The notes under the pieces were generated by a model. It was not told where the DNA came from. It ran no database searches and saw nothing but the letters and a program-made list of their open reading frames with translations. Position numbers and translations under genes: made by a program. From Streptomyces uncialis (GTDB lineage Bacteria; Actinomycetota; Actinomycetes; Streptomycetales; Streptomycetaceae): DNA of 64,000 nucleotides. Shown piece by piece: positions 1 to 64,000 of this stretch (position 1 is its first letter; every line of letters begins with the position of its first letter). The stretch lies in the NCBI RefSeq assembly GCF_036250755.1, contig NZ_CP109583.1:1798001-1862000 (forward strand), given 5' to 3'.

Positions 1-2160
1 ACCGGGCCGGGCCGCGGGACGCTTCTTACGGGTGCCGTCGCGCAGCACCCGTACGCCGTCCAGGACGGCGGCTCCCGGGTGCGGCCGGTCCGGGTGCGCG
101 AGGGAGACCGGTACCTGGGGTCCCTCCTCGACGCCGAGCCAGTGCCGGAACAGTCCGTGGAGCTGTTCCGCGCCGACGAGTTCGGCGCGGTCGGCCAGCG
201 GGTCCGGCAGGTCCAGCGGGGAGAGCAGGAACGGCTTGCCCTGACAGCCGCCGAGGCCGCCGTGCGAGCCGATCTGCTCCTCGAAGGCGTGGACCTCGCC
301 CTCCCCGGGGTCGTACATGGAGTTGATCATGATGTCCGCGGTGTGCGGGAAGCCGTGGGTGCGGCGGACCGCGTCGGCCGCGCCCGGACCGAAGTCGGTG
401 AGCGGACCCGGGTGTTCGTCCAGGTCGGCGAGCGGTATCTCGGCGCCGCGTGCCCCGAGCACGACCCCGCCGTGCTCCTCGCTGGCGACCAGCAGGAACC
501 CGATCCCGGGATGGTTGGCGAGGGTCTGGAGCAGCGCCGGGTGGCGCAGGTCGATCTCCTCCTTGGTCATCCGGTGCGGTACGTCGGGGAAGGACACCAG
601 TCCGAGGTTGCCGGAGGCGAGTACGACGGGTTCCGTGCGGCGGGCGTGCCGCTCGGGGCCCTCCTTCTCGGCGGGCCGGTGCAGGGCGGCGCGGACGGCG
701 GCGCGGGCCTCGGCGCCGCTGCGGGTACGGCTCGCGCGCCGGGGCACGGGCAGTCCGCAGCCCGCGCGGACCAGATTGCCGAGGGTCAGTCCGTAGCGGC
801 CCAGGAACGTCTCCCCGGGGCTCTGGCCGTGGTCGGACAGCACCACGATCCGGTACGGGCGGGGCGCGTGCTCGGCGACCTTCGCGAGCAGGGCGAGGGA
901 GCGGTCGAGGCGGACGAGGACCCGGTCCGTGTCGTGGCCGCGGGGGCCCGAGTGGTGGGCGACCTCGTCGTAGGCGACGAGGTCGGCGTAGACGGCGCCC
1001 CGGCCCGCGAGCATGTCGCCGAGCACGGCCGCGACGACGACATCGCGCTCCACGACCGTCGCGAAGGCCCGCACCAGCGGGTAGAGCCCGCCGCGGGACA
1101 CCCGGGGGCGGCGGCGCTGGATACGGGCGTACGTGGACTGGCCCATCTCGCGGACGACCTCCGCGACGAAGGACAGGGCGGTGCGGACGGCGTTCGCCGG
1201 GTCGCTGAAGTACGCGAAGTAGCCCGCGCGGGAGCGGTTCTCCCGGCCCCGGCGGGCGGACACCGACAGCACCAGGGCGAGCTGGTCGGCGCCACCGCTG
1301 AAGAGGTTGCCGCGGCTGGCGCCGTCCACGGTGAGCAGTCCGCCGTCGCCGGTGTACTCGATGGCACGGCGTTGCAGCTCGGCGGCGCTGGTGGGCCGGT
1401 TGCAGACCATCAGCTCGTCGGTGTCCTTCTCGTACCAGCGGAAGGCGGGGATGTCGTGGTTGCTGCCGTGCATGATGCCGAGCTGGCTGGCGCCGGTCTG
1501 GCTCGACCAGTCGGTGCGCCAGGGGGTGAGCCGGTGGCTGGCGTGCCGCCCGTCGGCGTCGACGGGCCGGCCGAGCCAGCCCCCCACGGTGGGCATCAGG
1601 CCCTTGCCCACCGCGTCGAGCAGGATGTCGTGGCCGACGCCGTCGAGCTGGATGAACACGGTGCCCGGGGTCGGCGGGCAGTCCCCGTCGGGGGCGCGGC
1701 GGCGGCGCCGGTCGGCCAGCCGGTACAGACGGCGGCGGTAGGCGTCGTCGTCCCGTACGGCGAGGGCGGCGCCCGTCGCGGAGGCGACGGCGGACATCAC
1801 CGCGGCGACGACGACCGCGGTCTCGGGGGCGACCTCGCCGCGGCCGGCCGGGTTGAGCCGCATCGCGAGGAGCAGCAGGAAGCCGTTGAGGAAGAACACG
1901 AGCAGGCCCAGGACCAGGGCGGGCACCAGGAGCAGCGCGCGGACCAGCAGGGGCCAGACCAGTGCGCTGAGCAGGCCGAACGCACCGGCGCCGAGGGCGG
2001 CGGTGATCGCGATACGGGTGGCGCTGTCGCCGTCCGGCGATTGGAGGCGGAAGTCCGGGAGGGCGCCGGCGAGGGCGAGCATCGTCAGGGTGCTGACCGC
2101 CCAGACGGTGACCGAGCGCCATGCGGCGCTGCCGAGTCTTCGCCATCGCCTGACCGGCAC
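1..2160 (-). CDS. Membrane-anchored alkaline-phosphatase/phosphodiesterase family protein (3' end beyond window)
   Basis: The frame is open for 720 codons and runs off the left edge, so the C-terminus is missing. The GTG start at 2160 has GGGAGG just upstream. The first ~140 residues hold about four hydrophobic helices, a layout Streptomyces annotations often label 'phage holin family'. From about residue 165 comes a type I phosphodiesterase/nucleotide pyrophosphatase fold: VFIQLDGVG (metal-binding Asp), a TGASQLGIMHG segment likely holding the Thr/Ser nucleophile, YDEVAHH, and LSDHGQSPG (metal-binding Asp/His). It should be a metal-dependent hydrolase of phosphodiesters tethered at the membrane. 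The substrate cannot be told from sequence. Its 5' side faces repeat cluster A. Confidence 0.85.
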   Translation of the reverse strand, partial: MPVRRWRRLGSAAWRSVTVWAVSTLTMLALAGALPDFRLQSPDGDSATRIAITAALGAGAFGLLSALVWPLLVRALLLVPALVLGLLVFFLNGFLLLLAMRLNPAGRGEVAPETAVVVAAVMSAVASATGAALAVRDDDAYRRRLYRLADRRRRRAPDGDCPPTPGTVFIQLDGVGHDILLDAVGKGLMPTVGGWLGRPVDADGRHASHRLTPWRTDWSSQTGASQLGIMHGSNHDIPAFRWYEKDTDELMVCNRPTSAAELQRRAIEYTGDGGLLTVDGASRGNLFSGGADQLALVLSVSARRGRENRSRAGYFAYFSDPANAVRTALSFVAEVVREMGQSTYARIQRRRPRVSRGGLYPLVRAFATVVERDVVVAAVLGDMLAGRGAVYADLVAYDEVAHHSGPRGHDTDRVLVRLDRSLALLAKVAEHAPRPYRIVVLSDHGQSPGETFLGRYGLTLGNLVRAGCGLPVPRRASRTRSGAEARAAVRAALHRPAEKEGPERHARRTEPVVLASGNLGLVSFPDVPHRMTKEEIDLRHPALLQTLANHPGIGFLLVASEEHGGVVLGARGAEIPLADLDEHPGPLTDFGPGAADAVRRTHGFPHTADIMINSMYDPGEGEVHAFEEQIGSHGGLGGCQGKPFLLSPLDLPDPLADRAELVGAEQLHGLFRHWLGVEEGPQVPVSLAHPDRPHPGAAVLDGVRVLRDGTRKKRPAARPG

Positions 2161-2219
2161 GTGGCCTCCCGCCTCGCCTGTTGGTACGGGTCCCCAGCGT
2201 AGCCCCGTCCGGGGAGGCC

Positions 2220-3290
2220 CGAGTTTCCCCCCGCACCCCGCACGCCGGTCCGCGCGCTCCCCCGCGCCCCCGGGGTCCCCCACCTGATCCGACCTCGTCC
2301 GGTGCGGGCCGTCCGGGGGTGCACAGTTCCTCGCGCCCCTGGGTTCCCCACCTGGACGTACCTGTTCCTGTGCGGGTCGCTCGGTGGGTGCGCGGTTCCT
2401 CGCGCCCCTGGGTTCCCCACCTGGGCCGACTCTGTTCCTGTGCGGGTTCGACGGGGGGCGCAGTTCCCCGCGCCCCCGGGGTCCCCCACCTGATCCGACC
2501 TCGTCCGGTGCGGGCCGTCCGGGGGTGCGCGGTTCCTCGCGCCCCTGGGGGTGCGCTTCCTGGCGTAGCTGGTCGGGTGCGGGTCGCGCGTTGTATGCGC
2601 GGTAGCCCGCGCCCCTGGGGTACTCGTTCCTGGGCGTACTTGTTCCCTGTGCGGGTTCGACGGGGGGCGCAGTTCCCCGCGCCCCTGAGGTTCCCCACCT
2701 GAGCGAATCTTGTCCGGTGCGGGGCGTTCGGGGGTGCGCAGTTCCCCGCGCCCTTTTGGGGCGTTCCGCACGTTCCGCTGTTCGGTGCGGGCCGCGGGGA
2801 GAAATCGACAGCGGGTATGTGCGCCCCGCAAGGGGCGCGGGGAACTGCGCAACACCACGTGCGACCCGCACCCGACCAGGTACGCCCACGAACGAGTACC
2901 CAGGGGCGCGAGGAACCGCGCACCCCCCGGACAGCCTGCACAGGAACGGAGTCGGCCCAGGTGGGGAACCCTAGGGGCGCGGGGAACTGCGCACCCCCGG
3001 ACGACCCGCACAGGAACGGAGCACGCCCAAGTGGGGAACCCCAAGGGCGCGGGCCACCGCGCATGCAACGCGCGTCCCCGCACCCGACCGGCTACGCCAC
3101 GGAGCGCAGCCCCAGGGGCGCGGGGAACTGCGCACCCCCGGACAGCCCGCACAGGAACAAGTACGTCCAGGTGGGGAACCCCAGGGGCGCGGGGAACTGC
3201 GCGTCCGCGGACGGCCCGCAGCGGGGTGGGTGGGGGCGGGGGTGGAACCCCGGGGCGCGAGGTCCGAGGGGACCGGAGGGCTGGGGCCGC
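2220..3290. repeat. Repeat cluster A: about 13 units of a ~70 bp GC-rich repeat, two opposing arrays
   Basis: Units are recognised by the core GGGGCGCGGGGAACTGCGC or its reverse complement. Seven units in the reverse-complement sense (GCGCAGTTCCCCGCGCCCC and variants) lie near 2324, 2390, 2455, 2523, 2598, 2667 and 2734. Six units in the opposite sense lie near 2821, 2900, 2970, 3040, 3112 and 3182. Between cores is a second conserved segment with CCCGCACAGGAAC and GGTGGGGAAC. The arrays switch direction near 2790, so the whole block could fold into a large imperfect hairpin. Long open frames cross it but none shows a protein family or normal codon use. I see no gene here. Confidence 0.85.
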
Positions 3291-3304
3291 CCCGGTGTCA
3301 GGGG

Positions 3305-3739
3305 TCAGCGGCCGTCGTACCCCGCCGTAGGCATCGACAACCGACGATGCACCCGCGCCTTCATCTCCGCGTCGTAACGGGGCTCCTCCGTACCGACCGT
3401 CTCGACCCGCACCCCGCGCCGCCCGCACTCCGCGGTGAAGTCGTCCACCGACCGCAGCGCCCGCTCCAGCACCCGGCGGCTCGGCGCGACGAACAGATCG
3501 ACCTGGCCGTCGTCCACGTCCGACCACAGCGCGCAGTGGTCGTACCGCAGCGCGTGCACGAGGAGTTCCCTGGTGATGACATAGCCCTGCGCCGCGGCCC
3601 AGCGGGCACACATCGCGTACTGGCTGCGCGAGTCGACCAGGAAGGGGTCCGCGTCCAGCTCCTCCAGCGGGGTCAGGCTCGCGATCGCGGCGACCCGCAC
3701 CGTGCCCGGAATCCCGTCGGCCCCATCGCCGCTGTCCAT
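3305..3739 (-). CDS. Conserved hypothetical protein, resolvase-N-terminal-like
   Basis: 144 residues with an ATG start behind GAGGTGAGGGG. I do not recognise a named family with certainty. The order of elements (SQYAMCARWAAAQGY, then a stretch ending in GQVDLFVAPSRRVLERAL, then ECGRRGVRVETV) resembles the N-terminal fold of serine recombinases: a Q..c..yA...G helix, a 'vd.lvv...dR..R' strand and helix, and a 'gv.l.' strand. The catalytic serine motif (Y-R-x-S) at the start is not evident, there are no recombinase DNA-binding domains, and the length is far short of a recombinase. It may be a non-catalytic relative with another role. It stands alone, next to repeat cluster A. Confidence 0.7.
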   Translation of the reverse strand: MDSGDGADGIPGTVRVAAIASLTPLEELDADPFLVDSRSQYAMCARWAAAQGYVITRELLVHALRYDHCALWSDVDDGQVDLFVAPSRRVLERALRSVDDFTAECGRRGVRVETVGTEEPRYDAEMKARVHRRLSMPTAGYDGR

Positions 3740-3821
3740 GGTCGCCCCTCACCTCATTGTCGGGGCGTCGACCCTATCGCTGCCCGTAGGCTCGGGGGGA
3801 GCCGACGGAGGAGGAAAAGCG

Positions 3822-4595
3822 GTGCCGGTGGAGATCACCTGGTGGGGTCACGCCACCTGCACGGTCGAGGACTCGGGGGCCCGGGTGCTGACCGACCCGC
3901 TGTTCGCCCGGCGGCTGGCGCATCTGCGCAGGCGACGGGGCGCGCTGCCGCCGGAGCGCGCGCGGGCGGCCGATCTGGTGCTGGTCTCGCATCTGCACGC
4001 CGACCATCTGCACGTACCGTCGCTGGCCGCCCTCCCGGCGGGGACCCGGGTGGTGGTGCCGCGCGGCGCGCTGCGGGCCGTCCCGGCGCTGCGCAGGCTC
4101 GGCGGGCTGCGGCTCACGGAGATCGGTCCGGGCGAGGAGGCGGCGCACGGGGACCTGACGGTCCGGGCGGTGTCCGCCGCGCACGACGGGCGGCGGCTGC
4201 CGATGGGCCCGAGACGTTCGCCCGCGCTGGGCTATGTGGTGAACGGGGAGGCGCGGACGTACTTCGCGGGGGACACCGGGCTGTTCGACGGGATGGCCGA
4301 GGAGGTGGGCACCGTGGACGTGGCGCTGCTGCCGGTCGGGGGCTGGGGCCCGTTCCTCGGACACGGTCATCTGGACGCGGGACGCGCCGCCGAGGCACTG
4401 GCGCGGCTGGCCCCGCGCAGCGCGGTCCCCGTGCACTTCGGCACGTACTGGCCGATCGGGATGGACGGGGTGCGCCCGCACGAGTTCCACTCCCCCGGTG
4501 ACGAGTTCGTGCGGCTGGCCGCCGTACGCGCCCCGCGGGTCGCGGTGCATCTGCTGACGCACGGCGAGAGCGTCCGGCCGGAGGTCGCGCGGTGA
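3822..4595 (+). CDS. MBL-fold metal-dependent hydrolase (UlaG-like)
   Basis: 257 residues. GTG at 3822 is chosen because GAGGAGGA lies 7 bases upstream and the protein then begins VEITWWGHATC, the usual start of this family. The metal-binding signature SHLHADHLH is at about residues 61-69, followed by a GDTG motif and a late VHFGTYWP histidine. The family comprises cytosolic hydrolases of the metallo-beta-lactamase fold that often act on phosphodiester or lactone substrates, with unknown substrate here. Its stop overlaps the GTG of the downstream DedA gene (GTGA), so the two are translationally coupled. Confidence 0.85.
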   Translation: MPVEITWWGHATCTVEDSGARVLTDPLFARRLAHLRRRRGALPPERARAADLVLVSHLHADHLHVPSLAALPAGTRVVVPRGALRAVPALRRLGGLRLTEIGPGEEAAHGDLTVRAVSAAHDGRRLPMGPRRSPALGYVVNGEARTYFAGDTGLFDGMAEEVGTVDVALLPVGGWGPFLGHGHLDAGRAAEALARLAPRSAVPVHFGTYWPIGMDGVRPHEFHSPGDEFVRLAAVRAPRVAVHLLTHGESVRPEVAR

Positions 4596-5215
4596 ACCCG
4601 CTCGCCGTTTCGGTGCTGCCGCCCGAGGCGACCCAGCTGGCCCTCGGCTATCCGTCGTTGTTCCTGCTGGTGATGATCGGCGCGCTGGTGCCGGTGGTGC
4701 CGACCGGCGCGCTGGTGAGTTCGGCGGCGGTGGTCGCGTTCCACTCGTCGGCGCCGCTCGCCCTGCTGCTGGTGTTCGCGGTGGCGGCGCTGGCCGCGTT
4801 CCTCGGTGATGTCGCCCTGTACTGGCTGGGCAGCCGGGGCACCCGCTCACGCAACGGGTCCCGCTGGCTGGAGTCGATACGCTCGCACGCGCCGGAGGAC
4901 CGGCTCGCGCAGGCCCAGGACAAGCTCCAGCGGCACGGGGTGACCGTCCTGGTGCTGTCCCGGCTCGTTCCGGCGGGCCGGGTCCCGGTCATGCTGGCGT
5001 GTCTGATGGCCGACTGGCCGCTGCGGCGTTTCGCACGGGGCGACGTACCGGCGTGTCTGGCGTGGGCGGTGACGTACCAGCTCATCGGGATCCTGGGCGG
5101 TTCGCTGTTCACGGAGCCGTGGGAGGGCGTCGCCACGGCGGTCGGGCTGACGCTGTTCCTGAGCGTGGTGCCCGCGATGTGGCGCCGGGTACGGCGTCCG
5201 AGCACCTCGGGCTGA
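4592..5215 (+). CDS. DedA family (SNARE-associated/VTT domain) membrane protein
   Basis: 207 residues, start GTG overlapping the stop of the MBL hydrolase by four bases. Hydrophobic segments alternate with a central polar stretch. FLGDVALYWLGSRG and the later LSRLVPAGRVPVMLACLMADWPL match the DedA pattern of re-entrant loop plus conserved Arg/Pro-Gly helices. DedA proteins are undecaprenyl-phosphate or phospholipid flippases linked to envelope homeostasis; that role is inferred from the family. The gene forms a two-gene operon with the hydrolase and ends at a hairpin shared with the convergent gene. Confidence 0.85.
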   Translation: MNPLAVSVLPPEATQLALGYPSLFLLVMIGALVPVVPTGALVSSAAVVAFHSSAPLALLLVFAVAALAAFLGDVALYWLGSRGTRSRNGSRWLESIRSHAPEDRLAQAQDKLQRHGVTVLVLSRLVPAGRVPVMLACLMADWPLRRFARGDVPACLAWAVTYQLIGILGGSLFTEPWEGVATAVGLTLFLSVVPAMWRRVRRPSTSG

Positions 5216-5220
5216 GCCGT

Positions 5221-5240
5221 CCCCGGCCGACCGACCGGGG
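5221..5240. terminator. Hairpin between convergent dedA-like and MBL genes
   Basis: Arms CCCCGG and CCGGGG are separated by 8 bases and lie just after the dedA-like stop. A second pairing of AGCCGTCCCC with GGGGGCGGCT can enclose it. It probably ends transcription in both directions; there is no U-tract, as is common in Streptomyces. Confidence 0.5.
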
Positions 5241-5258
5241 GTCCGCAGGCGGGGGCGG

Positions 5259-6953
5259 CTATCCGGCGAGCACACGGGACGCGCCGATGGGCAGGTCCCA
5301 GAGGTTCTCGCGGGGCAGTCCCGCCCGGCGCCAGGCGGCCCGGACCCGGGTGAGGGGTTCGAGTACGGGTTCCGCCGAGAGCACGAAGGTGGCCCAGTGC
5401 ATGGGTGCCATCCGGCGGGCCCCGAGGTCCTGGGCGGCCCGGACCGCCTCCTCCGGATCGCAGTGGACGTCCCGCAGCCACCAGCGCGGGTCGTAGGCCC
5501 CGATCGGCAGCAGCGCCAGATCGATCCCGGGGTAGCGGCGGCCGATCCGCGAGAACCAGTGGCCGTACCCGGTGTCCCCGGCGAAGTACAGCCGTCGGCC
5601 GTCGGCGTCGGTGAGCACCCAGCCGCCCCAGAGACTGCGGCAGGTGTCGAACAGCGTCCGCTTGGACCAGTGGTGGGCGGGGACGAAGTCGAAGCGGACA
5701 CCGCCGATCGCGGTGGCCTCCCACCAGTCGAGTTCGCTGACCCGGGTGAAGCGCCGGGCCCGGAACCAGCGTCCGAGTCCGGCCGGTACGAGGACGGGGG
5801 TGTGCCGGGGCAGTCTGCGCAGGGTGGCGGCGTCCAGGTGGTCGTAGTGGTTGTGGCTGATGACGACGGCGTCGACGGGCGGCAGCGCGTCCCACGCCAC
5901 CCCGACGGGGGTCACCCGCGCGGGCGTGCCGAGGATGCGCCGGGACCACACCGGGTCGGTGAGGACGGTGAGGCCGCCGATCCGCACGACCCAGCTCGCG
6001 TGCCCCGCCCAGGTGACGGCGACGGTCCCGGCGTCGGCGCGGGGCAGCGGTCCGGGGGCGAACGGCAGCAGCGGGATGTCCCGCAGCCCTTCGGGCCGGG
6101 GCCGCACCGCCCCCTCCCGGGCGAACCGGGCCAGTCCCCGCAGCCCGGGGAGCGGGGCGGTGAGCCGGTCGGCGAAGGACCGGGGCCAGATCCGACGCGG
6201 GGCGGGCCCGGTGGGAGTGCCGGGCCCGCTGGGCAGCGGCGGGGCGGGGGCCGGGGCCGGCGGCGTGTCGGTGGGCAGGGGCGGCGCTACGGGTACGGGC
6301 GTGGCTACGGGCAGAGGCGGGGCCGTGGGTGCGGGCGGGGCCGTGGGTGCGTCGGCGAAGGCCGGGGCTCCGGACGCGGTGGGCGTGGCCAGGGCGGTGG
6401 GCACGGTGAGGGCGACGAACGGGTTGACGGGCGTGGTGGGCGTGGTGGGCGTGGCCGGGGCGATGGGCGCAGCGGTGGCGGAGGCAGGGGTGCGGGACGG
6501 CGGGCCGTCGGGAGCCGCGACCTTGAACCGGGCGGGAGCTGTGGGCGGGTCACCGGGGACGGTCGACGGAGCCGGGTCACCGGGGCCGGGAGCCGTGGCC
6601 GCGTCATCGGGGCCGGGAGCCGTGGCCGCGTCATCGGGGCCGGGAGCCGTGGCCGGGGCGATGGGCGCAGCGATGGCGGTGACCGGGGTGCGGGACAGCG
6701 GGCTGTCGGGAGCCGTGGCCGTGAACCGGGCGGCGGGAGCCGTGGGCGGGTCGCCCGGGACGGTCGGCGGGGCCACGGTGTCGGGGACGGTCGGCAGGGT
6801 CACGGCGTCGGGGACGGGGACGGTCGGCGGGGCCGGGGCGTCGGGGACCGGAGCGGGGGCCGGTGCCTCGGGGGCGGTCGGCGGGGCCGGGGGCGTACGG
6901 GGGTCGTGGCCCGGGGGCGGTGCGGGGTGCGACCGGCCCGGCTGGGTCCTCAT
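5259..6953 (-). CDS. NAPE-PLD-like MBL-fold hydrolase with long Pro/Ala/Thr-rich N-terminus
   Basis: 564 residues. ATG at 6953 overlaps the stop of the upstream aminotransferase-like gene (ATGA) and has GAAGGGAG upstream. Residues 1 to ~260 are low complexity (PAPAPP, TVPGDPPTAPA) and contain an internal duplication: DPPTAPA...SRTP...AAPIAPAT occurs twice, and PGPDDAATA is also repeated. The C-terminal ~300 residues are a metallo-beta-lactamase domain with VTWAGHASW, SHNHYDHLD, VPAHHWSKRT, GDTGYG and MAPMHWATF, the signature of the N-acyl-phosphatidylethanolamine phospholipase D/UlaG group. It likely hydrolyses a phosphodiester or related lipid head group. The tail has no signal peptide and its role is unknown. 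Confidence 0.85.
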   Translation of the reverse strand: MRTQPGRSHPAPPPGHDPRTPPAPPTAPEAPAPAPVPDAPAPPTVPVPDAVTLPTVPDTVAPPTVPGDPPTAPAARFTATAPDSPLSRTPVTAIAAPIAPATAPGPDDAATAPGPDDAATAPGPGDPAPSTVPGDPPTAPARFKVAAPDGPPSRTPASATAAPIAPATPTTPTTPVNPFVALTVPTALATPTASGAPAFADAPTAPPAPTAPPLPVATPVPVAPPLPTDTPPAPAPAPPLPSGPGTPTGPAPRRIWPRSFADRLTAPLPGLRGLARFAREGAVRPRPEGLRDIPLLPFAPGPLPRADAGTVAVTWAGHASWVVRIGGLTVLTDPVWSRRILGTPARVTPVGVAWDALPPVDAVVISHNHYDHLDAATLRRLPRHTPVLVPAGLGRWFRARRFTRVSELDWWEATAIGGVRFDFVPAHHWSKRTLFDTCRSLWGGWVLTDADGRRLYFAGDTGYGHWFSRIGRRYPGIDLALLPIGAYDPRWWLRDVHCDPEEAVRAAQDLGARRMAPMHWATFVLSAEPVLEPLTRVRAAWRRAGLPRENLWDLPIGASRVLAG

Positions 6954-8428
6954 GACGTGGGCTCCCTTCGCCGGGCGTCGGCACGCAGACCGTCGAGTGC
7001 CGTTGCGCACCTCGTCAAGGCGCGTTTCACCTGTGGCATTTCGAGCGGGTCCGGGACGGTGAGGGCCTGCGCCCGCAGCCGTGGGTCGGTCCCGAGGAAC
7101 GCGGCGGTGTCCAGCCGTACCCGCAGCGAGGTCAGCGCGTCGCCGAAGCGGTGGCCGCCCGGTGCGGGCATCCCGAGCAGCGTGCCGAGGTGGTCCTCCA
7201 GTTCCTGGGCGTCGGTGACGCCACGGGCGGCGAGCGCGGCGCGCAGCGGTCCCAGGTCCGCGTACAGGTGCCGTCCGGCGGTGGGCGGCAGCGCGAGGAC
7301 GCCCGCCCGCCGGAGCGTGTCGTGGACGGCTGCGGCGATCCGGCCATGGACCCGGGCCGAGGCGGTCGTCCGGGCGGTTGCCTCGGCAGGTTCGGTGAGG
7401 ACATGCCGGGCAGCCGCGGCGACCGGCGCGGCGATCCGGGCACCGGTGCCCGCGAGGACGTCCAGGACGGCGTCGTGGAGCGCGCCGCCCCCGGCGGTCG
7501 CGGGGAACCGGGCCACGGCGGCCGGCCAGTCCCCGGGCAGCAGCGCCCCCGCGAGGTCGACGAGGACGGTCACCCGGTCGGGCGCCATCCCGGCGGGCCG
7601 GGCGGGCTCCGGTTCCCGGCCGTGGGACGCCGGGTGCGTGGTGTCCCGCCAGGTCTCGTCGCTCACGATGTGCAGCCCGGCCCCCGCCGCCGCCTCGACG
7701 GCCTCGTGGACGAGCTCCGGCGGGGCGACGGTCCCGGTGGGGTCGTCGGCGACGGCGATCACCAGCAGCCGCGGGTCGCCGCCTTCGGCACGGACCCGGC
7801 GGACCGTCTCCAGCAGCGCGTACGGGTCGGGGACGCCGCCGCACTCGGCGGGGGTGGGCACGGTGTACGTGGTGCGGCCCAGCAGCCGGGCCTGCGGCAG
7901 CCACCAGGCGGGACACGGGCGGGGCGTGAGCACGTCCCCGCCCAGCGCGGCGGCCACGGCGAGCAGCAGGGGCGCGCCGCCGGGCGCGGCGGCGATCCGG
8001 TCCGGCCGGGCACGCGCTCCCCGCCGCTCCCAGTACCCGGCGGCGGCGCGGAGGAGGTCCGGGCCGCCCCCGACGGGCGCCGCCTCCTCGGTCCCGGCGG
8101 CGGCGAGGGCCGCCCGGACGATCCCGGGCGGCACGGACAGTCCGCTGCCGGGCAGCGCGGGACCGTACCGCAGGGGGCCGTGCCCGAGCCGCTGCGTCCA
8201 GGGGTCCGCGGCGGGGGTCCCGGGAACGGGGGCGGGGGTCCCGGGAGCCGGGGCTGCGGCGGGGGTCCCGGAGGGCGCACGAACAGGGTCCCCGGCGGGG
8301 GTGCCGGAGGCGGGCGCAGGGGCGGGGTCCGCCGCAGGAGAGCCCGAGGCGGCATGTCCCGGGTCCGGCGCCGGAGTGCCGGAGGGCGCGCGGGCGGGGT
8401 CACCGTCCTCCTCGTGCGTGCGCCGCAT
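6950..8428 (-). CDS. Class I/II aminotransferase-fold protein lacking the PLP lysine
   Basis: 492 residues from ATG 8428 (GGAGGC upstream). Residues 1-75 are a Pro/Ala-rich tail with SGTPA/GTPAADP repeats. From about residue 76 the fold-type I aminotransferase pattern follows: GHGPLRYGPALPGSGLSVPPGIVRAAL, GGGPDLLRAAAGYW, an AVADDPTGT segment in place of NPTG, and SDETW. Where relatives carry a Ser-Lys-Ser (the PLP Schiff-base lysine) this protein reads DLAGALLPGDW at residues 291-301, so the lysine is replaced by Gly294. It is therefore probably not a working transaminase. It is coupled by ATGA to the MBL hydrolase gene. The start is plausible but the low-complexity tail makes it less certain. 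Confidence 0.75.
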   Translation of the reverse strand: MRRTHEEDGDPARAPSGTPAPDPGHAASGSPAADPAPAPASGTPAGDPVRAPSGTPAAAPAPGTPAPVPGTPAADPWTQRLGHGPLRYGPALPGSGLSVPPGIVRAALAAAGTEEAAPVGGGPDLLRAAAGYWERRGARARPDRIAAAPGGAPLLLAVAAALGGDVLTPRPCPAWWLPQARLLGRTTYTVPTPAECGGVPDPYALLETVRRVRAEGGDPRLLVIAVADDPTGTVAPPELVHEAVEAAAGAGLHIVSDETWRDTTHPASHGREPEPARPAGMAPDRVTVLVDLAGALLPGDWPAAVARFPATAGGGALHDAVLDVLAGTGARIAAPVAAAARHVLTEPAEATARTTASARVHGRIAAAVHDTLRRAGVLALPPTAGRHLYADLGPLRAALAARGVTDAQELEDHLGTLLGMPAPGGHRFGDALTSLRVRLDTAAFLGTDPRLRAQALTVPDPLEMPQVKRALTRCATALDGLRADARRREPTS

Positions 8429-9069
8429 CCCTGCCTCCGTGGCCCGTGCACCGGTCGGTGCGTCCGCCGTGCTCCCAGGGTTCCGCCGGGGCCCGGCACG
8501 CGCTACCCGGCGGGAGCGGCGGATCGGGCACGGGGCCGGGGACGGCCCTGGCCCCGGGCGCCCCGGCCCCGGGTCGGGGCGCCCGGGTACGGGGGCGGAG
8601 CGGTCCAGGGGGCGGCGCGTCCGGGCGGGTGACCCGGGAGGGCGGCCGACCCGGATCACCGGCGAACGCGCCGGGTCCGGCGAACGGGGGCACGGCCGGT
8701 GCGCAAGCGGCCGAACGAGGGCGGTGAACGTGGCGGGACGACCGGAACAGGGTGACCGGGACGGGACGACCGGAACAGGGTGACCGGGACAGGGTGGCGG
8801 AAGGACGGGGGACGGTGAACGTGACGGCTCCGGCGGACGTACTCCTGTGTGCCGGCGGAGGCCGGCCGCCGACGCGGACCGGACGTACTCACCCCGCCGC
8901 GCCGGCGCCCCCCACCCGGCGGGCCGCACCCACGAGTCGCCGTGGCGCGTGCGGCCCGCCGAACGGGCGGCGCCGTCCGGCGGGAACGGGAGTCAACCCG
9001 TGGGCGCCGTGCGCGGTCATTTCCTGCGACACCGGCTCGACCAGGCCGGTCGAAGCGAGGAGCGGGCTT
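8429..9069. other. Intergenic region between divergent genes with a short tandem repeat
   Basis: About 640 bases separate the divergent aminotransferase-like and serine hydrolase genes. At 8737-8792 there are two tandem copies of a 28 bp unit beginning GACGACCGGAACAGGGTGAC, with a third partial echo after them. No frame here looks like a real protein. The promoters of both flanking genes must lie in it, but I cannot place them. Confidence 0.5.
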
Positions 9070-10290
9070 ATGGCAACGAGGAGTTGGGCGCGTACGGGCG
9101 CGGTGGGGATCGCCGCGGCGGCGGTCGCGGCGAGCGCGTTCACCGCCCCGGCGGCGGCGCACGGCGACGGCCGGGGGCACGAGGGGACCCAGCGGGCCCT
9201 GGACGGGATCGTGCGTGCGGGCATCCCCGGGGTGACCGGTCAGGTCAGCGACAAGCACGGGGTGTGGAAGGGCGCGTCGGGCGTCGGGAACCTGCGGACG
9301 GGCGCGCCGCGTGGCAAGGACGACCGGTTCCGGATCGCGAGCATCACCAAGACGTTCGTCGCCACCGTGCTGCTCCAGCAGGAGAACGAGGGCCTGCTGC
9401 GACTCGACGACAAGGTGGAGCGGTGGCTGCCGGGTCTGGTGCGGGGCAACGGCCACGACGGGCGGGACATCACCGTGCGCCAGCTGCTGAACCACACGAG
9501 CGGGGTGTTCGACTACCTGGGCGACCCGGACTACCAGCGGGACTACATGTTCGCGCCGAACTACATGAAGAACCGGCTGAAGGACCGGACCCCGCGGGCG
9601 GCCGTGGCGGTCGCGATGAAGCACGCGCCGACGTTCCGGCCGGGCACCGGCTACAGCTACTCCAACACCAACTACGTGCTGGCCGCGCTGGTGATGGAGA
9701 AGGCGGGCGGCCGTTCCTACGAGCGGGAGGTGCGGACGCGGATCATCAAGCCGCTGGGGCTGCGCGGGACGGTCATGCCGGGCACCACCTCCCGTCTGCC
9801 GGACCCGAGCAGCCGCTCGTACTCGAAGCTGTCACCGGAGCCGACCGCGACCAAGGTCTACGACGTCACCCTCCAGAACGGCTCGCAGTCCTGGGCCGAC
9901 GGGGACATGATCTCCAGCGCGGCGGATCTGAATCGCTTCCTCAAGGCGCTGCTGGGCGGCGAGGTGCTGCCCGCGAAGCAGCTCAAGGCGATGAAGACGC
10001 TGGTCCCCGATCCGGACGACCCGTCCACGGGGTACGGTCTCGGGCTCGCGAAGTTCAACACGACCTGCGGGGTGGAGCTGTGGGGCCACAGCGGCGGCTG
10101 GCTCGGCTCGCTGTCACTGGCGGTGACCACGGAGGACGGCGGGCACGCGCTGTCGTACAACCTCAACGGCGACTGGACGGGCGAGGGCATGGCCGAGGTC
10201 GTGGAGGCGGAGTTCTGCGGACAGCGGCCCCCCGCCCGGGGCACCGGGAAGCAGTCGTACGCCGATCCCCGGGGCGCGGCGCTCCGCTGA
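9070..10290 (+). CDS. Secreted serine hydrolase, class C beta-lactamase/DD-peptidase family
   Basis: 406 residues; ATG 9070 follows GAGGAG at 9056-9061. Residues 1-31 form a signal peptide (MATRSWART, then a hydrophobic Ala-rich core ending AAA-H). The active-site triad motifs of the beta-lactamase/D-alanyl-D-alanine carboxypeptidase R61 type are all present: S91-x-x-K94 (SITK), Y197-S-N199 and H340-S-G. It is predicted to be an extracytoplasmic penicillin-recognising hydrolase or esterase. Streptomyces carry many such paralogues, so peptidoglycan trimming is only one option. It converges with the methyltransferase gene 27 bases downstream. Confidence 0.9.
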   Translation: MATRSWARTGAVGIAAAAVAASAFTAPAAAHGDGRGHEGTQRALDGIVRAGIPGVTGQVSDKHGVWKGASGVGNLRTGAPRGKDDRFRIASITKTFVATVLLQQENEGLLRLDDKVERWLPGLVRGNGHDGRDITVRQLLNHTSGVFDYLGDPDYQRDYMFAPNYMKNRLKDRTPRAAVAVAMKHAPTFRPGTGYSYSNTNYVLAALVMEKAGGRSYEREVRTRIIKPLGLRGTVMPGTTSRLPDPSSRSYSKLSPEPTATKVYDVTLQNGSQSWADGDMISSAADLNRFLKALLGGEVLPAKQLKAMKTLVPDPDDPSTGYGLGLAKFNTTCGVELWGHSGGWLGSLSLAVTTEDGGHALSYNLNGDWTGEGMAEVVEAEFCGQRPPARGTGKQSYADPRGAALR

Positions 10291-10317
10291 GCGGCCGAGC
10301 GGGGCTGACGGCGAGGG

Positions 10318-11196
10318 TCAGTCCGGGGCGGCGGGGGTGAACCGGATGTGCTGCCCGCCGTCGCCGACGGTGATCCGGTAGCTGCCGAACCCCGTGGCGG
10401 GGCCGCAGGGTTCGGGACGGCAGGCGATACCGGGGACGGGTCCGCCCTCCGCGTGGCCGTGTCCGTCGCCGACGAGCCGCAGACAGGCGGACCGGCCGAA
10501 CGGGGTGACGAGCGGGGCGACGATCACCCCGCCCGGTGCCAGCTGGTCGACCCAGCTCTGCGGCACCCGTCCGACGGCCACGGTCGAGAGGATGCGGTCG
10601 TACGGGGCGCGGGGCGCGTACCCGTGGGCGCCGTCACCGGTGACGACCTTGGGGCGGATGCCCAGTTCATGGAGACGGCCGCCCGCGCGGACGGCGAGCT
10701 GCGCGTCGATCTCCATGGTGACGAGCCGGTCGGCGCCGACCCGTCCGGCGAGGAGCGCGGCGTCGTAGCCGGAGCCGGTGCCGATCTCCAGGACCCGGTC
10801 GTCGACCTGCGGGTCGAGGTGGTGGATCATCCCGGCGACGGTGAGCGGCGCGGACATCCCGGAGTCGAAGTCCTCCTCGCGCACCCCGTCGCCGGGCCGG
10901 TCGGTGCCCGGGGCGACCCGGGTCACCAGCCCCGCGGCGGCGGTGTACACGGCGTTCAGCCACACCCCGGGGGCCTTGGCCCGGTCCAGCGCCGGGCACC
11001 GTCCGTCCTCCGGACGCGGATAGGGCCACCAGACCCGCTCCGGGACGAAGTGCTCACGGGGCACGGCGAGGAACACCCGGCGCAGCCAGGCCCGCTCGTG
11101 GAACGCGCCCCGCGGGTCGAGCCGGTCGATCTCGGCGGCACAGCGCTGCCGCAGCGTCCCGGCGCTCACCGGTGCGGTGGGCTCCGCGGCGGTCAC
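10318..11196 (-). CDS. Protein-L-isoaspartate O-methyltransferase-like SAM methyltransferase
   Basis: About 292 residues from GTG 11196; another in-frame GTG is at 11169 and neither has a strong ribosome binding site, so the start is uncertain. MSAPLTVAGMIHHLD (substrate lid), VLEIGTGSGYDAALLA (SAM-binding motif I) and YDRILSTVAVGRVPQSW match the PCMT family. The N-terminal ~90 residues (LRQRCAAEIDRL, FVPERVWWPY) are those of actinobacterial stand-alone PCMT-like proteins. Some relatives act in peptide natural-product maturation and others in protein repair; nothing nearby decides between them. The upstream region runs into repeat cluster B. Confidence 0.8.
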   Translation of the reverse strand: MTAAEPTAPVSAGTLRQRCAAEIDRLDPRGAFHERAWLRRVFLAVPREHFVPERVWWPYPRPEDGRCPALDRAKAPGVWLNAVYTAAAGLVTRVAPGTDRPGDGVREEDFDSGMSAPLTVAGMIHHLDPQVDDRVLEIGTGSGYDAALLAGRVGADRLVTMEIDAQLAVRAGGRLHELGIRPKVVTGDGAHGYAPRAPYDRILSTVAVGRVPQSWVDQLAPGGVIVAPLVTPFGRSACLRLVGDGHGHAEGGPVPGIACRPEPCGPATGFGSYRITVGDGGQHIRFTPAAPD

Positions 11197-11439
11197 CGGC
11201 CGGCCCCGGTCGCCGCCCGGTGCGGTGGAGGTGCCGCCGGGGCGCGGGCGTCCCGGCGGACGGTCGGCGGCTGCGCTCCGGCGTCCATGGGCCCAGTCTG
11301 GCCATCCGGCTGCCGGGCCGCCAGCGGGAGGGGACACGGGTCTGTTCGTGCCGCCCGGGCCCGGTGACGTACCCGATGTCGACACCGGTAGGGGTTGCGA
11401 CGTAGATTCCGCACCCCTCCTGTACACACCGCCCCCGCT

Positions 11440-11790
11440 CCGCACCCCGGGGTCCGGACCTGTGCCCGCACTTGTCCCTGCGCGGGCCTTTCGGGGGTGC
11501 GCGGTTCCCCGCGCCCCTTTCGGGGCACCCCTGACGCGGCGTGCGTCCTCCCGCAGCCGGGCACCCGGAGAAGCGGGAGCCCCAAAGGGGCGCGGGGAAC
11601 TGCGCGAAGACGAGGGCCGACCCGCACCCGAAGAACAGCGGACGGGGCAGCGTCCAGGGGCGCGGGGAACCGCGCACCCACGAACGACCCGCACGGGAAC
11701 AAGTACGGGCGCAGGTCCGAACCCAGGGCCGCGACGAGCAAGTACGGCACCAGGAACAAGTACCGGCACCGGAGGACCTGCGAAGCGCGA
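11440..11790. repeat. Repeat cluster B: three units, opposing orientations
   Basis: One unit near 11493 reads in the GCGCGGTTCCCCGCGCCCC sense and two near 11584 and 11655 read in the GGGGCGCGGGGAACTGCGC or near sense, with the spacer text ACCCGCACGGGAAC. It is the same family as cluster A. The interval between the methyltransferase and the DUF6158-like gene holds no other feature I can support. Confidence 0.75.
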
Positions 11791-11800
11791 GCGAAGGCGA

Positions 11801-12034
11801 CTAGCTCAGAGCCACGTCGCGCTCCCGCGCCCCCTCCCGCGTACGCCCCCGCGCGACCGGCCGCCGGGGATGCCTGCGCAGATACTCCCCCTCCAGCTGA
11901 GCCATCCGCAGATTGTGCGCCCGCAGCGCGTCGTTGGAACCGTGCAGGAGGGTGTCATGACGGGTCCGGTGAATGGTGTCCAGCTCCCGCATCAGCTGCT
12001 GGTCATCCAGACGCGCGGGATCGACTCCGGCCAT
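11801..12034 (-). CDS. Small conserved protein, DUF6158-like
   Basis: 77 residues from ATG 12034. The body (VDPARLDDQQLMRELDTIHR, then RHDTLLHGSNDALRAHNLRM, then LEGEYLRRHP) is a charged, mostly helical sequence that I recognise as a small family conserved in Streptomyces, probably DUF6158. There is no signal peptide or membrane segment, and no function is known. The gene follows the ABC-F gene on the same strand after a hairpin, and its 3' end abuts repeat cluster B. Confidence 0.8.
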   Translation of the reverse strand: MAGVDPARLDDQQLMRELDTIHRTRHDTLLHGSNDALRAHNLRMAQLEGEYLRRHPRRPVARGRTREGARERDVALS

Positions 12035-12210
12035 GGCGGCACCCCACTCCTGTCGTGTCGCGTTCTCCTCCCACTGTCCCCGCTGGACCGCCCCGCCGCC
12101 TGTCGGAGCCCGGCAGGCACGGACGCGCACGGGCCGCGCACAGCAGACACCCCGGAGCACACGGGTGCACAGGTGTGCACGGGAGACACCCGGGGAGCCC
12201 GCAGGAAGAT

Positions 12211-12228
12211 CCCCGGACGGGCCCGGGG
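12211..12228 (-). terminator. Hairpin directly after the ABC-F stop codon
   Basis: Arms CCCCGG and CCGGGG with a 6-base loop begin at the base next to the stop codon. It probably ends the ABC-F transcript. Confidence 0.5.
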
Positions 12229-13848
12229 TCAGCGGGCCCGGGTCACCCTGCGTTCGTCCCACACGGGCTCCTGGCTCTCCCGGACCCGGCCGTCGCTGCC
12301 GAACACCAGGAACCGGTCGAACGCACGCGCGAACCACCGGTCGTGCGTGACCGCCAGCACCGTGCCGTCGAATGCCTCCAGCCCTTCCTGAAGGGCCTCG
12401 GCCGACTCCAGGTCGAGGTTGTCCGTGGGCTCGTCGAGGAGCAGCGCGGTGGCGCCCGCCAGTTCCAGCAGCAGGATCTGGAAGCGGGCCTGCTGGCCGC
12501 CGGACAGCCGGTCGAAGGACTGCTCGGCCTGGGCGGTCAGCTCGTAGCGCCGCAGCAGCGACATCGCCGCGCCCCGGTCCCTGGCGTGCTCGCGCCACAG
12601 GATGTCGAGCAGGGGGCGGCCCTCCAGCTCGGGATGGGCGTGGGTCTGGGCGAAGTGGCCGGGCACCACCCGGGCACCGAGCTTCCAGTCGCCGGTGTGG
12701 GCGACGTCGCCCCCGGCGAGCAGCCGCAGGAAGTGGGACTTGCCGGAGCCGTTGGAGCCGAGGACGGCGACCCGTTCCCCGTAGAAGACCTCCAGGTCGA
12801 AGGGCTGCATCAGCCCGGTCAGCTCCAGGCCCTCGACGGTGACCGCGCGCAGCCCGGTGCGCCCGCCGCGCAGCCGCATCCGGATGTCCTGCTCACGGGG
12901 CGGCTCCGGCGGGGGTCCGGCCTCCTCGAACTTGCGGAGCCGGGTCTGGGCGGCCTTGTAGCGGGAGGCCAGCTCATGGCTGATCTCGGCGGCCTGCCGG
13001 AGGCTGAGGACGAGCTTCTTGAGCTGGGCGTGCTTCTCGTCCCAGCGGCGGCGCAGCTCCTCGAACCGGGCGAACCGGTCGCGGCGGGCCTCGTGGAAGG
13101 TGGCGAAGCCGCCGCCGTGGACCCAGGCGTCGGCCCCGGCCGGGCCGGGTTCCACGCTGACGATGCGCTCGGCGGAGCGGGCGAGCAGTTCACGGTCGTG
13201 GGAGACGAACAGGACCGTCTTGCGGGTCTCCCGCAGGCGCTCCTCCAGCCAGCGCTTGCCGGGGACGTCGAGGTAGTTGTCCGGCTCGTCGAGGAGCAGT
13301 ACCTCGTCGGTGCCGCGCAGCAGCGCTTCGAGGACGAGACGCTTCTGTTCGCCGCCGCTGAGGGTCCGTACCTCGCGCCACTGGGCGCGCTCGTAGGGGA
13401 CGCCGAGCGCGGCCATGGTGCACATGTCCCACAGGGTCTCGGCCTCGTAGCCGCGGGCCTCGGCCCAGTCGGACAGGGCCTGCGCGTACTTGAGCTGGGC
13501 GGCCTCGTCGTCCACGGTCAGGATGCCGTGCTCGGCGCGGTCGACGGCCTGGGCGGCGGCGCGGATGCGGGGGGTGGCGACGGAGACCAGGAGGTCCCGG
13601 ACGGTCGTCTCGTCGCGTACCGAGCCGACGAACTGGCGCATCACCCCGAGGCCGCCGCTGACGCTCACGGTCCCGCCGTGCGGTTTCAGCTCGCCGGAGA
13701 TCAGCTTGAGCAGGGTGGTCTTGCCCGCGCCGTTGGGGCCGACCAGTGCGACGGTGGCGCCCTCGCCCACCCGGAACGAGACATCGCCGAGCAGGGTCCT
13801 CCCGTCGGGGAGGTGGTATTCGAGATGCGCGGCTTCCAGATGACCCAT
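12229..13848 (-). CDS. ABC-F family ATP-binding cassette protein
   Basis: 539 residues with two ABC domains and no membrane segments. Domain 1 has Walker A GPNGAGKTT, signature LSGGEQ and Walker B LLLDEPDNYLDVPG. A charged linker (RRDRFARFEELRRRWDEKH and following) joins it to domain 2 with GSNGSGKS, LSGGQQ and LLLDEPTDNLDL. ABC-F proteins bind the ribosome E site and act in translation control or antibiotic resistance; which applies here cannot be told. ATG 13848 is used because relatives begin MGHLEAAHLEY; an in-frame ATG three codons earlier (13857) is possible. It is divergent from the PAP2-kinase gene. Confidence 0.9.
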   Translation of the reverse strand: MGHLEAAHLEYHLPDGRTLLGDVSFRVGEGATVALVGPNGAGKTTLLKLISGELKPHGGTVSVSGGLGVMRQFVGSVRDETTVRDLLVSVATPRIRAAAQAVDRAEHGILTVDDEAAQLKYAQALSDWAEARGYEAETLWDMCTMAALGVPYERAQWREVRTLSGGEQKRLVLEALLRGTDEVLLLDEPDNYLDVPGKRWLEERLRETRKTVLFVSHDRELLARSAERIVSVEPGPAGADAWVHGGGFATFHEARRDRFARFEELRRRWDEKHAQLKKLVLSLRQAAEISHELASRYKAAQTRLRKFEEAGPPPEPPREQDIRMRLRGGRTGLRAVTVEGLELTGLMQPFDLEVFYGERVAVLGSNGSGKSHFLRLLAGGDVAHTGDWKLGARVVPGHFAQTHAHPELEGRPLLDILWREHARDRGAAMSLLRRYELTAQAEQSFDRLSGGQQARFQILLLELAGATALLLDEPTDNLDLESAEALQEGLEAFDGTVLAVTHDRWFARAFDRFLVFGSDGRVRESQEPVWDERRVTRAR

Positions 13849-13938
13849 GTCCCGCATTCTGGCGGGCACCCGGGGGACGTGTCCAAGCGGTTTTCCCTGG
13901 TGCGGGATCTTCGGAGCGGGAGTGGGTAGGCGACAGCA

Positions 13939-15735
13939 ATGCGTTCTGATCAGAGGTTGAGCGGTCCCGGAGCGGGCCCCGGGGGTCCGGCGCGCCGCGC
14001 CGGCCGTGCGGTGTACGAGCGGCTGCGCGGTGGGCCCGGGGTGCTCGGGGCCGGTGGGGGGCGCGCGGCGGTGCCGGTGGCGGTGGCCGGGCTGCCCCTG
14101 GCCCCTGAGGTGGTCCAGGGGCTGCGGGAGCTGCCGCGCACGCTGCGTGGCCTGCCGGACGGGCTGCGTGGGCTGCCGGAGGGGTTGCGTGGGCTGCCGG
14201 ACGGGCTGCGCGAGGTACCCGGCGGGCTGCGGGGCCTGGCGGCGCGGATGTCGGGCGCCTCGGGAGGGCCGGTCACGGACGCGGGCGGCACGGGCCGTTT
14301 GTCGGCCGTGGACACCAAGCTGTTCCAGGCGGTGGCCACGCATCACTGGCCGTACGGCGACCGGGTGCTGCCGGTGCTGAGCCGCTGCGCCAACCACGGG
14401 GTGCTGTGGGGCGCGGTCGCGGCGGGGCTGGCGCTGACCAGCTCGCCCCGGGCGCGCCGGGGCGCGGTGCGGGGCATGGCGTCGCTCGCCGTGGCGTCGG
14501 CGACGATCAACACCCTCGGCAAGCGGTCGGTGCGGCGGGCCCGGCCGATACTGGACGCGGTCCCGGTGGTGCGGCAGCTGAAGCGCCAGCCGATCACCAC
14601 GTCGTTCCCGTCGGGGCACGCGGCGTCGGCCGCGGCCTTCGCGACGGGGGTCGCGCTGGAGTCCCGGGGCTGGGGCGCGGTGGTCGCCCCGATCGCGTTC
14701 TCGGTGGCGTTCTCGCGGGTGTACACCGGGGTGCACTACCCCGGTGACGTACTGGCGGGCGCGGCGCTCGGGGTGGGTGCCGCGTTCGCGGTGCGGGGTC
14801 TGGTGCCGACCCGGGACCAGATGCCGTCGCCGGGCCGTCCGATGGTGGACGCGCCGTCGCTGCCCGGCGGGCGGGGGCTGGTGATGGTGGTGAACACCGG
14901 GGCCGGGACCCCGGACCGGGTGCGGGTGCTGCGGGACGCGCTGCCGCTGGTGGAGATCGTGGAGACGACCGGTCCCGACCTGGAGCAGGAGCTGGAGAAG
15001 GCTGCGGCGCGCGCGGTGGCGCTCGGGGTGTGCGGCGGCGACGGCACGGTGAACGCGGCGGCGACGACCGCGCTGAAGCACGGGCTGCCGCTGGCGGTGC
15101 TGCCCGGTGGCACCCTGAACCACTTCTCGTACGACCTGGGGGTCGAGGACCCGCGGGACCTGGTGCGGGCGGTGGAGCGCGGTGACGCGGTCGCCGTGGA
15201 CGTGGGCCGGTTCCGGTCCTCCGGGGCGGACGGCACCTCGGGGATCTTCCTGAACACCTTCAGTCTCGGTGTGTACCCGGAGCTGGTGCACGAGCGGGAG
15301 CGCTGGTCGGGCCGGATCGGCGGCCGTCTCGCGGACGTGGTCGCCGCCTTCCATGTACGGCGTCGCGGACGGCCGCTGCGCGCGGTCGTGGACGGCAAGC
15401 AGCGGGCGCTGTGGCTGCTGTTCGCGGGCAACTGCACCTATCGCCGGATGGGGCTGACCGCGGGCCGGCGGGCCGATCTGGCGGACGGAGTGCTGGACGT
15501 ACGGGCGGTGCACGGTGGCCGGTGGCCCGGGGTGCGGCTGCTGGGCGCGGCGCTGTCGGGGCCGCTGTCCCGGTCGCCGTTCCACGCGGCGGTGCGGCGC
15601 GTGCGGCTGCGGGTCGACGGCGTCGCGCCGGGGACCCAGCTGGCGTACGACGGGGAGATCGGTCCGTGCGGTCCGGTGCTGCGACTCGACAAGCTGCACG
15701 AGGCGCTGACGGTGTACCGGCCGCTGAGCCTGTGA
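13939..15735 (+). CDS. PAP2 phosphatase-diacylglycerol kinase fusion membrane protein
   Basis: 598 residues. Residues 1-100 are Gly/Pro/Leu-rich with a repeated LRGLPDG/LRGLPEG heptad. Residues ~110-280 are a PAP2 lipid phosphatase with hydrophobic helices and the three active-site motifs KRSVRRARP, SFPSGHAAS and SRVYTGVHYPGD. Residues ~300-598 are a diacylglycerol/sphingosine kinase catalytic domain with VNTGAG, CGGDGTVNAA and LPGGTLNHF. The protein unites a lipid phosphate phosphatase with a lipid kinase, so it may interconvert or remodel phosphatidate or prenyl phosphates at the membrane. ATG 13939 has a weak GTGGGTAGG upstream. Confidence 0.88.
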   Translation: MRSDQRLSGPGAGPGGPARRAGRAVYERLRGGPGVLGAGGGRAAVPVAVAGLPLAPEVVQGLRELPRTLRGLPDGLRGLPEGLRGLPDGLREVPGGLRGLAARMSGASGGPVTDAGGTGRLSAVDTKLFQAVATHHWPYGDRVLPVLSRCANHGVLWGAVAAGLALTSSPRARRGAVRGMASLAVASATINTLGKRSVRRARPILDAVPVVRQLKRQPITTSFPSGHAASAAAFATGVALESRGWGAVVAPIAFSVAFSRVYTGVHYPGDVLAGAALGVGAAFAVRGLVPTRDQMPSPGRPMVDAPSLPGGRGLVMVVNTGAGTPDRVRVLRDALPLVEIVETTGPDLEQELEKAAARAVALGVCGGDGTVNAAATTALKHGLPLAVLPGGTLNHFSYDLGVEDPRDLVRAVERGDAVAVDVGRFRSSGADGTSGIFLNTFSLGVYPELVHERERWSGRIGGRLADVVAAFHVRRRGRPLRAVVDGKQRALWLLFAGNCTYRRMGLTAGRRADLADGVLDVRAVHGGRWPGVRLLGAALSGPLSRSPFHAAVRRVRLRVDGVAPGTQLAYDGEIGPCGPVLRLDKLHEALTVYRPLSL

Positions 15736-15765
15736 GACGCCCCCTCCCCCTCGTCCCGAATATCA

Positions 15766-15778
15766 AGACGGTTCGTCT
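15766..15778. promoter_or_regulatory. Palindrome AGACGGTTCGTCT, candidate operator
   Basis: A perfect 13 bp inverted repeat (AGACG-GTT-CGTCT) lies 157 bases before the SAM methyltransferase start and just after the PAP2-kinase stop. The shape suits a TetR-type binding site, but no regulator is adjacent. Confidence 0.35.
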
Positions 15779-15935
15779 CAGCATCTGACCTGAGGCGTAC
15801 GGTGACGGAACGGTCCGCAGTGTCGCGCCGCGGGCCTTTTCCGTGTGGTGCGCGGATCACCGGCGCGGGTGGGCGGAGCGGTCCGCGTACCGGCCGGCCG
15901 CGGCCGTGGGACAGCCGAGGGACAGGGGATCCACC

Positions 15936-16745
15936 ATGCCGAAGGACACCGCCGTCTACACGCACGGCCATCACGAGTCCGTGCTCCGCTCGCACACCTG
16001 GCGGACCGCGGCGAACTCGGCGGCCTATCTGATCGGGTCGCTCACCCCCGGGGCGGCCGTCCTGGACATCGGCTGCGGCCCCGGCACCATCACCGCCGAT
16101 CTGGCCGCCCTGGTGCCCGGGGGCCGGGTCACCGGGATCGACCGGGCCCCGGAGATCCTGGACCAGGCCCGCGCCACCGCCGCCGGGCGCGGCCTGGACA
16201 ACACGGACTTCGCCGTCGGTGACGTCCAGGAGCTCGCCTACCCGGACGACTCGTTCGACGTCGTGCACGCCCACCAGGTGCTCCAGCATGTGGGCGACCC
16301 GGTGCGCGCGCTGCGCGAGATGCGGCGCGTCACCCGGCCCGGCGGGCTGGTGGCGGTCCGGGACGCCGACTACGCGGCCATGACCTGGTACCCGGCGTCC
16401 CCGGGGCTGGACATCTGGCTGGACCTGTACGAGAGGGTGGCGCGCGCGGGCGGCGGCGAACCGGACGCGGGACGGCGGCTCAAGTCCTGGGCGCTGGCCG
16501 CCGGATTCACCCGGATCACCGCGACGACCAGCACCTGGTGCTTCGCCACCGACGAGGAACGCGCCTGGTGGGGCGGGCTGTGGGCGGACCGCACGGTCGC
16601 CTCGGGGTACGCCCGACTGGCCGTCGAGGGCGGCCACACCGACCGCGCGGGCCTGGACGCGGCGGCCGGGGCGTGGCGGGAGTGGACTGCCGCGCCCGAC
16701 GGCTGGTTCTCCGTACTGCACGGCGAGATCCTGTGCCGGGTGTGA
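15936..16745 (+). CDS. Class I SAM-dependent methyltransferase
   Basis: 269 residues; ATG 15936 with AGGGG eight bases upstream. Motif I is VLDIGCGPGTITADLA, followed by an acidic strand end (GIDRAPEIL), VGDVQELAYPDDSFDVVHAHQVLQHV and LREMRRVTRPGGLVAVRD, the standard UbiE/COQ5-like (Methyltransf_11/25) layout. The C-terminal half (WWGGLWADR and neighbours) is specific to an actinobacterial subgroup. It should methylate a small molecule, and the substrate is unknown. It stands alone between the lipid enzyme and a tiny membrane protein. Confidence 0.88.
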   Translation: MPKDTAVYTHGHHESVLRSHTWRTAANSAAYLIGSLTPGAAVLDIGCGPGTITADLAALVPGGRVTGIDRAPEILDQARATAAGRGLDNTDFAVGDVQELAYPDDSFDVVHAHQVLQHVGDPVRALREMRRVTRPGGLVAVRDADYAAMTWYPASPGLDIWLDLYERVARAGGGEPDAGRRLKSWALAAGFTRITATTSTWCFATDEERAWWGGLWADRTVASGYARLAVEGGHTDRAGLDAAAGAWREWTAAPDGWFSVLHGEILCRV

Positions 16746-16821
16746 GGGGCGGCACCTTCGCGAACCGAAGGGGTGTAGGTCCGGGGTTCGGGGACAAACG
16801 GAGCTCAGGAGGTACACACTG

Positions 16822-16992
16822 ATGGTTCCCATCCTGGTGGTTCTGCTGCTGGCCCTGTTGCTCTTCGGACTCGGCTTCGCGGTGAAGGTGCTCTGGTACA
16901 TCGCCGTGGCGGTCCTGGTGATCTGGCTGCTCGGCTTCCTGCTCCGCAGCACGGGCGCGGGCGGCGCCCGTTCGCGCTGGTACCGCTGGTAG
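16822..16992 (+). CDS. Very small hydrophobic membrane protein
   Basis: 56 residues; ATG 16822 preceded by a strong AGGAGG at the right distance. Two hydrophobic stretches (PILVVLLLALLLFGLGFAV and WYIAVAVLVIWLLGFLL) are followed by a basic, Arg/Trp/Tyr-rich tail SRWYRW. Proteins of this size and pattern are common in Streptomyces and are usually annotated 'hydrophobic protein'. I know no function. It is easily missed because of its length, but the ribosome binding site and codon use support it. Confidence 0.8.
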   Translation: MVPILVVLLLALLLFGLGFAVKVLWYIAVAVLVIWLLGFLLRSTGAGGARSRWYRW

Positions 16993-17085
16993 CGCCCCCG
17001 GCAAGATTCAAGGCAGCACCCCGGCCCGGGGACCGTACGCGGTCCCCGGGCCGTGCCGTGCGCGCCCCGGGACGCGCGGGCCCGG

Positions 17086-17859
17086 TCAGCCGGAACCGTA
17101 GGGGGCGGGGGTGAACGAGTACGGCGCCCAGGGTCCGCTCAGCGACACCACCGCCCCCGGACACCGCTCCCTGAACCGCTCCACCCGTTCCACGAACTCC
17201 TCGGACAGCGAACGATGCACCAGATACGCCGCGTTCAGCAGCACCGGTTCCCCACGGCGGGACGGTTCCCCACCGCCGAACGGTTCCCCGCCACCGGAAG
17301 GCAGCCCGGTTCCGGAGGGTTCCCCGCCGCGAGTGGCCGGGGCGGCGCGCGGCACCTCGCTGTCACCGGGCGCGAGCGACCGGGACCGGGCGGCCATGGC
17401 CGAGAGATCCGTGTGCAGCCGCCGCCCGAGGCCCTCCCCGCTCTCCCCCGCGCTCCCGGAAGGGGTCGCGCCGGTGACCGTGACCCCCCATTCCACATGC
17501 CCGTCAAGGGCGGTGAGCGCCTCCTGGAGCAGTTCGCCCCCCTCCTCCAGCATCACGCGGACCGCGCTGTCGTCCGGGAACACCGTCGCCGGGCGCAGCG
17601 GGAGCGGGGTGGTGACCGTGGTGAGGGCGGCCACCACCGCCTCATGGGCCCGGGTCAGGGCGTCCCGCCACGCCGGGTCGGCGAGCCGGTCGCGCAGCGG
17701 CCCCGGGGCGAAGTCCCGGGCGGGGACGACGCTGACGACCGCGACGAGGGGGCCGTGCCGCAGCCGCTTGGGCGGGGCGCCCGCGACACCCCCCAGTTCG
17801 GCCTGGAGCGGGGTGTCCCAGGGACGGCACACGGCGTACACGTAGCGCGGATCGGTCAT
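17086..17859 (-). CDS. GvpL/GvpF family gas vesicle protein, solitary
   Basis: 257 residues; ATG 17859 with GGGAACC nearby. Family landmarks are all present: YVYAVCRPWD at the start, a conserved LPLRPATVFPDD, VEWGVTVTG, LNAAYLVHRSLSEEF and the closing VSLSGPWAPYSF. A low-complexity insert of GGEP repeats (about residues 177-207) sits in the usual variable loop. GvpL/F proteins are minor gas-vesicle components. No gvpA, gvpJ or other gvp gene is present in the window, so it is either a detached member or has taken on another role, as is common for Streptomyces. Confidence 0.85.
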   Translation of the reverse strand: MTDPRYVYAVCRPWDTPLQAELGGVAGAPPKRLRHGPLVAVVSVVPARDFAPGPLRDRLADPAWRDALTRAHEAVVAALTTVTTPLPLRPATVFPDDSAVRVMLEEGGELLQEALTALDGHVEWGVTVTGATPSGSAGESGEGLGRRLHTDLSAMAARSRSLAPGDSEVPRAAPATRGGEPSGTGLPSGGGEPFGGGEPSRRGEPVLLNAAYLVHRSLSEEFVERVERFRERCPGAVVSLSGPWAPYSFTPAPYGSG

Positions 17860-18209
17860 GGTTCCCAGCCTTCCCCGGACTTCGGTGCGGGCCGGTGCTT
17901 CCCGGCCCGGCGGCGCGTTCCCCGGTCCGAGGACCAGCCGATCGGGTTACTCCGCCCCGCCGACCGGTCCCGCCGGGCGCCGCCTCCCCCGGCTACCCCG
18001 TCGGCGGCGGCTCTACCTGCGGGTGCCGGCCGGGTCGGTGCGAAAGCCCGCCAGGTCGGTGCGGGGCCGGGACGGGGGTGCTCCGGGAGGCGGGTTCCGC
18101 GTGCCCGGGGGAATCGCCTCCCGACGTCCCCCGGCGTCCCGTCGTAGGCGGCGGGGGCTTCGTGGTGAAACGATCACCTGCGGGGAACGGCCCGACTACG
18201 CTCGTCGGT
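17860..18209. other. Intergenic region, no gene seen
   Basis: 350 bases between the divergent GvpL/F and VOC genes. No open frame with convincing codon use or motif is present. The last 15 bases contain the putative -10 box of the VOC gene. Confidence 0.4.
18197..18202 (+). promoter_or_regulatory. -10 box TACGCT placed for a leaderless mRNA
   Basis: TACGCT ends 7 bases before the ATG at 18210 and there is no ribosome binding site. This spacing puts the transcription start at or next to the start codon. The -35 region is weak. Confidence 0.45.
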
Positions 18210-18563
18210 ATGGAGATCCTCGGAACCACTCTTCGCGTCTGTGTCACCGACCTGGAGTCCTCCGTGCCGTTCTACGAGCGGCTGACGGGGAGTCAGGCCC
18301 TCCGTTTCGAACGGGGTGGGGTGTCCGTCGCCGCCGTCGGCTGTTTCCTGCTGATGAGCGGGCCGGAGGAGGAACTGGAGGTGCTGCGGCGGATCGCGGC
18401 GACCATCGCCGTCAAGGACGTCGGCGCGACGGCCGGGGTGCTGGACGCGTCCGGCGCGAAGATCCTCGTCGGTCCGGTGGGGACCCCGGCCGGACGCAAC
18501 CTCATCGCGATGCACCCGGACGGGGCCGTGTTCGAGTACGTGGACCAGGGCGCCCCGGCCTGA
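18210..18563 (+). CDS. VOC family (glyoxalase/bleomycin-resistance-like) protein
   Basis: 117 residues. The sequence follows the VOC pattern: LRVCVTDLESSVPFYERLTG, then GVSVAAVGCFLLMSG, VKDVGATAGVLDASGAKIL, and PAGRNLIAMHPDGAVFEYVD with the closing metal-site-like Glu. VOC proteins are small metal-binding enzymes or antibiotic-binding proteins; the substrate is unknown. The translation start has no Shine-Dalgarno sequence and lies right after a -10 box. The gene ends in a perfect hairpin that overlaps its stop. Confidence 0.8.
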   Translation: MEILGTTLRVCVTDLESSVPFYERLTGSQALRFERGGVSVAAVGCFLLMSGPEEELEVLRRIAATIAVKDVGATAGVLDASGAKILVGPVGTPAGRNLIAMHPDGAVFEYVDQGAPA

Positions 18564-18589
18564 CCGGCGCGCGGGGCCGCGCGCCGGTC
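18562..18589. terminator. Perfect 12 bp-stem hairpin between convergent genes
   Basis: GACCGGCGCGCG pairs perfectly with CGCGCGCCGGTC across a 4-base GGGC loop, overlapping the VOC stop codon. It lies between the convergent VOC and DUF5107 genes and is a strong bidirectional terminator candidate. A run of GGTCGGT repeats follows. Confidence 0.75.
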
Positions 18590-18625
18590 GAAGGTCGGGG
18601 GTCGGTGGTCGGTGGTCGGTGGTCG

Positions 18626-20602
18626 CTACGGAGTCGGCGGGCGCATCCGGAAGTCGTACGCGGCGGGCAGCGGTTCGTCGCTGACCTCGGCCCACAGCTC
18701 CCCGATGGTCTCGGCGCCCTCCCGCAGATCGGCCACCTCGAACCCGTCCGCGAACAGTGCCCGGACGGCGTCGCGGTCGCCCTCGGCGAGCAGCAGCCCC
18801 GCCTCCACCAGCCGGAAGCGGCCCCGCGCGCGGGTGCCGGGGTCGAGCCGGTCCCAGACCGCGCGTGCGGGCGCTGTGCGGTCCACGGCGAGCAGCGCGG
18901 CGACGGCCTCCCGGCCGAGCGCGGCGATCGCCGCCGTCCGGTCGGGGCCGTCGTCCCAGGGTTCCGCGCAGAGTTCGTCGAACGCCTTGGCGTATCCGTC
19001 GGCGGCCCGTTCCCGGAAGCCGTCCACCTGGTCCGCGACCGCGAGGGCCCGCAGCAGCGCCCAGCGGGACGGGGCGTGCGGAAGGGCGCGCTCCCAGCTC
19101 CGTACCGCCTGGGCACGGTCGTCGGCGTGCCATTGGGCGATGCCGAGGTGGTACTCGGTGAGGGGTTCGGCGGGCGCGGTCTCCAGCATGTCGCGCCAGT
19201 GCCGTGCGACGAGGGTCGGGCCGGGCGCGCCGGGTCCGCCGCTCTCCGGGAACACCCCGGTGTGCAGGAGTTCGGCCCAGGGCCGCTGTTCGGGGCCGAT
19301 GAGCGACTCGTCGAAGGGGGTGCCGGGCAGCTTGTACCGGGCACGCAGCACTTCGAGGGCGCCCCAGCCGGAACCGGTGGCGAGGACCGTACCGGGTTCG
19401 GCGTCGGCGTAGGGCAGCCAGGCGTCGTACGCGGCGTCCACGTCGGCGCGGGGCAGCGCGGCGGCCAGCCGTTCCTCGGTGGCGGCGCGGGCGGCGGCCC
19501 AGTCGCCGCCGTGCACGGCGGCGGGGTCGGCGTGCAGCGGACCGTACGCCTCCAGCCAGCTGAACTCCGACTCGGCGTCGAGGCGGACGTGTTCGAGCTG
19601 GGTGCGGGCGAGTCCGGCCTGGATCTCGGCGTAGCCGCCGGTGCCCGGTTCGGTCAGCCACTCCTGCCAGCGGCGCCCGCCGGTGCCGGAGCCCCACTGG
19701 AAGAGCTTGCGGCCGCGCAGGGTGTCGGTGGAGGTCTGGACGAGGCCGTGGCCCTGTTCGTCGAGCGCGGCTATCCAGCGGCGCTGTCCGTCGGGGACCT
19801 CGTAGAAGTAGTCGGCGGGGTACTCGCCGCGCAGCGGGTAGGTCCGGTCGGTGCCGTCGGCGCCGGGGACGGGGACCCTGCGCAGGGCGCTGGTGTACCC
19901 GAAGTGCCAGGCCTCGTCGGCGGGTGCGAGGACCCGGCGTTCCTCGGGGACGGCGATGTTGGACCACCAGTAGACGGGGACCGCCGTCTCATGGGGGTTG
20001 CGCACCCGCACGCCCACGTACAGGAACTCGGAGTCGGCGGGCAGCCACAGGTCGACCTGGAACGGGATGTCGCGCAGCGGCTCCCATTCCCACAGCCGCA
20101 GCATCGACCCGCCGTCGGGGGCGGGGACGACGGCGGCGTGGACGGGCGCGCAGGACAGCACACCGTGGCCGGTCGCGCCGGTGTTCCACTCGATGCCGCC
20201 GGAGAACCAGGCGCCGTTGAGGGCGAAGTCGGCGGGCTGGAGCACCGGGTTGGTGTACAGCAGTTCACGGCCGGTGGGCTTGTGGTGCAGGGAGTGGACC
20301 CGGCCCCCGAGGCCGGGCAGCACGGTGACCCGCAGCGACGCGTTCTCGATGACGAGGGTGTCGACGGTGGTGTCGGTGCGGTCGCGGCCGTAGTCGTCGC
20401 GGACCCGGGCGGGCAGGATGCCGCGCAGCCGCCCGTAGCCGAGCTGGCGGGCCATGTCCCGCGGCAGGCCCTCGCGGGACCGTTCGTCCAGTTCATGGAG
20501 CTCGTCGCGCGGCCGTAGCGGCGGCAGCGGGTTGTACGGGCCCGGTGCCGCGGCCGGCAGTGTCAAGGTGTCCCGGCGGATCGTCGTGGCCGTCGGCGTC
20601 AA
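18626..20602 (-). CDS. DUF5107 domain protein with TPR-like C-terminus
   Basis: 658 residues. The start is TTG at 20602, chosen because GGGGAGG lies 6 bases before it. The N-terminal half is the DUF5107 beta-sandwich seen in carbohydrate-active proteins: VTVLPGLGGRVHSLHHKPTG, FSGGIEWNTGATGHG, LWEWEPLRDIPFQVDLWLP, VRNPHETAVPVYWWSNIAV and KLFQWGSGTGGRRWQEWL. The C-terminal ~250 residues are Ala-rich helices of TPR type (YHLGIAQWHADDRAQAVRSWERAL). No signal peptide is seen. It probably acts on or binds sugars in the cytoplasm; no reaction is established for the family. Confidence 0.85.
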   Translation of the reverse strand: MTPTATTIRRDTLTLPAAAPGPYNPLPPLRPRDELHELDERSREGLPRDMARQLGYGRLRGILPARVRDDYGRDRTDTTVDTLVIENASLRVTVLPGLGGRVHSLHHKPTGRELLYTNPVLQPADFALNGAWFSGGIEWNTGATGHGVLSCAPVHAAVVPAPDGGSMLRLWEWEPLRDIPFQVDLWLPADSEFLYVGVRVRNPHETAVPVYWWSNIAVPEERRVLAPADEAWHFGYTSALRRVPVPGADGTDRTYPLRGEYPADYFYEVPDGQRRWIAALDEQGHGLVQTSTDTLRGRKLFQWGSGTGGRRWQEWLTEPGTGGYAEIQAGLARTQLEHVRLDAESEFSWLEAYGPLHADPAAVHGGDWAAARAATEERLAAALPRADVDAAYDAWLPYADAEPGTVLATGSGWGALEVLRARYKLPGTPFDESLIGPEQRPWAELLHTGVFPESGGPGAPGPTLVARHWRDMLETAPAEPLTEYHLGIAQWHADDRAQAVRSWERALPHAPSRWALLRALAVADQVDGFRERAADGYAKAFDELCAEPWDDGPDRTAAIAALGREAVAALLAVDRTAPARAVWDRLDPGTRARGRFRLVEAGLLLAEGDRDAVRALFADGFEVADLREGAETIGELWAEVSDEPLPAAYDFRMRPPTP

Positions 20603-20988
20603 GGCAGCCTCCCCATCCCTGTGGCGCCCGGGGCCGTGCGGGCCCCTGGTGTCGCCGTTCGCTTGCCCTTCGTCACGATGACCATCGAACCGTGTGACGT
20701 CCCCGCTGACCAGGGGTTCCCGGTGTCACTTTCGCCTCATACCACCGGGGGTACGGTCGGCCGTGGGACGGGAAGGCGTCGGCGACCAGGACGGTGGGGG
20801 CGGGCGGGCGCGGGCCCGGGGTGAAGGCATGGACGACCGCGATCCGTCGCATCACATCGTCCTCGCCGGTGCCGGACCGGATGACAACTGCGGTACGGGG
20901 GCGGGCCGTAGGCCGGGGGCCGGGGGCAGCGGCGAGCGCGGCAGGGGCCCGGAGCCAGGGGTCGGCCGCGGGTGTGCGGCTGCCGGGA
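20603..20988. other. Intergenic region, no gene seen
   Basis: About 385 bases between the DUF5107 and LapA-like genes. Several short frames cross it but none has a family signature. It must hold the DUF5107 promoter, which I cannot identify. Confidence 0.35.
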
Positions 20989-21237
20989 TCAGCGGCGGGC
21001 GCGGCGGCGCATCACGTACGCCCCGCACACCGCGCCGATCACCCACATCGCGAGCAGCGCCAGCCACAGCGGCATGACGACCTCGGGGATGATCAGCCGG
21101 ATCTTGGTGTCGTGGGTGTTCTCGACGATGAAGATCAGGGTGAGGACGGCCAGGACGATGACGACGATCCGGCCGGGGGTCGTGTAGTCGCTGACGGAGC
21201 GTTTCCCGCTGCTGCTCGTGGTGGTCCTCGGGCTCAT
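20989..21237 (-). CDS. LapA family (DUF1049) small membrane protein
   Basis: 82 residues; ATG 21237 with GGGAAGGGTG upstream. A polar Ser/Thr-rich N-terminus is followed by two transmembrane helices (IVVIVLAVLTLIFIVENTHDT and LWLALLAMWVIGAVCGAYVM) and a short basic tail MRRRARR. The ENTHDT turn and the two-helix hairpin are characteristic of LapA-like proteins, which in E. coli act in LPS assembly control. In Gram-positive bacteria the role is unknown. It lies downstream of the peptidase operon on the same strand, 146 bases away. Confidence 0.8.
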   Translation of the reverse strand: MSPRTTTSSSGKRSVSDYTTPGRIVVIVLAVLTLIFIVENTHDTKIRLIIPEVVMPLWLALLAMWVIGAVCGAYVMRRRARR

Positions 21238-21383
21238 GCCGTCACCCTTCCCGCGCGGTAGGTCCGGTCCTCCCCCCACCAGCATGGGCACCGTCCCGGC
21301 CGATCGCACGGCGAGCCCGGCCCCGCTCACCCATGGCCCCGGCGGGTGCACCCTGGGTCACGGGCGCGCGAAGGGCGAGGGTG

Positions 21384-22526
21384 TCAGGAAAGGGCGGGAC
21401 GGGTGAGGGTCAGGGTCCCCGCGTCGGCGTCCAGTACGGCGTGGGCGCCCAGCGGCACGGTGAGCGCGCCGGTGTTGTGCCCGAAGCCCGCCTCTTCGAG
21501 GACCGGGACCCGCAGTCCGGCCAGCCGCTCGGCCAGTACCTCGCGGACCTGCGGATAGGGCCCGCAGTCCCGCCAGGAGCCGAGAAGGACGCCCGTGACC
21601 CCGTCGAACCGGCCGGAGCGCAGCAGCTGGGTGAGATACCGGTCGAGCCGGTACGGCTCCTCCCCCACGTCCTCCAGGCACAGCAGCGCGCCCCGCGCGG
21701 CGGGGCGGGCGCCGGGGGTGCCGACCTCGGCGGCGAGGACGGAGAGACAGCCGCCGAAGGTGATTCCCTCGGCCCGGCCGGGGAAGAGGGGACGTCCGAC
21801 GGTGAGCGTGCGGACGCTGCCGGGGTCGAAGAGCGTGGCACGCAGATGGTCCCGGGCGCGGGTGCGGGTGCGCTGCCCGGCGCCCACGGCCGGGGCGGCG
21901 GCGGTGGACGCGGAGGCGGCGGGGGCGGGGGCGGAGTCGGTCGCGGCGCCCGGGACCACCCGGCCGGGGCCGTACGCGCCGTCGGGGGCATCCGTACCGG
22001 TGGGGGCATCCGGGCCGTCGGGGGATTCCGGACCGTCGGGGGTGTCCGGGCCGAGGAAGTCGGCGGTCGCGATCATCGGGCCGTGCAGGGTGGCGAACCC
22101 CGCGCGGACGGCGAACGCCTCGTGCAGCGCGGTGATGTCGCTGAACCCGACGAACACCTTGGGCCCGGCGGCCCGTACCGCGTCCCAGTCCACGAGGTCG
22201 GCCATCCGCTGGGCGCCGTATCCGCCCCGGGCGCAGAACACCGCGGCGACGGACGGGTCGCACCACGCGTCCTGGAGGTCGGCGGCCCGCTGGGCGTCGG
22301 TGGCCGCGAGATGGCCGAACCGGGGGTGCCCGGCGAGGACATGGTCCGCGACGACCGGTTCGAGTCCCCAGCCGCGCAGGACCCCGAGCCCCGCCCGGAG
22401 CCGGTCGGCGGGTACCGGCCCGCTGGGCGCGACGACCGCGACCCGGGCACCGGGCCGCAGCCGGGGCGGCCGGGCCAGCGGCACCAGGGCGCGGTCCCGG
22501 GCAGGTGAGGATGCGGCGTCGGGCAC
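21384..22526 (-). CDS. S66 family LD-carboxypeptidase
   Basis: 380 residues from GTG 22526, five bases after the stop of the M20 gene. Family features: VAVVAPSGPVPADRL, FCARGGYGAQRMADLVDW and GFSDITALH (the serine-nucleophile region), then ITFGGCLSVLAAEVGTP, LCLEDVGEEPYRLDRYL and GFGHNT. A Gly/Pro/Asp-rich insert (PDGPESPDGPDAPTG and an Ala-rich run, residues ~165-215) separates the two halves. S66 enzymes cut the L,D bond of murein tetrapeptides or related amides in the cytoplasm. It is the third gene of an apparent peptide-catabolic operon. Confidence 0.85.
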   Translation of the reverse strand: MPDAASSPARDRALVPLARPPRLRPGARVAVVAPSGPVPADRLRAGLGVLRGWGLEPVVADHVLAGHPRFGHLAATDAQRAADLQDAWCDPSVAAVFCARGGYGAQRMADLVDWDAVRAAGPKVFVGFSDITALHEAFAVRAGFATLHGPMIATADFLGPDTPDGPESPDGPDAPTGTDAPDGAYGPGRVVPGAATDSAPAPAASASTAAAPAVGAGQRTRTRARDHLRATLFDPGSVRTLTVGRPLFPGRAEGITFGGCLSVLAAEVGTPGARPAARGALLCLEDVGEEPYRLDRYLTQLLRSGRFDGVTGVLLGSWRDCGPYPQVREVLAERLAGLRVPVLEEAGFGHNTGALTVPLGAHAVLDADAGTLTLTRPALS

Positions 22527-22530
22527 GGGA

Positions 22531-23961
22531 TCAGACCGTACGCAGGAAGCGGTCGAGGACGCGCACCCCGAAGTGGAGGGCGTCCACGGGGACCCGTTCG
22601 TCCACTCCGTGGAACATCTCCCCGTAGTCGATGCCCTCGGGCAGCCGCAGCGGGGTGAAGCCGTAGCCGGTGACACCGAGCCGGGAGAAGTGCTTCGCGT
22701 CGGTGCCGCCGGACATGGAGAACGGCACGATCCGGCCCTCGGGGGCGAACTCCGCGAGGGAGGCGCACATCCGGTCCCAGGTCGGGGTGGCGAGCGGGGA
22801 CTCCAGCGGGATCTCCCGGTGCTCGAACTCCCAGTCGACATCGGGGCCGGTGAGCCGGTCGAGGGTTTCGCGGAACTCGTCCTCGCCGCCGGGCAGACAG
22901 CGCCCGTCGACCAGGGCGGTGGCCTCGCCGGGGATGACGTTGACCTTGTAACCAGCCTTCAGGACGGTGGGGTTGGCGCTGTTGCGGACGGTCGGCGCGA
23001 CGAGGGCGGCGGCGGGTCCCAGTCCGTCCAGGTAGGCGTCCACGTCGAACCCGGGGGCGTACGGGTCGGCGGTGAGACCGTAGAGCCGGCCGAGAGCGGC
23101 GAGGGACGCCTGGACGGTGGGGGTGAGCCGGACCGGCCAGCGGTGGTCACCGATCCGGGCGATCGCGGCGGCGAGCCGGGTCACGGCGTTGGTGTGGTTG
23201 ATCTTGGAGCCGTGCCCCGCCCGGCCGCGCGCGGTGAGTCTGATCCAGGCGGTGCCGCGCTCCCCGGCGGCGATCGGGTAGATCCGGGTGCCGCGTCCGT
23301 CGTGGAAGGTGTATCCGCCGCATTCGCCGATGCCCTCGGTGCAGCCCTCGAAGAGCGCCGCGTGCCGGTCGGCGAGGAACGCGGCACCGTCGGCGGCGCT
23401 GGCCTCCTCGTCGGCGGTGAACGCGACGACGATGTCCCGGCGGGGCCGCAGACCGGTGCGCGCCCAGTACCGCACGGTCGCGAGGATCATCGCGTCCATG
23501 TCCTTCATGTCGACCGCGCCCCTGCCCCACACCAGTCCGTCGCGGATCTCCCCGGAGAAGGGGTGCACGCTCCATTCGCCGGGCTGCGCGGGGACGACGT
23601 CGAGATGGCCGTGGAGCAGCAGGGCGGGGGCGGCGGGGTCGGAGCCGGGGCAGCGGGCGACGACGTTGGTGCGGCCGGGGGTGCGTTCCAGCAGGGCGGG
23701 TTCGAGTCCGGCTTCGGCGAGGAGCGCGGCGGCGTACTCGGCGGCGGGCCGTTCCCGGCACTCGCCGTCGCCCCTGTTGCTGGTGTCGATACGGATCAGG
23801 TCGGACGTGAACCGCACCACCTCGTCCAGGGCCTGACCGTCGACACCGGACCGGTCGCCGGTGCCGGACGGGTCCCCGGTGCCGGTGCGGTCGTCGCCCG
23901 GTGCGGCGTCGTACCGGGGGCGGGGGTCGTGGCTGTCGCGGGTCCGTGTGCTGTCACCCAT
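22531..23961 (-). CDS. M20 family metallopeptidase
   Basis: 476 residues; ATG 23961 preceded by GGAGGAAC, overlapping the upstream gene by 8 bases. Two-zinc M20 signatures: LLLHGHLDVVPA, WGRGAVDMKDM, FTADEEAS with the catalytic Glu, and the later SMSGGTDAKHFSRLG. Dimerisation-domain features (RGRAGHGSKINHTNAV) lie between. Residues 1-40 are a polar tail with TGTGDPSGTGDRSG. The enzyme is a cytosolic amino- or carboxypeptidase, or amidase, of dipeptides. Its place between M55 and S66 peptidases suggests sequential breakdown of D-amino-acid-containing peptides. Confidence 0.9.
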   Translation of the reverse strand: MGDSTRTRDSHDPRPRYDAAPGDDRTGTGDPSGTGDRSGVDGQALDEVVRFTSDLIRIDTSNRGDGECRERPAAEYAAALLAEAGLEPALLERTPGRTNVVARCPGSDPAAPALLLHGHLDVVPAQPGEWSVHPFSGEIRDGLVWGRGAVDMKDMDAMILATVRYWARTGLRPRRDIVVAFTADEEASAADGAAFLADRHAALFEGCTEGIGECGGYTFHDGRGTRIYPIAAGERGTAWIRLTARGRAGHGSKINHTNAVTRLAAAIARIGDHRWPVRLTPTVQASLAALGRLYGLTADPYAPGFDVDAYLDGLGPAAALVAPTVRNSANPTVLKAGYKVNVIPGEATALVDGRCLPGGEDEFRETLDRLTGPDVDWEFEHREIPLESPLATPTWDRMCASLAEFAPEGRIVPFSMSGGTDAKHFSRLGVTGYGFTPLRLPEGIDYGEMFHGVDERVPVDALHFGVRVLDRFLRTV

Positions 23962-24787
23962 ACTGTTCCTCCACCGCGGACGAGACGATCGTGGTGACCG
24001 CCTTGAAGGTGCGGATGCCGTCGTACATGGTGCCGCTGGTGTAGGCGGCACGGCGTTCACCGGTGCGGGCCACCCCGGGCACGACGGTGCACGCCAGGAC
24101 GAGATGTTCCGCGTCGAACTCCATCTCGACCGTGAACGGGCCGTCGGACACCGGGGCGTGGCGCTCCGCGAGGGCCGTCGCCTCCTTCGCCGCGGACCGG
24201 ATGGCGGAGGCGGTGCGGGCGGGGGTGCGGCAGGTAGCCGCGTACCGCGAGACATGGTCCTTGACGGCGACCTTGACCGCGCCGGGAGCGTAGCCGAGGG
24301 CGTCCTCGCAGGTGAGGTCGTCCCCGGTGACGAGGACGACGGGCACGCCGTACTCGGCGACGACCGTCGCGTTGAGCAGTCCCTCGCTGGCGCGGGCGCC
24401 GTTGAGCCAGACGCCGGTGAGGGAGTTGGCGAGATAGGTGTGCGCGAGGACGCCTTCCATCCCGGCTCCGGTGTGGTAGCCCACGAAGGCGATGCCGTCG
24501 ACGTCACCGTGCTGGACGCCCTCGACCATCGACAGGGTCTTGTGCCGCCCCGTGATCATCTCGACGCGTTCGTCGAGCTGTTCGAGGAGCAGGTTGCGCA
24601 TGGTCCAGTGGGCCTCGTTGACGAGGACGGAGTCGGCTCCGCCGTCGAGGAAGCCGAGCGCGGCGGCGTTCACGTCGGAGGTGAACATCGAGCGGCAGCG
24701 CTGCCACTCGGGGGTGCCGGGCAGCACGTCGGCGGGCCAGGTCACTCCGGTGGCGCCCTCCATGTCGGCGCTGATGAGGATCTTCAA
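23954..24787 (-). CDS. dppA: M55 family D-aminopeptidase (DppA-like)
   Basis: 277 residues. TTG at 24787 is chosen because AGGGAGGAG lies exactly before it and the protein then begins LKILISADMEGATGV, as family members do; a GTG at 24811 lies upstream of that ribosome binding site. The zinc ligands Asp and Glu are in SADMEG, with further His in NEAHWT and GYHTGAG. DppA of Bacillus is a D-aminopeptidase acting on D-Ala-containing dipeptides. It is first in the M55-M20-S66 operon, divergent from the phytase-like gene. Confidence 0.88.
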   Translation of the reverse strand: MKILISADMEGATGVTWPADVLPGTPEWQRCRSMFTSDVNAAALGFLDGGADSVLVNEAHWTMRNLLLEQLDERVEMITGRHKTLSMVEGVQHGDVDGIAFVGYHTGAGMEGVLAHTYLANSLTGVWLNGARASEGLLNATVVAEYGVPVVLVTGDDLTCEDALGYAPGAVKVAVKDHVSRYAATCRTPARTASAIRSAAKEATALAERHAPVSDGPFTVEMEFDAEHLVLACTVVPGVARTGERRAAYTSGTMYDGIRTFKAVTTIVSSAVEEQYG

Positions 24788-25076
24788 GCCCGGCTCCTCC
24801 CTGCTCGCCACTGGCTGTCACGGTACGCGCCGGGGCGCGGGCGGGCCAGGAGCCGACTGCCGGGTGCGGCCGGTCGGGCCCGGCGGGCGCGCCCTGATGG
24901 CTCTGCGGGACAAGTGCGGCAACCCATGACAACCCGCGCGCGAGAGCGGAGGCGACCCGCTCAGGAATAAATACGACAACACATGCTGACCAGGCAGGGA
25001 ACCACCCGAAACCCCCGCGCACTTCACACGAACGAGTGACTGCGCCTCATCCACCCGCCACGCCAAGATCGAACAC

Positions 25077-26237
25077 ATGAATCCTTCCTTATTCCGCCGC
25101 GCGTGCGCCGCCGCCCTCGCACTGGCCACGACGATGACCCCCGCGGTGGCGGCCCAGTCTGGCGACACGGCCGCCCGCGCCCCCATCGGCGCCAAGGCCC
25201 GGCTGCTGGGCGAGGCGACCGTCCCCCACAAACTCGCCTTCCGTGACACGACGGTCGGCGGACTGTCCGGCATCGACCGCGACCCGTGCACGGGCGAGTA
25301 CGTCATGGTCAGCGACGACCGCTCGAACCTCCAGCCCGCGCGCTTCTACACCGCCCGGATCAAGGTGGACGGCACCGGTGTGCGCTCCGTCGACTTCACA
25401 GGCACCCGTCCGTTCCGTCAGCCGGACGGGACGGTCTACCCGGCGCCGAGCGCGGGCGACGGCAAGGCCGTGGACCCGGAGGAGGTGCGTGTCGACCCGC
25501 TGACCTGCCGCTACTGGTGGGCACAGGAGGGCGACCGGCCGAGTGCGGCGGGCGCCCCGCTGGTCCAGCCGTCGGTGCAGTTCGCCAACCGCTCCGGTGC
25601 CCACCGCGGCCGGTTGGCCCTGCCGTCCAACTACGCGTTCACCACGGGTGAGCGGGGCCCGCGGCGGAACAAGGCGGTGGAGGCGATCACGTTCGGCGCG
25701 GGAAGCACCGTGCTGACCAGCGCCGTCGAGGGTCCGCTGCTCCAGGACGGCCCGGAGCCCACCCTGGACACCGGCGCCCTGATCCGCGTCACCCAGCAGA
25801 GCCGACGGGGCGCGGTGCTGGGCCAGTTCGCCTATCCGCTGGAGAAGATCTTCGCCGAGTCCGACCCGTCGAGCCCGTGGGCCCCGGACACCGGCGTGCC
25901 CGCGATCCTCGCGTTCCCCGGGGACCCCGGCCGCTATCTCGTCCTCGAACGCACCTGGGTGGCGGGGTCGGGCTACAAGATCCGTGTCTTCGACGCCACC
26001 ACGCGGGGCGCGACCGATGTGCGGAGCGTGGACTCCCTCGCCGGGCGGCCCGTCGTACCGATGCGCAAGAAGCTGGTCGCGGACTTCCATGACCTGGGCG
26101 TGTCCACCATCGAGAACACCGAGGGCATGACCTGGGGTCCGAACCTGCCGAACGGCGAACGCACCCTGCTCCTGGTCAGCGACGACAACTTCTCCCAGGA
26201 GGAGGTCACCCGGTTCGTCGCACTCGCCGTCCGATGA
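25077..26237 (+). CDS. Secreted esterase-like/phytase-like domain protein
   Basis: 386 residues. Residues 1-26 are a signal peptide (MNPSLFRRACAAALALATTM, cleavage near AVAAQ). The rest matches the 'esterase-like activity of phytase' domain (PF13449 type): TVGGLSGIDRDPCTGEYVMVSDDR, AVDPEEVRVDPLTCRYWWAQEG, VEAITFGAGSTVLTSAVEGPLLQDG, FPGDPGRYLVLERTW and NTEGMTWGPNLPNGERTLLLVSDDN. It is a beta-propeller protein acting outside the cell, possibly on phosphate esters. There is no clear ribosome binding site. Divergent from the M55 operon. Confidence 0.88.
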   Translation: MNPSLFRRACAAALALATTMTPAVAAQSGDTAARAPIGAKARLLGEATVPHKLAFRDTTVGGLSGIDRDPCTGEYVMVSDDRSNLQPARFYTARIKVDGTGVRSVDFTGTRPFRQPDGTVYPAPSAGDGKAVDPEEVRVDPLTCRYWWAQEGDRPSAAGAPLVQPSVQFANRSGAHRGRLALPSNYAFTTGERGPRRNKAVEAITFGAGSTVLTSAVEGPLLQDGPEPTLDTGALIRVTQQSRRGAVLGQFAYPLEKIFAESDPSSPWAPDTGVPAILAFPGDPGRYLVLERTWVAGSGYKIRVFDATTRGATDVRSVDSLAGRPVVPMRKKLVADFHDLGVSTIENTEGMTWGPNLPNGERTLLLVSDDNFSQEEVTRFVALAVR

Positions 26238-26272
26238 GCGGCCGGTAGCGGCCACCCCACTGAGAACGGGGT

Positions 26273-26305
26273 GAACGGGCCCCGGCCACGCGCCGCGGCC
26301 CGTTC
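26273..26305. terminator. Hairpin between convergent phytase-like and NmrA-like genes
   Basis: GAACGGGC pairs with GCCCGTTC across an 18-base loop that can itself pair (CCCCGG with CCGCGG). It sits between two convergent stop codons. A degenerate single copy of the intergenic repeat core follows near 26358. Confidence 0.5.
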
Positions 26306-26425
26306 GCCCCGAGCCACGCACACCCCAACACGGACGAGTGCGGCAGCGTGACGACCCCGGGGCGCGGGGAACCCCGTACACCCGCGCGAGGACCGGCACA
26401 GGGACGGGCCCGGAGCCCGGCGCGG

Positions 26426-27070
26426 TCACCCCGTGACCACCGTGAACCTCTCCCGCCGGTACCTCCCCGCCTCGGCCTCGTCGACCAGCGCCACCGCGAG
26501 ATCCTCCATGGAGATCATCGACGTCCCGTCGGCCCCGACGAGCAACTCGTCCCGGCCGAGCCGGTACCGCCCGGTCCGTGTCCCGGGCTCCAGGACCGCG
26601 GGCGGACTCACATACGCCCAGTCGACCTCCTCCTCCGCCCGGAAGACGTCCAGCTGCCCGACGCCGCCGAGCGCGATGTCACGCCACCCGGCGGGGACAT
26701 AGGCCGGGTCGTCCACCAGCAGCCTGCCGCCGGAGCCCGGCACGGTCAGACTGCCCGCCCCGCCGACGACGAGCAGCCGCACCCCGCTGCCCGCGAGTCC
26801 CGCGAGCAACCCGCGGGCCGCCGAGGCGAGTTCATGTTCCCGTCCCCGGGGCGGACGTGTCGCGGTGATCACGACGTCCTGCCCCGCCGCGAGGCGCCGC
26901 ACGTCCTCCGGGTCGGCCGCGTCCCCGACCCGGTGACCGGCCAGGGCGGGCAGTCCCGCGAACCTCGCCGCGTCCCGCACCACGGCGGTGACCTCGTGCC
27001 CCCGGCCCAGCGCCTCGTTGACGATCCGGCTCCCCGCGTTGCCCGCGGCCCCGAAGACGGTGATGCGCAT
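26426..27070 (-). CDS. NAD(P)-binding NmrA/SDRa-like oxidoreductase
   Basis: 214 residues; ATG 27070 after GGGGAGGGGAA. The Rossmann start ITVFGAAGNAGSRIVNEAL (GxxGxxG) is that of atypical short-chain dehydrogenases such as NmrA and flavin-reductase-like proteins. Other markers are VTAVVRDAARF, GDAADPEDV, LLVVGGAGSL and WAYVSPPAVLEPG. It probably binds NADPH and reduces quinones or senses redox state. The gene is divergent from a MarR regulator with two palindromes between them, so it is the likely target of that regulator. Confidence 0.85.
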   Translation of the reverse strand: MRITVFGAAGNAGSRIVNEALGRGHEVTAVVRDAARFAGLPALAGHRVGDAADPEDVRRLAAGQDVVITATRPPRGREHELASAARGLLAGLAGSGVRLLVVGGAGSLTVPGSGGRLLVDDPAYVPAGWRDIALGGVGQLDVFRAEEEVDWAYVSPPAVLEPGTRTGRYRLGRDELLVGADGTSMISMEDLAVALVDEAEAGRYRRERFTVVTG

Positions 27071-27115
27071 GGCGTTCCCCTCCCCTGTCCGGGCTCCCCG
27101 CCCGGAATTGCTTCA

Positions 27116-27178
27116 CGTTGAACTGTTCGACGCAAAGGAGACTACGACCCTGCTACCTTCACGTCAAACAGTTCAACG
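27116..27178. promoter_or_regulatory. Twin 17 bp palindromic operators in the NmrA-MarR divergent promoter
   Basis: Site 1, CGTTGAACTGTTCGACG, is at 27116-27132 and site 2, CGTCAAACAGTTCAACG, is at 27162-27178. Each is a near-perfect palindrome, and the two are inverted copies of each other, 46 bases centre to centre. On the minus strand TTGACG and TAGTCT with a 17-base spacer form a good promoter for the NmrA-like gene between the sites. A MarR dimer would cover both promoters. Confidence 0.65.
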
Positions 27179-27205
27179 TAAAGCAATCAAGGGAAGGGGT
27201 GGCGT

Positions 27206-27703
27206 ATGGGCGACAACGTGGACCGGGTACTGGAGCAGTGGCGGACCGAGAAGCCCGGCCTCGACGCCTCACCGATGGGCGTCGTGGGGCGCGTCCAACG
27301 CGCGGCCCGGCTGCTCGAACGCGAGCTGGCCGACTACTTCGCCACGCACGGGCTGCAACTGTGGGAGTTCGACATCCTGGCGACCCTGCTGCGCTCGGGG
27401 TCCCCGTACCGCCTCACCGCGGGTGCGCTCAGCGCGGCGTCGATGATCACGTCGGGGGCGATGACCAACCGTCTCAACCGGCTGGTCGCCAGGGAGCTGG
27501 TCACCCGGGAGACCGACCCGGACAACCGCCGGAGTCTGCTGATCACCCTCACCGAGGAGGGCCATCGGACCGTCGAGGCCGCCCTGGAAGGGCATGTCGC
27601 CAACGAGGCCCGGCTGCTCACCGGCCTCTCCGGACCTGACCAGGGGCGGCTGGCGGATCTGCTGCGGGAGCTGCTGACCGGCCTCGGGGACGTACCCCGC
27701 TGA
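27206..27703 (+). CDS. MarR family transcriptional regulator
   Basis: 165 residues; ATG 27206 after GGAAGGGG. The winged helix-turn-helix reads LQLWEFDILATLLRSG, LTAGALSAASMITSGAMTNR (recognition helix) and VTRETDPDNRRSLLITLTEEG (wing), flanked by dimerisation helices. MarR proteins repress neighbouring genes and release on binding phenols or on oxidation. It is divergent from the NmrA-like oxidoreductase with twin palindromes in the shared promoter, which suggests autoregulation and control of that gene. The single family landmark missing is any Cys, so redox sensing through Cys is unlikely. Confidence 0.9.
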   Translation: MGDNVDRVLEQWRTEKPGLDASPMGVVGRVQRAARLLERELADYFATHGLQLWEFDILATLLRSGSPYRLTAGALSAASMITSGAMTNRLNRLVARELVTRETDPDNRRSLLITLTEEGHRTVEAALEGHVANEARLLTGLSGPDQGRLADLLRELLTGLGDVPR

Positions 27704-27762
27704 GACGACCGCCGGGACCACCCCTCCCGCTCCGGGTGACGGACACGGGTGGGCACGACGAA

Positions 27763-27801
27763 CGGCCGCCGCCCGCCCGGAACGGGCGAGGCCGGCGGCC
27801 G
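27763..27801. terminator. Nested hairpin after the MarR gene
   Basis: CGGCCGCCG pairs with CGGCGGCCG, and inside it GCCCG pairs with CGGGC. It lies between the convergent MarR and SRPBCC genes and is a likely terminator for both. Confidence 0.6.
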
Positions 27802-27896
27802 GAGGATCGTCACGGGCAGCGGGGCGGACGGGCGCGGCCACCCGGAGCGGTCAGCGCGGCGCTCACCGCCGTCGGAGCGGTGGCGGTGCCTCCTTG

Positions 27897-28361
27897 CTAC
27901 GCCTTGTTCTCCATCTCCGTGGCGAGCCGGTCGAGCACCAGGTCGTAGATCCGGGCGAGGCCCTTGGGAGCGAAGGTCCGCTCGAAGAAGCCGCCGATAC
28001 CCGTCGCGCCCTGCCAGGTGGAGGTGACGGTGACCCTGGCCTTGCCCTCCTCGTCGGGCCTGACCCGCCAGGTGGTGACCATGGAGGAGTTGCGGTCCTT
28101 CTCGACGAGTTCGCCGTTGCTCAGCTCCCCGCTGTTGGGCTCGGTGACCTCCAGCAGACAGTCACGGACCCGCTTGCTGGTGGCCTGGAGCCGCCAGTGG
28201 ACGAGCGTGCCCTCGCCGTCGCCGCCCTCGCGCACCTCGTACTCGCTGAAGTGCTCGGGCAGCAGCTTCGCGCGGGTGCCGGAGTAATCCGCCAGCGCGT
28301 CGAAGACGTCGTCGGGGTTCGCCGCGATGATCCGCTCCGTGGTGGCCTCGACCTGCGCCAT
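27897..28361 (-). CDS. SRPBCC family protein
   Basis: 154 residues; ATG 28361 with GGAGGAAG upstream. The sequence follows the polyketide-cyclase/START-like helix-grip fold: ATTERIIAANPDDVFDALADY at the start, LVHWRLQATSKRVRDCLLEV, SMVTTWRVRPDEEGKARVTV and a long C-terminal helix FAPKGLARIYDLVLDRLATEM. Such proteins bind hydrophobic ligands in a closed cavity. No ligand can be inferred. It is divergent from the radical SAM gene. Confidence 0.82.
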   Translation of the reverse strand: MAQVEATTERIIAANPDDVFDALADYSGTRAKLLPEHFSEYEVREGGDGEGTLVHWRLQATSKRVRDCLLEVTEPNSGELSNGELVEKDRNSSMVTTWRVRPDEEGKARVTVTSTWQGATGIGGFFERTFAPKGLARIYDLVLDRLATEMENKA

Positions 28362-28527
28362 TGCACTTCCTCCAAGGCTTGTTCTTACAACGGTCCGCGG
28401 AAAGCCAACCACCCCGGTGCTCGGCCCCCCAAATCGGGGTCATGGTTCACGTCACACCGTTACCCGGCCCCCGGTCCGCCCGGCCCGGCCGCCGGGGACT
28501 CGCCGGGTCCGGTTCGCACGATCAAGG

Positions 28528-28545
28528 GAACATGTGTTCTATTCT
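28528..28545 (+). promoter_or_regulatory. SOS box GAACATGTGTTC overlapping a promoter
   Basis: GAACATGTGTTC (28528-28539) fits the Gram-positive LexA/DinR consensus GAACNNNNGTTC exactly and is a perfect palindrome. It directly abuts a -10-like TATTCT (28540-28545), the position expected for repression. The radical SAM gene starts 33 bases downstream of the box. Confidence 0.7.
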
Positions 28546-28571
28546 GTGCCCAGTGCTACCGAGGAGACGTC

Positions 28572-29615
28572 ATGCGCTGGGAGAACCTCACCACCGGGCC
28601 CGGTGACCGACCGGATCCCGCCCCCGCCCTGTTCGACGCGGACTCGGTCACCACCAGGACGTTCGACTCCCCGGAGTTCCGCGGGGTCACCTTCCACGAG
28701 ATACACGCCCGGTCGATCCTGAACCGGGTGCCGGGTGCCTCCCGGCTGCCGTTCGAGTGGACGGTGAACCCGTACCGCGGGTGCACCCACGCCTGCGTCT
28801 ACTGTTTCGCCCGCAAGTCGCACAGCTATCTGGACCTCGACACCGGTCTCGGCTTCGACAGCCAGATCGTCGTGAAGGTGAACGCGCCGGAGCTGCTGCG
28901 GCGCCAGCTCGGCTCGCGCCGCTGGCAGGGCGAGCATGTGGCGATGGGCACCAATGTGGATTGCTATCAGCGCGCCGAGGGCCGGTACAGGTTGATGCCG
29001 GGCATCCTCGCGGCGCTGCGCGACCACGCGAACCCCTTCTCGATCCTCACCAAGGGCACCCTGATCCTGCGCGACCTCGATCTGCTGCGCCAGGCCGCCG
29101 AGGTGACCCGGGTCGGCGTCTCGGTGTCCGTCGGCTTCACCGACCCCGCCCTGTGGCGGACCCTGGAACCGGGCACACCCGCCCCGCACCGGCGGCTGGA
29201 CGTGGTCCGCGCCCTCGGCTCGCACGGCATCGGCTGCGGGGTGCTGATGGCCCCGGTGGTGCCCTTCCTCGGAGACCGCCCCGAGCAACTGCGGGAGACG
29301 GTCCGGGCAGTCGCCGAGGCCGGGGCGACCTCCGTGACCCCGCTGGTACTGCATCTGCGGCCGGGCGCGCGCGAGTGGTTCATGGCCTGGCTCGCCCATC
29401 ACCACCCGGGGCTGGTGGGACGCTACGAACGGCTCTACGCGGAGGGCTCGTACGCCCCGAAGTGGTACCAGCGGCGGATCACCCGCCAGGTCCATGAACT
29501 GGCCGAGGAGTTCGGCATCGGCCCGAGCGGCGCGGGCACCGGTCACCGTGCCGGGCCGCCGCCCGGGCCCGCCGCCCGACCGGAACCCGGCCCGACCCAG
29601 CTCACCCTGCTCTGA
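28572..29615 (+). CDS. Rv2578c-like radical SAM protein
   Basis: 347 residues; ATG 28572 after GAGGAG. The 4Fe-4S cluster motif is C71-x3-C75-x2-C78 (CTHACVYC) in the context NPYRGCTHACVYCFARKSH, the hallmark of the SplB-like/Rv2578c group. Further markers are GTNVDCYQRAEG, LTKGTLILRDLDLL, VSVSVGF and MAPVVPFLGDRPEQL. The C-terminal ~30 residues are Pro/Gly-rich. The family is related to spore photoproduct lyase-like proteins. A LexA-type box at the promoter supports a DNA-damage role, though the reaction is unknown. Confidence 0.88.
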   Translation: MRWENLTTGPGDRPDPAPALFDADSVTTRTFDSPEFRGVTFHEIHARSILNRVPGASRLPFEWTVNPYRGCTHACVYCFARKSHSYLDLDTGLGFDSQIVVKVNAPELLRRQLGSRRWQGEHVAMGTNVDCYQRAEGRYRLMPGILAALRDHANPFSILTKGTLILRDLDLLRQAAEVTRVGVSVSVGFTDPALWRTLEPGTPAPHRRLDVVRALGSHGIGCGVLMAPVVPFLGDRPEQLRETVRAVAEAGATSVTPLVLHLRPGAREWFMAWLAHHHPGLVGRYERLYAEGSYAPKWYQRRITRQVHELAEEFGIGPSGAGTGHRAGPPPGPAARPEPGPTQLTLL

Positions 29616-29787
29616 GCACCGGCCGCGCGGCGGCCTCCTGACTCCGTCCCCGGTGGACGGCCCCACCCGATCGGGTCGGATACGTCAACACGGGTGCCGA
29701 ACCGGCCCTCGTGGACGGCCCTTCGGCGACGATGCCGCGCGGGGGTCGTGGGCCCACGGCCCCGTACCCGTTCCTGACGGAGGCCCC

Positions 29788-31365
29788 ATGAAGAAACGCG
29801 CAGCGGCGCTGTGCGGTGCCGCCGCGGCGGTGGCCGGGATGATCACGGCCGTGCCGCGGCCCGCGACCGCCGACGCCGTACCCGTGGACACCGCGCGCCC
29901 GGCGGCGGCGCCGGTGTGGAAGCTGTGCGCCACCGAGGCCCGGCCGACCCTCCAGTGCGCCTCGCTCAAGGTGCCGCTGGACCACGACCGCCCCGACGGC
30001 AGACGGATCACCCTCGCCCTGAACCGCGTCCCGCACACCGCCCGGATCTCCCAGGGACCGCTCCTGGTGAATCCGGGCGGCCCCGGCGGCAGCGGTCTCG
30101 GGCTCGCCCGGTTCGTCGCGGGGGCGCTGCCGAAGGAGGTGGCCGCGCAGTACGACGTGATCGGCTTCGATCCGCGCGGGGTCGGCCGGAGCACCCCCGC
30201 GCTGGACTGTCTGCCGGGCCACGCCGACCCGGTGCGCCCGCCCAGCGTGCCCACCACCGACGCGATCGAGCGGGACAACACCGAGCGGGCGCGCGACTTC
30301 GCACGGGCCTGCGGTGAGAAGTACGCGGACGTGCTCCCGTACATCGACACCGTGAGCACGGTCCGGGACATGGACGCGATCCGCGCCGCGCTCGGCGCCC
30401 GGCAGATCAATTTCCTCGGCTACTCGTACGGCACCTACCTCGGCGCGGTGTACGGCAAGCTGTATCCGCACCGGGTGCGCCGGATGGTCCTCGACTCGGT
30501 CGTCGACCCGAACGGCGTCTGGTACGAGTCCAATCTGCGCCAGGACCACGCCTTCCACTCCCGGCACCAGGCGTTCCTGGCCTGGGTCGCACGTCATGAC
30601 GAGGCGTACGGCCTCGGCACCGACCCCGCCCGGGTCGAGGAGCGGTGGTACGCGATGCGCGCGGCCGTGACCCGGGACCCGGCGGGCGGCACGGTCGGCG
30701 GGGCGGAGCTGGAGGACACATTCCTGCCCGGCGCCTACGCCGACGGCTACTGGCCGCATCTGGCCGAGGCGTTCGCCGCGTACGCCACCGAGCGGGACGA
30801 GCAGGCGCTGGTCAGCGCGTACGAGACGTTCGGCGCCTCCGACGACGGCAACGGCTACAGCGTCTACACGGCGGTGCAGTGCCGGGACTCCTGGTGGCCG
30901 CGCGATCTGGACGACTGGCGAGCCGACAACCGGCGCGTCCACGCGAAGGCACCGTTCTCCACCTGGAACAACGCCTGGTTCAACGCCCCCTGCGCGTTCT
31001 GGCCCACCGCGCCGCTGACCCCGCCCAATGTCTCGAACGGCAAGCTGCCGCCGGTGCTGCTGTTCCAGGCGACGGAGGACGCCGCGACCCCCTACGAGGG
31101 CGCGGTGGCCACCCGGGACAAGCTGCGCGGCTCCCGGCTGGTGGTGGAGCGGGGCGGCGGGAACCACGGGGTGACGCTGAGCGGGAACGACTGTCTCGAC
31201 CGGTATCTGACCGACTATCTCGCGACGGGCCAGGTGCCGAGCGGTACGGGTCCAGGTCCCGACGCGGTGTGCGACCGGCTCCCCGAGCCCCGGCCGTTCC
31301 CCCGCGGCCGGGTCGCCACCGGCCGGAGCGTGTCCCCGCACGGCACGCTCGCCTTCGGCGGCTGA
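29788..31365 (+). CDS. Secreted alpha/beta hydrolase, tripeptidyl aminopeptidase (SlpD/E-like)
   Basis: 525 residues; ATG 29788 with GGAGG upstream. A signal peptide covers residues 1-29 (KKRAAALCGAAAAVAGMITA, cleavage near TADA). The mature part has the oxyanion loop NPGGPGGSG, FDPRGVGRSTPALDC, the nucleophile elbow GYSYGTYLGAVYG, an Asp in FQATEDAATPY and His in GGGNHGVTLSG. That is the catalytic triad of S33-type tripeptidyl aminopeptidases of Streptomyces. It is an extracellular exopeptidase trimming N-terminal tripeptides. It ends at a 16 bp-stem terminator. Confidence 0.9.
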   Translation: MKKRAAALCGAAAAVAGMITAVPRPATADAVPVDTARPAAAPVWKLCATEARPTLQCASLKVPLDHDRPDGRRITLALNRVPHTARISQGPLLVNPGGPGGSGLGLARFVAGALPKEVAAQYDVIGFDPRGVGRSTPALDCLPGHADPVRPPSVPTTDAIERDNTERARDFARACGEKYADVLPYIDTVSTVRDMDAIRAALGARQINFLGYSYGTYLGAVYGKLYPHRVRRMVLDSVVDPNGVWYESNLRQDHAFHSRHQAFLAWVARHDEAYGLGTDPARVEERWYAMRAAVTRDPAGGTVGGAELEDTFLPGAYADGYWPHLAEAFAAYATERDEQALVSAYETFGASDDGNGYSVYTAVQCRDSWWPRDLDDWRADNRRVHAKAPFSTWNNAWFNAPCAFWPTAPLTPPNVSNGKLPPVLLFQATEDAATPYEGAVATRDKLRGSRLVVERGGGNHGVTLSGNDCLDRYLTDYLATGQVPSGTGPGPDAVCDRLPEPRPFPRGRVATGRSVSPHGTLAFGG

Positions 31366-31380
31366 CCGGAGCGGGCGGGC

Positions 31381-31424
31381 GGCCGCGGGGGCCGGGTTCC
31401 CTGAGGAGCCCGGCCCCCGCGGCC
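31381..31424 (+). terminator. Perfect 16 bp-stem terminator
   Basis: GGCCGCGGGGGCCGGG pairs perfectly with CCCGGCCCCCGCGGCC across a 12-base loop, 15 bases after the peptidase stop. It is the strongest hairpin noted in the window. Confidence 0.8.
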
Positions 31425-31494
31425 ACCGGTGAGGCCGTGAGGGGTGGGGAAGGTGCCCTGGGCGAAGGCGGAGCCGTGGGCGAGGATGGGTGCC

Positions 31495-31905
31495 ATGAGC
31501 AGCCATCTCACCCATGTTCCCGCGCCCGACGGGGTCTTCCCCGCCACCGCCTACACCCATGTGGTCCTCGGCACCGGCCGCTTCGTCGCGATCTCCGGGC
31601 AGCTCGCCCTGGACGAGGACGGGAAGCTCGTCGGCGCCGGTGACCCGGCGGCCCAGGCCCGGCAAGTCTTCACCAACCTCGGCCGCTGTCTCGCGGCTGC
31701 GGGCGCGGGCTTCGACGACGTGGTCAAGCTGACGTACTTCGTCACGGACATCAGGAATCTGGCCGCCGTACGGGAGGTACGCGGCGACTTCCTCGACCCG
31801 GCCCGGCTGCCCGCGAGTTCGGCCGTCCAGGTCGGCGCGCTGGTGGGTCCGGAGTTCCTGATGGAGATCGAGGCGTACGCGATCGTTCCGGAGGACGGCC
31901 GCTGA
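31495..31905 (+). CDS. ridA: RidA family protein
   Basis: 136 residues from ATG 31495; an ATG at 31486 is an alternative. The Rid fold signatures are HVVLGTGRFVAISGQLALDEDGKLVG, QVFTNLGRCLAAAGAGFDDVVKLTYFVTDI and SSAVQVGALVGPEFLMEIEAYAIV. The Arg that binds the substrate carboxylate in true RidA (usually in a PARSxV/PxRxx segment) is not seen in the PARLPASSAV region, where Ser-Ser occupies the usual Arg-Ser place. It may therefore belong to another Rid subfamily rather than being an enamine/imine deaminase. Confidence 0.85.
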   Translation: MSSHLTHVPAPDGVFPATAYTHVVLGTGRFVAISGQLALDEDGKLVGAGDPAAQARQVFTNLGRCLAAAGAGFDDVVKLTYFVTDIRNLAAVREVRGDFLDPARLPASSAVQVGALVGPEFLMEIEAYAIVPEDGR

Positions 31906-31947
31906 CGGGTGCTGACGGCCCGTCCCCCGTCCCGCGCGACCCGGCCG

Positions 31948-32514
31948 CTACGCCAGCCGGGAGAGCGCGCGCCCTGCCGCTTCCGCCAGCCCCGGGTGGG
32001 CACCGGCCGCCCGCAGCACCGGGCGGGCCCGGGGGTCGCCCAGCTCGCCCAGCCCCTCCACGCAGGCCAGGGCGAGCCGGTGATACGGATCGTGGGTGGT
32101 CAGACGGCGTTCCAGCGCGGTGATCAGCGCGGGCACGGACTCGGGGGCGCGCAACTCGACCAGCAGGCGTACGGGGTGGAGCGCGTACGCGGCGCGCAGC
32201 TCGTTGGTGGCGAGCGCGGCGGCGGCGCGGGCCGTGCGGGGGTCGGCGAGCCGGGCCAGCGCGGTCGCGGCGGCGGCGCCGCGGGCCGGGTCACGGTGGT
32301 TGAGGAGCAGCACCAGGGCCTCGAAGGCGCGGCGGTCCCCCGCGGTGCCGAGCCGGAAGGCGGCCAGTTCACGGGCCCAGAGCGGGTGGCCCGCGGCGGT
32401 CAGTACGTCGGCGAGCGCCTCCGGGTCCCGGGTGTCCGCGATCCGCTGGAACTCGTCGGACGCGCCGGACTCCTTCCGTAAGCGGTCCGTCACGGTGCGC
32501 AACTGTTCGTCCAT
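31948..32514 (-). CDS. HEAT-repeat (adaptin-like) protein
   Basis: 188 residues of paired helices: ADVLTAAGHPLWARELAAF, AFEALVLLLNHRDPARGAAA, ATALARLADPRTARAAAAL, VPALITALERRLTTHDPYHR and ALACVEGLGELGDPRARPVL. These are typical HEAT/armadillo repeats that form a protein-binding scaffold. There is no membrane segment or catalytic motif. ATG 32514 has no ribosome binding site, but TACGCT lies 7 bases upstream, so a leaderless transcript is likely. It is convergent with ridA; its 5' side faces repeat cluster C. Confidence 0.82.
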   Translation of the reverse strand: MDEQLRTVTDRLRKESGASDEFQRIADTRDPEALADVLTAAGHPLWARELAAFRLGTAGDRRAFEALVLLLNHRDPARGAAAATALARLADPRTARAAAALATNELRAAYALHPVRLLVELRAPESVPALITALERRLTTHDPYHRLALACVEGLGELGDPRARPVLRAAGAHPGLAEAAGRALSRLA

Positions 32515-32521
32515 GCGTCAG

Positions 32522-32527
32522 AGCGTA
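32522..32527 (-). promoter_or_regulatory. -10 box TACGCT placed for a leaderless mRNA
   Basis: On the minus strand TACGCT ends 7 bases before the ATG of the HEAT-repeat gene, the same hexamer and spacing as at the VOC gene (18197). No Shine-Dalgarno sequence is present. Confidence 0.45.
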
Positions 32528-32584
32528 GACGCCGGCGCTGGGCCTTTGGCTGTCCGGGTCCCCCCGCCTCTCCGCGATCCGGCG

Positions 32585-33260
32585 GGCCGCCCGTGGGTGC
32601 GCGGTTCCTCGCGCTCCTGGGGTTCCACCTCTGGGCGCACTTGTTCCCGTGCGGGTTGCCCGTGGGTGCGCAGTTCCCCGCGCCCCTTTGGGGCACACTC
32701 CTGGGCGTACCTGTTCCTGCGCGGGCACTCACGGGGTGCGCGGTTCCTCGCGCCCCTGGGGTTCCATTCCTGGGCGTACCTGTTCCCGTGCGGGTACGGA
32801 CGTGGGTGCGCAGTTCCCCGCGCCCCTTTGGGGCACACCTCTGGGCGTACCTGTTCCTATGCGGGTATTCACGGGGTGCGCGGTTCCCCGCGCCCCTGGG
32901 GTTCCATTCCTGGGCGTACCTGTTCCTGTGCAGGTTGCCCGTGGGTGCGCAGTTCCTCGCGCCCCTGGGGTTCCATTCCTGGACGTACCTGTTCCCGTGC
33001 GGGTACGGACGTGGGTGCGCGGTTCCTCGCGCCCCTGGGGTTCCATTCCTGGACGTACCTGTTCCTGTGCGGGTACTCACGGGGTGCGCGGTTTCTCGCG
33101 CTCCTTTGGGCTCTCGCCTCCCGCAGCCGCTCTGCTGCCGGAGGCAACAGGGGGTGCCCTGAAGGGGCGCGGGGAACTGCGCACCCACGGGCAACGCGCA
33201 CCGGAACACGTACGGGCAGGACCGCAGGCCCAGGGGCGCGGGGAACTGCGCGAGGGCGTG
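32585..33260. repeat. Repeat cluster C: about ten units, two opposing arrays
   Basis: Eight units in the GCGCAGTTCCCCGCGCCCC sense lie near 32598, 32662, 32735, 32802, 32876, 32943, 33013 and 33083, and two in the GGGGCGCGGGGAACTGCGC sense near 33163 and 33231. The period is 64-74 bp. Sub-types alternate: one carries CCCCTTTGGGGCACAC after the core and the other CCCCTGGGGTTCCATTCCTG. Between the HEAT-repeat gene and the 3-hydroxyacyl-CoA dehydrogenase gene (32515-33654) I find no protein gene. Confidence 0.85.
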
Positions 33261-33654
33261 AACCGGGCCGCAGTCGAGGAGCGGCAGCGGAAGGCAGCAC
33301 CCGGAGGCGCAAGCGAAGGCGACCTGTGGGGCGGGGGGCTGGCGCGGTTGTTACTGGCCGGTTAAGCTCGGGCGAGCGGGACAACCTCCCGCGGTACTCC
33401 TCCCGACGGCCTGGTGACGCAGCCGCAGGGAGCGCAGTTCGGTCCGGTGGCGACACCGGGTACCGGGGCATCTTCGTACGACGCGGCTCGGGACAGGGCG
33501 CGTCGCTTCCCCACCGGGTCCGCTGCACGCGGCCCGCGCGGGCCGCCGAGCGCGGCGGCCCGGCCACCCCAGCAACTCCCGCGCGCACCGCGCCCGTACC
33601 AGGTACGGCGACCCCGCGCCCGTCAGCCGTCACTCGTACCCTTGGAGTCCCGCG

Positions 33655-35484
33655 ATGGCCGCTCCCCTGTCCCCGCCGTCCCTCTCCCCCTCCGCACCGT
33701 CGCCCAAGCCTCTGCGTACCGTCGCCGTGATCGGCCTCGGCACGATGGGCACCGGTATCGCCGAGGTGCTGACCCGCGCCGGCCGTGAGGTCATCGGTGT
33801 GGACCTCACCGAACCGGCCGCCGCGCGCGCCGTCAGCGCCCTGGAGGCGGCCACCGCCCACGCGGTGCGCCGCGGGCGGCTCACCGAGGCCGAACGCGCC
33901 GGGGCGCTGGCCCGGTTCCGCGCCACCACCGATCTGCGGGCGGTGGCCGACGCGGATCTCGTGATCGAGGTGGTCCCCGAGTCCTATGCGGCCAAGCAGC
34001 GGGTGATACAGGAGCTCGACGCGATCGTGCGCCCCGACACCATCCTCGCGACCGGCACCAACGCGTTGTCCGTGACCCGGCTGGCCGCCGAGTCCGCCCG
34101 CCCCGAACGCGTCCTCGGGCTGCACTTCTTCAACCCGGCGCCCGCGATGAGACTGGTCGAGGTGGTGTCCTCGGTGCTCACGTCACCGGAGGCGGTCGCC
34201 GCCGTCACGGACCTCGCCGTCGAACTCGGCAAGGAGCCCGTCGCCGTGGGCGACCGGCCCGGGTTCGTCGCGGACGGGCTGCTGTTCGGCTATCTCAACC
34301 AGGCCGCGGCGATGTACGAGGCGAAGTACGCGAGCCGTGAGGACATCGACGCGGCGATGCGGCTGGGGTGCGGACTGCCGATGGGGCCGCTCGCCCTGCT
34401 CGACATGATCGGGATCGACACCGCCCGCACCGTGCTCGACGCGATGTACGCGGCCTCCCACGACCGGCTGCACGCCCCCGCGCCGATCCTGGGGCATCTC
34501 GCCGCGGCGGGACTGACCGGCCGCAAGGCGGGCCGCGGTTTCTACACGTACGAGGAGCCGGACAGCGCCACGGTGGTGCCCGACGCGCTCACCCCCGGCC
34601 GGGGCGGGGCGTCCGCCGTCCCCGGGCGCGAGGTGCGTTCGGTGGGGGTCGCCGGGTCCGGGACGATGGCCTCGGGGATCGCGGAGGTCTTCGCGAAGGC
34701 CGGGTACCAGGTGGTGCTCGCGGCCCGGGGCCAGGAGAAGGCCGACCTCGCGAAGGCGCGGATCGGCAAGTCGCTGGCCCGGTCGGTGGACCGGGGCCGG
34801 ATGAGCGCCGGGGCCGCCGCCGGGGCGCTGGACCGGATCACGCCCGCCGGGACGTACGACGCGTTCGCCGGGGTCGATCTGGCGATCGAGGCCGTCGCCG
34901 AGGACCTGGAGGTCAAGCGGCGGTTGTTCGCCGCGCTGGACGAGGTGTGCAAGCCGGGCGCGGTCCTCGCCACCACCACCTCGTCGCTGCCCGTCGTCGC
35001 CTGCGCCCGTGCCACCTCCCGCCCGCAGGACGTGGTGGGGATGCACTTCTTCAACCCGGCGCCCGCGATGAAACTGGTCGAGGTCGTGCGGACCGTGCTC
35101 ACCTCCGACGAGGTCCACGCGACGGTCCGCGAGGTCTGCGCGACGATCCGCAAGCACCCCGTCGACTGCGGCGACCGCGCCGGGTTCATCGTGAACGCGC
35201 TGCTGTTCCCGTACCTCAACAACGCCGTCAAGATGGTCCAGGAGCACTACGCGACGCTCGACGACATCGACGCCGCGATGCGGCTCGGCGGCGGCTACCC
35301 GATGGGCCCCTTCGAACTCCTCGACGTGGTCGGGCTGGATGTGTCACTGGCCATCGAGAAGGTGCTGCACCGCGAGTTCCGTGACCCCGGGCTCGCGCCC
35401 GCGCCGCTGCTGGAGCATCTGGTCGCCGCCGGATGCCTCGGCCGCAAGACGGGCCGCGGCTTCCGCGAACATGCCCGCCGCTGA
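33655..35484 (+). CDS. 3-hydroxyacyl-CoA dehydrogenase, tandem-duplicated (two fused copies)
   Basis: 609 residues; ATG 33655 with GGAG upstream. Two complete copies of the 3-hydroxyacyl-CoA dehydrogenase module lie in series. Copy 1 begins VAVIGLGTMGTGIAEVL (~residue 23), copy 2 VGVAGSGTMASGIAEVFAKAG (~residue 329). Both have LHFFNPAPAM.LVEVV or its equivalent and end with TGRK.GRGF. It should oxidise 3-hydroxybutyryl-CoA or related substrates with NAD(P), or work in reverse. As the first gene of the ethylmalonyl-CoA block it probably makes 3-hydroxybutyryl-CoA, the precursor of crotonyl-CoA for Ccr. Confidence 0.9.
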   Translation: MAAPLSPPSLSPSAPSPKPLRTVAVIGLGTMGTGIAEVLTRAGREVIGVDLTEPAAARAVSALEAATAHAVRRGRLTEAERAGALARFRATTDLRAVADADLVIEVVPESYAAKQRVIQELDAIVRPDTILATGTNALSVTRLAAESARPERVLGLHFFNPAPAMRLVEVVSSVLTSPEAVAAVTDLAVELGKEPVAVGDRPGFVADGLLFGYLNQAAAMYEAKYASREDIDAAMRLGCGLPMGPLALLDMIGIDTARTVLDAMYAASHDRLHAPAPILGHLAAAGLTGRKAGRGFYTYEEPDSATVVPDALTPGRGGASAVPGREVRSVGVAGSGTMASGIAEVFAKAGYQVVLAARGQEKADLAKARIGKSLARSVDRGRMSAGAAAGALDRITPAGTYDAFAGVDLAIEAVAEDLEVKRRLFAALDEVCKPGAVLATTTSSLPVVACARATSRPQDVVGMHFFNPAPAMKLVEVVRTVLTSDEVHATVREVCATIRKHPVDCGDRAGFIVNALLFPYLNNAVKMVQEHYATLDDIDAAMRLGGGYPMGPFELLDVVGLDVSLAIEKVLHREFRDPGLAPAPLLEHLVAAGCLGRKTGRGFREHARR

Positions 35485-35611
35485 CCCGCCGGGCGCGGCC
35501 ACGGGCCGGGGCGGGCCGCCCGGCCCGGTACCCGTCGCCGCGCCCCCGGGGAGGAGCCCGGCGGATCGTCCCGCGGGGCGGGGACGTGCGCGTTCCCCCG
35601 GTCCGATGGAG

Positions 35612-35617
35612 TACGTT
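35612..35617 (+). promoter_or_regulatory. -10 box TACGTT placed for a leaderless mRNA
   Basis: TACGTT ends 6 bases before the ATG at 35624 of the TetR gene, with no good ribosome binding site between. If an upstream ATG at 35606 were used instead, the box would lie inside the gene. Confidence 0.35.
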
Positions 35618-35623
35618 CGTGGC

Positions 35624-36430
35624 ATGTCCCAGTCCGCGGATCCAGGCCGCCGTCCGCCCCGTACCGCAGTGTCCGAAGTGCCCGAGAGCGCGGCCGGGAC
35701 CCGGGCCGCCGCCCAGCGGCTGAAGATGCGCCGGGAGCTGGCGACGGCCGCGATGGAGCTCTTCGCGACCAAGGGGTACGAGGCGACCACGGTCGACGAG
35801 ATCGCCGCGACGGCCGGGGTCGCGCGGCGGACGTTCTTCCGGCACTTCCGGTCCAAGGAAGAGGCGATCTTCCCGGACCACGACGACACCCTGATCCGCG
35901 CCGAGGCCGTCCTCAACGCCGCCCCGCCGCACGAGCATCCGCTCGACACGGTGTGCCGGGGCATCAAAGAGGTCATGAAGATGTACGCGGCGTCCCCCGC
36001 CGTGTCCGTGGAGCGCTACCGGCTCACCCGTGAGGTACCGACCCTGCGGGAGCGGGAGATCGCCTCGGTCGCCCGGTACGAGCGGCTCTTCACCCGCTAT
36101 CTGCTCGCCCACTTCGACGAGCAGGCCCACCACGACGGCAACGACGACCCGCTGCTCGCGGAGGTCGCGGCGTCCGCCGTGGTCACGGCGCACAACCATG
36201 TGCTGCGGCGCTGGCTGCGGGCCGGCGGCGAAGGGGACGTGGAGACCCAGCTCGACCGCGCCTTCGCGATCGTCCGCAGGACGTTCGGGACGGGGATCGG
36301 GGCGGGACGGCCCGTGGAGGTCTCGTCGGCGCAGTCCGCGCGGGGCGAGGTCCTGGTGGCCGTCGCCCGGACGGACGCGCCCCTGGACGAGGTCATGCGG
36401 ACGATCGAGTCCGCGCTGCGCGGTCGCTGA
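35624..36430 (+). CDS. TetR family transcriptional regulator
   Basis: 268 residues. The DNA-binding helix-turn-helix is at ~residues 35-80: RRELATAAMELFATKGYEATTV, DEIAATAGVARRTFFRHF and SKEEAIFPDHDD. The ligand-binding C-terminal part is helical. A longer N-terminal tail (~30 residues) precedes the HTH. It lies on the same strand just upstream of the ccr operon and is the obvious candidate regulator, with a palindrome inside the ccr promoter. TetR proteins of this context often sense acyl-CoA; that is inference. Confidence 0.88.
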   Translation: MSQSADPGRRPPRTAVSEVPESAAGTRAAAQRLKMRRELATAAMELFATKGYEATTVDEIAATAGVARRTFFRHFRSKEEAIFPDHDDTLIRAEAVLNAAPPHEHPLDTVCRGIKEVMKMYAASPAVSVERYRLTREVPTLREREIASVARYERLFTRYLLAHFDEQAHHDGNDDPLLAEVAASAVVTAHNHVLRRWLRAGGEGDVETQLDRAFAIVRRTFGTGIGAGRPVEVSSAQSARGEVLVAVARTDAPLDEVMRTIESALRGR

Positions 36431-36529
36431 CCGGTCCGGGTCCCACGCGGCGGGCCACCGTCCGCCGCCACCCGTGAAGCGGTTCCGGGAACAGCCCCGG
36501 AGTACTCAAAAGACAGTGAAGGCAGCGAC

Positions 36530-36553
36530 GAGGCGTCCCCGAGGGGGCGCCTC
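36530..36553 (+). terminator. Hairpin after the TetR gene
   Basis: GAGGCGTCCCC pairs with GGGGGCGCCTC (one G-T pair) with almost no loop, about 100 bases after the tetR stop. It separates this gene from the ccr operon. Confidence 0.55.
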
Positions 36554-36641
36554 TCGCCTTGCGCGCCCCCTCGCGGAGCCCTTCACGCACCCCCCGAAAC
36601 GCCCGAACGGCCACGTCAGAGGCCCGAACGATCGATCATCG

Positions 36642-36671
36642 CTCATTTGTGGGACGCGTAACCCAAATGAG
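36642..36671. promoter_or_regulatory. Inverted repeat upstream of the ccr promoter
   Basis: Arms CTCATTTGTGGG and CCCAAATGAG (one bulged T) enclose an 8-base ACGCGTAA-type centre. It lies about 24 bases upstream of the -35 box and is unusually A/T-rich for this genome. It could be an activator or repressor site. Confidence 0.45.
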
Positions 36672-36694
36672 AGAAAGTCTTGGCACGCAGTGTC

Positions 36695-36724
36695 TTGCGA
36701 CTTGGCACGGCGTGCCATTACGTT
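36695..36724 (+). promoter_or_regulatory. ccr operon promoter with an operator palindrome in the spacer
   Basis: The -35 TTGCGA (36695-36700) and -10 TACGTT (36719-36724) have an 18-base spacer. The perfect palindrome GGCACGGCGTGCC (36704-36716) fills that spacer, so a bound repressor would block RNA polymerase. CTTGGCACG also occurs at 36679-36687, exactly 22 bases before its copy in the spacer, giving a second half-site on the same face of the helix. Confidence 0.6.
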
Positions 36725-36957
36725 GAAATGGTCCGGGCGGCCGGCGTGCGGAGCACCTTCGTAAGGCCGGCTGTCCCCGTGAGCACCCGCCCACGCGCCC
36801 GGACGCCTGCGTCACAGGCAACCTCCGCGCCACCAGCGCCCCGCACCTCCGCCGGACCGACGGCAGACCATCCATACGCTGCACCCCTGTCACAGGGGCC
36901 CCACGCGATCCCTTCTGTCCCCCTTCGAGGGGGCACCGCTTCGCCGGAGGCAACACC

Positions 36958-38295
36958 GTGAAGGAAATCCTGGACGCGATCCAGTCGCAGGACAGTACGG
37001 CCGCCGACTTCGCGGCCCTGCGCATCCCGGAGTCGTACCGCGCGATCACCGTCCACAAGGACGAGACGGAGATGTTCGCGGGCCTCACCACCAGCGAGAA
37101 GGACCCCCGCAGGTCGCTCCATCTGGACGAGGTCCCCGTGCCCGAGCTCGGGCCGGGTGAGGCCCTGGTGGCCGTCATGGCCTCCTCGGTGAACTACAAC
37201 TCGGTGTGGACCTCGATCTTCGAACCGCTCTCCACCTTCGGATTCCTGGAGCGCTACGGACGGCTCAGCGACCTCAGCCGGCGCCATGACCTGCCCTACC
37301 ACGTCATCGGCTCGGATCTCGCGGGCGTGGTGCTGCGCACCGGACCCGGGGTCAACGCCTGGCGGCCCGGGGACGAGGTCGTCGCGCACTGTCTGTCGGT
37401 CGAGCTGGAGAGCTCCGACGGGCACAACGACACCATGCTGGACCCCGAGCAGCGCATCTGGGGCTTCGAGACCAACTTCGGCGGCCTCGCCGAGATCGCG
37501 CTCGTCAAGTCCAACCAGCTGATGCCGAAGCCCGACCATCTGAGCTGGGAGGAGGCGGCGGCCCCCGGGCTCGTCAATTCCACCGCGTACCGGCAGCTCG
37601 TGTCGGGCAACGGCGCCGGGATGAAGCAGGGCGACAACGTCCTGATCTGGGGCGCGAGCGGCGGACTCGGCTCGTACGCGACACAGTTCGCGCTCGCCGG
37701 GGGCGCCAACCCGATCTGTGTCGTCAGCAGCCCGGAGAAGGCGGATCTGTGCCGGGCGATGGGCGCCGAGGCGATCATCGACCGCGCCGCAGAGGACTAC
37801 CGCTTCTGGCGGGACGAGCACGAGCAGGACCCGCGTGAGTGGAAGCGGTTCGGCGGACGCATCCGGGAGCTGACCGGCGGCGAGGACGTGGACATCGTCT
37901 TCGAGCACCCGGGCCGGGAGACGTTCGGCGCGTCCGTGTACGTGACCCGCAAGGGCGGCACGATCGTGACCTGCGCGTCCACGTCCGGATACCGGCACGA
38001 GTACGACAACCGCTATCTGTGGATGTCGCTCAAGCGGATCATCGGCTCGCACTTCGCCAACTACCGCGAGGCGTGGGAGGCCAACCGGCTGGTCGCGAAG
38101 GGAAAGATCCATCCGACGCTGTCGCGGGTGTACTCCCTGGAGGAGACCGGGCAGGCCGCGTACGACGTGCACCGCAACCGCCACCAGGGCAAGGTCGGCG
38201 TCCTCGCGCTGGCGCCCGCCGAGGGACTCGGGGTGCGGGACGAACGGATGCGCGCCGAGCACCTCGACGCCATCAACCGCTTCCGGAACGTCTGA
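36958..38295 (+). CDS. ccr: Crotonyl-CoA carboxylase/reductase
   Basis: 445 residues; GTG 36958 directly after GGAGG. The protein is a medium-chain dehydrogenase/reductase with VKEILDAIQS..., VPVPELGPGEALVAVMASSVNYNSVWTSIFEP, YHVIGSDLAGVV, ERIWGFETNFGGLAEIALVKSNQLMPKP-type text, and the NADPH-binding WGASGGLGSYATQFAL. All are characteristic of Ccr. The enzyme makes ethylmalonyl-CoA from crotonyl-CoA, CO2 and NADPH. It is the key step of the ethylmalonyl-CoA pathway and supplies extender units for polyketides. First gene of a tightly packed five-gene operon. Confidence 0.97.
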   Translation: MKEILDAIQSQDSTAADFAALRIPESYRAITVHKDETEMFAGLTTSEKDPRRSLHLDEVPVPELGPGEALVAVMASSVNYNSVWTSIFEPLSTFGFLERYGRLSDLSRRHDLPYHVIGSDLAGVVLRTGPGVNAWRPGDEVVAHCLSVELESSDGHNDTMLDPEQRIWGFETNFGGLAEIALVKSNQLMPKPDHLSWEEAAAPGLVNSTAYRQLVSGNGAGMKQGDNVLIWGASGGLGSYATQFALAGGANPICVVSSPEKADLCRAMGAEAIIDRAAEDYRFWRDEHEQDPREWKRFGGRIRELTGGEDVDIVFEHPGRETFGASVYVTRKGGTIVTCASTSGYRHEYDNRYLWMSLKRIIGSHFANYREAWEANRLVAKGKIHPTLSRVYSLEETGQAAYDVHRNRHQGKVGVLALAPAEGLGVRDERMRAEHLDAINRFRNV

Positions 38296-38321
38296 CGGAA
38301 CCTGAGGGGCGGAACTCCACC

Positions 38322-40349
38322 ATGACCGAACGACACAAGGACCGGCCGTGGCTCATGCGGACCTACGCGGGGCACTCCACCGCCGAGGCGTCCAACGAGC
38401 TGTACCGCCGCAACCTCGCCAAGGGCCAGACGGGCCTGTCCGTCGCGTTCGACCTGCCGACCCAGACCGGCTACGACCCCGACCATGTGCTGGCGCGCGG
38501 TGAGGTCGGCCGGGTGGGTGTGCCGGTGTCCCACCTCGGCGACATGCGGCGGCTGTTCCAGGACATCCCGCTGGAGCGGATGAACACCTCGATGACGATC
38601 AACGCCACCGCGATGTGGCTGCTGGCGCTGTACCAGGTGGTCGCCGAGGAGCAGGGCGCCGATGTCACCCGGCTCCAGGGCACCACCCAGAACGACATCG
38701 TCAAGGAGTACCTGTCCCGCGGCACCCATGTCTTCCCGCCGGGCCCGTCGCTGCGGCTGACGACCGACATGATCGCGTACACCGTCCATCAGCTGCCCCG
38801 GTGGAACCCGATCAACATCTGCTCGTACCACCTCCAGGAGGCGGGCGCGACACCCGTCCAGGAGGTCGCGTACGCGATGAGCACGGCGATCGCGGTGCTC
38901 GACGCGGTGCGCGCGAGCGGTCAGGTGCCGGAGGAGAGGTTCGGCGATGTCGTCGCGCGGATCTCGTTCTTCGTGAACGCGGGTGTCCGGTTCATCGAGG
39001 AGATGTGCAAGATGCGCGCGTTCGGGCGTATCTGGGACCGGGTGACCCGGGAGCGGTACGGGGTCGGGGACGCCAAGCAGCGCCGGTTCCGCTACGGGGT
39101 GCAGGTCAACTCGCTGGGGCTGACCGAGGCGCAGCCCGAGAACAACGTCCAGCGGATCGTGCTGGAGATGCTGGCGGTGACGCTGTCGAAGGACGCCCGC
39201 GCGCGGGCCGTGCAGCTTCCCGCGTGGAACGAGGCGCTGGGGCTGCCCCGGCCCTGGGACCAGCAGTGGAGTCTGCGTATCCAGCAGGTGCTGGCGCACG
39301 AGTCGGATCTGCTGGAGTACGAGGACATCTTCGCCGGGTCGCACGTGGTGGAGGAGAAGGTGGCCGCGCTGGTCACCGACTCGCTCGCGGAGATGGCGCG
39401 GATCGAGGAGATGGGCGGGGCGATGGCCGCCGTCGAGTCGGGGTACCTGAAGTCGCGGCTGGTGGCGTCGCACGCCGAGCGGCGGGCCCGGATCGAGTCC
39501 GGTGACGAGAAGATCATCGGCGTCAACATCTTCGAGACCACCGAGCCGAACCCGCTGACCGCCGATCTGGGCGCGGCGATCCAGTCGGTGGACCCTGCGG
39601 TGGAGGCCCGGGTCGTCTCGGCGCTCGGCGCCTGGCGGGACACCCGCTATCAGCCGCCGTTCAACCATCCGCGTCCGTGCAAGGCGCTGGAGCGGCTGAA
39701 GGAGGCGGCGGCGGGCACCGCCAATCTGATGGAGGCGACCCTGGAGTGCGCCCGGGCCGGGGTGACGACCGGTGAGTGGGCCGGGGCGCTGCGGGAGGTG
39801 TTCGGTGAGTTCCGGGCCCCCACCGGGGTGTCGTCGGCCCCGGTGGCCGTGACCGCCGAGGCGGGCACCCCGATGGCCCTGGTCCGGGAGAAGGTGGAGC
39901 GGACCGCCGCGGAGCTGGGTTCGGGCAGGCTGCGGCTGCTGGTCGGCAAGCCAGGTCTGGACGGGCACTCCAACGGCGCCGAGCAGATCGCCGTCCGGGC
40001 GCGGGACGCCGGGTTCGAGGTGGTCTACCAGGGCATCCGGCTGACCCCGGAGCAGATCGTGGCCGCGGCGCTGGCGGAGGACGTGCACTGTGTGGGGCTG
40101 TCGATCCTGTCGGGGTCGCACACCGCTCTCGTCCCGGACGTGCTGGAACGGATGCGCGCGGCCGGTGCCGCGGATGTACCGGTGATCGTCGGCGGGATCA
40201 TCCCGGGCGGCGACGCCGGGGAACTGCGGCGGGCCGGAGTGGCCGCCGTGTTCACCCCGAAGGACTTCGGTATCACGGAGATCATCGGCCGTATCGTCGA
40301 CGAGATCCGCAAAGCGAACAAGCTCGACCCTCTGGAGGTCCCCGCATGA
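38322..40349 (+). CDS. meaA: Ethylmalonyl-CoA mutase (B12-dependent)
   Basis: 675 residues; ATG 38322, 26 bases after ccr. The N-terminal TIM-barrel is of the methylmalonyl-CoA mutase type (YAGHSTAEASNELYRRNLAKG, SVAFDLPTQTGYDPDHV, LQGTTQNDIVKEYLSRGTHVFPP). The C-terminal cobalamin domain has LDGHSNGAEQIAVRARDAGF with the DxHxxG Co ligand, then GLSILSGSH and VGGIIPGGD. The combination with ccr on one side and a malyl-CoA lyase-like gene on the other identifies MeaA, which turns ethylmalonyl-CoA into methylsuccinyl-CoA. Its stop overlaps the next start (ATGA). Confidence 0.95.
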   Translation: MTERHKDRPWLMRTYAGHSTAEASNELYRRNLAKGQTGLSVAFDLPTQTGYDPDHVLARGEVGRVGVPVSHLGDMRRLFQDIPLERMNTSMTINATAMWLLALYQVVAEEQGADVTRLQGTTQNDIVKEYLSRGTHVFPPGPSLRLTTDMIAYTVHQLPRWNPINICSYHLQEAGATPVQEVAYAMSTAIAVLDAVRASGQVPEERFGDVVARISFFVNAGVRFIEEMCKMRAFGRIWDRVTRERYGVGDAKQRRFRYGVQVNSLGLTEAQPENNVQRIVLEMLAVTLSKDARARAVQLPAWNEALGLPRPWDQQWSLRIQQVLAHESDLLEYEDIFAGSHVVEEKVAALVTDSLAEMARIEEMGGAMAAVESGYLKSRLVASHAERRARIESGDEKIIGVNIFETTEPNPLTADLGAAIQSVDPAVEARVVSALGAWRDTRYQPPFNHPRPCKALERLKEAAAGTANLMEATLECARAGVTTGEWAGALREVFGEFRAPTGVSSAPVAVTAEAGTPMALVREKVERTAAELGSGRLRLLVGKPGLDGHSNGAEQIAVRARDAGFEVVYQGIRLTPEQIVAAALAEDVHCVGLSILSGSHTALVPDVLERMRAAGAADVPVIVGGIIPGGDAGELRRAGVAAVFTPKDFGITEIIGRIVDEIRKANKLDPLEVPA

Positions 40350-41311
40350 CCGCCCCCGTCAACCGACTGCGTCCGCGCCGCTCCTGCCTCGCGGTGCCGG
40401 GTTCCAATCCGCGTTTCCTGGAGAAGGCCCAGGGTCTTCCCGCCGACCAGGTGTTCCTGGACCTGGAGGACGCCTGCGCGCCGCTGGCGAAGCCGGAGGC
40501 CCGGCACACCATCGTCAAGTTCCTCAACGAGGGCGACTGGACCGGCAAGACCCGGGTGGTGCGGGTCAACGACTGGACGACCGAGTGGACGTACCGCGAT
40601 GTCGTGACCGTGGTCGAGGGCGCCGGGCAGAACCTGGACTGCGTGATGCTGCCGAAGGTGCAGGACGCCCAGCAGATCGTGGCGCTGGACCTGCTGCTGA
40701 CGCAGATCGAGAAGACGATGGGCTTCGAGGTCGGGCGGATCGGTATCGAGGCGCAGATCGAGAACGCCAAGGGCCTGGTGAACGTCGACGCGATCGCCGC
40801 CGCCTCGCCGCGCACCGAGACCATCATCTTCGGCCCGGCGGACTTCATGGCGTCCATCAACATGCGGACGTTGGTCGTCGGTGAGCAGCCGCCCGGGTAT
40901 CCGGCAGACGCGTACCACTACATCCTGATGCGCATCCTGATGGCCGCCCGTACCCATGGGCTCCAGGCGATCGACGGCCCGTACCTCCAGATCAGGAATG
41001 TCGACGGCTTCCGTGAGGTGGCCGGCCGGGCCGCCGCGCTCGGTTTCGACGGCAAGTGGGTGCTGCACCCCGGTCAGGTCGACGCGGCCAACGAGGTGTT
41101 CTCACCCGCGCAGGAGGACTACGACCACGCCGAGCTGATCCTGGACGCGTACGCCTGGTACACGTCGGAGGCGGGCGGGCGGAAGGGCTCGGCGATGCTG
41201 GGTGACGAGATGATCGACGAGGCGTCCCGGAAGATGGCCCTGGTCGTGGCGGGCAAGGGCCGGGCCGCGGGGCTGCGGCGCACCAGCGTCTTCGAAGCCC
41301 CGGAGGTGTGA
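40346..41311 (+). CDS. HpcH/HpaI (CitE-like) aldolase, probable malyl-CoA/methylmalyl-CoA lyase
   Basis: 321 residues, start overlapping meaA by four bases. CitE-family motifs: RSCLAVPGSNPRFLEKA, DQVFLDLEDACAP (metal-binding acidic cluster), VVRVNDW, MLPKVQDAQQIV, GIEAQIENAKGLVNVDAIAA (catalytic Glu and Gln) and FGPADF. In the ethylmalonyl-CoA pathway the lyase splits beta-methylmalyl-CoA into glyoxylate and propionyl-CoA. Position between meaA and the MaoC hydratase supports that assignment over other CitE-like functions. The next gene overlaps its stop (GTGA). Confidence 0.9.
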   Translation: MTAPVNRLRPRRSCLAVPGSNPRFLEKAQGLPADQVFLDLEDACAPLAKPEARHTIVKFLNEGDWTGKTRVVRVNDWTTEWTYRDVVTVVEGAGQNLDCVMLPKVQDAQQIVALDLLLTQIEKTMGFEVGRIGIEAQIENAKGLVNVDAIAAASPRTETIIFGPADFMASINMRTLVVGEQPPGYPADAYHYILMRILMAARTHGLQAIDGPYLQIRNVDGFREVAGRAAALGFDGKWVLHPGQVDAANEVFSPAQEDYDHAELILDAYAWYTSEAGGRKGSAMLGDEMIDEASRKMALVVAGKGRAAGLRRTSVFEAPEV

Positions 41312-41844
41312 GCGCGATGCAGTTCGGCCGCACCTACGAGGAGTTCGAGATCGGCGCCGTGTACAAGCACTGGCCCGGCAAGACGGTCACCGAGTACGAC
41401 GACCATCTGTTCTGTCTGCTCACCATGAACCACCATCCGCTGCATCTGGACAGCAACTACGCGCGGGAGGCGTCCGACTTCGGGAGGAACGTCGTCGTCG
41501 GGAACTACGTGTACTCGCTGCTGCTGGGCATGTCCGTGCCGGATGTGTCGGGCAAGGCGATCGCGAATCTGGAGGTCGAGTCGCTGCGGCATGTGGCGCC
41601 GACGTTCCACGGGGACACGATCTACGGCGAGTCGACCGTGCTCGGCAAGACCCCGTCGCGCTCGAAGAGCGACCGGGGTGTCGTGCAGGTCGAGACCCGG
41701 GGCCACAAGCAGGACGGGACGCTGGTGTGTGTGTTCCGGCGCAAGGTGATGGTGCCGACCGAGAGCTATGTCAGGGAGCGCGGGGGCGAGCAGCCGGGCC
41801 GCCCCGTTCCGCTCGACACGCCCAAGAAGCCGCAGGAGAAGTGA
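41308..41844 (+). CDS. MaoC-family hydratase, probable mesaconyl-CoA hydratase
   Basis: 178 residues. GTG 41308 overlaps the lyase stop by four bases; ATG 41317 is an alternative. Hot-dog fold signature YEEFEIGAVYKHWPGKTVTEYD, MNHHPLHLDSNYA (catalytic Asp/His region of MaoC hydratases), GKAIANLEVESLRHVAPTF and FRRKVMVPTE. In this operon it should hydrate mesaconyl-CoA to beta-methylmalyl-CoA, the substrate of the lyase encoded upstream. It is shorter than the two-domain (~340-residue) Rhodobacter hydratase, which is usual for the actinobacterial form as far as I know. Confidence 0.88.
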   Translation: MSAMQFGRTYEEFEIGAVYKHWPGKTVTEYDDHLFCLLTMNHHPLHLDSNYAREASDFGRNVVVGNYVYSLLLGMSVPDVSGKAIANLEVESLRHVAPTFHGDTIYGESTVLGKTPSRSKSDRGVVQVETRGHKQDGTLVCVFRRKVMVPTESYVRERGGEQPGRPVPLDTPKKPQEK

Positions 41845-41848
41845 CGCC

Positions 41849-43054
41849 ATGAGCCGACTCGCGCAGACCCACGGCCTCAGCGAGGTGCAGCGGGAGATCC
41901 TGTCCACCGTCCGTGACTTCGTCGACAAGGAGATCATCCCGGTCGCCACGGAGCTGGAGCACCGTGACGAGTACCCGCAGGCGATCGTGGACGGGCTCCG
42001 GGAGTTGGGCCTGTTCGGGCTGATGATCCCCGAGGAGTACGGGGGGCTGGGCGAGTCGCTGCTGACGTACGCGCTGTGCGTGGAGGAGATCGCCCGGGGC
42101 TGGATGTCCGTCTCGGGCATCGTCAACACGCACTTCATCGTCGCGTACATGTTGAAGCAGCACGGCACGGCGGAGCAGAAGGAGTACTTCCTGCCCCGGA
42201 TGGCGGCCGGTGAGGTGCGTGGCGCGTTCTCGATGTCGGAGCCCGCGCTCGGCTCCGATGTCTCGGCGATCACGTCGAAGGCGGTGCGGGACGGCGACGA
42301 GTACGTGCTGACCGGTCAGAAGATGTGGCTCACCAACGGCGGGACGTCGAGCCTGGTCGCCGTGCTCGTGCGAAGTGACGAAGGACACCCGGAGGGAACC
42401 GCTCCGCACAAGTCGATGACGACGTTCCTGATCGAGAAGGAACCCGGCTTCGGCCAGGTGCGGCCAGGTCTCACCATCCCGGGAAAGATCGACAAAATGG
42501 GATACAAGGGCGTCGACACCACCGAGCTCATCATGGATGGCCTACGCATTCCAGCCAATCGCGTACTGGGGGGCGCCACCGGTCGCGGTTTCTACCAGAT
42601 GATGGACGGGGTGGAGGTCGGGCGGGTGAATGTCGCCGCGCGTGGTTGCGGGGTCGCGCACCGTGCGTTCGAGCTGGGCGTTTCTTACGCACAGCAACGG
42701 CACACCTTCGGAAAGCAGATCGCCCAGCACCAGGCCATCCAGTTCAAGCTGGCCGAGATGGCTACCAAGGTCGAGGCCGCCCATGCGATGATGGTGAACG
42801 CAGCGCGCAAAAAGGACTCCGGGGAACGAAACGACCTTGAGGCAGGGATGGCGAAGTACCTCGCCTCCGAGTACTGCAAAGAGGTCGTGGAGGACGCCTT
42901 CCGGATTCACGGCGGCTACGGCTTCTCCAAGGAGTACGAGATCGAGCGCCTCTACCGCGAGGCGCCGATGCTGCTGATCGGCGAAGGAACCGCGGAGATC
43001 CAGAAGATGATCATCGGGCGCAGACTGCTCGAAGAGTATCGGCTTCAGGGCTGA
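41849..43054 (+). CDS. Acyl-CoA dehydrogenase, probable methylsuccinyl-CoA dehydrogenase
   Basis: 401 residues; ATG 41849 four bases after the hydratase stop, with AGGAG upstream. All parts of the acyl-CoA dehydrogenase fold are present: REILSTVRDFVDKEIIPV, PEEYGGLGESLLTYALCVEEI, FSMSEPALGSDVSAI (FAD/acyl contact), KMWLTNGG, and DAFRIHGGYGFSKEYEIERLYREAPMLLIGEGTAEIQKM. The catalytic Glu lies in YREAP-type context. In the pathway it would oxidise methylsuccinyl-CoA to mesaconyl-CoA. The proteobacterial enzyme has an extra N-terminal domain (~550 residues in all), which is absent here. The last third has slightly lower GC than the rest of the operon. Confidence 0.88.
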   Translation: MSRLAQTHGLSEVQREILSTVRDFVDKEIIPVATELEHRDEYPQAIVDGLRELGLFGLMIPEEYGGLGESLLTYALCVEEIARGWMSVSGIVNTHFIVAYMLKQHGTAEQKEYFLPRMAAGEVRGAFSMSEPALGSDVSAITSKAVRDGDEYVLTGQKMWLTNGGTSSLVAVLVRSDEGHPEGTAPHKSMTTFLIEKEPGFGQVRPGLTIPGKIDKMGYKGVDTTELIMDGLRIPANRVLGGATGRGFYQMMDGVEVGRVNVAARGCGVAHRAFELGVSYAQQRHTFGKQIAQHQAIQFKLAEMATKVEAAHAMMVNAARKKDSGERNDLEAGMAKYLASEYCKEVVEDAFRIHGGYGFSKEYEIERLYREAPMLLIGEGTAEIQKMIIGRRLLEEYRLQG

Positions 43055-43077
43055 CCTCCGGGTCGGTTGCCCCGATA

Positions 43078-43110
43078 AGGGTGGTTTCTTCGAGAAGAAC
43101 GTCACACCCT
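43078..43110. terminator. Hairpin between the ethylmalonyl-CoA operon and psd
   Basis: Outer arms AGGGTG and CACCCT enclose the perfect palindrome TTCTTCGAGAAGAA (43086-43099). It lies 23 bases after the acyl-CoA dehydrogenase stop and may be a terminator or an operator for psd. Confidence 0.45.
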
Positions 43111-43234
43111 GTCCACCCTGTTCCGACCTCGACTCGGCTTCCTGGCTTGCCCAGTTGCGGCCGGTAACCGATACGATCGCCGGACAGCCGCCGTCCCCCG
43201 TCAAGCGCGGCATCATCCGCTACGAAGGTCATCC

Positions 43235-43882
43235 ATGCCCGACAGCCAAACCTCTGCACCTCGCGGCCGGGTCCGCCTCGCCCGCGGAGCGTCGCCGTGG
43301 CTCCTGCCGACCGTCGCCACCGCCGCCCTCAGCCTGGCCCGGTCGCGCCGTTCCTCGAAGGCGGCGGTCGTCGCCGTACCCGCCACCGCGCTCGCGGCGG
43401 GCATGCTGTGGTTCTTCCGCGACCCCGAGCGTGAGATCGCGCAGGGCCGGGTCATCTCCCCCGCCGACGGTGTGGTGCAGAGCATCATGCCGTGGCAGGA
43501 CGGACGGACCCGGGTCGCGATCTTCATGAGCCCGCTGAACGTCCACGTCAACCGCGCCCCGCTGGCCGGCACGGTGACCTCCGTCGAGCACATCCCCGGC
43601 GGGTTCGTTCCGGCGTTCAACAAGGAGAGCGAGAACAACGAGCGCGTCGTCTGGCACTTCGACACGGAGCTGGGCGACATCGAGATGGTGCAGATCGCCG
43701 GAGCGGTCGCCCGCCGTATCGTCCCTTACGTGCCGCAGGGCACGAAGGTCGAGCAGGGCGACCGGATCGGACTGATCCGCTTCGGCTCGCGTGTCGACAT
43801 CTACCTCCCGGAAGGCGTGGACGTCGCCGTCGAGGTCGGACAGAAGACCACAGCTGGGGTGACTCGCATTGACCGTGATTGA
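43235..43882 (+). CDS. psd: Phosphatidylserine decarboxylase (short form)
   Basis: 215 residues. Signal-like hydrophobic region in residues 25-60 (LLPTVATAALSLA, AAVVAVPATALAAGMLWFF), then FFRDPERE, VISPADGVVQSI, IFMSPLNVHVNRAP, GGFVPAFNKESENNERV and GLIRFGSRVDIYLP. The Gly184-Ser185 pair in RFGSR is the self-cleavage site that creates the pyruvoyl cofactor. It converts phosphatidylserine to phosphatidylethanolamine at the membrane. It is the short proteobacterial-type II form common in actinobacteria. It overlaps pssA by 14 bases. Confidence 0.95.
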   Translation: MPDSQTSAPRGRVRLARGASPWLLPTVATAALSLARSRRSSKAAVVAVPATALAAGMLWFFRDPEREIAQGRVISPADGVVQSIMPWQDGRTRVAIFMSPLNVHVNRAPLAGTVTSVEHIPGGFVPAFNKESENNERVVWHFDTELGDIEMVQIAGAVARRIVPYVPQGTKVEQGDRIGLIRFGSRVDIYLPEGVDVAVEVGQKTTAGVTRIDRD

Positions 43883-44741
43883 GCCCGAAACCTCACCGCA
43901 GACCGGTTGGGCGCCCGAAGCAGAGGGCGCCGACGGTGCGGACGACGACGCGGAGGAAATGCCGCTGTCCCTGAGGTTGTCGATAGCGGACACCCTCACG
44001 CTGGGTAACGCCACATGCGGATTCATGGCGGTGTACTTCACCACCACGGGCATCCTCATCCCGCACCTCATGGGCAGCGACGAGTCCGGGATGGCCCGGC
44101 ACTCCGCCGCCACGGCCGTGATCCTCATGCTCTGCGCGGCCGTCTTCGACCTCTTCGACGGCCTCGTCGCCCGCAAGCTGCGGTCGTCGCCGATGGGGGC
44201 GGAGCTCGACAACCTCTCCGACCTCATCAGCTTCGGCCTCGCGCCCGCGTACTTCGTGCTCGTCTACGGCATGGTCGCCCATGACGCGAACGAGCAGGTC
44301 GCGGCGGTGGGGGCGATCGTGGTGCTGCTGGCGGTGGTGCTACGGCTGGCCCGGTTCTCGTGCGTGACCCTCCGGGACGGGGTCTTCCAGGGCATGCCGA
44401 GCCCCTTCGGGGCGCTCACCGTCGTCTCCATCGTGCTGCTCGGGCTGCCCTTCTTCGCGACGCTGCTCGCGATCGTGGGGACCGCGTGGCTGATGGTGAG
44501 CCGGGTCGAGTACCCCAAGCCGCAGGGACGGCTCGCGGTGGCCATGCTGTCGTGGATCGTCCTCAGCATGGGGCTGCTGGCGGCCTGGGCGTTCGACGCG
44601 CCCGGGGGGCAGCTGCTCCTCCAGACCGGTTGTGCGCTCCAGGTGGTGCTGGGCGCGGTGATCCCCCTCTTCGCGACGGCCCGCCGGGTGAACAACTTCC
44701 GCGACAACCGGCGGGAAGCGCGCGCCGCGCATATGCCCTGA
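43869..44741 (+). CDS. pssA: CDP-diacylglycerol-serine O-phosphatidyltransferase
   Basis: 290 residues. TTG 43869 is favoured because GGGGTG lies 7 bases before it; a GTG at 43875 is the alternative. About eight hydrophobic helices follow an acidic N-terminus (DGADDDAEE). The CDP-alcohol phosphotransferase signature reads DGLVARKLRSSPMGAELDNLSD (split here: D-G-x2-A-R, then G-x3-D-x3-D). The enzyme makes phosphatidylserine from CDP-diacylglycerol and L-serine. It overlaps psd, so the two enzymes of phosphatidylethanolamine synthesis are translated together. Confidence 0.95.
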   Translation: MTVIEPETSPQTGWAPEAEGADGADDDAEEMPLSLRLSIADTLTLGNATCGFMAVYFTTTGILIPHLMGSDESGMARHSAATAVILMLCAAVFDLFDGLVARKLRSSPMGAELDNLSDLISFGLAPAYFVLVYGMVAHDANEQVAAVGAIVVLLAVVLRLARFSCVTLRDGVFQGMPSPFGALTVVSIVLLGLPFFATLLAIVGTAWLMVSRVEYPKPQGRLAVAMLSWIVLSMGLLAAWAFDAPGGQLLLQTGCALQVVLGAVIPLFATARRVNNFRDNRREARAAHMP

Positions 44742-44929
44742 CCGGGCGGGTGGCGGTACAGCTCGACGTGGGTCCCAGCCGCGGGTCGGCCGGGGCCCAC
44801 GGTCATGTCCGGCCCTCGGCCCGGACCCGGCCCCGGCCCCGGCCCCGGCGGTGAGCCTGTGCCTGCGCCTCGCCGTGCGGAATGCTTCGGCCGGGTCGTG
44901 CGGTTGCCTGCGGGCCTTGGGTTCCATAC

Positions 44930-45330
44930 CTGGGCGCACTTGTTCCTGTGCGGGTCGTTCGTGGGTGCGCAGTTCCCCGCGCCCCTTTGGTCGCGCTCCT
45001 TGCGGTTCCTGTTCGGGTGCGGGTTGCCTGTGGTTGCTCGCGCAGTTCCTCGCGCCCCTTACGGTTCCTGTTCGGCTGCGGGTCCGGCCTCGTCTTTTGC
45101 GCAGTTCCCCGCGCCCCTTTGGGGCGCTTCAGCCTCCTGGGGTTGCCCGTCGTCTGCGGAACCACCCTCCTCGCGCACTCGCCGGACTGTCGGATCGAGG
45201 ACGGAGAATCCCGACCGGTCCCGACCCGAAGAACCGGCGGAAGGCGCCCCCAAGGGGGCGCGGGGAACTGCGCAGCCACGGGCGGCCCGCGCCGGGACGT
45301 GTACGGGTACGGGTACCGGGGAGAACCTCG
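44930..45330. repeat. Repeat cluster D: four units, opposing orientations
   Basis: Three units in the GCGCAGTTCCCCGCGCCCC sense near 44957, 45035 and 45097, and one in the opposite sense near 45253 (GGGGCGCGGGGAACTGCGC). The interval between pssA and the BCCT transporter (44742-45395) contains no gene I can support. Confidence 0.8.
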
Positions 45331-45395
45331 GCGTGAACGACGGTGACGGCGTGCCATGCGTACAAGACGGCACGATCCCCACCATAGTGACCCCG

Positions 45396-47108
45396 ATGAG
45401 CGCAGAATCGATTGAGGAGTCAGGCCCCGAGGGGCCGGAGGAACCCCAGGGACCCACCGGACGGGACACCTCCCCCGACGCGGTGGTCGTGGGTGTCGGC
45501 GTCACGGTCGTCCTCGCCGTCGTCGCCTGGGCGGCCATCGGCAAGAAGTCCTTCGACAGCGCGTCCAGCAGCGCCCTGGCCTGGGTGCTGGACAACTTCG
45601 CCTGGCTGTTCGTGATCGCGGCGGACGCCTTCCTCGTCCTGTGCGTCCTGCTCGCCTTCTCCCGCTACGGCCGGGTCAAGCTCGGCAAGGACGACAGCGA
45701 ACCCGAGTTCACCAACCTCGCGTGGATCGCGATGATGTTCAGCGCGGGCATGGGCATCGGCCTGATGTTCTACGGCGTCGGTGAACCCCTCACCCACTAT
45801 CTGGCCCCGCCCCCCGCCAGCGGCGTCGAGCCGCGCACCCCCGCGGCGGCCGGAACCGCGCTGGAGTACTCGTTCTTCCACTGGACCCTGACCCCGTGGG
45901 CGATCTACGGGATCGCCGGCCTCGCGCTCGCCTACGCGGGCTTCCGCAAGGGCCGCGGCAACCGTCTCAGTTCGGTGTTCGTCCCGCTGCTCGGGGAACG
46001 CCGGGCGAACGGCTGGCCCGGTCGGCTGATCGATCTGCTGGCGGTGTTCGCGACCGTGTTCGGCACCGCGACGAGCCTCGGCGTGGGCACCCTCCAGGTC
46101 GCGAAGGGCCTCAACCTCACCGCGGGGGTGGACGACTCGACGACGGTGCAACTGCTCATCGTGGTGGTGCTGTCCGGGGCTTTCGTGGTCTCCGCGTTCA
46201 CCGGGCTGCACAAGGGCGTGAAATGGCTGAGCACGATGAACATCGTGCTCGCGGCCTGTCTGATGCTGTTCGTGTTCGTGCTCGGGCCGACCGTGTACAT
46301 CCTGGACGCGATCCCGGCGAGCGTCGGCGGCTATGTCAGCCAGCTTGTCACCATGGCGTCCCGGACCGGCGCCTTCACGGACAGCGCCTGGCTGGGGGCC
46401 TGGACGATCTTCTACTGGGCGTGGTGGCTGTCCTGGGCCCCGTTCGTGGGAACGTTCATCGCACGGATCTCCCGGGGCCGGAGCATCCGCGAGTTCCTGA
46501 TCGGGGTGCTGCTCGTACCGAGCGGGGCCACCGCCGTCTGGTTCTGTGTGATGGGCGGCGCCGGCATCCGGCTGGACTCGACCGGCAAGGTCGACATGGC
46601 GGCGAAGCTCAAGGAGGGCGAGGAGGCCTCGCTGTTCGCGATGCTGGACGCGCTGCCGCTCGGCACGGTCACCTCCTGGGTGGCCATGCTGCTGGTGATG
46701 ACCTACTTCATCACCAGCGCGGACTCCGCGTCGCTGGTGATGGGGTCCCTGACCAGCAGGGGCGCCCTGAACCCCCGGACCTGGCTGGTGGTCGTCTGGG
46801 GTGTGCTGATGGCGGCGGTCGCGGCGGTGCTGCTGGTCGCCGGAGGGCTCCAGTCGCTCCAGACGGCGACGATCCTCGTCGCGCTGCCGTTCGTCGTGGT
46901 CATGCTGCTGCTGTGCTGGGCGCTGCTGAAGGAACTACGGTCCGACCCCGGCGCGGGTCCCGCGCGGGGCCAGGCGCTGCACGGCGTCCGGGACGCGGTA
47001 CGGGCGATGGTCGGTGAGGTGATCTCCGAGACGGGCCCCGGACGGCACCAGCGGCTGCGCCGGATCGCCCGGTCCCGCGGCCAGGACAACCCCGAGCGGG
47101 ACGAGTGA
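45396..47108 (+). CDS. BCCT family glycine betaine/choline-type transporter
   Basis: 570 residues with about twelve transmembrane helices. ATG 45396 is used; TAGTGA five bases upstream could be part of a -10 box for a leaderless transcript. BCCT landmarks: MMFSAGMGIGLMFYGVGEPLTHY (Gly-rich Na+/substrate helix), FFHWTLTPWAIYGIAGLALAY, and WTIFYWAWWLSWAPFVGTFIARISRGR-type text (aromatic substrate box). N- and C-terminal tails are charged. It should take up betaine, choline or carnitine with sodium or proton symport, for osmotic protection. It is convergent with ogt. Confidence 0.93.
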   Translation: MSAESIEESGPEGPEEPQGPTGRDTSPDAVVVGVGVTVVLAVVAWAAIGKKSFDSASSSALAWVLDNFAWLFVIAADAFLVLCVLLAFSRYGRVKLGKDDSEPEFTNLAWIAMMFSAGMGIGLMFYGVGEPLTHYLAPPPASGVEPRTPAAAGTALEYSFFHWTLTPWAIYGIAGLALAYAGFRKGRGNRLSSVFVPLLGERRANGWPGRLIDLLAVFATVFGTATSLGVGTLQVAKGLNLTAGVDDSTTVQLLIVVVLSGAFVVSAFTGLHKGVKWLSTMNIVLAACLMLFVFVLGPTVYILDAIPASVGGYVSQLVTMASRTGAFTDSAWLGAWTIFYWAWWLSWAPFVGTFIARISRGRSIREFLIGVLLVPSGATAVWFCVMGGAGIRLDSTGKVDMAAKLKEGEEASLFAMLDALPLGTVTSWVAMLLVMTYFITSADSASLVMGSLTSRGALNPRTWLVVVWGVLMAAVAAVLLVAGGLQSLQTATILVALPFVVVMLLLCWALLKELRSDPGAGPARGQALHGVRDAVRAMVGEVISETGPGRHQRLRRIARSRGQDNPERDE

Positions 47109-47113
47109 GCCAC

Positions 47114-47144
47114 CCGCCGCGCCCCCTGGGCCGTGGCGCGGCGG
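47114..47144. terminator. Perfect hairpin between convergent BCCT and ogt genes
   Basis: CCGCCGCGCC pairs perfectly with GGCGCGGCGG across an 11-base loop, directly between the two stop codons. It is a bidirectional terminator candidate. Confidence 0.75.
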
Positions 47145-47145
47145 C

Positions 47146-47628
47146 CTAGAACAGGGCGCTGCCCCGTTCGAAGTCGAGCAGCCGCTGCTTGCGGGGCAGT
47201 CCGCCGCCGTATCCGGTGAGGTTGCCGTTCGCTCCGATCACCCGGTGGCACGGCACGATCACACTGATCGGGTTCTTGCCGTTGGCGAGCCCCACCGCAC
47301 GGGACGCGGCGGGATTGCCGAGCGCCTCGGCCAGCTCGCCGTACGTCCGGGTCTCACCGAACGGGATGCGCAGGAGCTGCGCCCAGACGGACCGCTGGAA
47401 GGGGGTGCCGTCGAGGGAGAACGGCAGGTCGAAGTCGGTGAGCTCCCCCGCGAAGTACGCGTCGAGCTGGCGTGCCGTCTCGGTGAAGGGGCCGGGGTCG
47501 CGGTCCCCGAACGACTCCTCGGGCGGCCGGTGGCGCTGGTCGGTCATATAGACGCCGCAGAGGGTGCCGTCGGTGGCGACGAGGGTGAGCGGGCCGTACG
47601 GGCTGTCGATGAGGGTGTGCTGCTTCAT
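47146..47628 (-). CDS. ogt: Methylated-DNA-[protein]-cysteine S-methyltransferase
   Basis: 160 residues; ATG 47628. The active-site motif is IVPCHRVIGANGNLTGYGGG with acceptor C127. GTPFQRSVWAQLLRIPFGETRTYGELA forms the DNA-binding helix-turn-helix and the N-terminal ribonuclease-like domain precedes it. The protein removes O6-methylguanine damage in a suicide reaction. It is the second gene after the Ada-AlkA-type gene, 48 bases apart, as expected of an alkylation-damage operon. Confidence 0.95.
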   Translation of the reverse strand: MKQHTLIDSPYGPLTLVATDGTLCGVYMTDQRHRPPEESFGDRDPGPFTETARQLDAYFAGELTDFDLPFSLDGTPFQRSVWAQLLRIPFGETRTYGELAEALGNPAASRAVGLANGKNPISVIVPCHRVIGANGNLTGYGGGLPRKQRLLDFERGSALF

Positions 47629-47676
47629 GGTGGCGCTCCGGGTGGGGCGGGACGGTCGGACGCACGGCCGGGGAAT

Positions 47677-49176
47677 CTACCCCGGGAGTATGTTGATCGG
47701 GTGGTCGTCGGTCGCCCAGAGGTACTGGACGGCGTACGCGCGCCAGGGGCGCCAGGCCGCGGCGCGGGCGGTGAGGGCGGCGGGGGTGGACGGCAGTCCG
47801 AGGCCCTGGGCGGCGCGGCGCACCCCGAGGTCGGTGGGCAGGAAGGCGTCCGGGTCGCCCAGCGCCCGCATGGCGACGACCTCCACGGTCCATGGCCCGA
47901 AGCCGGGCAGGGCGCGGAGCCGGGCCCGTGCCTCGTTCCAGTCGGACTCGGCGCCGAGCCGCAGGGAGCCGTCCGCGAGCCGCGCCACGAGGGTGGTGAG
48001 GGTGGTGCGGCGGCTACGGGGCATCGCCAGGCTCCCGGGGTCCAGTGAGGCGAGGGCCTGCGGGCTGGGGAACAGCCGGGTGAGGCCGCCTTCGGGGTCC
48101 TCGACGGATTCGCCGTGGGCGGCGGCCAGCCGGGCCGCGTGGGTGCGGGCGGCGGCGGTCGACACCTGCTGTCCGAGCACGGCCCGTACGGCGAACTCGG
48201 CCTCGTCGACGGTCCGCGGCACCCGGCGGCCGGGGGCCTTGTCCACCAGCGGGGCGAGCAGCGGATCACCGCGCAGCTGTTCGTCGACCGCGACGGGGTC
48301 GGCGTCCAGGTCCAGCATGCGGCGGCAGCGGCTGATCGCGACGGTGAGATCGCGCAGATCGGTGAGGGTCAGCCGGCAGCCGATGTGGTCGGGCTCGGGG
48401 GTGAGGGCGACGATGCCGTGCCCGTAGGGCAGCCGCAGGGTGCGGCGGTACGCGCCGTCGTGCCACTCCTCGACGCCGGGCACCGCCGTGGCGACCAGAT
48501 GGCCGAAGAGGTTGTCGGGGGTGAGCGGGGCGCGGAACGGCAGCCGCAGACAGAGGGTGCCGGGGGCGGCCGGTGCGGTCCGTCCGGGGTGCGGGCCCCG
48601 GGACGCCGCCTTGGTCCGCAGTTCGCTCGGGGACAGCGCGAACACCTCGCGGACGGTGTCGTTGAAGGTGCGGATCGACGCGAAGCCCGCGGCGAAGGCG
48701 ATCTCCGCCATCGGCAGCGCGGTCGTCTCGATCAGGAGCCGCGCGGTCTGGGCCCGCTGGGCGCGGGCGAGGGCGAGCGGTCCGGCGCCGAGCTCGGCGA
48801 GGAGCTGCCGTTCGACCTGGCGGGTGCTGTACCCGAGGTGGTCGGCGAGTCCGGGTACCCCGGCGCGGTCCACGAGTCCGTCCGCGATGAGCCGCATGGC
48901 CCGTGCCACGAGGTCGGCGCGCTGGTTCCATTCGGGGGAACCGGGGCTGGTGTCGGGGCGGCAGCGTTTGCAGGCCCGGAACCCGGCCTGCTGGCAGGCC
49001 GCGGCGCTGGGGTAGAAGACCATGTTCCGCGGCTTGGGCGGCACCACCGGGCAGCTCGGACGGCAGTAGATCCGGGTGGTGAGCACCGCGGTGTAGAACC
49101 ATCCGTCGAATCGGCCGTCCTTGGACTGGACGGCTCTCACGCACCGCTCGGTGTCGGAGTGCATCGCGCTTCGCAT
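47677..49176 (-). CDS. Ada-AlkA fusion: metal-binding/AraC regulator plus 3-methyladenine DNA glycosylase
   Basis: 499 residues from ATG 49176 (GGAG is only two bases away; ATG 49164 is an alternative). Residues ~15-85 are the Ada zinc domain: FDGWFYTAVLTTRIYCRPSC, then FYPSAAACQQAGFRACKRC (four Cys, one being the phosphotriester acceptor). Residues ~95-190 are an AraC-type HTH (LADHLGYSTRQVERQLLAELG, FAAGFASIRTFNDTVREVF). Residues ~210-499 are AlkA: an N-terminal domain and HhH-GPD glycosylase with ALPGFGPWTVEVVAMRALGDPDAF (catalytic Asp). It senses methylated DNA backbone and also excises alkylated bases. Confidence 0.92.
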   Translation of the reverse strand: MRSAMHSDTERCVRAVQSKDGRFDGWFYTAVLTTRIYCRPSCPVVPPKPRNMVFYPSAAACQQAGFRACKRCRPDTSPGSPEWNQRADLVARAMRLIADGLVDRAGVPGLADHLGYSTRQVERQLLAELGAGPLALARAQRAQTARLLIETTALPMAEIAFAAGFASIRTFNDTVREVFALSPSELRTKAASRGPHPGRTAPAAPGTLCLRLPFRAPLTPDNLFGHLVATAVPGVEEWHDGAYRRTLRLPYGHGIVALTPEPDHIGCRLTLTDLRDLTVAISRCRRMLDLDADPVAVDEQLRGDPLLAPLVDKAPGRRVPRTVDEAEFAVRAVLGQQVSTAAARTHAARLAAAHGESVEDPEGGLTRLFPSPQALASLDPGSLAMPRSRRTTLTTLVARLADGSLRLGAESDWNEARARLRALPGFGPWTVEVVAMRALGDPDAFLPTDLGVRRAAQGLGLPSTPAALTARAAAWRPWRAYAVQYLWATDDHPINILPG

Positions 49177-49380
49177 GACTCCAGCATCGGGGACGCGGGG
49201 CCGTCCGGCTGGCGAGAATCCGACATCGAGGTCGTGGTGCGGGGGCGGGTGCCGGGGGCGGGGCATCTGGGACCGGGCGGGGCTCTTCCGGGTACTTCCG
49301 GGCTCCCCGGGCTCATGGGTTCCCCGGGCATGCGGGTTCCCCGGGCGCACGGGTTCCGGCGGTCCGGGGCGGTGATCGTG

Positions 49381-50697
49381 TCAGACGGTGCGGTCCTCGG
49401 TCGCCGGGGCGGCGGTGCGCGGCCGGGCGTGGCGGGCGGCGAGGGCGACGGCGGAGACGAGGGCGAGCGCCGCGCCGATACCCGTGAGCAGGCGGAAGCC
49501 GCCGGACGCGACGAGCACCCCGGAGGCGAGGCTGCCGCCCGCTCCGGCGATCAGTACACCGACGTCCATGAGCCCCTGGTAGGCGGCGCGGCGGTCGGGG
49601 GGCGCGGCGTCGGCGACCATCGTCGTCCCGCTGACGAACCCGAGGTTCCAGCCGATGCCGAGCAGGACGAGGGCCAGGGCCAGGGCGGTGCCGGAAGCGG
49701 GCGGCGCGAAGTAGGCGGTGAGGGCGGCGACGGTGAGGACGGCCGCGCCGAGTCCGGCGGTCGGGGTGCGGCCGACGCGGTCGACAAGGTGTCCGGAGAG
49801 CGGCGAGGAGAGGTACATGGCGGCCATGTGCAGTCCGATGACGATTCCGGCGGTGCCGGTGCCATGGCCGTGGTCGGTCATATGGATGGGCGTCATGGTC
49901 ATGATCGCGATCATGACCACCTGGCTGAGCACCATCACGGCGGCACCGGCCGCCATCCGCCGCAGATCCTCCCTCGGCACCCCCTTGAGGCCACCGGCCG
50001 CGGGAGCGGGACCGTCGTCGCCGGGGGCCGTGTCCGGTTTCGCGGGGCCGGGCATGTCACGGGCCAGAAGCAGCGGGTCGGGGCGCAGGAACGTGCCCAC
50101 GAACAGGGAGGCAGACGCGAACGCGGCGAAGGCCAGCAGGAACGGACCGGCGAGCCGGGGGATGTCCCAGGAGTGGGCGAGGTCGCCCATGACCCCGACG
50201 AGTCCGGGTCCGGCGACCGCTCCGGCGGCGGTCGCGAACAGGACGGTGCTCACCGCGCGGCCCCGTCGTCCGGGACTGGCGAGGTCGGCCCCGGCATAGC
50301 GGGCGAGCATCACGGACGCGGTCCCGGCGCCGTACACGAGCAGCCCGAGGAACAGCAGCGGGACGCTGTCGTACATGGTGGCGGCGACCACGAGAAGGCT
50401 GCCGAAGGCCCCTCCCCCGTAGCCGAGGGTGAGGCCGGGCCGTCTGCCCCAGCGCTGACAGGCCCGGCCGATCCCCGCGGCCCCCACTGCCGCGCCTATG
50501 GTGAACAGCGCGCTCGGCACCCCGGCGAGGCCGGTGGAACCGAGCATCTCCTCGGCGAGCAGGGCGCCGACGGTGATTCCGGCCGCGAGGGCCGCGCCGC
50601 TCAGGATCTGGGTGACGACGAGAACCCGGAGGACCCGCCGCTGCGCGGGGTGTTCCTCGTGGCCCTTCGTGTCGGGTGGTGCGGTACGGGACACCAT
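49381..50697 (-). CDS. MFS transporter (exporter of the candidate RiPP operon)
   Basis: 438 residues; ATG 50697 after GAGGAG. Twelve hydrophobic segments with a central cytoplasmic loop rich in Pro/Gly/Ala (residues ~205-240). The between-helix motif is GIGRACQRWGRRPGLTLGYG after helix 2 (the G-x3-D-R-x-G-R-R type), with a second copy GHLVDRVGRTP in the second half. It resembles drug-exporter MFS proteins. It follows the GRDP-like gene by 55 bases on the same strand, so it may export, or give self-resistance to, the product of the upstream genes. Confidence 0.88.
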   Translation of the reverse strand: MVSRTAPPDTKGHEEHPAQRRVLRVLVVTQILSGAALAAGITVGALLAEEMLGSTGLAGVPSALFTIGAAVGAAGIGRACQRWGRRPGLTLGYGGGAFGSLLVVAATMYDSVPLLFLGLLVYGAGTASVMLARYAGADLASPGRRGRAVSTVLFATAAGAVAGPGLVGVMGDLAHSWDIPRLAGPFLLAFAAFASASLFVGTFLRPDPLLLARDMPGPAKPDTAPGDDGPAPAAGGLKGVPREDLRRMAAGAAVMVLSQVVMIAIMTMTPIHMTDHGHGTGTAGIVIGLHMAAMYLSSPLSGHLVDRVGRTPTAGLGAAVLTVAALTAYFAPPASGTALALALVLLGIGWNLGFVSGTTMVADAAPPDRRAAYQGLMDVGVLIAGAGGSLASGVLVASGGFRLLTGIGAALALVSAVALAARHARPRTAAPATEDRTV

Positions 50698-50752
50698 GCG
50701 CTCGCTCCTCGTGGTGCGCGGGGAGGGCGGTGTGCGCCCCGGACGGGGTCGG

Positions 50753-51265
50753 TTACGCGGCGCGTGCCGAGCGCAGCGCCGCGATGTCCTCCAGGGAGAG
50801 GTCCATCCGCTCGTGCAGGAACCGCACGATCGTCCAGTGGGGTACGGCGTCCTCCTCGAAGGGGCCGAACTCCTGGCAGTACAGCGGGATCCAGCGCAGC
50901 GCCTCCTCGATGGTCCGCTCGCGTCCGGGTTCCTGCTGGTACTCCTCGTACCCGATGCTGCGGTGCTCGATGAGGACCTTGCCCGGCAGGCGCTCCTCGC
51001 ACAGGGCCCGGTACTCGCGGGTCTGGAGGATCAGGTAGTGCCAGATCTCGTCGATGTGCTGCTCGACGGGGAGGAAGAGCCCGGCGAGCTGGTCGCGGTG
51101 GCGGGAGACGAGGTACAGGTACCGCAGGCATTCGATGACCTGGCGTTCGGCCTCGGGGCCGCTGACGCCGGTGCCGTTCCGCACATACGCGACGACTTCC
51201 GCGTACATCTGTTCACCGAGCAGATTCCTGAGATCCTCTTCCGTCGTGAGCTGCTGCGTCTTCAT
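50753..51265 (-). CDS. Small protein with a glycine-rich-domain-protein (GRDP/DUF1399)-like motif
   Basis: 170 residues, all-helical, no membrane segment. ATG 51265 overlaps the stop of the ligase gene (ATGA). The central stretch H70-IDEIWH-YLILQTREYRALC (W75-H76, C89) with a following IEH (H101) matches the HxDxxWHxxIL...Y...C...H pattern that I associate with glycine-rich domain-containing proteins (DUF1399/GRDP). Those conserved His/Trp/Cys residues suggest a metal or small-ligand site, but no activity is established. No homologue is known to me as a peptide-modifying enzyme, so its role in the operon is unknown. Confidence 0.82.
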   Translation of the reverse strand: MKTQQLTTEEDLRNLLGEQMYAEVVAYVRNGTGVSGPEAERQVIECLRYLYLVSRHRDQLAGLFLPVEQHIDEIWHYLILQTREYRALCEERLPGKVLIEHRSIGYEEYQQEPGRERTIEEALRWIPLYCQEFGPFEEDAVPHWTIVRFLHERMDLSLEDIAALRSARAA

Positions 51266-52524
51266 CGTTCTCCATACCGGGGTGTGGGAGTTTCCTTCAC
51301 GAGCCAGGCGTGTTTTCCGGAGGCGCCTACCGGGATATGGGTCCGGTGTTCGGTGACGCAGCGCAGCCCGGTGAGGTCGCCGACGAGTTTGGTGAGAGCG
51401 GAATTCTCGGCCGGTTCGAGCGGGACATCGTCGAAGGTCGTGCAGAGCAGCCGGATTTCCTGAGGACCCGCGGTCCGCAATTGGTACAGGAAGACACGGG
51501 GCGAGGCGGCGGCCACGCATTCATCGAGGTCGCCCTGGGAAACGGCGCCGGCCGGGGTGTGCAGGAGTTCCTTCTCCCGGCCGCAGAAGCGGGCGACCTT
51601 CGACGGGTCCGGTGTGCCGTCGAGCGTGCGCACACAGTCACCGGACCGGTAGCGGATGAGCGGCATATACGGATTACGCACGCTCGTGACGATCAGACTG
51701 AAGAGGGAACTTCCCGGGGTGACGGGGAGGAGTTCCAGGCTCATCCGGTCGAGATAAGGGTGATAGCGGCCGTTTCGGTCGCTGTAGTACAGATACCCGA
51801 GTTCGGTGCTGCCGAAGAGGTCGATGACCGGGCGCCCGAGGCGTTCCTCCAGGAACCGGCGGACGTTCAGCGGGGTGTACTCGTACGCCGTGATGACGCT
51901 GGCGGGCAGCGGGAAGGAGTCCCAAAGGCCCCACTCGGCCGCTTTGCGCACCAGTTGGGCGAGGTGGTAGCCGGAGCAGTCGAGGTGGTACCAGCCCTGG
52001 GGATGGGCCCGCTGCTCGCTCCGGATCTCCTCGGTCATGCGCTCGACGTCGGCGCGTTCCCACAGACCGGGGTCGAGGCCGAGGTTGAGGTAGACCGTGC
52101 GGTCGTCCAGCCTGCGGTCCTCCAGCGCCGGCACCGCGTCGGGGGTGGTGCCGCGCTTCTTGGCGTTGACGCGGGCCACGTGTTCGGTGGCGAGCACGGT
52201 CGTCAGGGACACCCGGCGGCATCCCGCGTGCCAGGTCTCCGCGATGTCGGGGTGCTCGCTCCACAGCCGGTAGTAGCTCTTCAGCAGGAAGTACGGCGGC
52301 CGGATGATCTGCATACGGGCGTGGTTCGTCCCCGTCGAGAGGACGAATTCCGCTTCCCCGGTCTCCAGTGCGGCGGCCAGCCGGGGAGTCATCCAGTTGT
52401 CCGGGAATCCGCGGGCCGTATCCGGTTTCTCCAGAATCGGGAAATGACCCTGCTCGATCGATTCCCGGTACAGGGGTATGTCCCTGATCTGGCCGACGAC
52501 ATCGTCGGTGGGCTGGCTTTCCAT
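51262..52524 (-). CDS. PaaK-like adenylate-forming enzyme of the candidate RiPP operon
   Basis: 420 residues. ATG 52524 has AAGGTGAAC upstream; GTG 52530 is an in-frame alternative. It follows the phenylacetate-CoA ligase (PaaK/CapK) pattern: phosphate loop STGTN (63-67), FGSTE (237-241), RYRSGD (291-296) and GREKE (315-319), with the usual late lysines K404 and K410. The length is that of PaaK. It should activate a carboxylate with ATP. No CoA-ligase partner, acyl carrier protein or NRPS module is nearby, and the gene sits 139 bases after a repeat-containing peptide gene, so the substrate or acceptor may be that peptide. GC is lower than in flanking genes. Confidence 0.88.
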   Translation of the reverse strand: MESQPTDDVVGQIRDIPLYRESIEQGHFPILEKPDTARGFPDNWMTPRLAAALETGEAEFVLSTGTNHARMQIIRPPYFLLKSYYRLWSEHPDIAETWHAGCRRVSLTTVLATEHVARVNAKKRGTTPDAVPALEDRRLDDRTVYLNLGLDPGLWERADVERMTEEIRSEQRAHPQGWYHLDCSGYHLAQLVRKAAEWGLWDSFPLPASVITAYEYTPLNVRRFLEERLGRPVIDLFGSTELGYLYYSDRNGRYHPYLDRMSLELLPVTPGSSLFSLIVTSVRNPYMPLIRYRSGDCVRTLDGTPDPSKVARFCGREKELLHTPAGAVSQGDLDECVAAASPRVFLYQLRTAGPQEIRLLCTTFDDVPLEPAENSALTKLVGDLTGLRCVTEHRTHIPVGASGKHAWLVKETPTPRYGER

Positions 52525-52663
52525 GTTCACCTTCGGGGCTGCGGAAGCAGGAGAACAACTCGGGACGAACAGTGACGGGGAGGGGAGGGTGGCGTGCGGG
52601 CCGGAAATGTCCGGGCGGCGGCCGGCTGTCGCCGCCCGGCAGGTTCACCGGGTCAGCAGCGGG

Positions 52664-52819
52664 TCAGGAAATACAGCCGGTCTTCGGCGCGGAGCTGACA
52701 CAGCCGCTCTTGGGCGCCGAGCTGACGCAACCGGTCTTGTCACCGGCACTCGCGGAGTTGAGAGAGTTCCACGCCTGCCAGTTGGCGTCCTGGGCCATCT
52801 TCTTGATGAGCTGCTCCAT
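52664..52819 (-). CDS. Candidate RiPP precursor peptide with three C-terminal TGCVS-type repeats
   Basis: 51 residues; ATG 52819 preceded by the strong GGAGGT ribosome binding site. Residues 1-27 are leader-like and hydrophilic (MEQLIKKMAQDANWQAWN, with two Trp). Residues 28-51 hold three repeats of a nine-residue unit: KTGCVSSAP (28-36), KSGCVSSAP (37-45) and KTGCIS (46-51). Each has Lys, Thr or Ser, Gly and Cys in the same places, and the peptide ends at Ser. The gene has its own near-consensus promoter and is the first of a four-gene unit. It is too short to be found by size-limited gene callers. I know no named family for it; its leader does not match lanthipeptide, lasso or thiopeptide leaders that I recognise. 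Confidence 0.85.
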   Translation of the reverse strand: MEQLIKKMAQDANWQAWNSLNSASAGDKTGCVSSAPKSGCVSSAPKTGCIS

Positions 52820-52872
52820 TACGACCTCCGTGGGGGTTGGAGCACGGCATTCACCGCGCTTTCGCTGACTGG

Positions 52873-52902
52873 AAGCTAGGAGTCCGTGCCTATGCGTGTC
52901 AA
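52873..52902 (-). promoter_or_regulatory. Near-consensus promoter of the precursor peptide gene
   Basis: On the minus strand TTGACA (52897-52902) and TAGCTT (52873-52878) have an 18-base spacer. The -35 is a perfect match to the HrdB/sigma-70 consensus. Transcription would start about 47 bases before the peptide ATG. Confidence 0.7.
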
Positions 52903-53125
52903 TGGAAGCAGGAATGAGAAAACGTTCATGGAAAGCGGGTTTGCGCGGCGGGAGGCGCACGGCGGGAATGGTTCTCCGGTTGACCGGTTCTCGCCGCACG
53001 GTTGCCACACGGGAGAGGACCGGAGGCGATATCCGCATATGTGGGCGGGCTTGGGGCCGGACCGGTGCCGATACCTGCGCGGGTTCGGTGTCGACGCCGG
53101 TGCCGGTGGGTAGGGAGTGGCGGGA

Positions 53126-53241
53126 CCGCATGGCAGTGGGTGCGGCCCGGCCGGCCGCATGGCAGTGGGTGCGGCCCGGCCGGCCGCATGGCAGTGGGTG
53201 CGGCCCGGCCGGCCGCATGGCAGTGGGTGCGGCCCGGCGCT
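53126..53241. repeat. Four tandem copies of a 29 bp repeat
   Basis: The unit begins CCGCATGGCAGTGGGTGCGG and is repeated with starts at 53126, 53155, 53184 and 53213, identical through the first three and then truncated. The region 52903-53446 between the peptide promoter and the FAD oxidoreductase holds no supported gene; several frames across the repeat are artefacts of it. The repeat is unlike the GGGGCGCGGGGAACTGCGC family. Confidence 0.8.
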
Positions 53242-53446
53242 CAGGCGAGGGTTCCGGCGCGGGGGTGACGGCTCACTCGCGGGTGGCCGGACCCAGGGCG
53301 GTGCGGTACGCGGCGGTGGCGCACACGGCGAACCCGGCCCCGCCGACGGCGCGCGCCCATACGGCTGCGGCTACGGTCGGCCGTCGGGGTCGGCGGGCGT
53401 GCGACGGGGTCGGCCGGGGTCCGCCGGGCGGTCGTCCGCGGGCCGG

Positions 53447-54868
53447 TCAGTCCGTGGCGCGCAGCCTGCGCCAGACGGCCTTGGCCGCGTTGTGGCCCGA
53501 CATACCGTGGACACCGGGTCCGGGCGGGGTCGCGGACGAGCACAGGAACACCGCGGGGTGCGGTGTGCGGTAGGGACGGAGTGTCAGCCGGGGGCGCAAC
53601 AGCAGTTGGAGCCCCGCGGCGGCGCCGCAGGCGATGTCCCCGCCGACGTAGTTGGCGTTGCGGGCGGCGAGCTCCGGGGGGCCGGCGGTGGCCCGGGCGA
53701 GGACCCGGTCGCGGAAGCCGGGGGCGAAGCGTTCGAGCTGGCGCTCGACGGCGTCCGTGAGGTCACCGTCCCAGCCGTTCGGCACATGGCCGTAGGCCCA
53801 GAACACATGCTTGCCCTCGGGGGCGCGTGAGGGGTCGACGACGCTGGGCTGCACCGTGATCAGGAACGGCGGGTCGGGGGCGCGGCCCTCACGGGAGACG
53901 GCGTTCAGGGCGGCGCCGATCTCCTGGCTGCTCGCGGCGACCTGTACGGTCCCGGCGCGGCGGGCCTCCTCGGCGGTCCAGGGCACGGGGCCGTCGAGGG
54001 CGTAGTCGACCTTGAAGACGGAGGCGCCGTAGCGGTAGCGCTCGTAATAGCGCCCCAGGCCCGCGATCCGCGCGAGGGCGTGCGGTGAGGTGTCGAAGAC
54101 GTACGCGCGGGCGGGCGGCAGATCGTCCAGCCGTTTGACCTCGAAGCCGGTGTGGACGGCGCCGCCGAGGTCCCGGAGGTACGCGGTGAGGGCGTCGGAG
54201 ACGGACTGGGAGCCGCCGCGGGCGACGGGCCAGCCGCGGGCGTGGGCGGCGAGGGCGAAGACCAGGCCGACGGCGCCGGTGGCGATCCCGCCGAGCGGGG
54301 CGATCACATGGGCGACGAGTCCGGCGAACAGCGCCTTGGCCCGGTCGTCGTGGAAGCGGCGGGTCAGCCAGGTCGACGGGGGCAGCCCGGTGAGGCCGAA
54401 CCGCGCGAGGGTCACCGGGTCGCGCGGCAGCGCGGTCAGCGGCAGGGCCATGAAATCGCGGACGAGGGCGTCCCAGCGGGGGGTGAAGGGGGCGACCAGC
54501 CGCCGGTAGGCGCCCGCGTCACGGGGGCCGAACGACGCGGCGGTCTCGGCGACGGAGCGGGACAGCACGGCCGCGCTGCCGTCGAGGAAGGGATGGGCCA
54601 TGGGCAGCGGGGCGTTCAGCCACTCCAGGCCGTACCGCTCCAGGGGCATCGCGTTGAACGCCGGGGAATTGACACCCAGCGGATGGGCCGCCGCACACGG
54701 GTCGTGGCGGAAGCCGGGGAGCGTCAGCTCCTCGGTGCGCGCTCCGCCGCCCACGGTGTCCCGGGCCTCGAAGACGGCCACGGAGAAGCCTCTGCGGGCC
54801 AGCTCGACGGCGGCCGTCAGTCCGTTCGGTCCCGCGCCCACCACCACAGCATCGAGCATCGACGGCAC
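53447..54868 (-). CDS. FAD-dependent phytoene-desaturase-like oxidoreductase
   Basis: 473 residues; GTG 54868 chosen because AAGGAG lies 9 bases before it, with ATG 54859 internal. The N-terminal dinucleotide-binding motif is [21 protein letters not shown] followed by [16 protein letters not shown]. The C-terminal [17 protein letters not shown] closes the FAD site. It is of the amine-oxidase/phytoene-desaturase superfamily but no carotenoid genes are nearby, so the substrate is open. It lies upstream of, and on the same strand as, the candidate RiPP operon, but over 500 bases away and beyond that operon's promoter. Confidence 0.88.
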
Positions 54869-54957
54869 CTTCGGACTCCTTCGTCAGCCGATGGCCAGGG
54901 GCTTCAGGATATGCCCGGCGGGGCGGCGGCGGGGCTGCGGCCCCGGGCGGGGCGGGG

Positions 54958-55785
54958 CTACGGCCCCGGGCGCAGCAGGCCGAGGACCCGCTCGACGGTG
55001 GCGCTGTCGCGGCCCGCGCTGAAGGGCATGGCGTTGCCCCCGGGGAGCGTGAAGGGGGTGCCGTCGAGGGTGGCGTGCGTACCGCCGGCCTCGGCGACGA
55101 GCAGCAGGCCCGCGGCGTGGTCCCACGCGCTCTCCCAGGAGAACGCGATGGCGTCCAGCGCGCCCCTGGCTATGGCGAGGTACTCCAGCCCGGCGGAGCC
55201 GCAGGGCCGGGCGGCGACGCCCTCGCTGTCGAGGCCGAGCAGGGCCCGCTTCTGGTCGGGCGTGGTGTAGTCGGGGTGGGACATGGCGACCCGCAGGTCC
55301 GTGCCGGGGGCGGGCGATCCGGCGGTGAGCCGGGTGCCGTCGAGGAAGGCGCCGCCGCCGCGCACCGCGACGGCCATCTCGCCTAGCACGGGGGCGTACG
55401 TCCATGAGGCGAGCAGTTCGCCGTGGCGGGCGAGGGCCACGAGGGTGCAGAACCCGGGGTCGCCGTGGACGAACTGCCGGGTGCCGTCGACCGGGTCGAC
55501 GATCCAGACGGGGGCGTCACCGGCGAGCGCGCCGTACGTCGACGGGTCGGCGTGGACGGCTTCCTCGCCGACGACGACCGAGCCGGGCAGCAGCGCGGTC
55601 AGCGCGCCGGTCAGATGCTTCTCGGCGAGCTGGTCGGCGATGGTCACCAGATCGTGGGGGCCGGTCTTCTGGACGATCTCGTCCACGGCGAGCTGCCGGA
55701 ACCGCGGCGTGATCTCGGCCGCGGCGGCCTGGCGGACCGCTTCTTCGACATCGGTCAGGTGATGGGCGAGAAAGTCATCGATCAT
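54958..55785 (-). CDS. Inositol-monophosphatase family phosphatase
   Basis: 275 residues; ATG 55785 after GGAGG. The three metal-site motifs are VVGEEAVH (Glu), IVDPVDGTRQFVHG (DPxDGT) and ESAWDHAAGLLLVAEAGG (WDxAAG). The family comprises Mg-dependent phosphatases of inositol phosphates, fructose 1,6-bisphosphate, histidinol phosphate and 3'-phosphoadenosine phosphates. Which substrate applies is not visible. It is 89 bases upstream of the FAD oxidoreductase gene on the same strand. Confidence 0.9.
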   Translation of the reverse strand: MIDDFLAHHLTDVEEAVRQAAAAEITPRFRQLAVDEIVQKTGPHDLVTIADQLAEKHLTGALTALLPGSVVVGEEAVHADPSTYGALAGDAPVWIVDPVDGTRQFVHGDPGFCTLVALARHGELLASWTYAPVLGEMAVAVRGGGAFLDGTRLTAGSPAPGTDLRVAMSHPDYTTPDQKRALLGLDSEGVAARPCGSAGLEYLAIARGALDAIAFSWESAWDHAAGLLLVAEAGGTHATLDGTPFTLPGGNAMPFSAGRDSATVERVLGLLRPGP

Positions 55786-55873
55786 GCCTCCATCGAAGCA
55801 CGGGCCTCTGACATTCCGTGCCCGGGTGGTGCAGGGTGGGTGGAATCCGTGTGAACGCGGCCCCCGGCGCCGG

Positions 55874-56530
55874 TCAGCGCGGGCGCCAGGGCGAGGTGCC
55901 GACGACATTGCGGGGGCCGACGTCGAGGTGTTCGTCGGGGGTGACGGTGACGCGCGGGGCGCCCGGCCGTGCGGTGACGTGCAGCGCGGTCGACGGCTCG
56001 GTGTTCACGCGCCACATCAGGTCGGCCACGGCGGACTGCCGGGGGGCCACGGTGAACGAGGTGGGATCGGCGGCGGGCGGGGCCTGGAACACGTCGTCGA
56101 GACCGCGGACCGCGCGGACACCGGGGAGCGGTGCGCCGTCCTCGCCGAGGACGCGGATCACCGGGTAGCCGTCGAGCACGTACGGCTTCTCGCCGCAGTT
56201 GGTGAGGGTCAGCGTCATCGTCCGCAGCCCCATCGCGGCGGCGGAGAAATCGGCCCGCAGCCGTACCCCGTCGGCCGGACAGGGCTGGTCGGCGTCCCGC
56301 GCGGCGGGGTCGGACGGGGTGGCCGGGCCCGACGCGGTGGGGGCGGGCGTCGGCGGGCCGCCGGGGGTCGCGGGCGCGGGGGTGTGGCGCTGGGTGGGGG
56401 GCGGGGGGCGGCCTTCGGGGTCGAGCTCGCGTTCCAGCTCCGTCGGCAGGCCGCACCCGGACAGCGCGAGCGCCGTCAACACGGTGACGGCCAGGGGCTT
56501 CCACGACGGTCGCACTCGTATCCCGCTCAT
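55874..56530 (-). CDS. Lipoprotein with a DUF4232-type beta-sandwich domain
   Basis: 218 residues from ATG 56530 (ATG 56542 is possible). The N-terminus has a basic start and a hydrophobic core ending in the lipobox LSGC at about residues 25-28. A Pro/Thr-rich linker (PPPPTQRHTPAPATPG and on) follows. The C-terminal ~140 residues, with LRADFSAAAMGLRTMTLTLTNCGEKPYVLDGYPVIRVLG and FTVAPRQSAVADLMWRV-type text, match the DUF4232 fold found in surface lipoproteins. The role is unknown. It stands alone between two operons. Confidence 0.82.
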   Translation of the reverse strand: MSGIRVRPSWKPLAVTVLTALALSGCGLPTELERELDPEGRPPPPTQRHTPAPATPGGPPTPAPTASGPATPSDPAARDADQPCPADGVRLRADFSAAAMGLRTMTLTLTNCGEKPYVLDGYPVIRVLGEDGAPLPGVRAVRGLDDVFQAPPAADPTSFTVAPRQSAVADLMWRVNTEPSTALHVTARPGAPRVTVTPDEHLDVGPRNVVGTSPWRPR

Positions 56531-56613
56531 CCGCCCGATCATGGCACGCGGCACGCGCGCGTGCCCGTGGCCCCCGCGCGGTTGGGACGGGCAAGGTCGC
56601 GGTCATCATCGCA

Positions 56614-56642
56614 GCAACGGGCATCCGTTGCCCCCGCGCGGG
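56614..56642 (-). terminator. Hairpin downstream of the pyrimidine catabolism operon
   Basis: GCAACGG pairs with CCGTTGC across a 4-base loop, directly followed by the self-complementary CCCCGCGCGGGG. It lies about 60 bases beyond the stop of the F420 oxidoreductase gene, the last gene of the operon. Confidence 0.55.
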
Positions 56643-56700
56643 GAGGCGTCCGGGGCCCGCACCCGTGCACGCGGCTGGTCACCGCTCACGCGGGTCCCGG

Positions 56701-57699
56701 TCACCGGAAGCGCGGGACGACCTCCGCCCCGTAGGCGTCGATGACTTCCTCGCGCGCGTCGTGCATCGCGTACACGGCGAACTGGTCGACGCCGATCTCC
56801 CGCAGCTCCAGCAGCCTCTCGATGTGTGCCTCGACGGGTCCGAGCAGACAGAAGCGGTCGACGATCTCGTCGGGCACGAACGCGGTGTCGGGGTTCCCGG
56901 CCCGGCCGTGGTGGCTGTAGTCGTAGCCCGCGCGGGACTTGATGTACGCGGTGAGGGCCTCGGGGACGAGACCGGAGTGCTCGCCGTAGCGGGACACCAG
57001 GTCCGCGACATGGTTGCCGACCATGCCGCCGAACCAGCGGCACTGGTCGCGCGCGTGGGCGAGGTCGTCGCCCACATAGGCGGGCGCGGCGACACAGATG
57101 GTGATGTCGGCGGGGTCGCGTCCCGCCTCGGTGGCGGCGTCCCGGACCGAGCGGACCATCCACTCGGTGAGGTACGGGTCCGCGAGCTGGAGGATGAAGC
57201 CGTCGGCCTTGCGGCCCGCGAGGGCGAGCGCCTTGGGCCCGTAGGCGGCCATCCAGACCGGCAGCCGCCCGTCCCTGACCCAGGGCAGCCGCACGGGCGA
57301 GCCGTCGACCAGGGCCTCCCGGCCCTCCGCGAGGTCGCGGATGACGTCGATGGCCTCACCGAGCCGCGCCAGGGTGCTGGGTCCCCGTCCGGCGACCCGC
57401 ATCGCGGAGTCGCCCCGGCCGATACCGCACACCGTGCGGTTGCCGTACATGTCGTTGAGGGTGGCGAAGGTGGAGGCCGTGACCTCCCAGGTGCGGGTGC
57501 CGGGGTTGGTGACCATCGGTCCGACGATCAGCTGCTCGGTGTGCTCCAGCACCCGGCTGTGGATGACGTACGGCTCCTGCCACAGGACCGCCGAGTCGAA
57601 GGTCCAGCCGTAGCGGAAGCCGTTGCGTTCGGCGCGGCGCATCAGCCCGACGACGGCCGAGGCGGGCGGATCGGTCTGGAGGACGAGTCCGAAGTCCAT
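56701..57699 (-). CDS. LLM-class F420-dependent oxidoreductase, TIGR03842-like
   Basis: 332 residues; ATG 57699 after GGAGG. Luciferase-like TIM barrel: MDFGLVLQTDPPASAVVGLM, GWTFDSAVLWQEPYVIHS, VGPMVTNPGTRTWEVTAS, GRGDSAMRVAGR and VWMAAYGPKALALAG. These are typical of F420-binding LLM proteins of the TIGR03842 group. It is the last gene of a minus-strand series of pyrimidine catabolic genes, which suggests it reduces a uracil-derived or related compound with F420H2. That function is inferred from position only. Confidence 0.85.
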   Translation of the reverse strand: MDFGLVLQTDPPASAVVGLMRRAERNGFRYGWTFDSAVLWQEPYVIHSRVLEHTEQLIVGPMVTNPGTRTWEVTASTFATLNDMYGNRTVCGIGRGDSAMRVAGRGPSTLARLGEAIDVIRDLAEGREALVDGSPVRLPWVRDGRLPVWMAAYGPKALALAGRKADGFILQLADPYLTEWMVRSVRDAATEAGRDPADITICVAAPAYVGDDLAHARDQCRWFGGMVGNHVADLVSRYGEHSGLVPEALTAYIKSRAGYDYSHHGRAGNPDTAFVPDEIVDRFCLLGPVEAHIERLLELREIGVDQFAVYAMHDAREEVIDAYGAEVVPRFR

Positions 57700-57780
57700 G
57701 GGTGGGCCTCCTGCTTCGTACGGGGTCTGCGTGCGGGGTCTGCGTACCGGGTGCGGGGTCGTGGTCGGGGTCTACGTACC

Positions 57781-57798
57781 GGTCTGCGTACGCAGACC
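57781..57798. promoter_or_regulatory. Perfect 18 bp palindrome between hydA and the F420 oxidoreductase gene
   Basis: GGTCTGCGTACGCAGACC is a perfect palindrome. It is flanked by direct copies of GGGTCTGCGT in the 57720-57780 stretch. It could be an operator or an RNA hairpin for differential expression of the two genes. Confidence 0.55.
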
Positions 57799-57826
57799 GT
57801 GTACGGGGTCGCGGCCGGGGCCGGGC

Positions 57827-59230
57827 TCAGCCGAGGTACTGGCAGGTCCCCCGGGGGGTGTAGCGCCCGTGTCCGGCGCGGCCGGTGTACGCGCGCCCGT
57901 CGATGACGACCGTCCCGCGCGAGAGCACGGTCTCGACCTGTCCGGTGATCCGCTTGCCCTCGTACGCGGAGTAGTCGACGTTCATGTGGTGGGTGTCCGC
58001 GGACAGCACCTGTTCGGCGTGCGGGTCGTACACCACGATGTCGGCGTCCGCGCCGGGCGCGAGGGTGCCCTTCTTCGGGTAGAGCCCGAACATCCGGGCC
58101 GGGGCGGCGCAGGCGATGTCGATCCAGCGGCGGCGGCTGATGCGCCCTTCCACGACGGCCTGGTGGAGCAGGTCCATTCGGTTCTCCACCCCGGGCAGTC
58201 CGTTGGGGATCTTGGAGAAGTCGCCGCGGCCGAGTTCCTTCTGGCCGCTGAAGCAGAACGGACAGTGGTCCGTGGACACGACCTGGAGGTCGTCGGTGCG
58301 CAGTCCGCGCCACAGCGCCCGCTGGTGCTCCTTGGGGCGCAGCGGGGTGGAGCACACGTACTTGGCGCCCTCGAAGCCGGGCGCGGCGAGGTCGTCCGTG
58401 GACAGGAACAGGTACTGGGGGCAGGTCTCGCCGAAGACGGGCAGTCCCTTGTCACGGGCGGCGACGAGTTCGGCGACGGCCTCCTCGGCGGACACATGGA
58501 CGATGTACAGGGGCGCGTCCGCGACCCGGGCGAGCTGGATGGCCCGGTGGGTCGCCTCGGCCTCCAGCAGGGCCCTGCGGACCTCTCCGTGGTGGCGCGG
58601 GGAGGTCTCCCCGCGCGCGAGGGCCTGTTCCACGAGGACGTCGATGGCGATGCCGTTCTCGGCGTGCATCATGATCAGCCCGCCGTTGCCGGAGGCGCGT
58701 TGCATCGCGCGCAGGATGCGTCCGTCGTCGCTGTAGAAGACCCCGGGGTAGGCCATGAAGAGCTTGAAGGAGGTGACGCCCTCCGAGACGAGCAGGTCCA
58801 TCTCCTTCAGGGAGTGCTCGTTCACGTCGGAGAGGATCATATGGAAGCCGTAGTCGACGGCGCAGCGGCCGTCGGCCTTGGCGTGCCAGGCGTCCAGTCC
58901 GTCGCGCAGGGAGGTGCCGACGCTCTGGACGGCGAAGTCCACGATGGTGGTGGTGCCGCCCCAGGCGGCGGCCCGGGTGCCCGTCTCGAAGGTGTCGGAC
59001 GCGGCGGTGCCGCCGAACGGCAGTTCCATATGGGTGTGGGCGTCGACGCCGCCCGGGATGACGTACTTGCCGGTCGCGTCGATGATCCGGTCGGCGGTCC
59101 ACGCGCGCGCGGCGTCCGTCCCGTGCGCGGCGAGCGCGGCGATCCGGCCGTCCTCGACGAGCACGTCGGCGTGGGTCTCCTCGGCGGCGGTGACGACGAG
59201 TCCGCCGCGGATCAGGGTGCGGGTGCTCAT
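57827..59230 (-). CDS. hydA: Dihydropyrimidinase/hydantoinase
   Basis: 467 residues; ATG 59230 after GGGAG. Amidohydrolase motifs: VIPGGVDAHTHMELP (metal His pair), SFKLFMAYPG (carboxylated lysine), MMHAENG, YIVHVSAEEA (metal His) and STDHCPF (metal Asp). The enzyme opens dihydrouracil or hydantoin rings in the reductive pyrimidine pathway. It lies between the transaminase and the F420 oxidoreductase, in the same direction. Confidence 0.95.
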   Translation of the reverse strand: MSTRTLIRGGLVVTAAEETHADVLVEDGRIAALAAHGTDAARAWTADRIIDATGKYVIPGGVDAHTHMELPFGGTAASDTFETGTRAAAWGGTTTIVDFAVQSVGTSLRDGLDAWHAKADGRCAVDYGFHMILSDVNEHSLKEMDLLVSEGVTSFKLFMAYPGVFYSDDGRILRAMQRASGNGGLIMMHAENGIAIDVLVEQALARGETSPRHHGEVRRALLEAEATHRAIQLARVADAPLYIVHVSAEEAVAELVAARDKGLPVFGETCPQYLFLSTDDLAAPGFEGAKYVCSTPLRPKEHQRALWRGLRTDDLQVVSTDHCPFCFSGQKELGRGDFSKIPNGLPGVENRMDLLHQAVVEGRISRRRWIDIACAAPARMFGLYPKKGTLAPGADADIVVYDPHAEQVLSADTHHMNVDYSAYEGKRITGQVETVLSRGTVVIDGRAYTGRAGHGRYTPRGTCQYLG

Positions 59231-59403
59231 GGGGGCGCTCCCTCTCGTACGGGTGCGGCACCGCCCCGCGCCGGGGCGGTGCCGGGATGCTCGGGTTACC
59301 GGGACCGGTCGTCCCGGAAGGGCGTGCGGGCCGCCCGGACGGCCGGACGGCCCGGGGTGACACCCCGGAGGCCACCCGGCCACGGGGTGCGGCGACAGGG
59401 GCC

Positions 59404-60687
59404 CTACAGGGCCCGCAGGGCGTCCTCCAGGATCACGGCGCCCTGTTCCGCCTCGGCGACGGTCAGGGACAGCGGGGGCGCGATCCGCAGCACGCTGGTG
59501 TTGTACGCGCCGCCCTTGCCGATCAGCAGTCCGCCCGCGCGGGCCGCTTCGAGGACGGCGGTCGCGGCGTCGGGGTCGGCCTCGTCGGTGCCGGGCCTCA
59601 CGAGTTCGATCCCGATCATCAGGCCCCGCCCGCGTACCTCCCGGACGGCCGGGACGCGCGCGGCGGCGGCGCGCAGCCGTTCGATCAGCAGTCCGCCGAC
59701 CCGGCGGGCGTTGCCCTGGAGGTCGCGTTCGAGGAGGTAGGTGAGGTTGGCGAGTCCGGCGGCCATGGTGACCGGGGAACCGCCGAACGTGGAGATGGAG
59801 TTGGCGTCCAGGCAGTTCATGATCTCGGCGCGGGCGACGACCCCGCCGATGGACATGCCGTTGCCGATGCCCTTGGCGAAGGTGATCAGGTCCGGCGGGC
59901 CGTTGCGGTCATGGGCCTGCCAGCCCCAGAAGTGGTCGCCGGTGCGGCCCCAGCCGGTCTGCACCTCGTCGCTGATCCACAGGATGCCGTGCCGCTTCAG
60001 CACCTCGCGGAACGCCGCGAACAGCCCGTCCGGCGGGGAGGTGAACCCGCCGACGCCCTGCACGGGTTCGGCGATGAGGGCCGCCGCTCCCCCGCGCGTC
60101 TGGCCCAGCAGATCCTCCAGATCGGCGGTGCAGGCGTCGATGAACGCGGCGTCGGACAGCTCCGCGTACGGGCCCCGGGTGCGCACGCCCCCGTGCACGT
60201 AGAGGGTCTGGAGCGGTGACAGGCTCGTCGGGGACCAGCCCCGGTTGCCGGTGATGCCGACGGCGCTGAAGGAGCGGCCGTGGTAGCTGTTGCGCAGCGC
60301 GAGGATCTGGTTGGAGCGGCGGTACGCGGTCGCCAGCAGGAGGGCCGCGTCGTTCGCCTCGGTGCCGGAGGTCGTGAAGAAGACCCGGGCGTCAGGGATT
60401 CCGGAGAGCGCGGCGATCCGTTCCGCGAGTTCGACCATCGGCCGGTCGAGGTACAGCGTCGAGGAGTGGATGATCCGTCCGGCCTGCTCGGCGACGGCCT
60501 TGGTGACCTCGGGCAGGGCGTGCGCGGTCATCGTGGTGAGGATGCCGCCGAAGAAGTCGAGGTACTTGGTGCCGTCGGCGGCCCAGACATGACGTCCCTC
60601 GCCGTGCGTGAGTTCGAGGGGTTCGCGGTAGTACAGGGCCAGCCACTGCGGCAGCACGGCCCGGTGCCGCTCGTACAGCTCGCTCAC
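59404..60687 (-). CDS. Class III aminotransferase (probable beta-alanine transaminase)
   Basis: 427 residues; GTG 60687 overlaps the stop of the ureidopropionase gene (GTGA). Markers: VFFTTSGTEANDAALLLATAYR, ALRNSYHGRSFSAVGITG, LIAEPVQGVGGF, ILWISDEVQTGWGRTG and LITFAKGIGNGMSIGGVV with the PLP lysine in FAKGIG. In this operon it would move the amino group of beta-alanine, the product of uracil breakdown, to an oxo acid. Relatives also act on gamma-aminobutyrate and alanine-glyoxylate, so the substrate rests on context. Confidence 0.93.
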   Translation of the reverse strand: MSELYERHRAVLPQWLALYYREPLELTHGEGRHVWAADGTKYLDFFGGILTTMTAHALPEVTKAVAEQAGRIIHSSTLYLDRPMVELAERIAALSGIPDARVFFTTSGTEANDAALLLATAYRRSNQILALRNSYHGRSFSAVGITGNRGWSPTSLSPLQTLYVHGGVRTRGPYAELSDAAFIDACTADLEDLLGQTRGGAAALIAEPVQGVGGFTSPPDGLFAAFREVLKRHGILWISDEVQTGWGRTGDHFWGWQAHDRNGPPDLITFAKGIGNGMSIGGVVARAEIMNCLDANSISTFGGSPVTMAAGLANLTYLLERDLQGNARRVGGLLIERLRAAAARVPAVREVRGRGLMIGIELVRPGTDEADPDAATAVLEAARAGGLLIGKGGAYNTSVLRIAPPLSLTVAEAEQGAVILEDALRAL

Positions 60688-61526
60688 GGCTGGACCAGCC
60701 CTTCGTAGGCGTCGGGGCGGCGGTCGCGGTAGAACGCCCACTGGGTGCGGACCTCGTCGATCAGTCCGAGGTCGAGGTCCCGGACCAGGAGTTCTTCCGC
60801 CTGGTCCCCGGCCGGTTCACCGACGAACTGCCCGCGCGGGTCCACGAAGTAGCTGGTGCCGTAGAAGTCGTTGTCGCCGTACTCCTCCCGTCCGACGCGG
60901 TTGATCGCGGCGATGAAGTACTCGTTGGCGACGGCCGCCGCGGGCTGTTCGAGCTGCCACAGATGCGCGGAGAGTCCGCGTGACGTGGCGGACGGGTTGT
61001 AGACCAGCTGGGCGCCGTTCAGGCCGAGTTGCCGCCAGCCCTCGGGGAAGTGCCGGTCGTAGCAGATGTACACGCCGACGCGTCCCACGGCCGTGTCGAA
61101 GACGGGCCAGCCCAGGTTGCCGGGTTTGAAGTAGTACTTCTCCCAGAACCCCTTGACCTGGGGGATGTGGTGCTTGCGGTACTTGCCGAGGTAGCTGCCG
61201 TCGGCGTCGATCACGGCCGCGGTGTTGTAGTAGAAGCCCGCCTGTTCGACCTCGAAGACGGGGACGACCATGACCAGGCGCAGCTCGGCGGCGAGCGCCT
61301 TCATCCGGGTGACCGTGGGCCCGTCCGGCACCGGTTCCGCCCACCGGTAGTGCTCGGGCTCCTGCACCTGGCAGAAGTACGGGGCGTTGAACACCTCCTG
61401 GAACCCGATGACCTCCGCCCCCTGCCGGGCGGCCTCCCGGGCGTGCTCCTCGTGTTTGGCGATCATGGATTCGCTGTCGCCGGTCCAGGTTGCCTGGACC
61501 AGTGCGGCGCGGACGACGGGTGCCAA
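60684..61526 (-). CDS. Nitrilase-superfamily amidohydrolase, probable beta-ureidopropionase
   Basis: 280 residues. TTG 61526 is the start: AAGGAG sits six bases before it and the protein then begins APVVRAALVQATW. The catalytic triad is visible: Glu in GFQEVF, Lys in YRKHHIPQVKGFWEKYYF and Cys in YICYDRHFPEG. The beta-ureidopropionase subgroup has this extended KHHIPQ... context. It hydrolyses N-carbamoyl-beta-alanine to beta-alanine, CO2 and ammonia. It is first in the operon and overlaps the transaminase by four bases. Confidence 0.93.
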   Translation of the reverse strand: MAPVVRAALVQATWTGDSESMIAKHEEHAREAARQGAEVIGFQEVFNAPYFCQVQEPEHYRWAEPVPDGPTVTRMKALAAELRLVMVVPVFEVEQAGFYYNTAAVIDADGSYLGKYRKHHIPQVKGFWEKYYFKPGNLGWPVFDTAVGRVGVYICYDRHFPEGWRQLGLNGAQLVYNPSATSRGLSAHLWQLEQPAAAVANEYFIAAINRVGREEYGDNDFYGTSYFVDPRGQFVGEPAGDQAEELLVRDLDLGLIDEVRTQWAFYRDRRPDAYEGLVQP

Positions 61527-61957
61527 GAGCTGCTCCTTCGACGGGACGCCAGAGAGCCTCTACGCCCGTAGAAGCGGGCCGTAGGGGGACGAACGTAAGC
61601 CTGTCCGACGAGTGGGGCAAGACCATCGTCATGAACCGGGTGAGTCGATCTCGATTCCTACCCGGCTGGACGACGACGGCCCACCGCCCGGGCCGGCAGC
61701 CCCCGGCCCGGGAGGGCCCGGGGCACCGCGAGGGGTTCGGGCAGGGGTACACGGCCGGGTACGGGCGGGTACGGGCTGAGGGGTACGTAGCCGGGCGGGG
61801 CTTCGGCCGGGCGCCGAGCGGGTACGGACCCGGGTTCGGGTCGTCCCTGTCCGGCGGGCCGGACAGGGACGGAGCGCGCCGCCGACCCCGCCGCGGTCGG
61901 CGGATCGCATGCGGCCGGTGGGCGAACCACGGCCGGACCGCGAGCGGATCGGCCCGC
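61527..61957. other. Intergenic region with a small inverted repeat
   Basis: About 430 bases between the right-end gene (minus) and the pyrimidine operon (minus). CTACGCCCG (61560-61568) and CGGGCCGTAG (61575-61584) form a hairpin with one unpaired base in the 5' region of the operon. GGGTACGG-type words recur at 61750-61800. I see no gene. Confidence 0.35.
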
Positions 61958-64000
61958 TCAGGTGTCGATCCCCGCCACCCGCAGGGCGTGGACGAGGTCC
62001 CAGCGCCGCTGGTCGGAGACCTTCTCCGCGGCCGCCAGGAGCAGCGGGACCAGCCGTGCCGGATCGGTACCGGCGCAGCGCGCGATCTCCTCCGGGGTCC
62101 GCACCCTGACATACGCCTCGACCAGTGCGCGGACCTCGCGGCGGCGGCCCTCGGCGGTGAGTTCGGTGATCACCTCACCGATCTCGGACGGCGGGCGGCC
62201 CACCCCCTGGCGCAGCAGCAGCGCGGCGTCCTGGACGCGCCCTGCGGAGGCGAGCACGTCGGCGATCGCGACGAGCCGTTCCACGGGCAGGGACGCCGCC
62301 TCCCACAGCAGGGTGGCCCAGTCGGCGGCGAGCCCGGCGCGGTGGAGTCCGGCGGCGAGCAGCGGGAACCGGTCGGCGGGGCCGTACGCGGCCTCCACCA
62401 GCACCCCGTGCGCCTCCCCGCCACGGCCCTCGGACCGCAGCCGCACCAACCGGTCGACGGCCTCGGCGGTGGCCCGCAGGGCGGCGCCGTCCGGCGCCGG
62501 TTCGGGCGGGGGCGTGCGCTCGCGGCGGCCGAGGGCCCCCGCGAACCGGGCACCGCGCGGTGCCTTGGTCCCGCTCGGTGGCGTGGGCGCAGCTGCCGGA
62601 CCCGGGTCGGCGCTGTCGTCCGCCCCGGCGAACCGGGCACCGCGCAGCCGGCTGCCCCGGGCGCTGGCGCGGGGCAGGACGGGAGTCGCCGGGCGGGGCG
62701 GGGTCACCGGGGCCGGGCGCGGGGGCCGGGTCGGTCCACGGGCCGGGGGCGGCCGTCGGACCGGGGGCGCCCGGGAAGGCGGGGTCCGGGTACGGGGAGC
62801 GGGTACCGCGCCCCGGCCCGGGACCGGACACGGGACCGGCACCGGGGGCCGGGGTCCACGCGGCAGGCCCACCCGCCCCCTGCTGGGCCTGCTGGGCCTG
62901 CTGGGCCTGCTGGGCCTGCTGGGCCTGCTGGGCCTGCTGGGCCTGCTGGGCCTGCTGGGGGAAGCGTGGTGGACGGGGGTCCGGGGTGCGGGTACCGGGG
63001 GCCGGTGCGCCGGGGACCCGGGGCGGGCGTATCACCGGGGTGCCGGGGCCGGGGGGCGTATGGCGGGGATGCCCGCCGGGAATGCCCCGGTCCGGTGCCG
63101 GTCGGCCGCCTCCGGTCCCGTCAGGGGCGGGAAGACCGTCGTACCCGGGCCCGGGGGCACCCGGTGCCCCCGGGGCGCCGGAGCCCTGGGGGGCGTACGG
63201 CCCGCCCGTGGCGTACCCCGCGGAGGACGGCTCCCGGCCGGGCGCGGGCTCGGCGGAGGTGCGCTCGCCGTCGGGGCCCGAACGGTACGCGCGGGCCGGG
63301 CCCGGCCCGTACGGGTGTTCCGGGGCACCTGCGGCGGGGCCGGACGGGACGGGAGCCGGGGCGGCGGTGCCGGACGCGGGGGTCGGGGTGTGCGGGAAGC
63401 GGCGCGGGGAACCGGGGCGGTCCGGTCGGCCGTCCGGTGCGGTGCGGTCGGCGGGCCCAGGCGATCCGGGCGCCCGGGGTGCGGTTCGTTCGGCGGTCCG
63501 TTCGGCCGGTCGTCCGGCGGGGTGGTCGGCGTCCGGGCGGCCCACCGGGCCCTGGGCGCCGGTCGGGTACGCGGCACGTTCCGCGGGGCGCGGAAGGGGA
63601 CCGGTCAACGGGTCGTCGTCCCCGGCGGACCGGCGCTGAACGGGTACGACATGCTCGGACCCGGTGCCGTCCGCACCCGTACCCGTACCCGCTCCGGCAC
63701 CGGCGGACGGCGTGCCCATGGCGCCCGCGCGCCGTTCCAGCTCCGCCAGCCGGGCCCGCAGTTCACCGCAGCGCGCGGTGGCGCGTTCATGGTCGTCCTG
63801 GGCCCAGGCCAGATCGCGGCGGTACTCGTCGGCCTCCTCGGGGGAGGCGGCGGTGCCGATCAGCCGTCCGAGCTCCAGTCGGCGCTCCGCCGCGTACCGC
63901 TGCTCCCCGAGCATCACGCCGAGCCGTTCGCCGAGCACGTCACGGCCGCCGGGGCGGGTGTCGAAGACACTCAGTGACGCGGCGTGCAACGCACGGGCGC
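61958..64000 (-). CDS. Proline-rich protein with coiled-coil N-terminus and TPR-like C-terminus; apparent frameshift; 5' end beyond window
   Basis: Two halves read in different frames. From the right edge down to about 62700 one frame gives a helical segment (LGERLGVMLGEQRYAAERR, AWAQDDHERATARCGELRAR) followed by a long Pro/Gly/Ala-rich linker with a QQA repeat. From about 62730 to the stop at 61958 another frame gives RGARFAGA (twice), then ALRATAEAVDRLVRLRSEG, ADWATLLWEAASLPVERLVA, IADVLASAGRVQDAALLLRQG and a helical tail. I recall that both halves are joined in one protein in other Streptomyces. The shift must lie in the G/C-run-rich stretch near 62680-62740 and is either a true mutation or a sequencing error. 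No function is known. Confidence 0.7.
62880..62959. repeat. Nine tandem copies of a 9 bp unit (encoding Gln-Gln-Ala)
   Basis: CTGCTGGGC is repeated with starts every nine bases from 62880 to 62952. Read on the minus strand in the gene's N-terminal frame it codes QQA units. A length change by whole units would keep the frame. Confidence 0.85.

Follow-up and report, generated by a model that had tools for sequence, protein, structure and literature searches.

What is the product of a small gene that encodes a repeat-bearing peptide, and how is it related to the gene for an adenylate-forming ligase that follows it? This question is raised by a locus in the window, which is the whole stretch of 64,000 nucleotides from Streptomyces uncialis that was analysed. 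The sequence of the peptide and the company it keeps indicate that it is probably the precursor of ribosomally synthesised peptides that enzymes modify (RiPPs), in a family not recognised so far.

There are four genes in this set, and they encode the peptide, the ligase, a 170-residue protein (p170) and an MFS transporter (Table 1). The stop codon of the peptide gene lies 139 nucleotides before the start of the ligase gene, the start of the p170 gene overlaps the end of the ligase gene by ATGA, and the MFS gene is located 55 nucleotides after p170. The coordinates, order and spacings given in a first-pass annotation, together with its ribosome binding site and TTGACA element, were all reproduced from the sequence, and the PF07690 match agrees with its naming of the fourth gene as an MFS transporter.

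Table 1. Genes and sequence elements of the locus, in window positions.
Feature	Position	Strand	Remarks
Precursor-like peptide gene	52667-52819 coding, 52664..52819 with stop	(-)	51 aa, MEQLIKKMAQDANWQAWNSLNSASAGDKTGCVSSAPKSGCVSSAPKTGCIS
Leader-like part, peptide residues 1-27	52739..52819	(-)	21-row alignment
Core-like part, peptide residues 28-51	52667..52738	(-)	KTGCVS, KSGCVS, KTGCIS, reaching the C terminus
PaaK-like adenylate-forming ligase gene	51265-52524, 51262..52524 with stop	(-)	420 aa
p170 gene	50756-51265, 50753..51265 with stop	(-)	170 aa; predicted all-helical; motif DEIWHYLILQTREY...C
MFS transporter gene, possible exporter	49384-50697, 49381..50697 with stop	(-)	PF07690 5.9e-33
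RBS GGAGG of peptide gene	52825-52829	(-)	
-35 element TTGACA of peptide promoter (putative)	52897-52902	(-)	
-10-like element TAGCTT	52873-52878	(-)	18-nt spacer from TTGACA

Co-inheritance of peptide, ligase and p170

There are 21 genomes with a ligase orthologue among 150 genomes of the same genus that were scored for ligase, p170 and peptide, and a p170 orthologue is found in the identical 21. The peptide is found in these genomes and in one more (G081), whose contig stops 30 nucleotides past the peptide, and the candidate pathway is thereby present in about one in seven of the sampled genomes (22/150). A collection of 80 loci was also picked by ligase sequence alone, and it includes one locus from Kutzneria, one from Kitasatospora, two from Sorangium and one from Paraburkholderia. 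The peptide is located upstream of the ligase in all 80 and p170 is located downstream in 79, while at the remaining locus the contig ends first. Contig ends aside, these three genes are the invariant set, which spans three phyla, with many Streptomyces and a few bacteria of the two others. The window's ligase is 63-67% identical to those of Paraburkholderia, Sorangium and Kutzneria, and in one of 20 other sampled genomes (G093) the ligase is fused to p170. Because the three genes co-occur both in the 150 same-genus genomes and in three phyla, their association is far beyond chance, and they are co-inherited as a single unit.

The search for a conserved neighbourhood that the first-pass annotation had proposed found the ligase and p170 adjoining the repeat peptide wherever the contig permits inspection. 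The opposite outcome named there, wherein a repeat-bearing ORF is never the neighbour of the ligase and p170 or the peptide lacks conservation, is clearly at odds with these loci.

An MFS gene usually completes the set. There are 77 loci with at least 4 kb of downstream sequence, and 55 of them encode a transporter of the window's type no more than 3 kb downstream, while the other 22 are without one. One Sorangium locus (L120) has a distant MFS and the Paraburkholderia locus has an unrelated MFS, and among the ORFs listed none that adjoins p170 encodes an MFS protein in the second Sorangium locus (L119) or in Kutzneria (L097). A gene for a beta-carbonic anhydrase or a SulP transporter is located near 53 of the 80 loci, and neither was found near the other 27, which include that of the window's species. 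Inspection by eye of the ORFs listed for Sorangium, Kutzneria and Paraburkholderia revealed no obvious acid-supply gene.

The signals upstream of the peptide also recur. In the nearest relatives (L051-L053), TTGACA is found at an almost identical position, with a -10-like TAACTT in L052 and TAGCTT in L053, and GGAGG precedes the peptide in 21 of 21 loci. A longer type of site, TTGACA-N4-CTTGG-N5-CTTTTAC, is present in 67 of the 80 loci and absent from the window. The promoter site has a single match per genome, always upstream of the peptide, in 14 of 14 operon-bearing genomes searched besides the window's own, and it has no match in three operon-free genomes.

The peptide and its repeated unit

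The leader-like part of the peptide carries four positions (W14, W17, N21 and S22) that are invariant in an alignment of 21 rows. A WxxW sequence is found in 80 of 80 locus peptides, although WxxW also belonged to the pattern by which these peptides were selected. This part is followed by two to seven repeats per peptide across the 80 loci, three of them in the window, and 242 of the 246 repeats conform to KxGC[IV]S, wherein Lys is located three residues before Cys. Cys has been lost from a few repeats, namely GRIS (L012), GRAS (L077) and GYIS (L091), although the genes are kept in these loci. The peptide ends with GCIS in 74 of the 80 cases and with GCVS in two, and three peptides bear an extra Arg beyond the last GCIS.

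The Ser of the repeats is encoded by AGC and TCC in the window and by TCG and AGC in Sorangium, and the retention of this residue with differing codon families points to selection on the protein. Values of pN/pS are only moderately low, at 0.53 for the N-terminal part and 0.39 for the repeats, as calculated from a rough alignment of 78 peptides and 800 sampled pairs. The peptide has the conserved N-terminal part and repeated C-terminal core of a RiPP precursor, and the RBS and this conservation suggest that it is translated. Enzyme-like genes are genetically tied to it through the 21 shared genomes, the 80 loci and the gene fusion. Among the best 120 of 200 peptide matches, the named entries are called 'hypothetical protein', with the exception of a handful whose names are uncharacterised or doubtful.

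The putative ligase and p170

The first-pass annotation described the ligase as a PaaK-like adenylate-forming enzyme, and the fold is upheld by a structural model that matches PaaK1 (best E value 1.3e-16, TM about 0.6), with adenylation as its putative activity. Confidence in the model is 84.4 (pLDDT) and falls below 50 at residues 62-76, where an unusual P-loop-like segment (STGTNHARM) is poorly modelled. STGT (63-66), GSTE (238-241), GD (295-296) and SGK (402-404), which we take to be the ANL catalytic motifs, are invariant in a 20-row ligase alignment and are kept in the ligases from other phyla. A role for the C-terminal Lys is described for NatL2 and PaaK (PMC7204872). The nearest solved sequences are ClxA (9s3l), AjiA1 and NatL2 (profile 6.8e-7 to 2.4e-4), and the ligase is below the NCBIfam cut-offs for PaaK (14.9 versus 646.3 bits), BagE/FevW (25.1 versus 800) and DVU_1553 (28.6 versus 300).

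The earlier labelling of p170 as GRDP-like holds as a matter of distant kinship, whereas the corresponding Pfam family (PF07173) does not reach its gathering threshold (best E value 0.19, in two of 20 p170 members) and has no match in the window's p170. Eight residues (D72, W75, H76, I79, L80, T82, Y85 and C89) are common to p170 and three bacterial GRDP-like proteins in an 8-row alignment, and some p170 orthologues are named GRDP-like ('glycine-rich domain-containing') in databases. We consider p170 to be a distant relative of these proteins. Most p170 homologues among the matches listed carry the label PF27765, which a local Pfam scan did not report for p170.

A candidate pathway and its alternatives

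The sequence evidence makes it likely that the locus encodes a RiPP-like precursor plus enzymes. We favour a minimal RiPP-like pathway in which the ligase and p170 act together on each repeat, by acylation or cross-linking, and the ligase is the likely modifying enzyme. Perhaps the N-terminal part of the peptide serves as the recognition site for both proteins, and a carboxylic acid is activated by the ligase as its adenylate. The Cys of each repeat might then take up the acyl group, which would either move on to the Lys located three residues upstream or form a ring with it. In this scheme p170 would be the partner for capture or ring closure and the product would leave via the MFS transporter. 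A comparable case is NatL2/NatAM, wherein a PaaK-like enzyme converts an acyl adenylate into an ester and ring closure falls to a second enzyme (PMC7204872). The order of Cys and then Lys chemistry is a rather doubtful detail. The three genes occur in three phyla with no evident gene for acid supply, which points to a common metabolite as the acid or to an acid within the peptide.

The ligase might instead activate the C-terminal carboxylate of the peptide itself (GCIS-COOH), and attack by a thiol or Lys amine would then close a macrocycle or leave an amide or ester at the C terminus. The last repeat forms the exact C terminus in the peptides that end with GCIS or GCVS, and the lack of an obvious acid-supply gene among the ORFs listed is also consistent with this. 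However, inner repeats, of which the largest peptides have several among their seven units, are kept equally with the last, and the three peptides with an additional Arg lack the expected terminus, which leaves this proposal unlikely. Somewhat less probable still is an unmodified peptide that serves as a small chaperone, activator or carrier subunit for a ligase whose free small-molecule product is exported by the MFS transporter. Free aromatic (aryl) acids are the substrates of NatL2 (PMC7204872), which is among the nearest solved relatives, but a strict KxGC[IV]S unit that differs in copy number between peptides, with linkers that also vary, looks like a multi-core substrate rather than a folded subunit.

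The repeated Cys residues could also bind zinc or copper in a metal-handling peptide that the enzymes tailor or load, and beta-carbonic anhydrase, which is itself a zinc enzyme, or SulP is encoded near the majority of loci. We consider this quite improbable given the 27 loci where neither neighbour was found. A regulatory leader ORF, which would attenuate the ligase gene in response to Cys or Lys, is the most remote proposal. The ORF is short, its stop codon is located 60-353 nucleotides before the ligase match across loci, and GC-rich hairpins are predicted between the two genes in five of the five loci folded. In two of these, one of which is the window, folding is no more favourable than for shuffled sequences (z -0.25 and -0.26), and z is -2.1 to -4.9 in the other three. 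Conservation at the amino-acid level, seen for the WxxW part and for Gly, Ile/Val and Ser within the repeats, also argues against such an ORF.

For the pathway in which the ligase and p170 modify each repeat, none of LanM, LanB, YcaO, radical SAM enzyme, lasso cyclase or protease was matched by the four proteins, as the first-pass annotation had noted. Pfam and NCBIfam searches of these proteins gave no match to enzymes of the lanthipeptide, YcaO azole, radical SAM or lasso classes at E values up to 1, nor to a peptidase or RiPP recognition domain. Removal of the leader by a host protease is possible. Other points that weigh against the pathway are the 22 loci that have no MFS gene of the window's type, the unusual P-loop-like segment of the ligase, the loss of Cys from a few repeats and the only moderately low pN/pS of the peptide. 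To our knowledge, an ANL ligase as the sole recognisable enzyme fits no known RiPP class. There is a reasonable prospect, short of a probability, that this is a class outside all described, wherein an ANL/PaaK ligase and a GRDP-like partner install an acyl-derived group or ring on each KxGC[IV]S unit. A bolder proposal still is that the activated acid is bicarbonate, provided by the carbonic anhydrase and SulP proteins whose genes recur near the loci. If the class is real, peptide tailoring would gain an enzyme superfamily that accepts a broad range of acids, GRDP-like proteins would gain their first testable setting, and they might more widely be partners of Cys-bearing peptides. The three genes are few enough for testing in a single co-expression experiment.

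No description of the set was found among the papers listed by searches of the open PMC literature, where one may have been missed. Like the present analysis, decRiPPter hunts for unknown precursor-enzyme sets in Streptomyces. Its strict filter required a peptidase and a regulator, and the set would therefore be expected to drop out (PMC7794033). The terms PaaK, adenylat- and AMP-binding do not occur in its main text (PMC7794033). The ligase shares its fold with the AMP ligases of benzoxazole pathways, NatL2, AjiA1 and ClxA (Foldseek about 1e-14), but its identity to them is only about 15-20% and its constant companions are a repeat peptide and p170. Although the set differs from RiPPs generally in the established enzymes listed above, it resembles them in its precursor-like peptide, repeated core-like units, co-inherited enzyme-like genes and usual transporter.

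Conservation of the operon

There are 20 orthologues of the window ligase among the 149 other same-genus genomes searched (64-74% identity, E 1.5e-174 or better), and the next match below them is partial (E 1.7e-10). The peptide gene is always located directly upstream of these orthologues and is preceded by GGAGG (20 of 20). Similarly, orthologues of p170, the 170-residue protein, are found in exactly the 21 genomes of the 150-genome sample that carry the ligase (E < 1e-84; next match 1.5e-9). This gene was read in 19 of the 20 other ligase genomes, the twentieth locus (L020) being cut by a contig end, and in genome G017 the orthologue lies on another contig. Matches to the peptide profile comprise the same 21 genomes plus G081, wherein the contig ends 30 nucleotides after the peptide gene. 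Fusions of ligase and p170 were sought in the 21 genomes; in G093 (loci L018/L047) the two are joined in a single, uninterrupted 569-codon reading frame.

Named genomes were also scanned with two ligase motifs, which gave 117 relatives, and the best 80 loci were retained with the ligase as the sole selection criterion; some of these strains are also in the 150-genome sample. They derive from Streptomyces (75), Sorangium cellulosum (2), Kitasatospora, Kutzneria and Paraburkholderia domus (1 each). The p170 gene adjoins the ligase gene in 79 of the 80, and in the remaining one, L121, the sequence stops almost immediately past the ligase. A peptide is found in 79 loci by our first pattern, with the Paraburkholderia peptide identified by eye, and in all 80 by a looser pattern that requires WxxW and a CxS-like triplet. 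Judged from these sequences, the peptide is genuine and the genes form a unit that resembles a precursor accompanied by two dedicated proteins and, in many loci, by a transporter. Identity to the window ligase is 63-67% for the ligases of the three phyla, which suggests that peptide, ligase and p170 moved together between phyla by transfer.

The window comes from a genome of 9.26 Mb, and the window ligase shares 100% identity with the Streptomyces uncialis DCA2648 enzyme (L051). Re-reading of the window sequence bore out the operon coordinates and spacings proposed in the first-pass annotation. An alkylation-repair gene pair lies directly downstream of the operon.

Features of the operon and its surroundings in the window
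Feature	Position	Strand	Basis
Whole operon including promoter	52902 to 49381	minus	sequence reading
TTGACA promoter	upstream of peptide gene	minus	sequence reading
Peptide gene, 51 residues	GGAGG ribosome binding site before start	minus	sequence reading
Ligase gene, 420 residues	139 nt past peptide gene	minus	sequence reading
p170 gene, 170 residues	ATGA overlap with ligase gene	minus	sequence reading
MFS gene	55 nt beyond p170 gene	minus	sequence reading
Perfect 29-bp tandem repeat, 3.9 copies, upstream of peptide promoter	53126-53238		
O6-methylguanine methyltransferase gene (alkylation-repair pair)	47149-47628	minus	
Ada-AraC-AlkA fusion gene (alkylation-repair pair)	47680-49227	minus	

The peptide and its promoter

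Most of the 80 peptides carry three repeats (68), and the others carry four (5), two (5), six (1) or seven (1). They end in GCIS (74), GCISR (3), GCVS (2) or GRAS (1), and a Lys residue is located three positions before the Cys in 242 of 246 GC[IV]S units. The linkers that separate the repeats are variable, and the Sorangium peptides are built of tandem AGCISKK or AGCISRK units. Because the N-terminal part is conserved, the peptide resembles a leader followed by several cores. The repeat Ser codons are AGC and TCC in the window and TCG and AGC in Sorangium, and thus a conserved DNA repeat is insufficient alone as an explanation. Constraint on the peptide appears to be moderate and no more, with pN/pS values of 0.53 for the N-terminal part and 0.39 for the repeats, where the alignment is rough (800 sampled pairs, 78 peptides). 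Single decayed repeats (GRIS in L012, GRAS in L077, GYIS in L091) occur where the peptide, ligase and p170 genes are still present, and therefore not every repeat unit seems to be needed. One 68-residue homologue among the matches listed, P0120, carries the Pfam label PF18566 and is named a linalool dehydratase/isomerase domain in one source, which is probably a mislabel.

A site of the type TTGACA-N4-CTTGG-N5-CTTTTAC, sought from the seeds TTGAC and TTTA, is located upstream of the peptide in 67 of the 80 loci, and its CTTGG portion differs in some. When up to three mismatches are allowed, there is one match in each of 14 operon genomes scanned (14/14), always just upstream of the peptide. 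Neither the window genome nor three genomes that lack the operon contain it, and a reversed control pattern gave zero matches. The window and its nearest relatives carry TTGACA with TAGCTT or TAACTT in place of the longer site. In L125-L127 the site is missing and a SulP gene ends 63-168 nucleotides upstream of the peptide, as if the two were co-transcribed.

Transporters and other neighbours

Of the 77 loci whose sequence extends 4 kb or more downstream, 55 have an MFS gene of the window type within 3 kb on that side, and the other 22 lack one. One Sorangium locus (L120) has a distant relative (29% identity) that overlaps p170, and Paraburkholderia has an unrelated MFS gene in the same place; among the ORFs printed for Sorangium L119 and Kutzneria L097, no MFS gene adjoins p170. 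The use of two MFS types suggests that transport may be a recurring need of the set.

Of the 80 loci, which span up to 8 kb on either side, 53 have a gene for a beta-carbonic anhydrase or SulP near the operon. It lies downstream on the same strand in 29 of them, upstream and divergent in 14, and upstream on the same strand in 10. Sorangium L119 has a carbonic anhydrase of another type (32% identity), and the window's species has no carbonic anhydrase or SulP neighbour. There are 3-11 Pro_CA matches per genome (21 sampled genomes), from which we estimate chance nearness to be of the order of 1%. In 13 of the 20 other genomes, such a match lies no more than about 6 kb from the peptide. Related species do not count as independent cases here. 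On the tree, this neighbourhood fits one old association plus rearrangements. In L043, L045 and L046, minus-strand genes resembling by eye an OmpR-type response regulator and a sensor kinase are located between carbonic anhydrase and operon, about -2.9 to -0.4 kb from the peptide.

The ligase and p170

The predicted structure of the ligase (pLDDT 84.4) matches PaaK1, AjiA1, ClxA and NatL2, and sequence profiles match ClxA, AjiA1 and NatL2; against named NCBIfam families its scores are far under the cut-off. Residues S63-T66, G238-E241, G295-D296 and S402-K404, which we take to be the ANL motifs, are invariant in 20 aligned rows and are also kept in other phyla.

The p170 protein is predicted to be all-helical (pLDDT 80.8). 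Its profile only weakly matches bacterial GRDP-like proteins, which come from 4 genomes other than its own (E 5e-5 to 4e-4; 396 genomes of the phylum), and residues common to eight aligned proteins of both kinds include D72, W75, H76, T82, Y85 and C89. Other GRDP-like genes of the same genus, at L193 (G105) and L168 (G067), are located downstream of ORFs with Cys-rich C-terminal stretches (CHSPCQPCHSPCGIC; CTSNCAPCYSPPCDVC), and these loci are possibly a second peptide-plus-GRDP-like set. In L168 an extra ORF (...GPHEHTAW...), cupin-like by eye and with no Pfam match, separates the two genes. At a third locus, L194, a pattern search did not find the GRDP-like gene.

The regular K-x-G-C spacing suggests a possible chemistry wherein an acyl group would pass from the adenylate to the repeat Cys, and the repeat Lys would then accept this group or close a ring. 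The closest chemical precedent found is the NatL2 pathway. There, ester formation by a PaaK-like enzyme, for which a role of the C-terminal Lys is described, is reported to be followed by ring closure by a second, zinc-dependent enzyme (PMC7204872).
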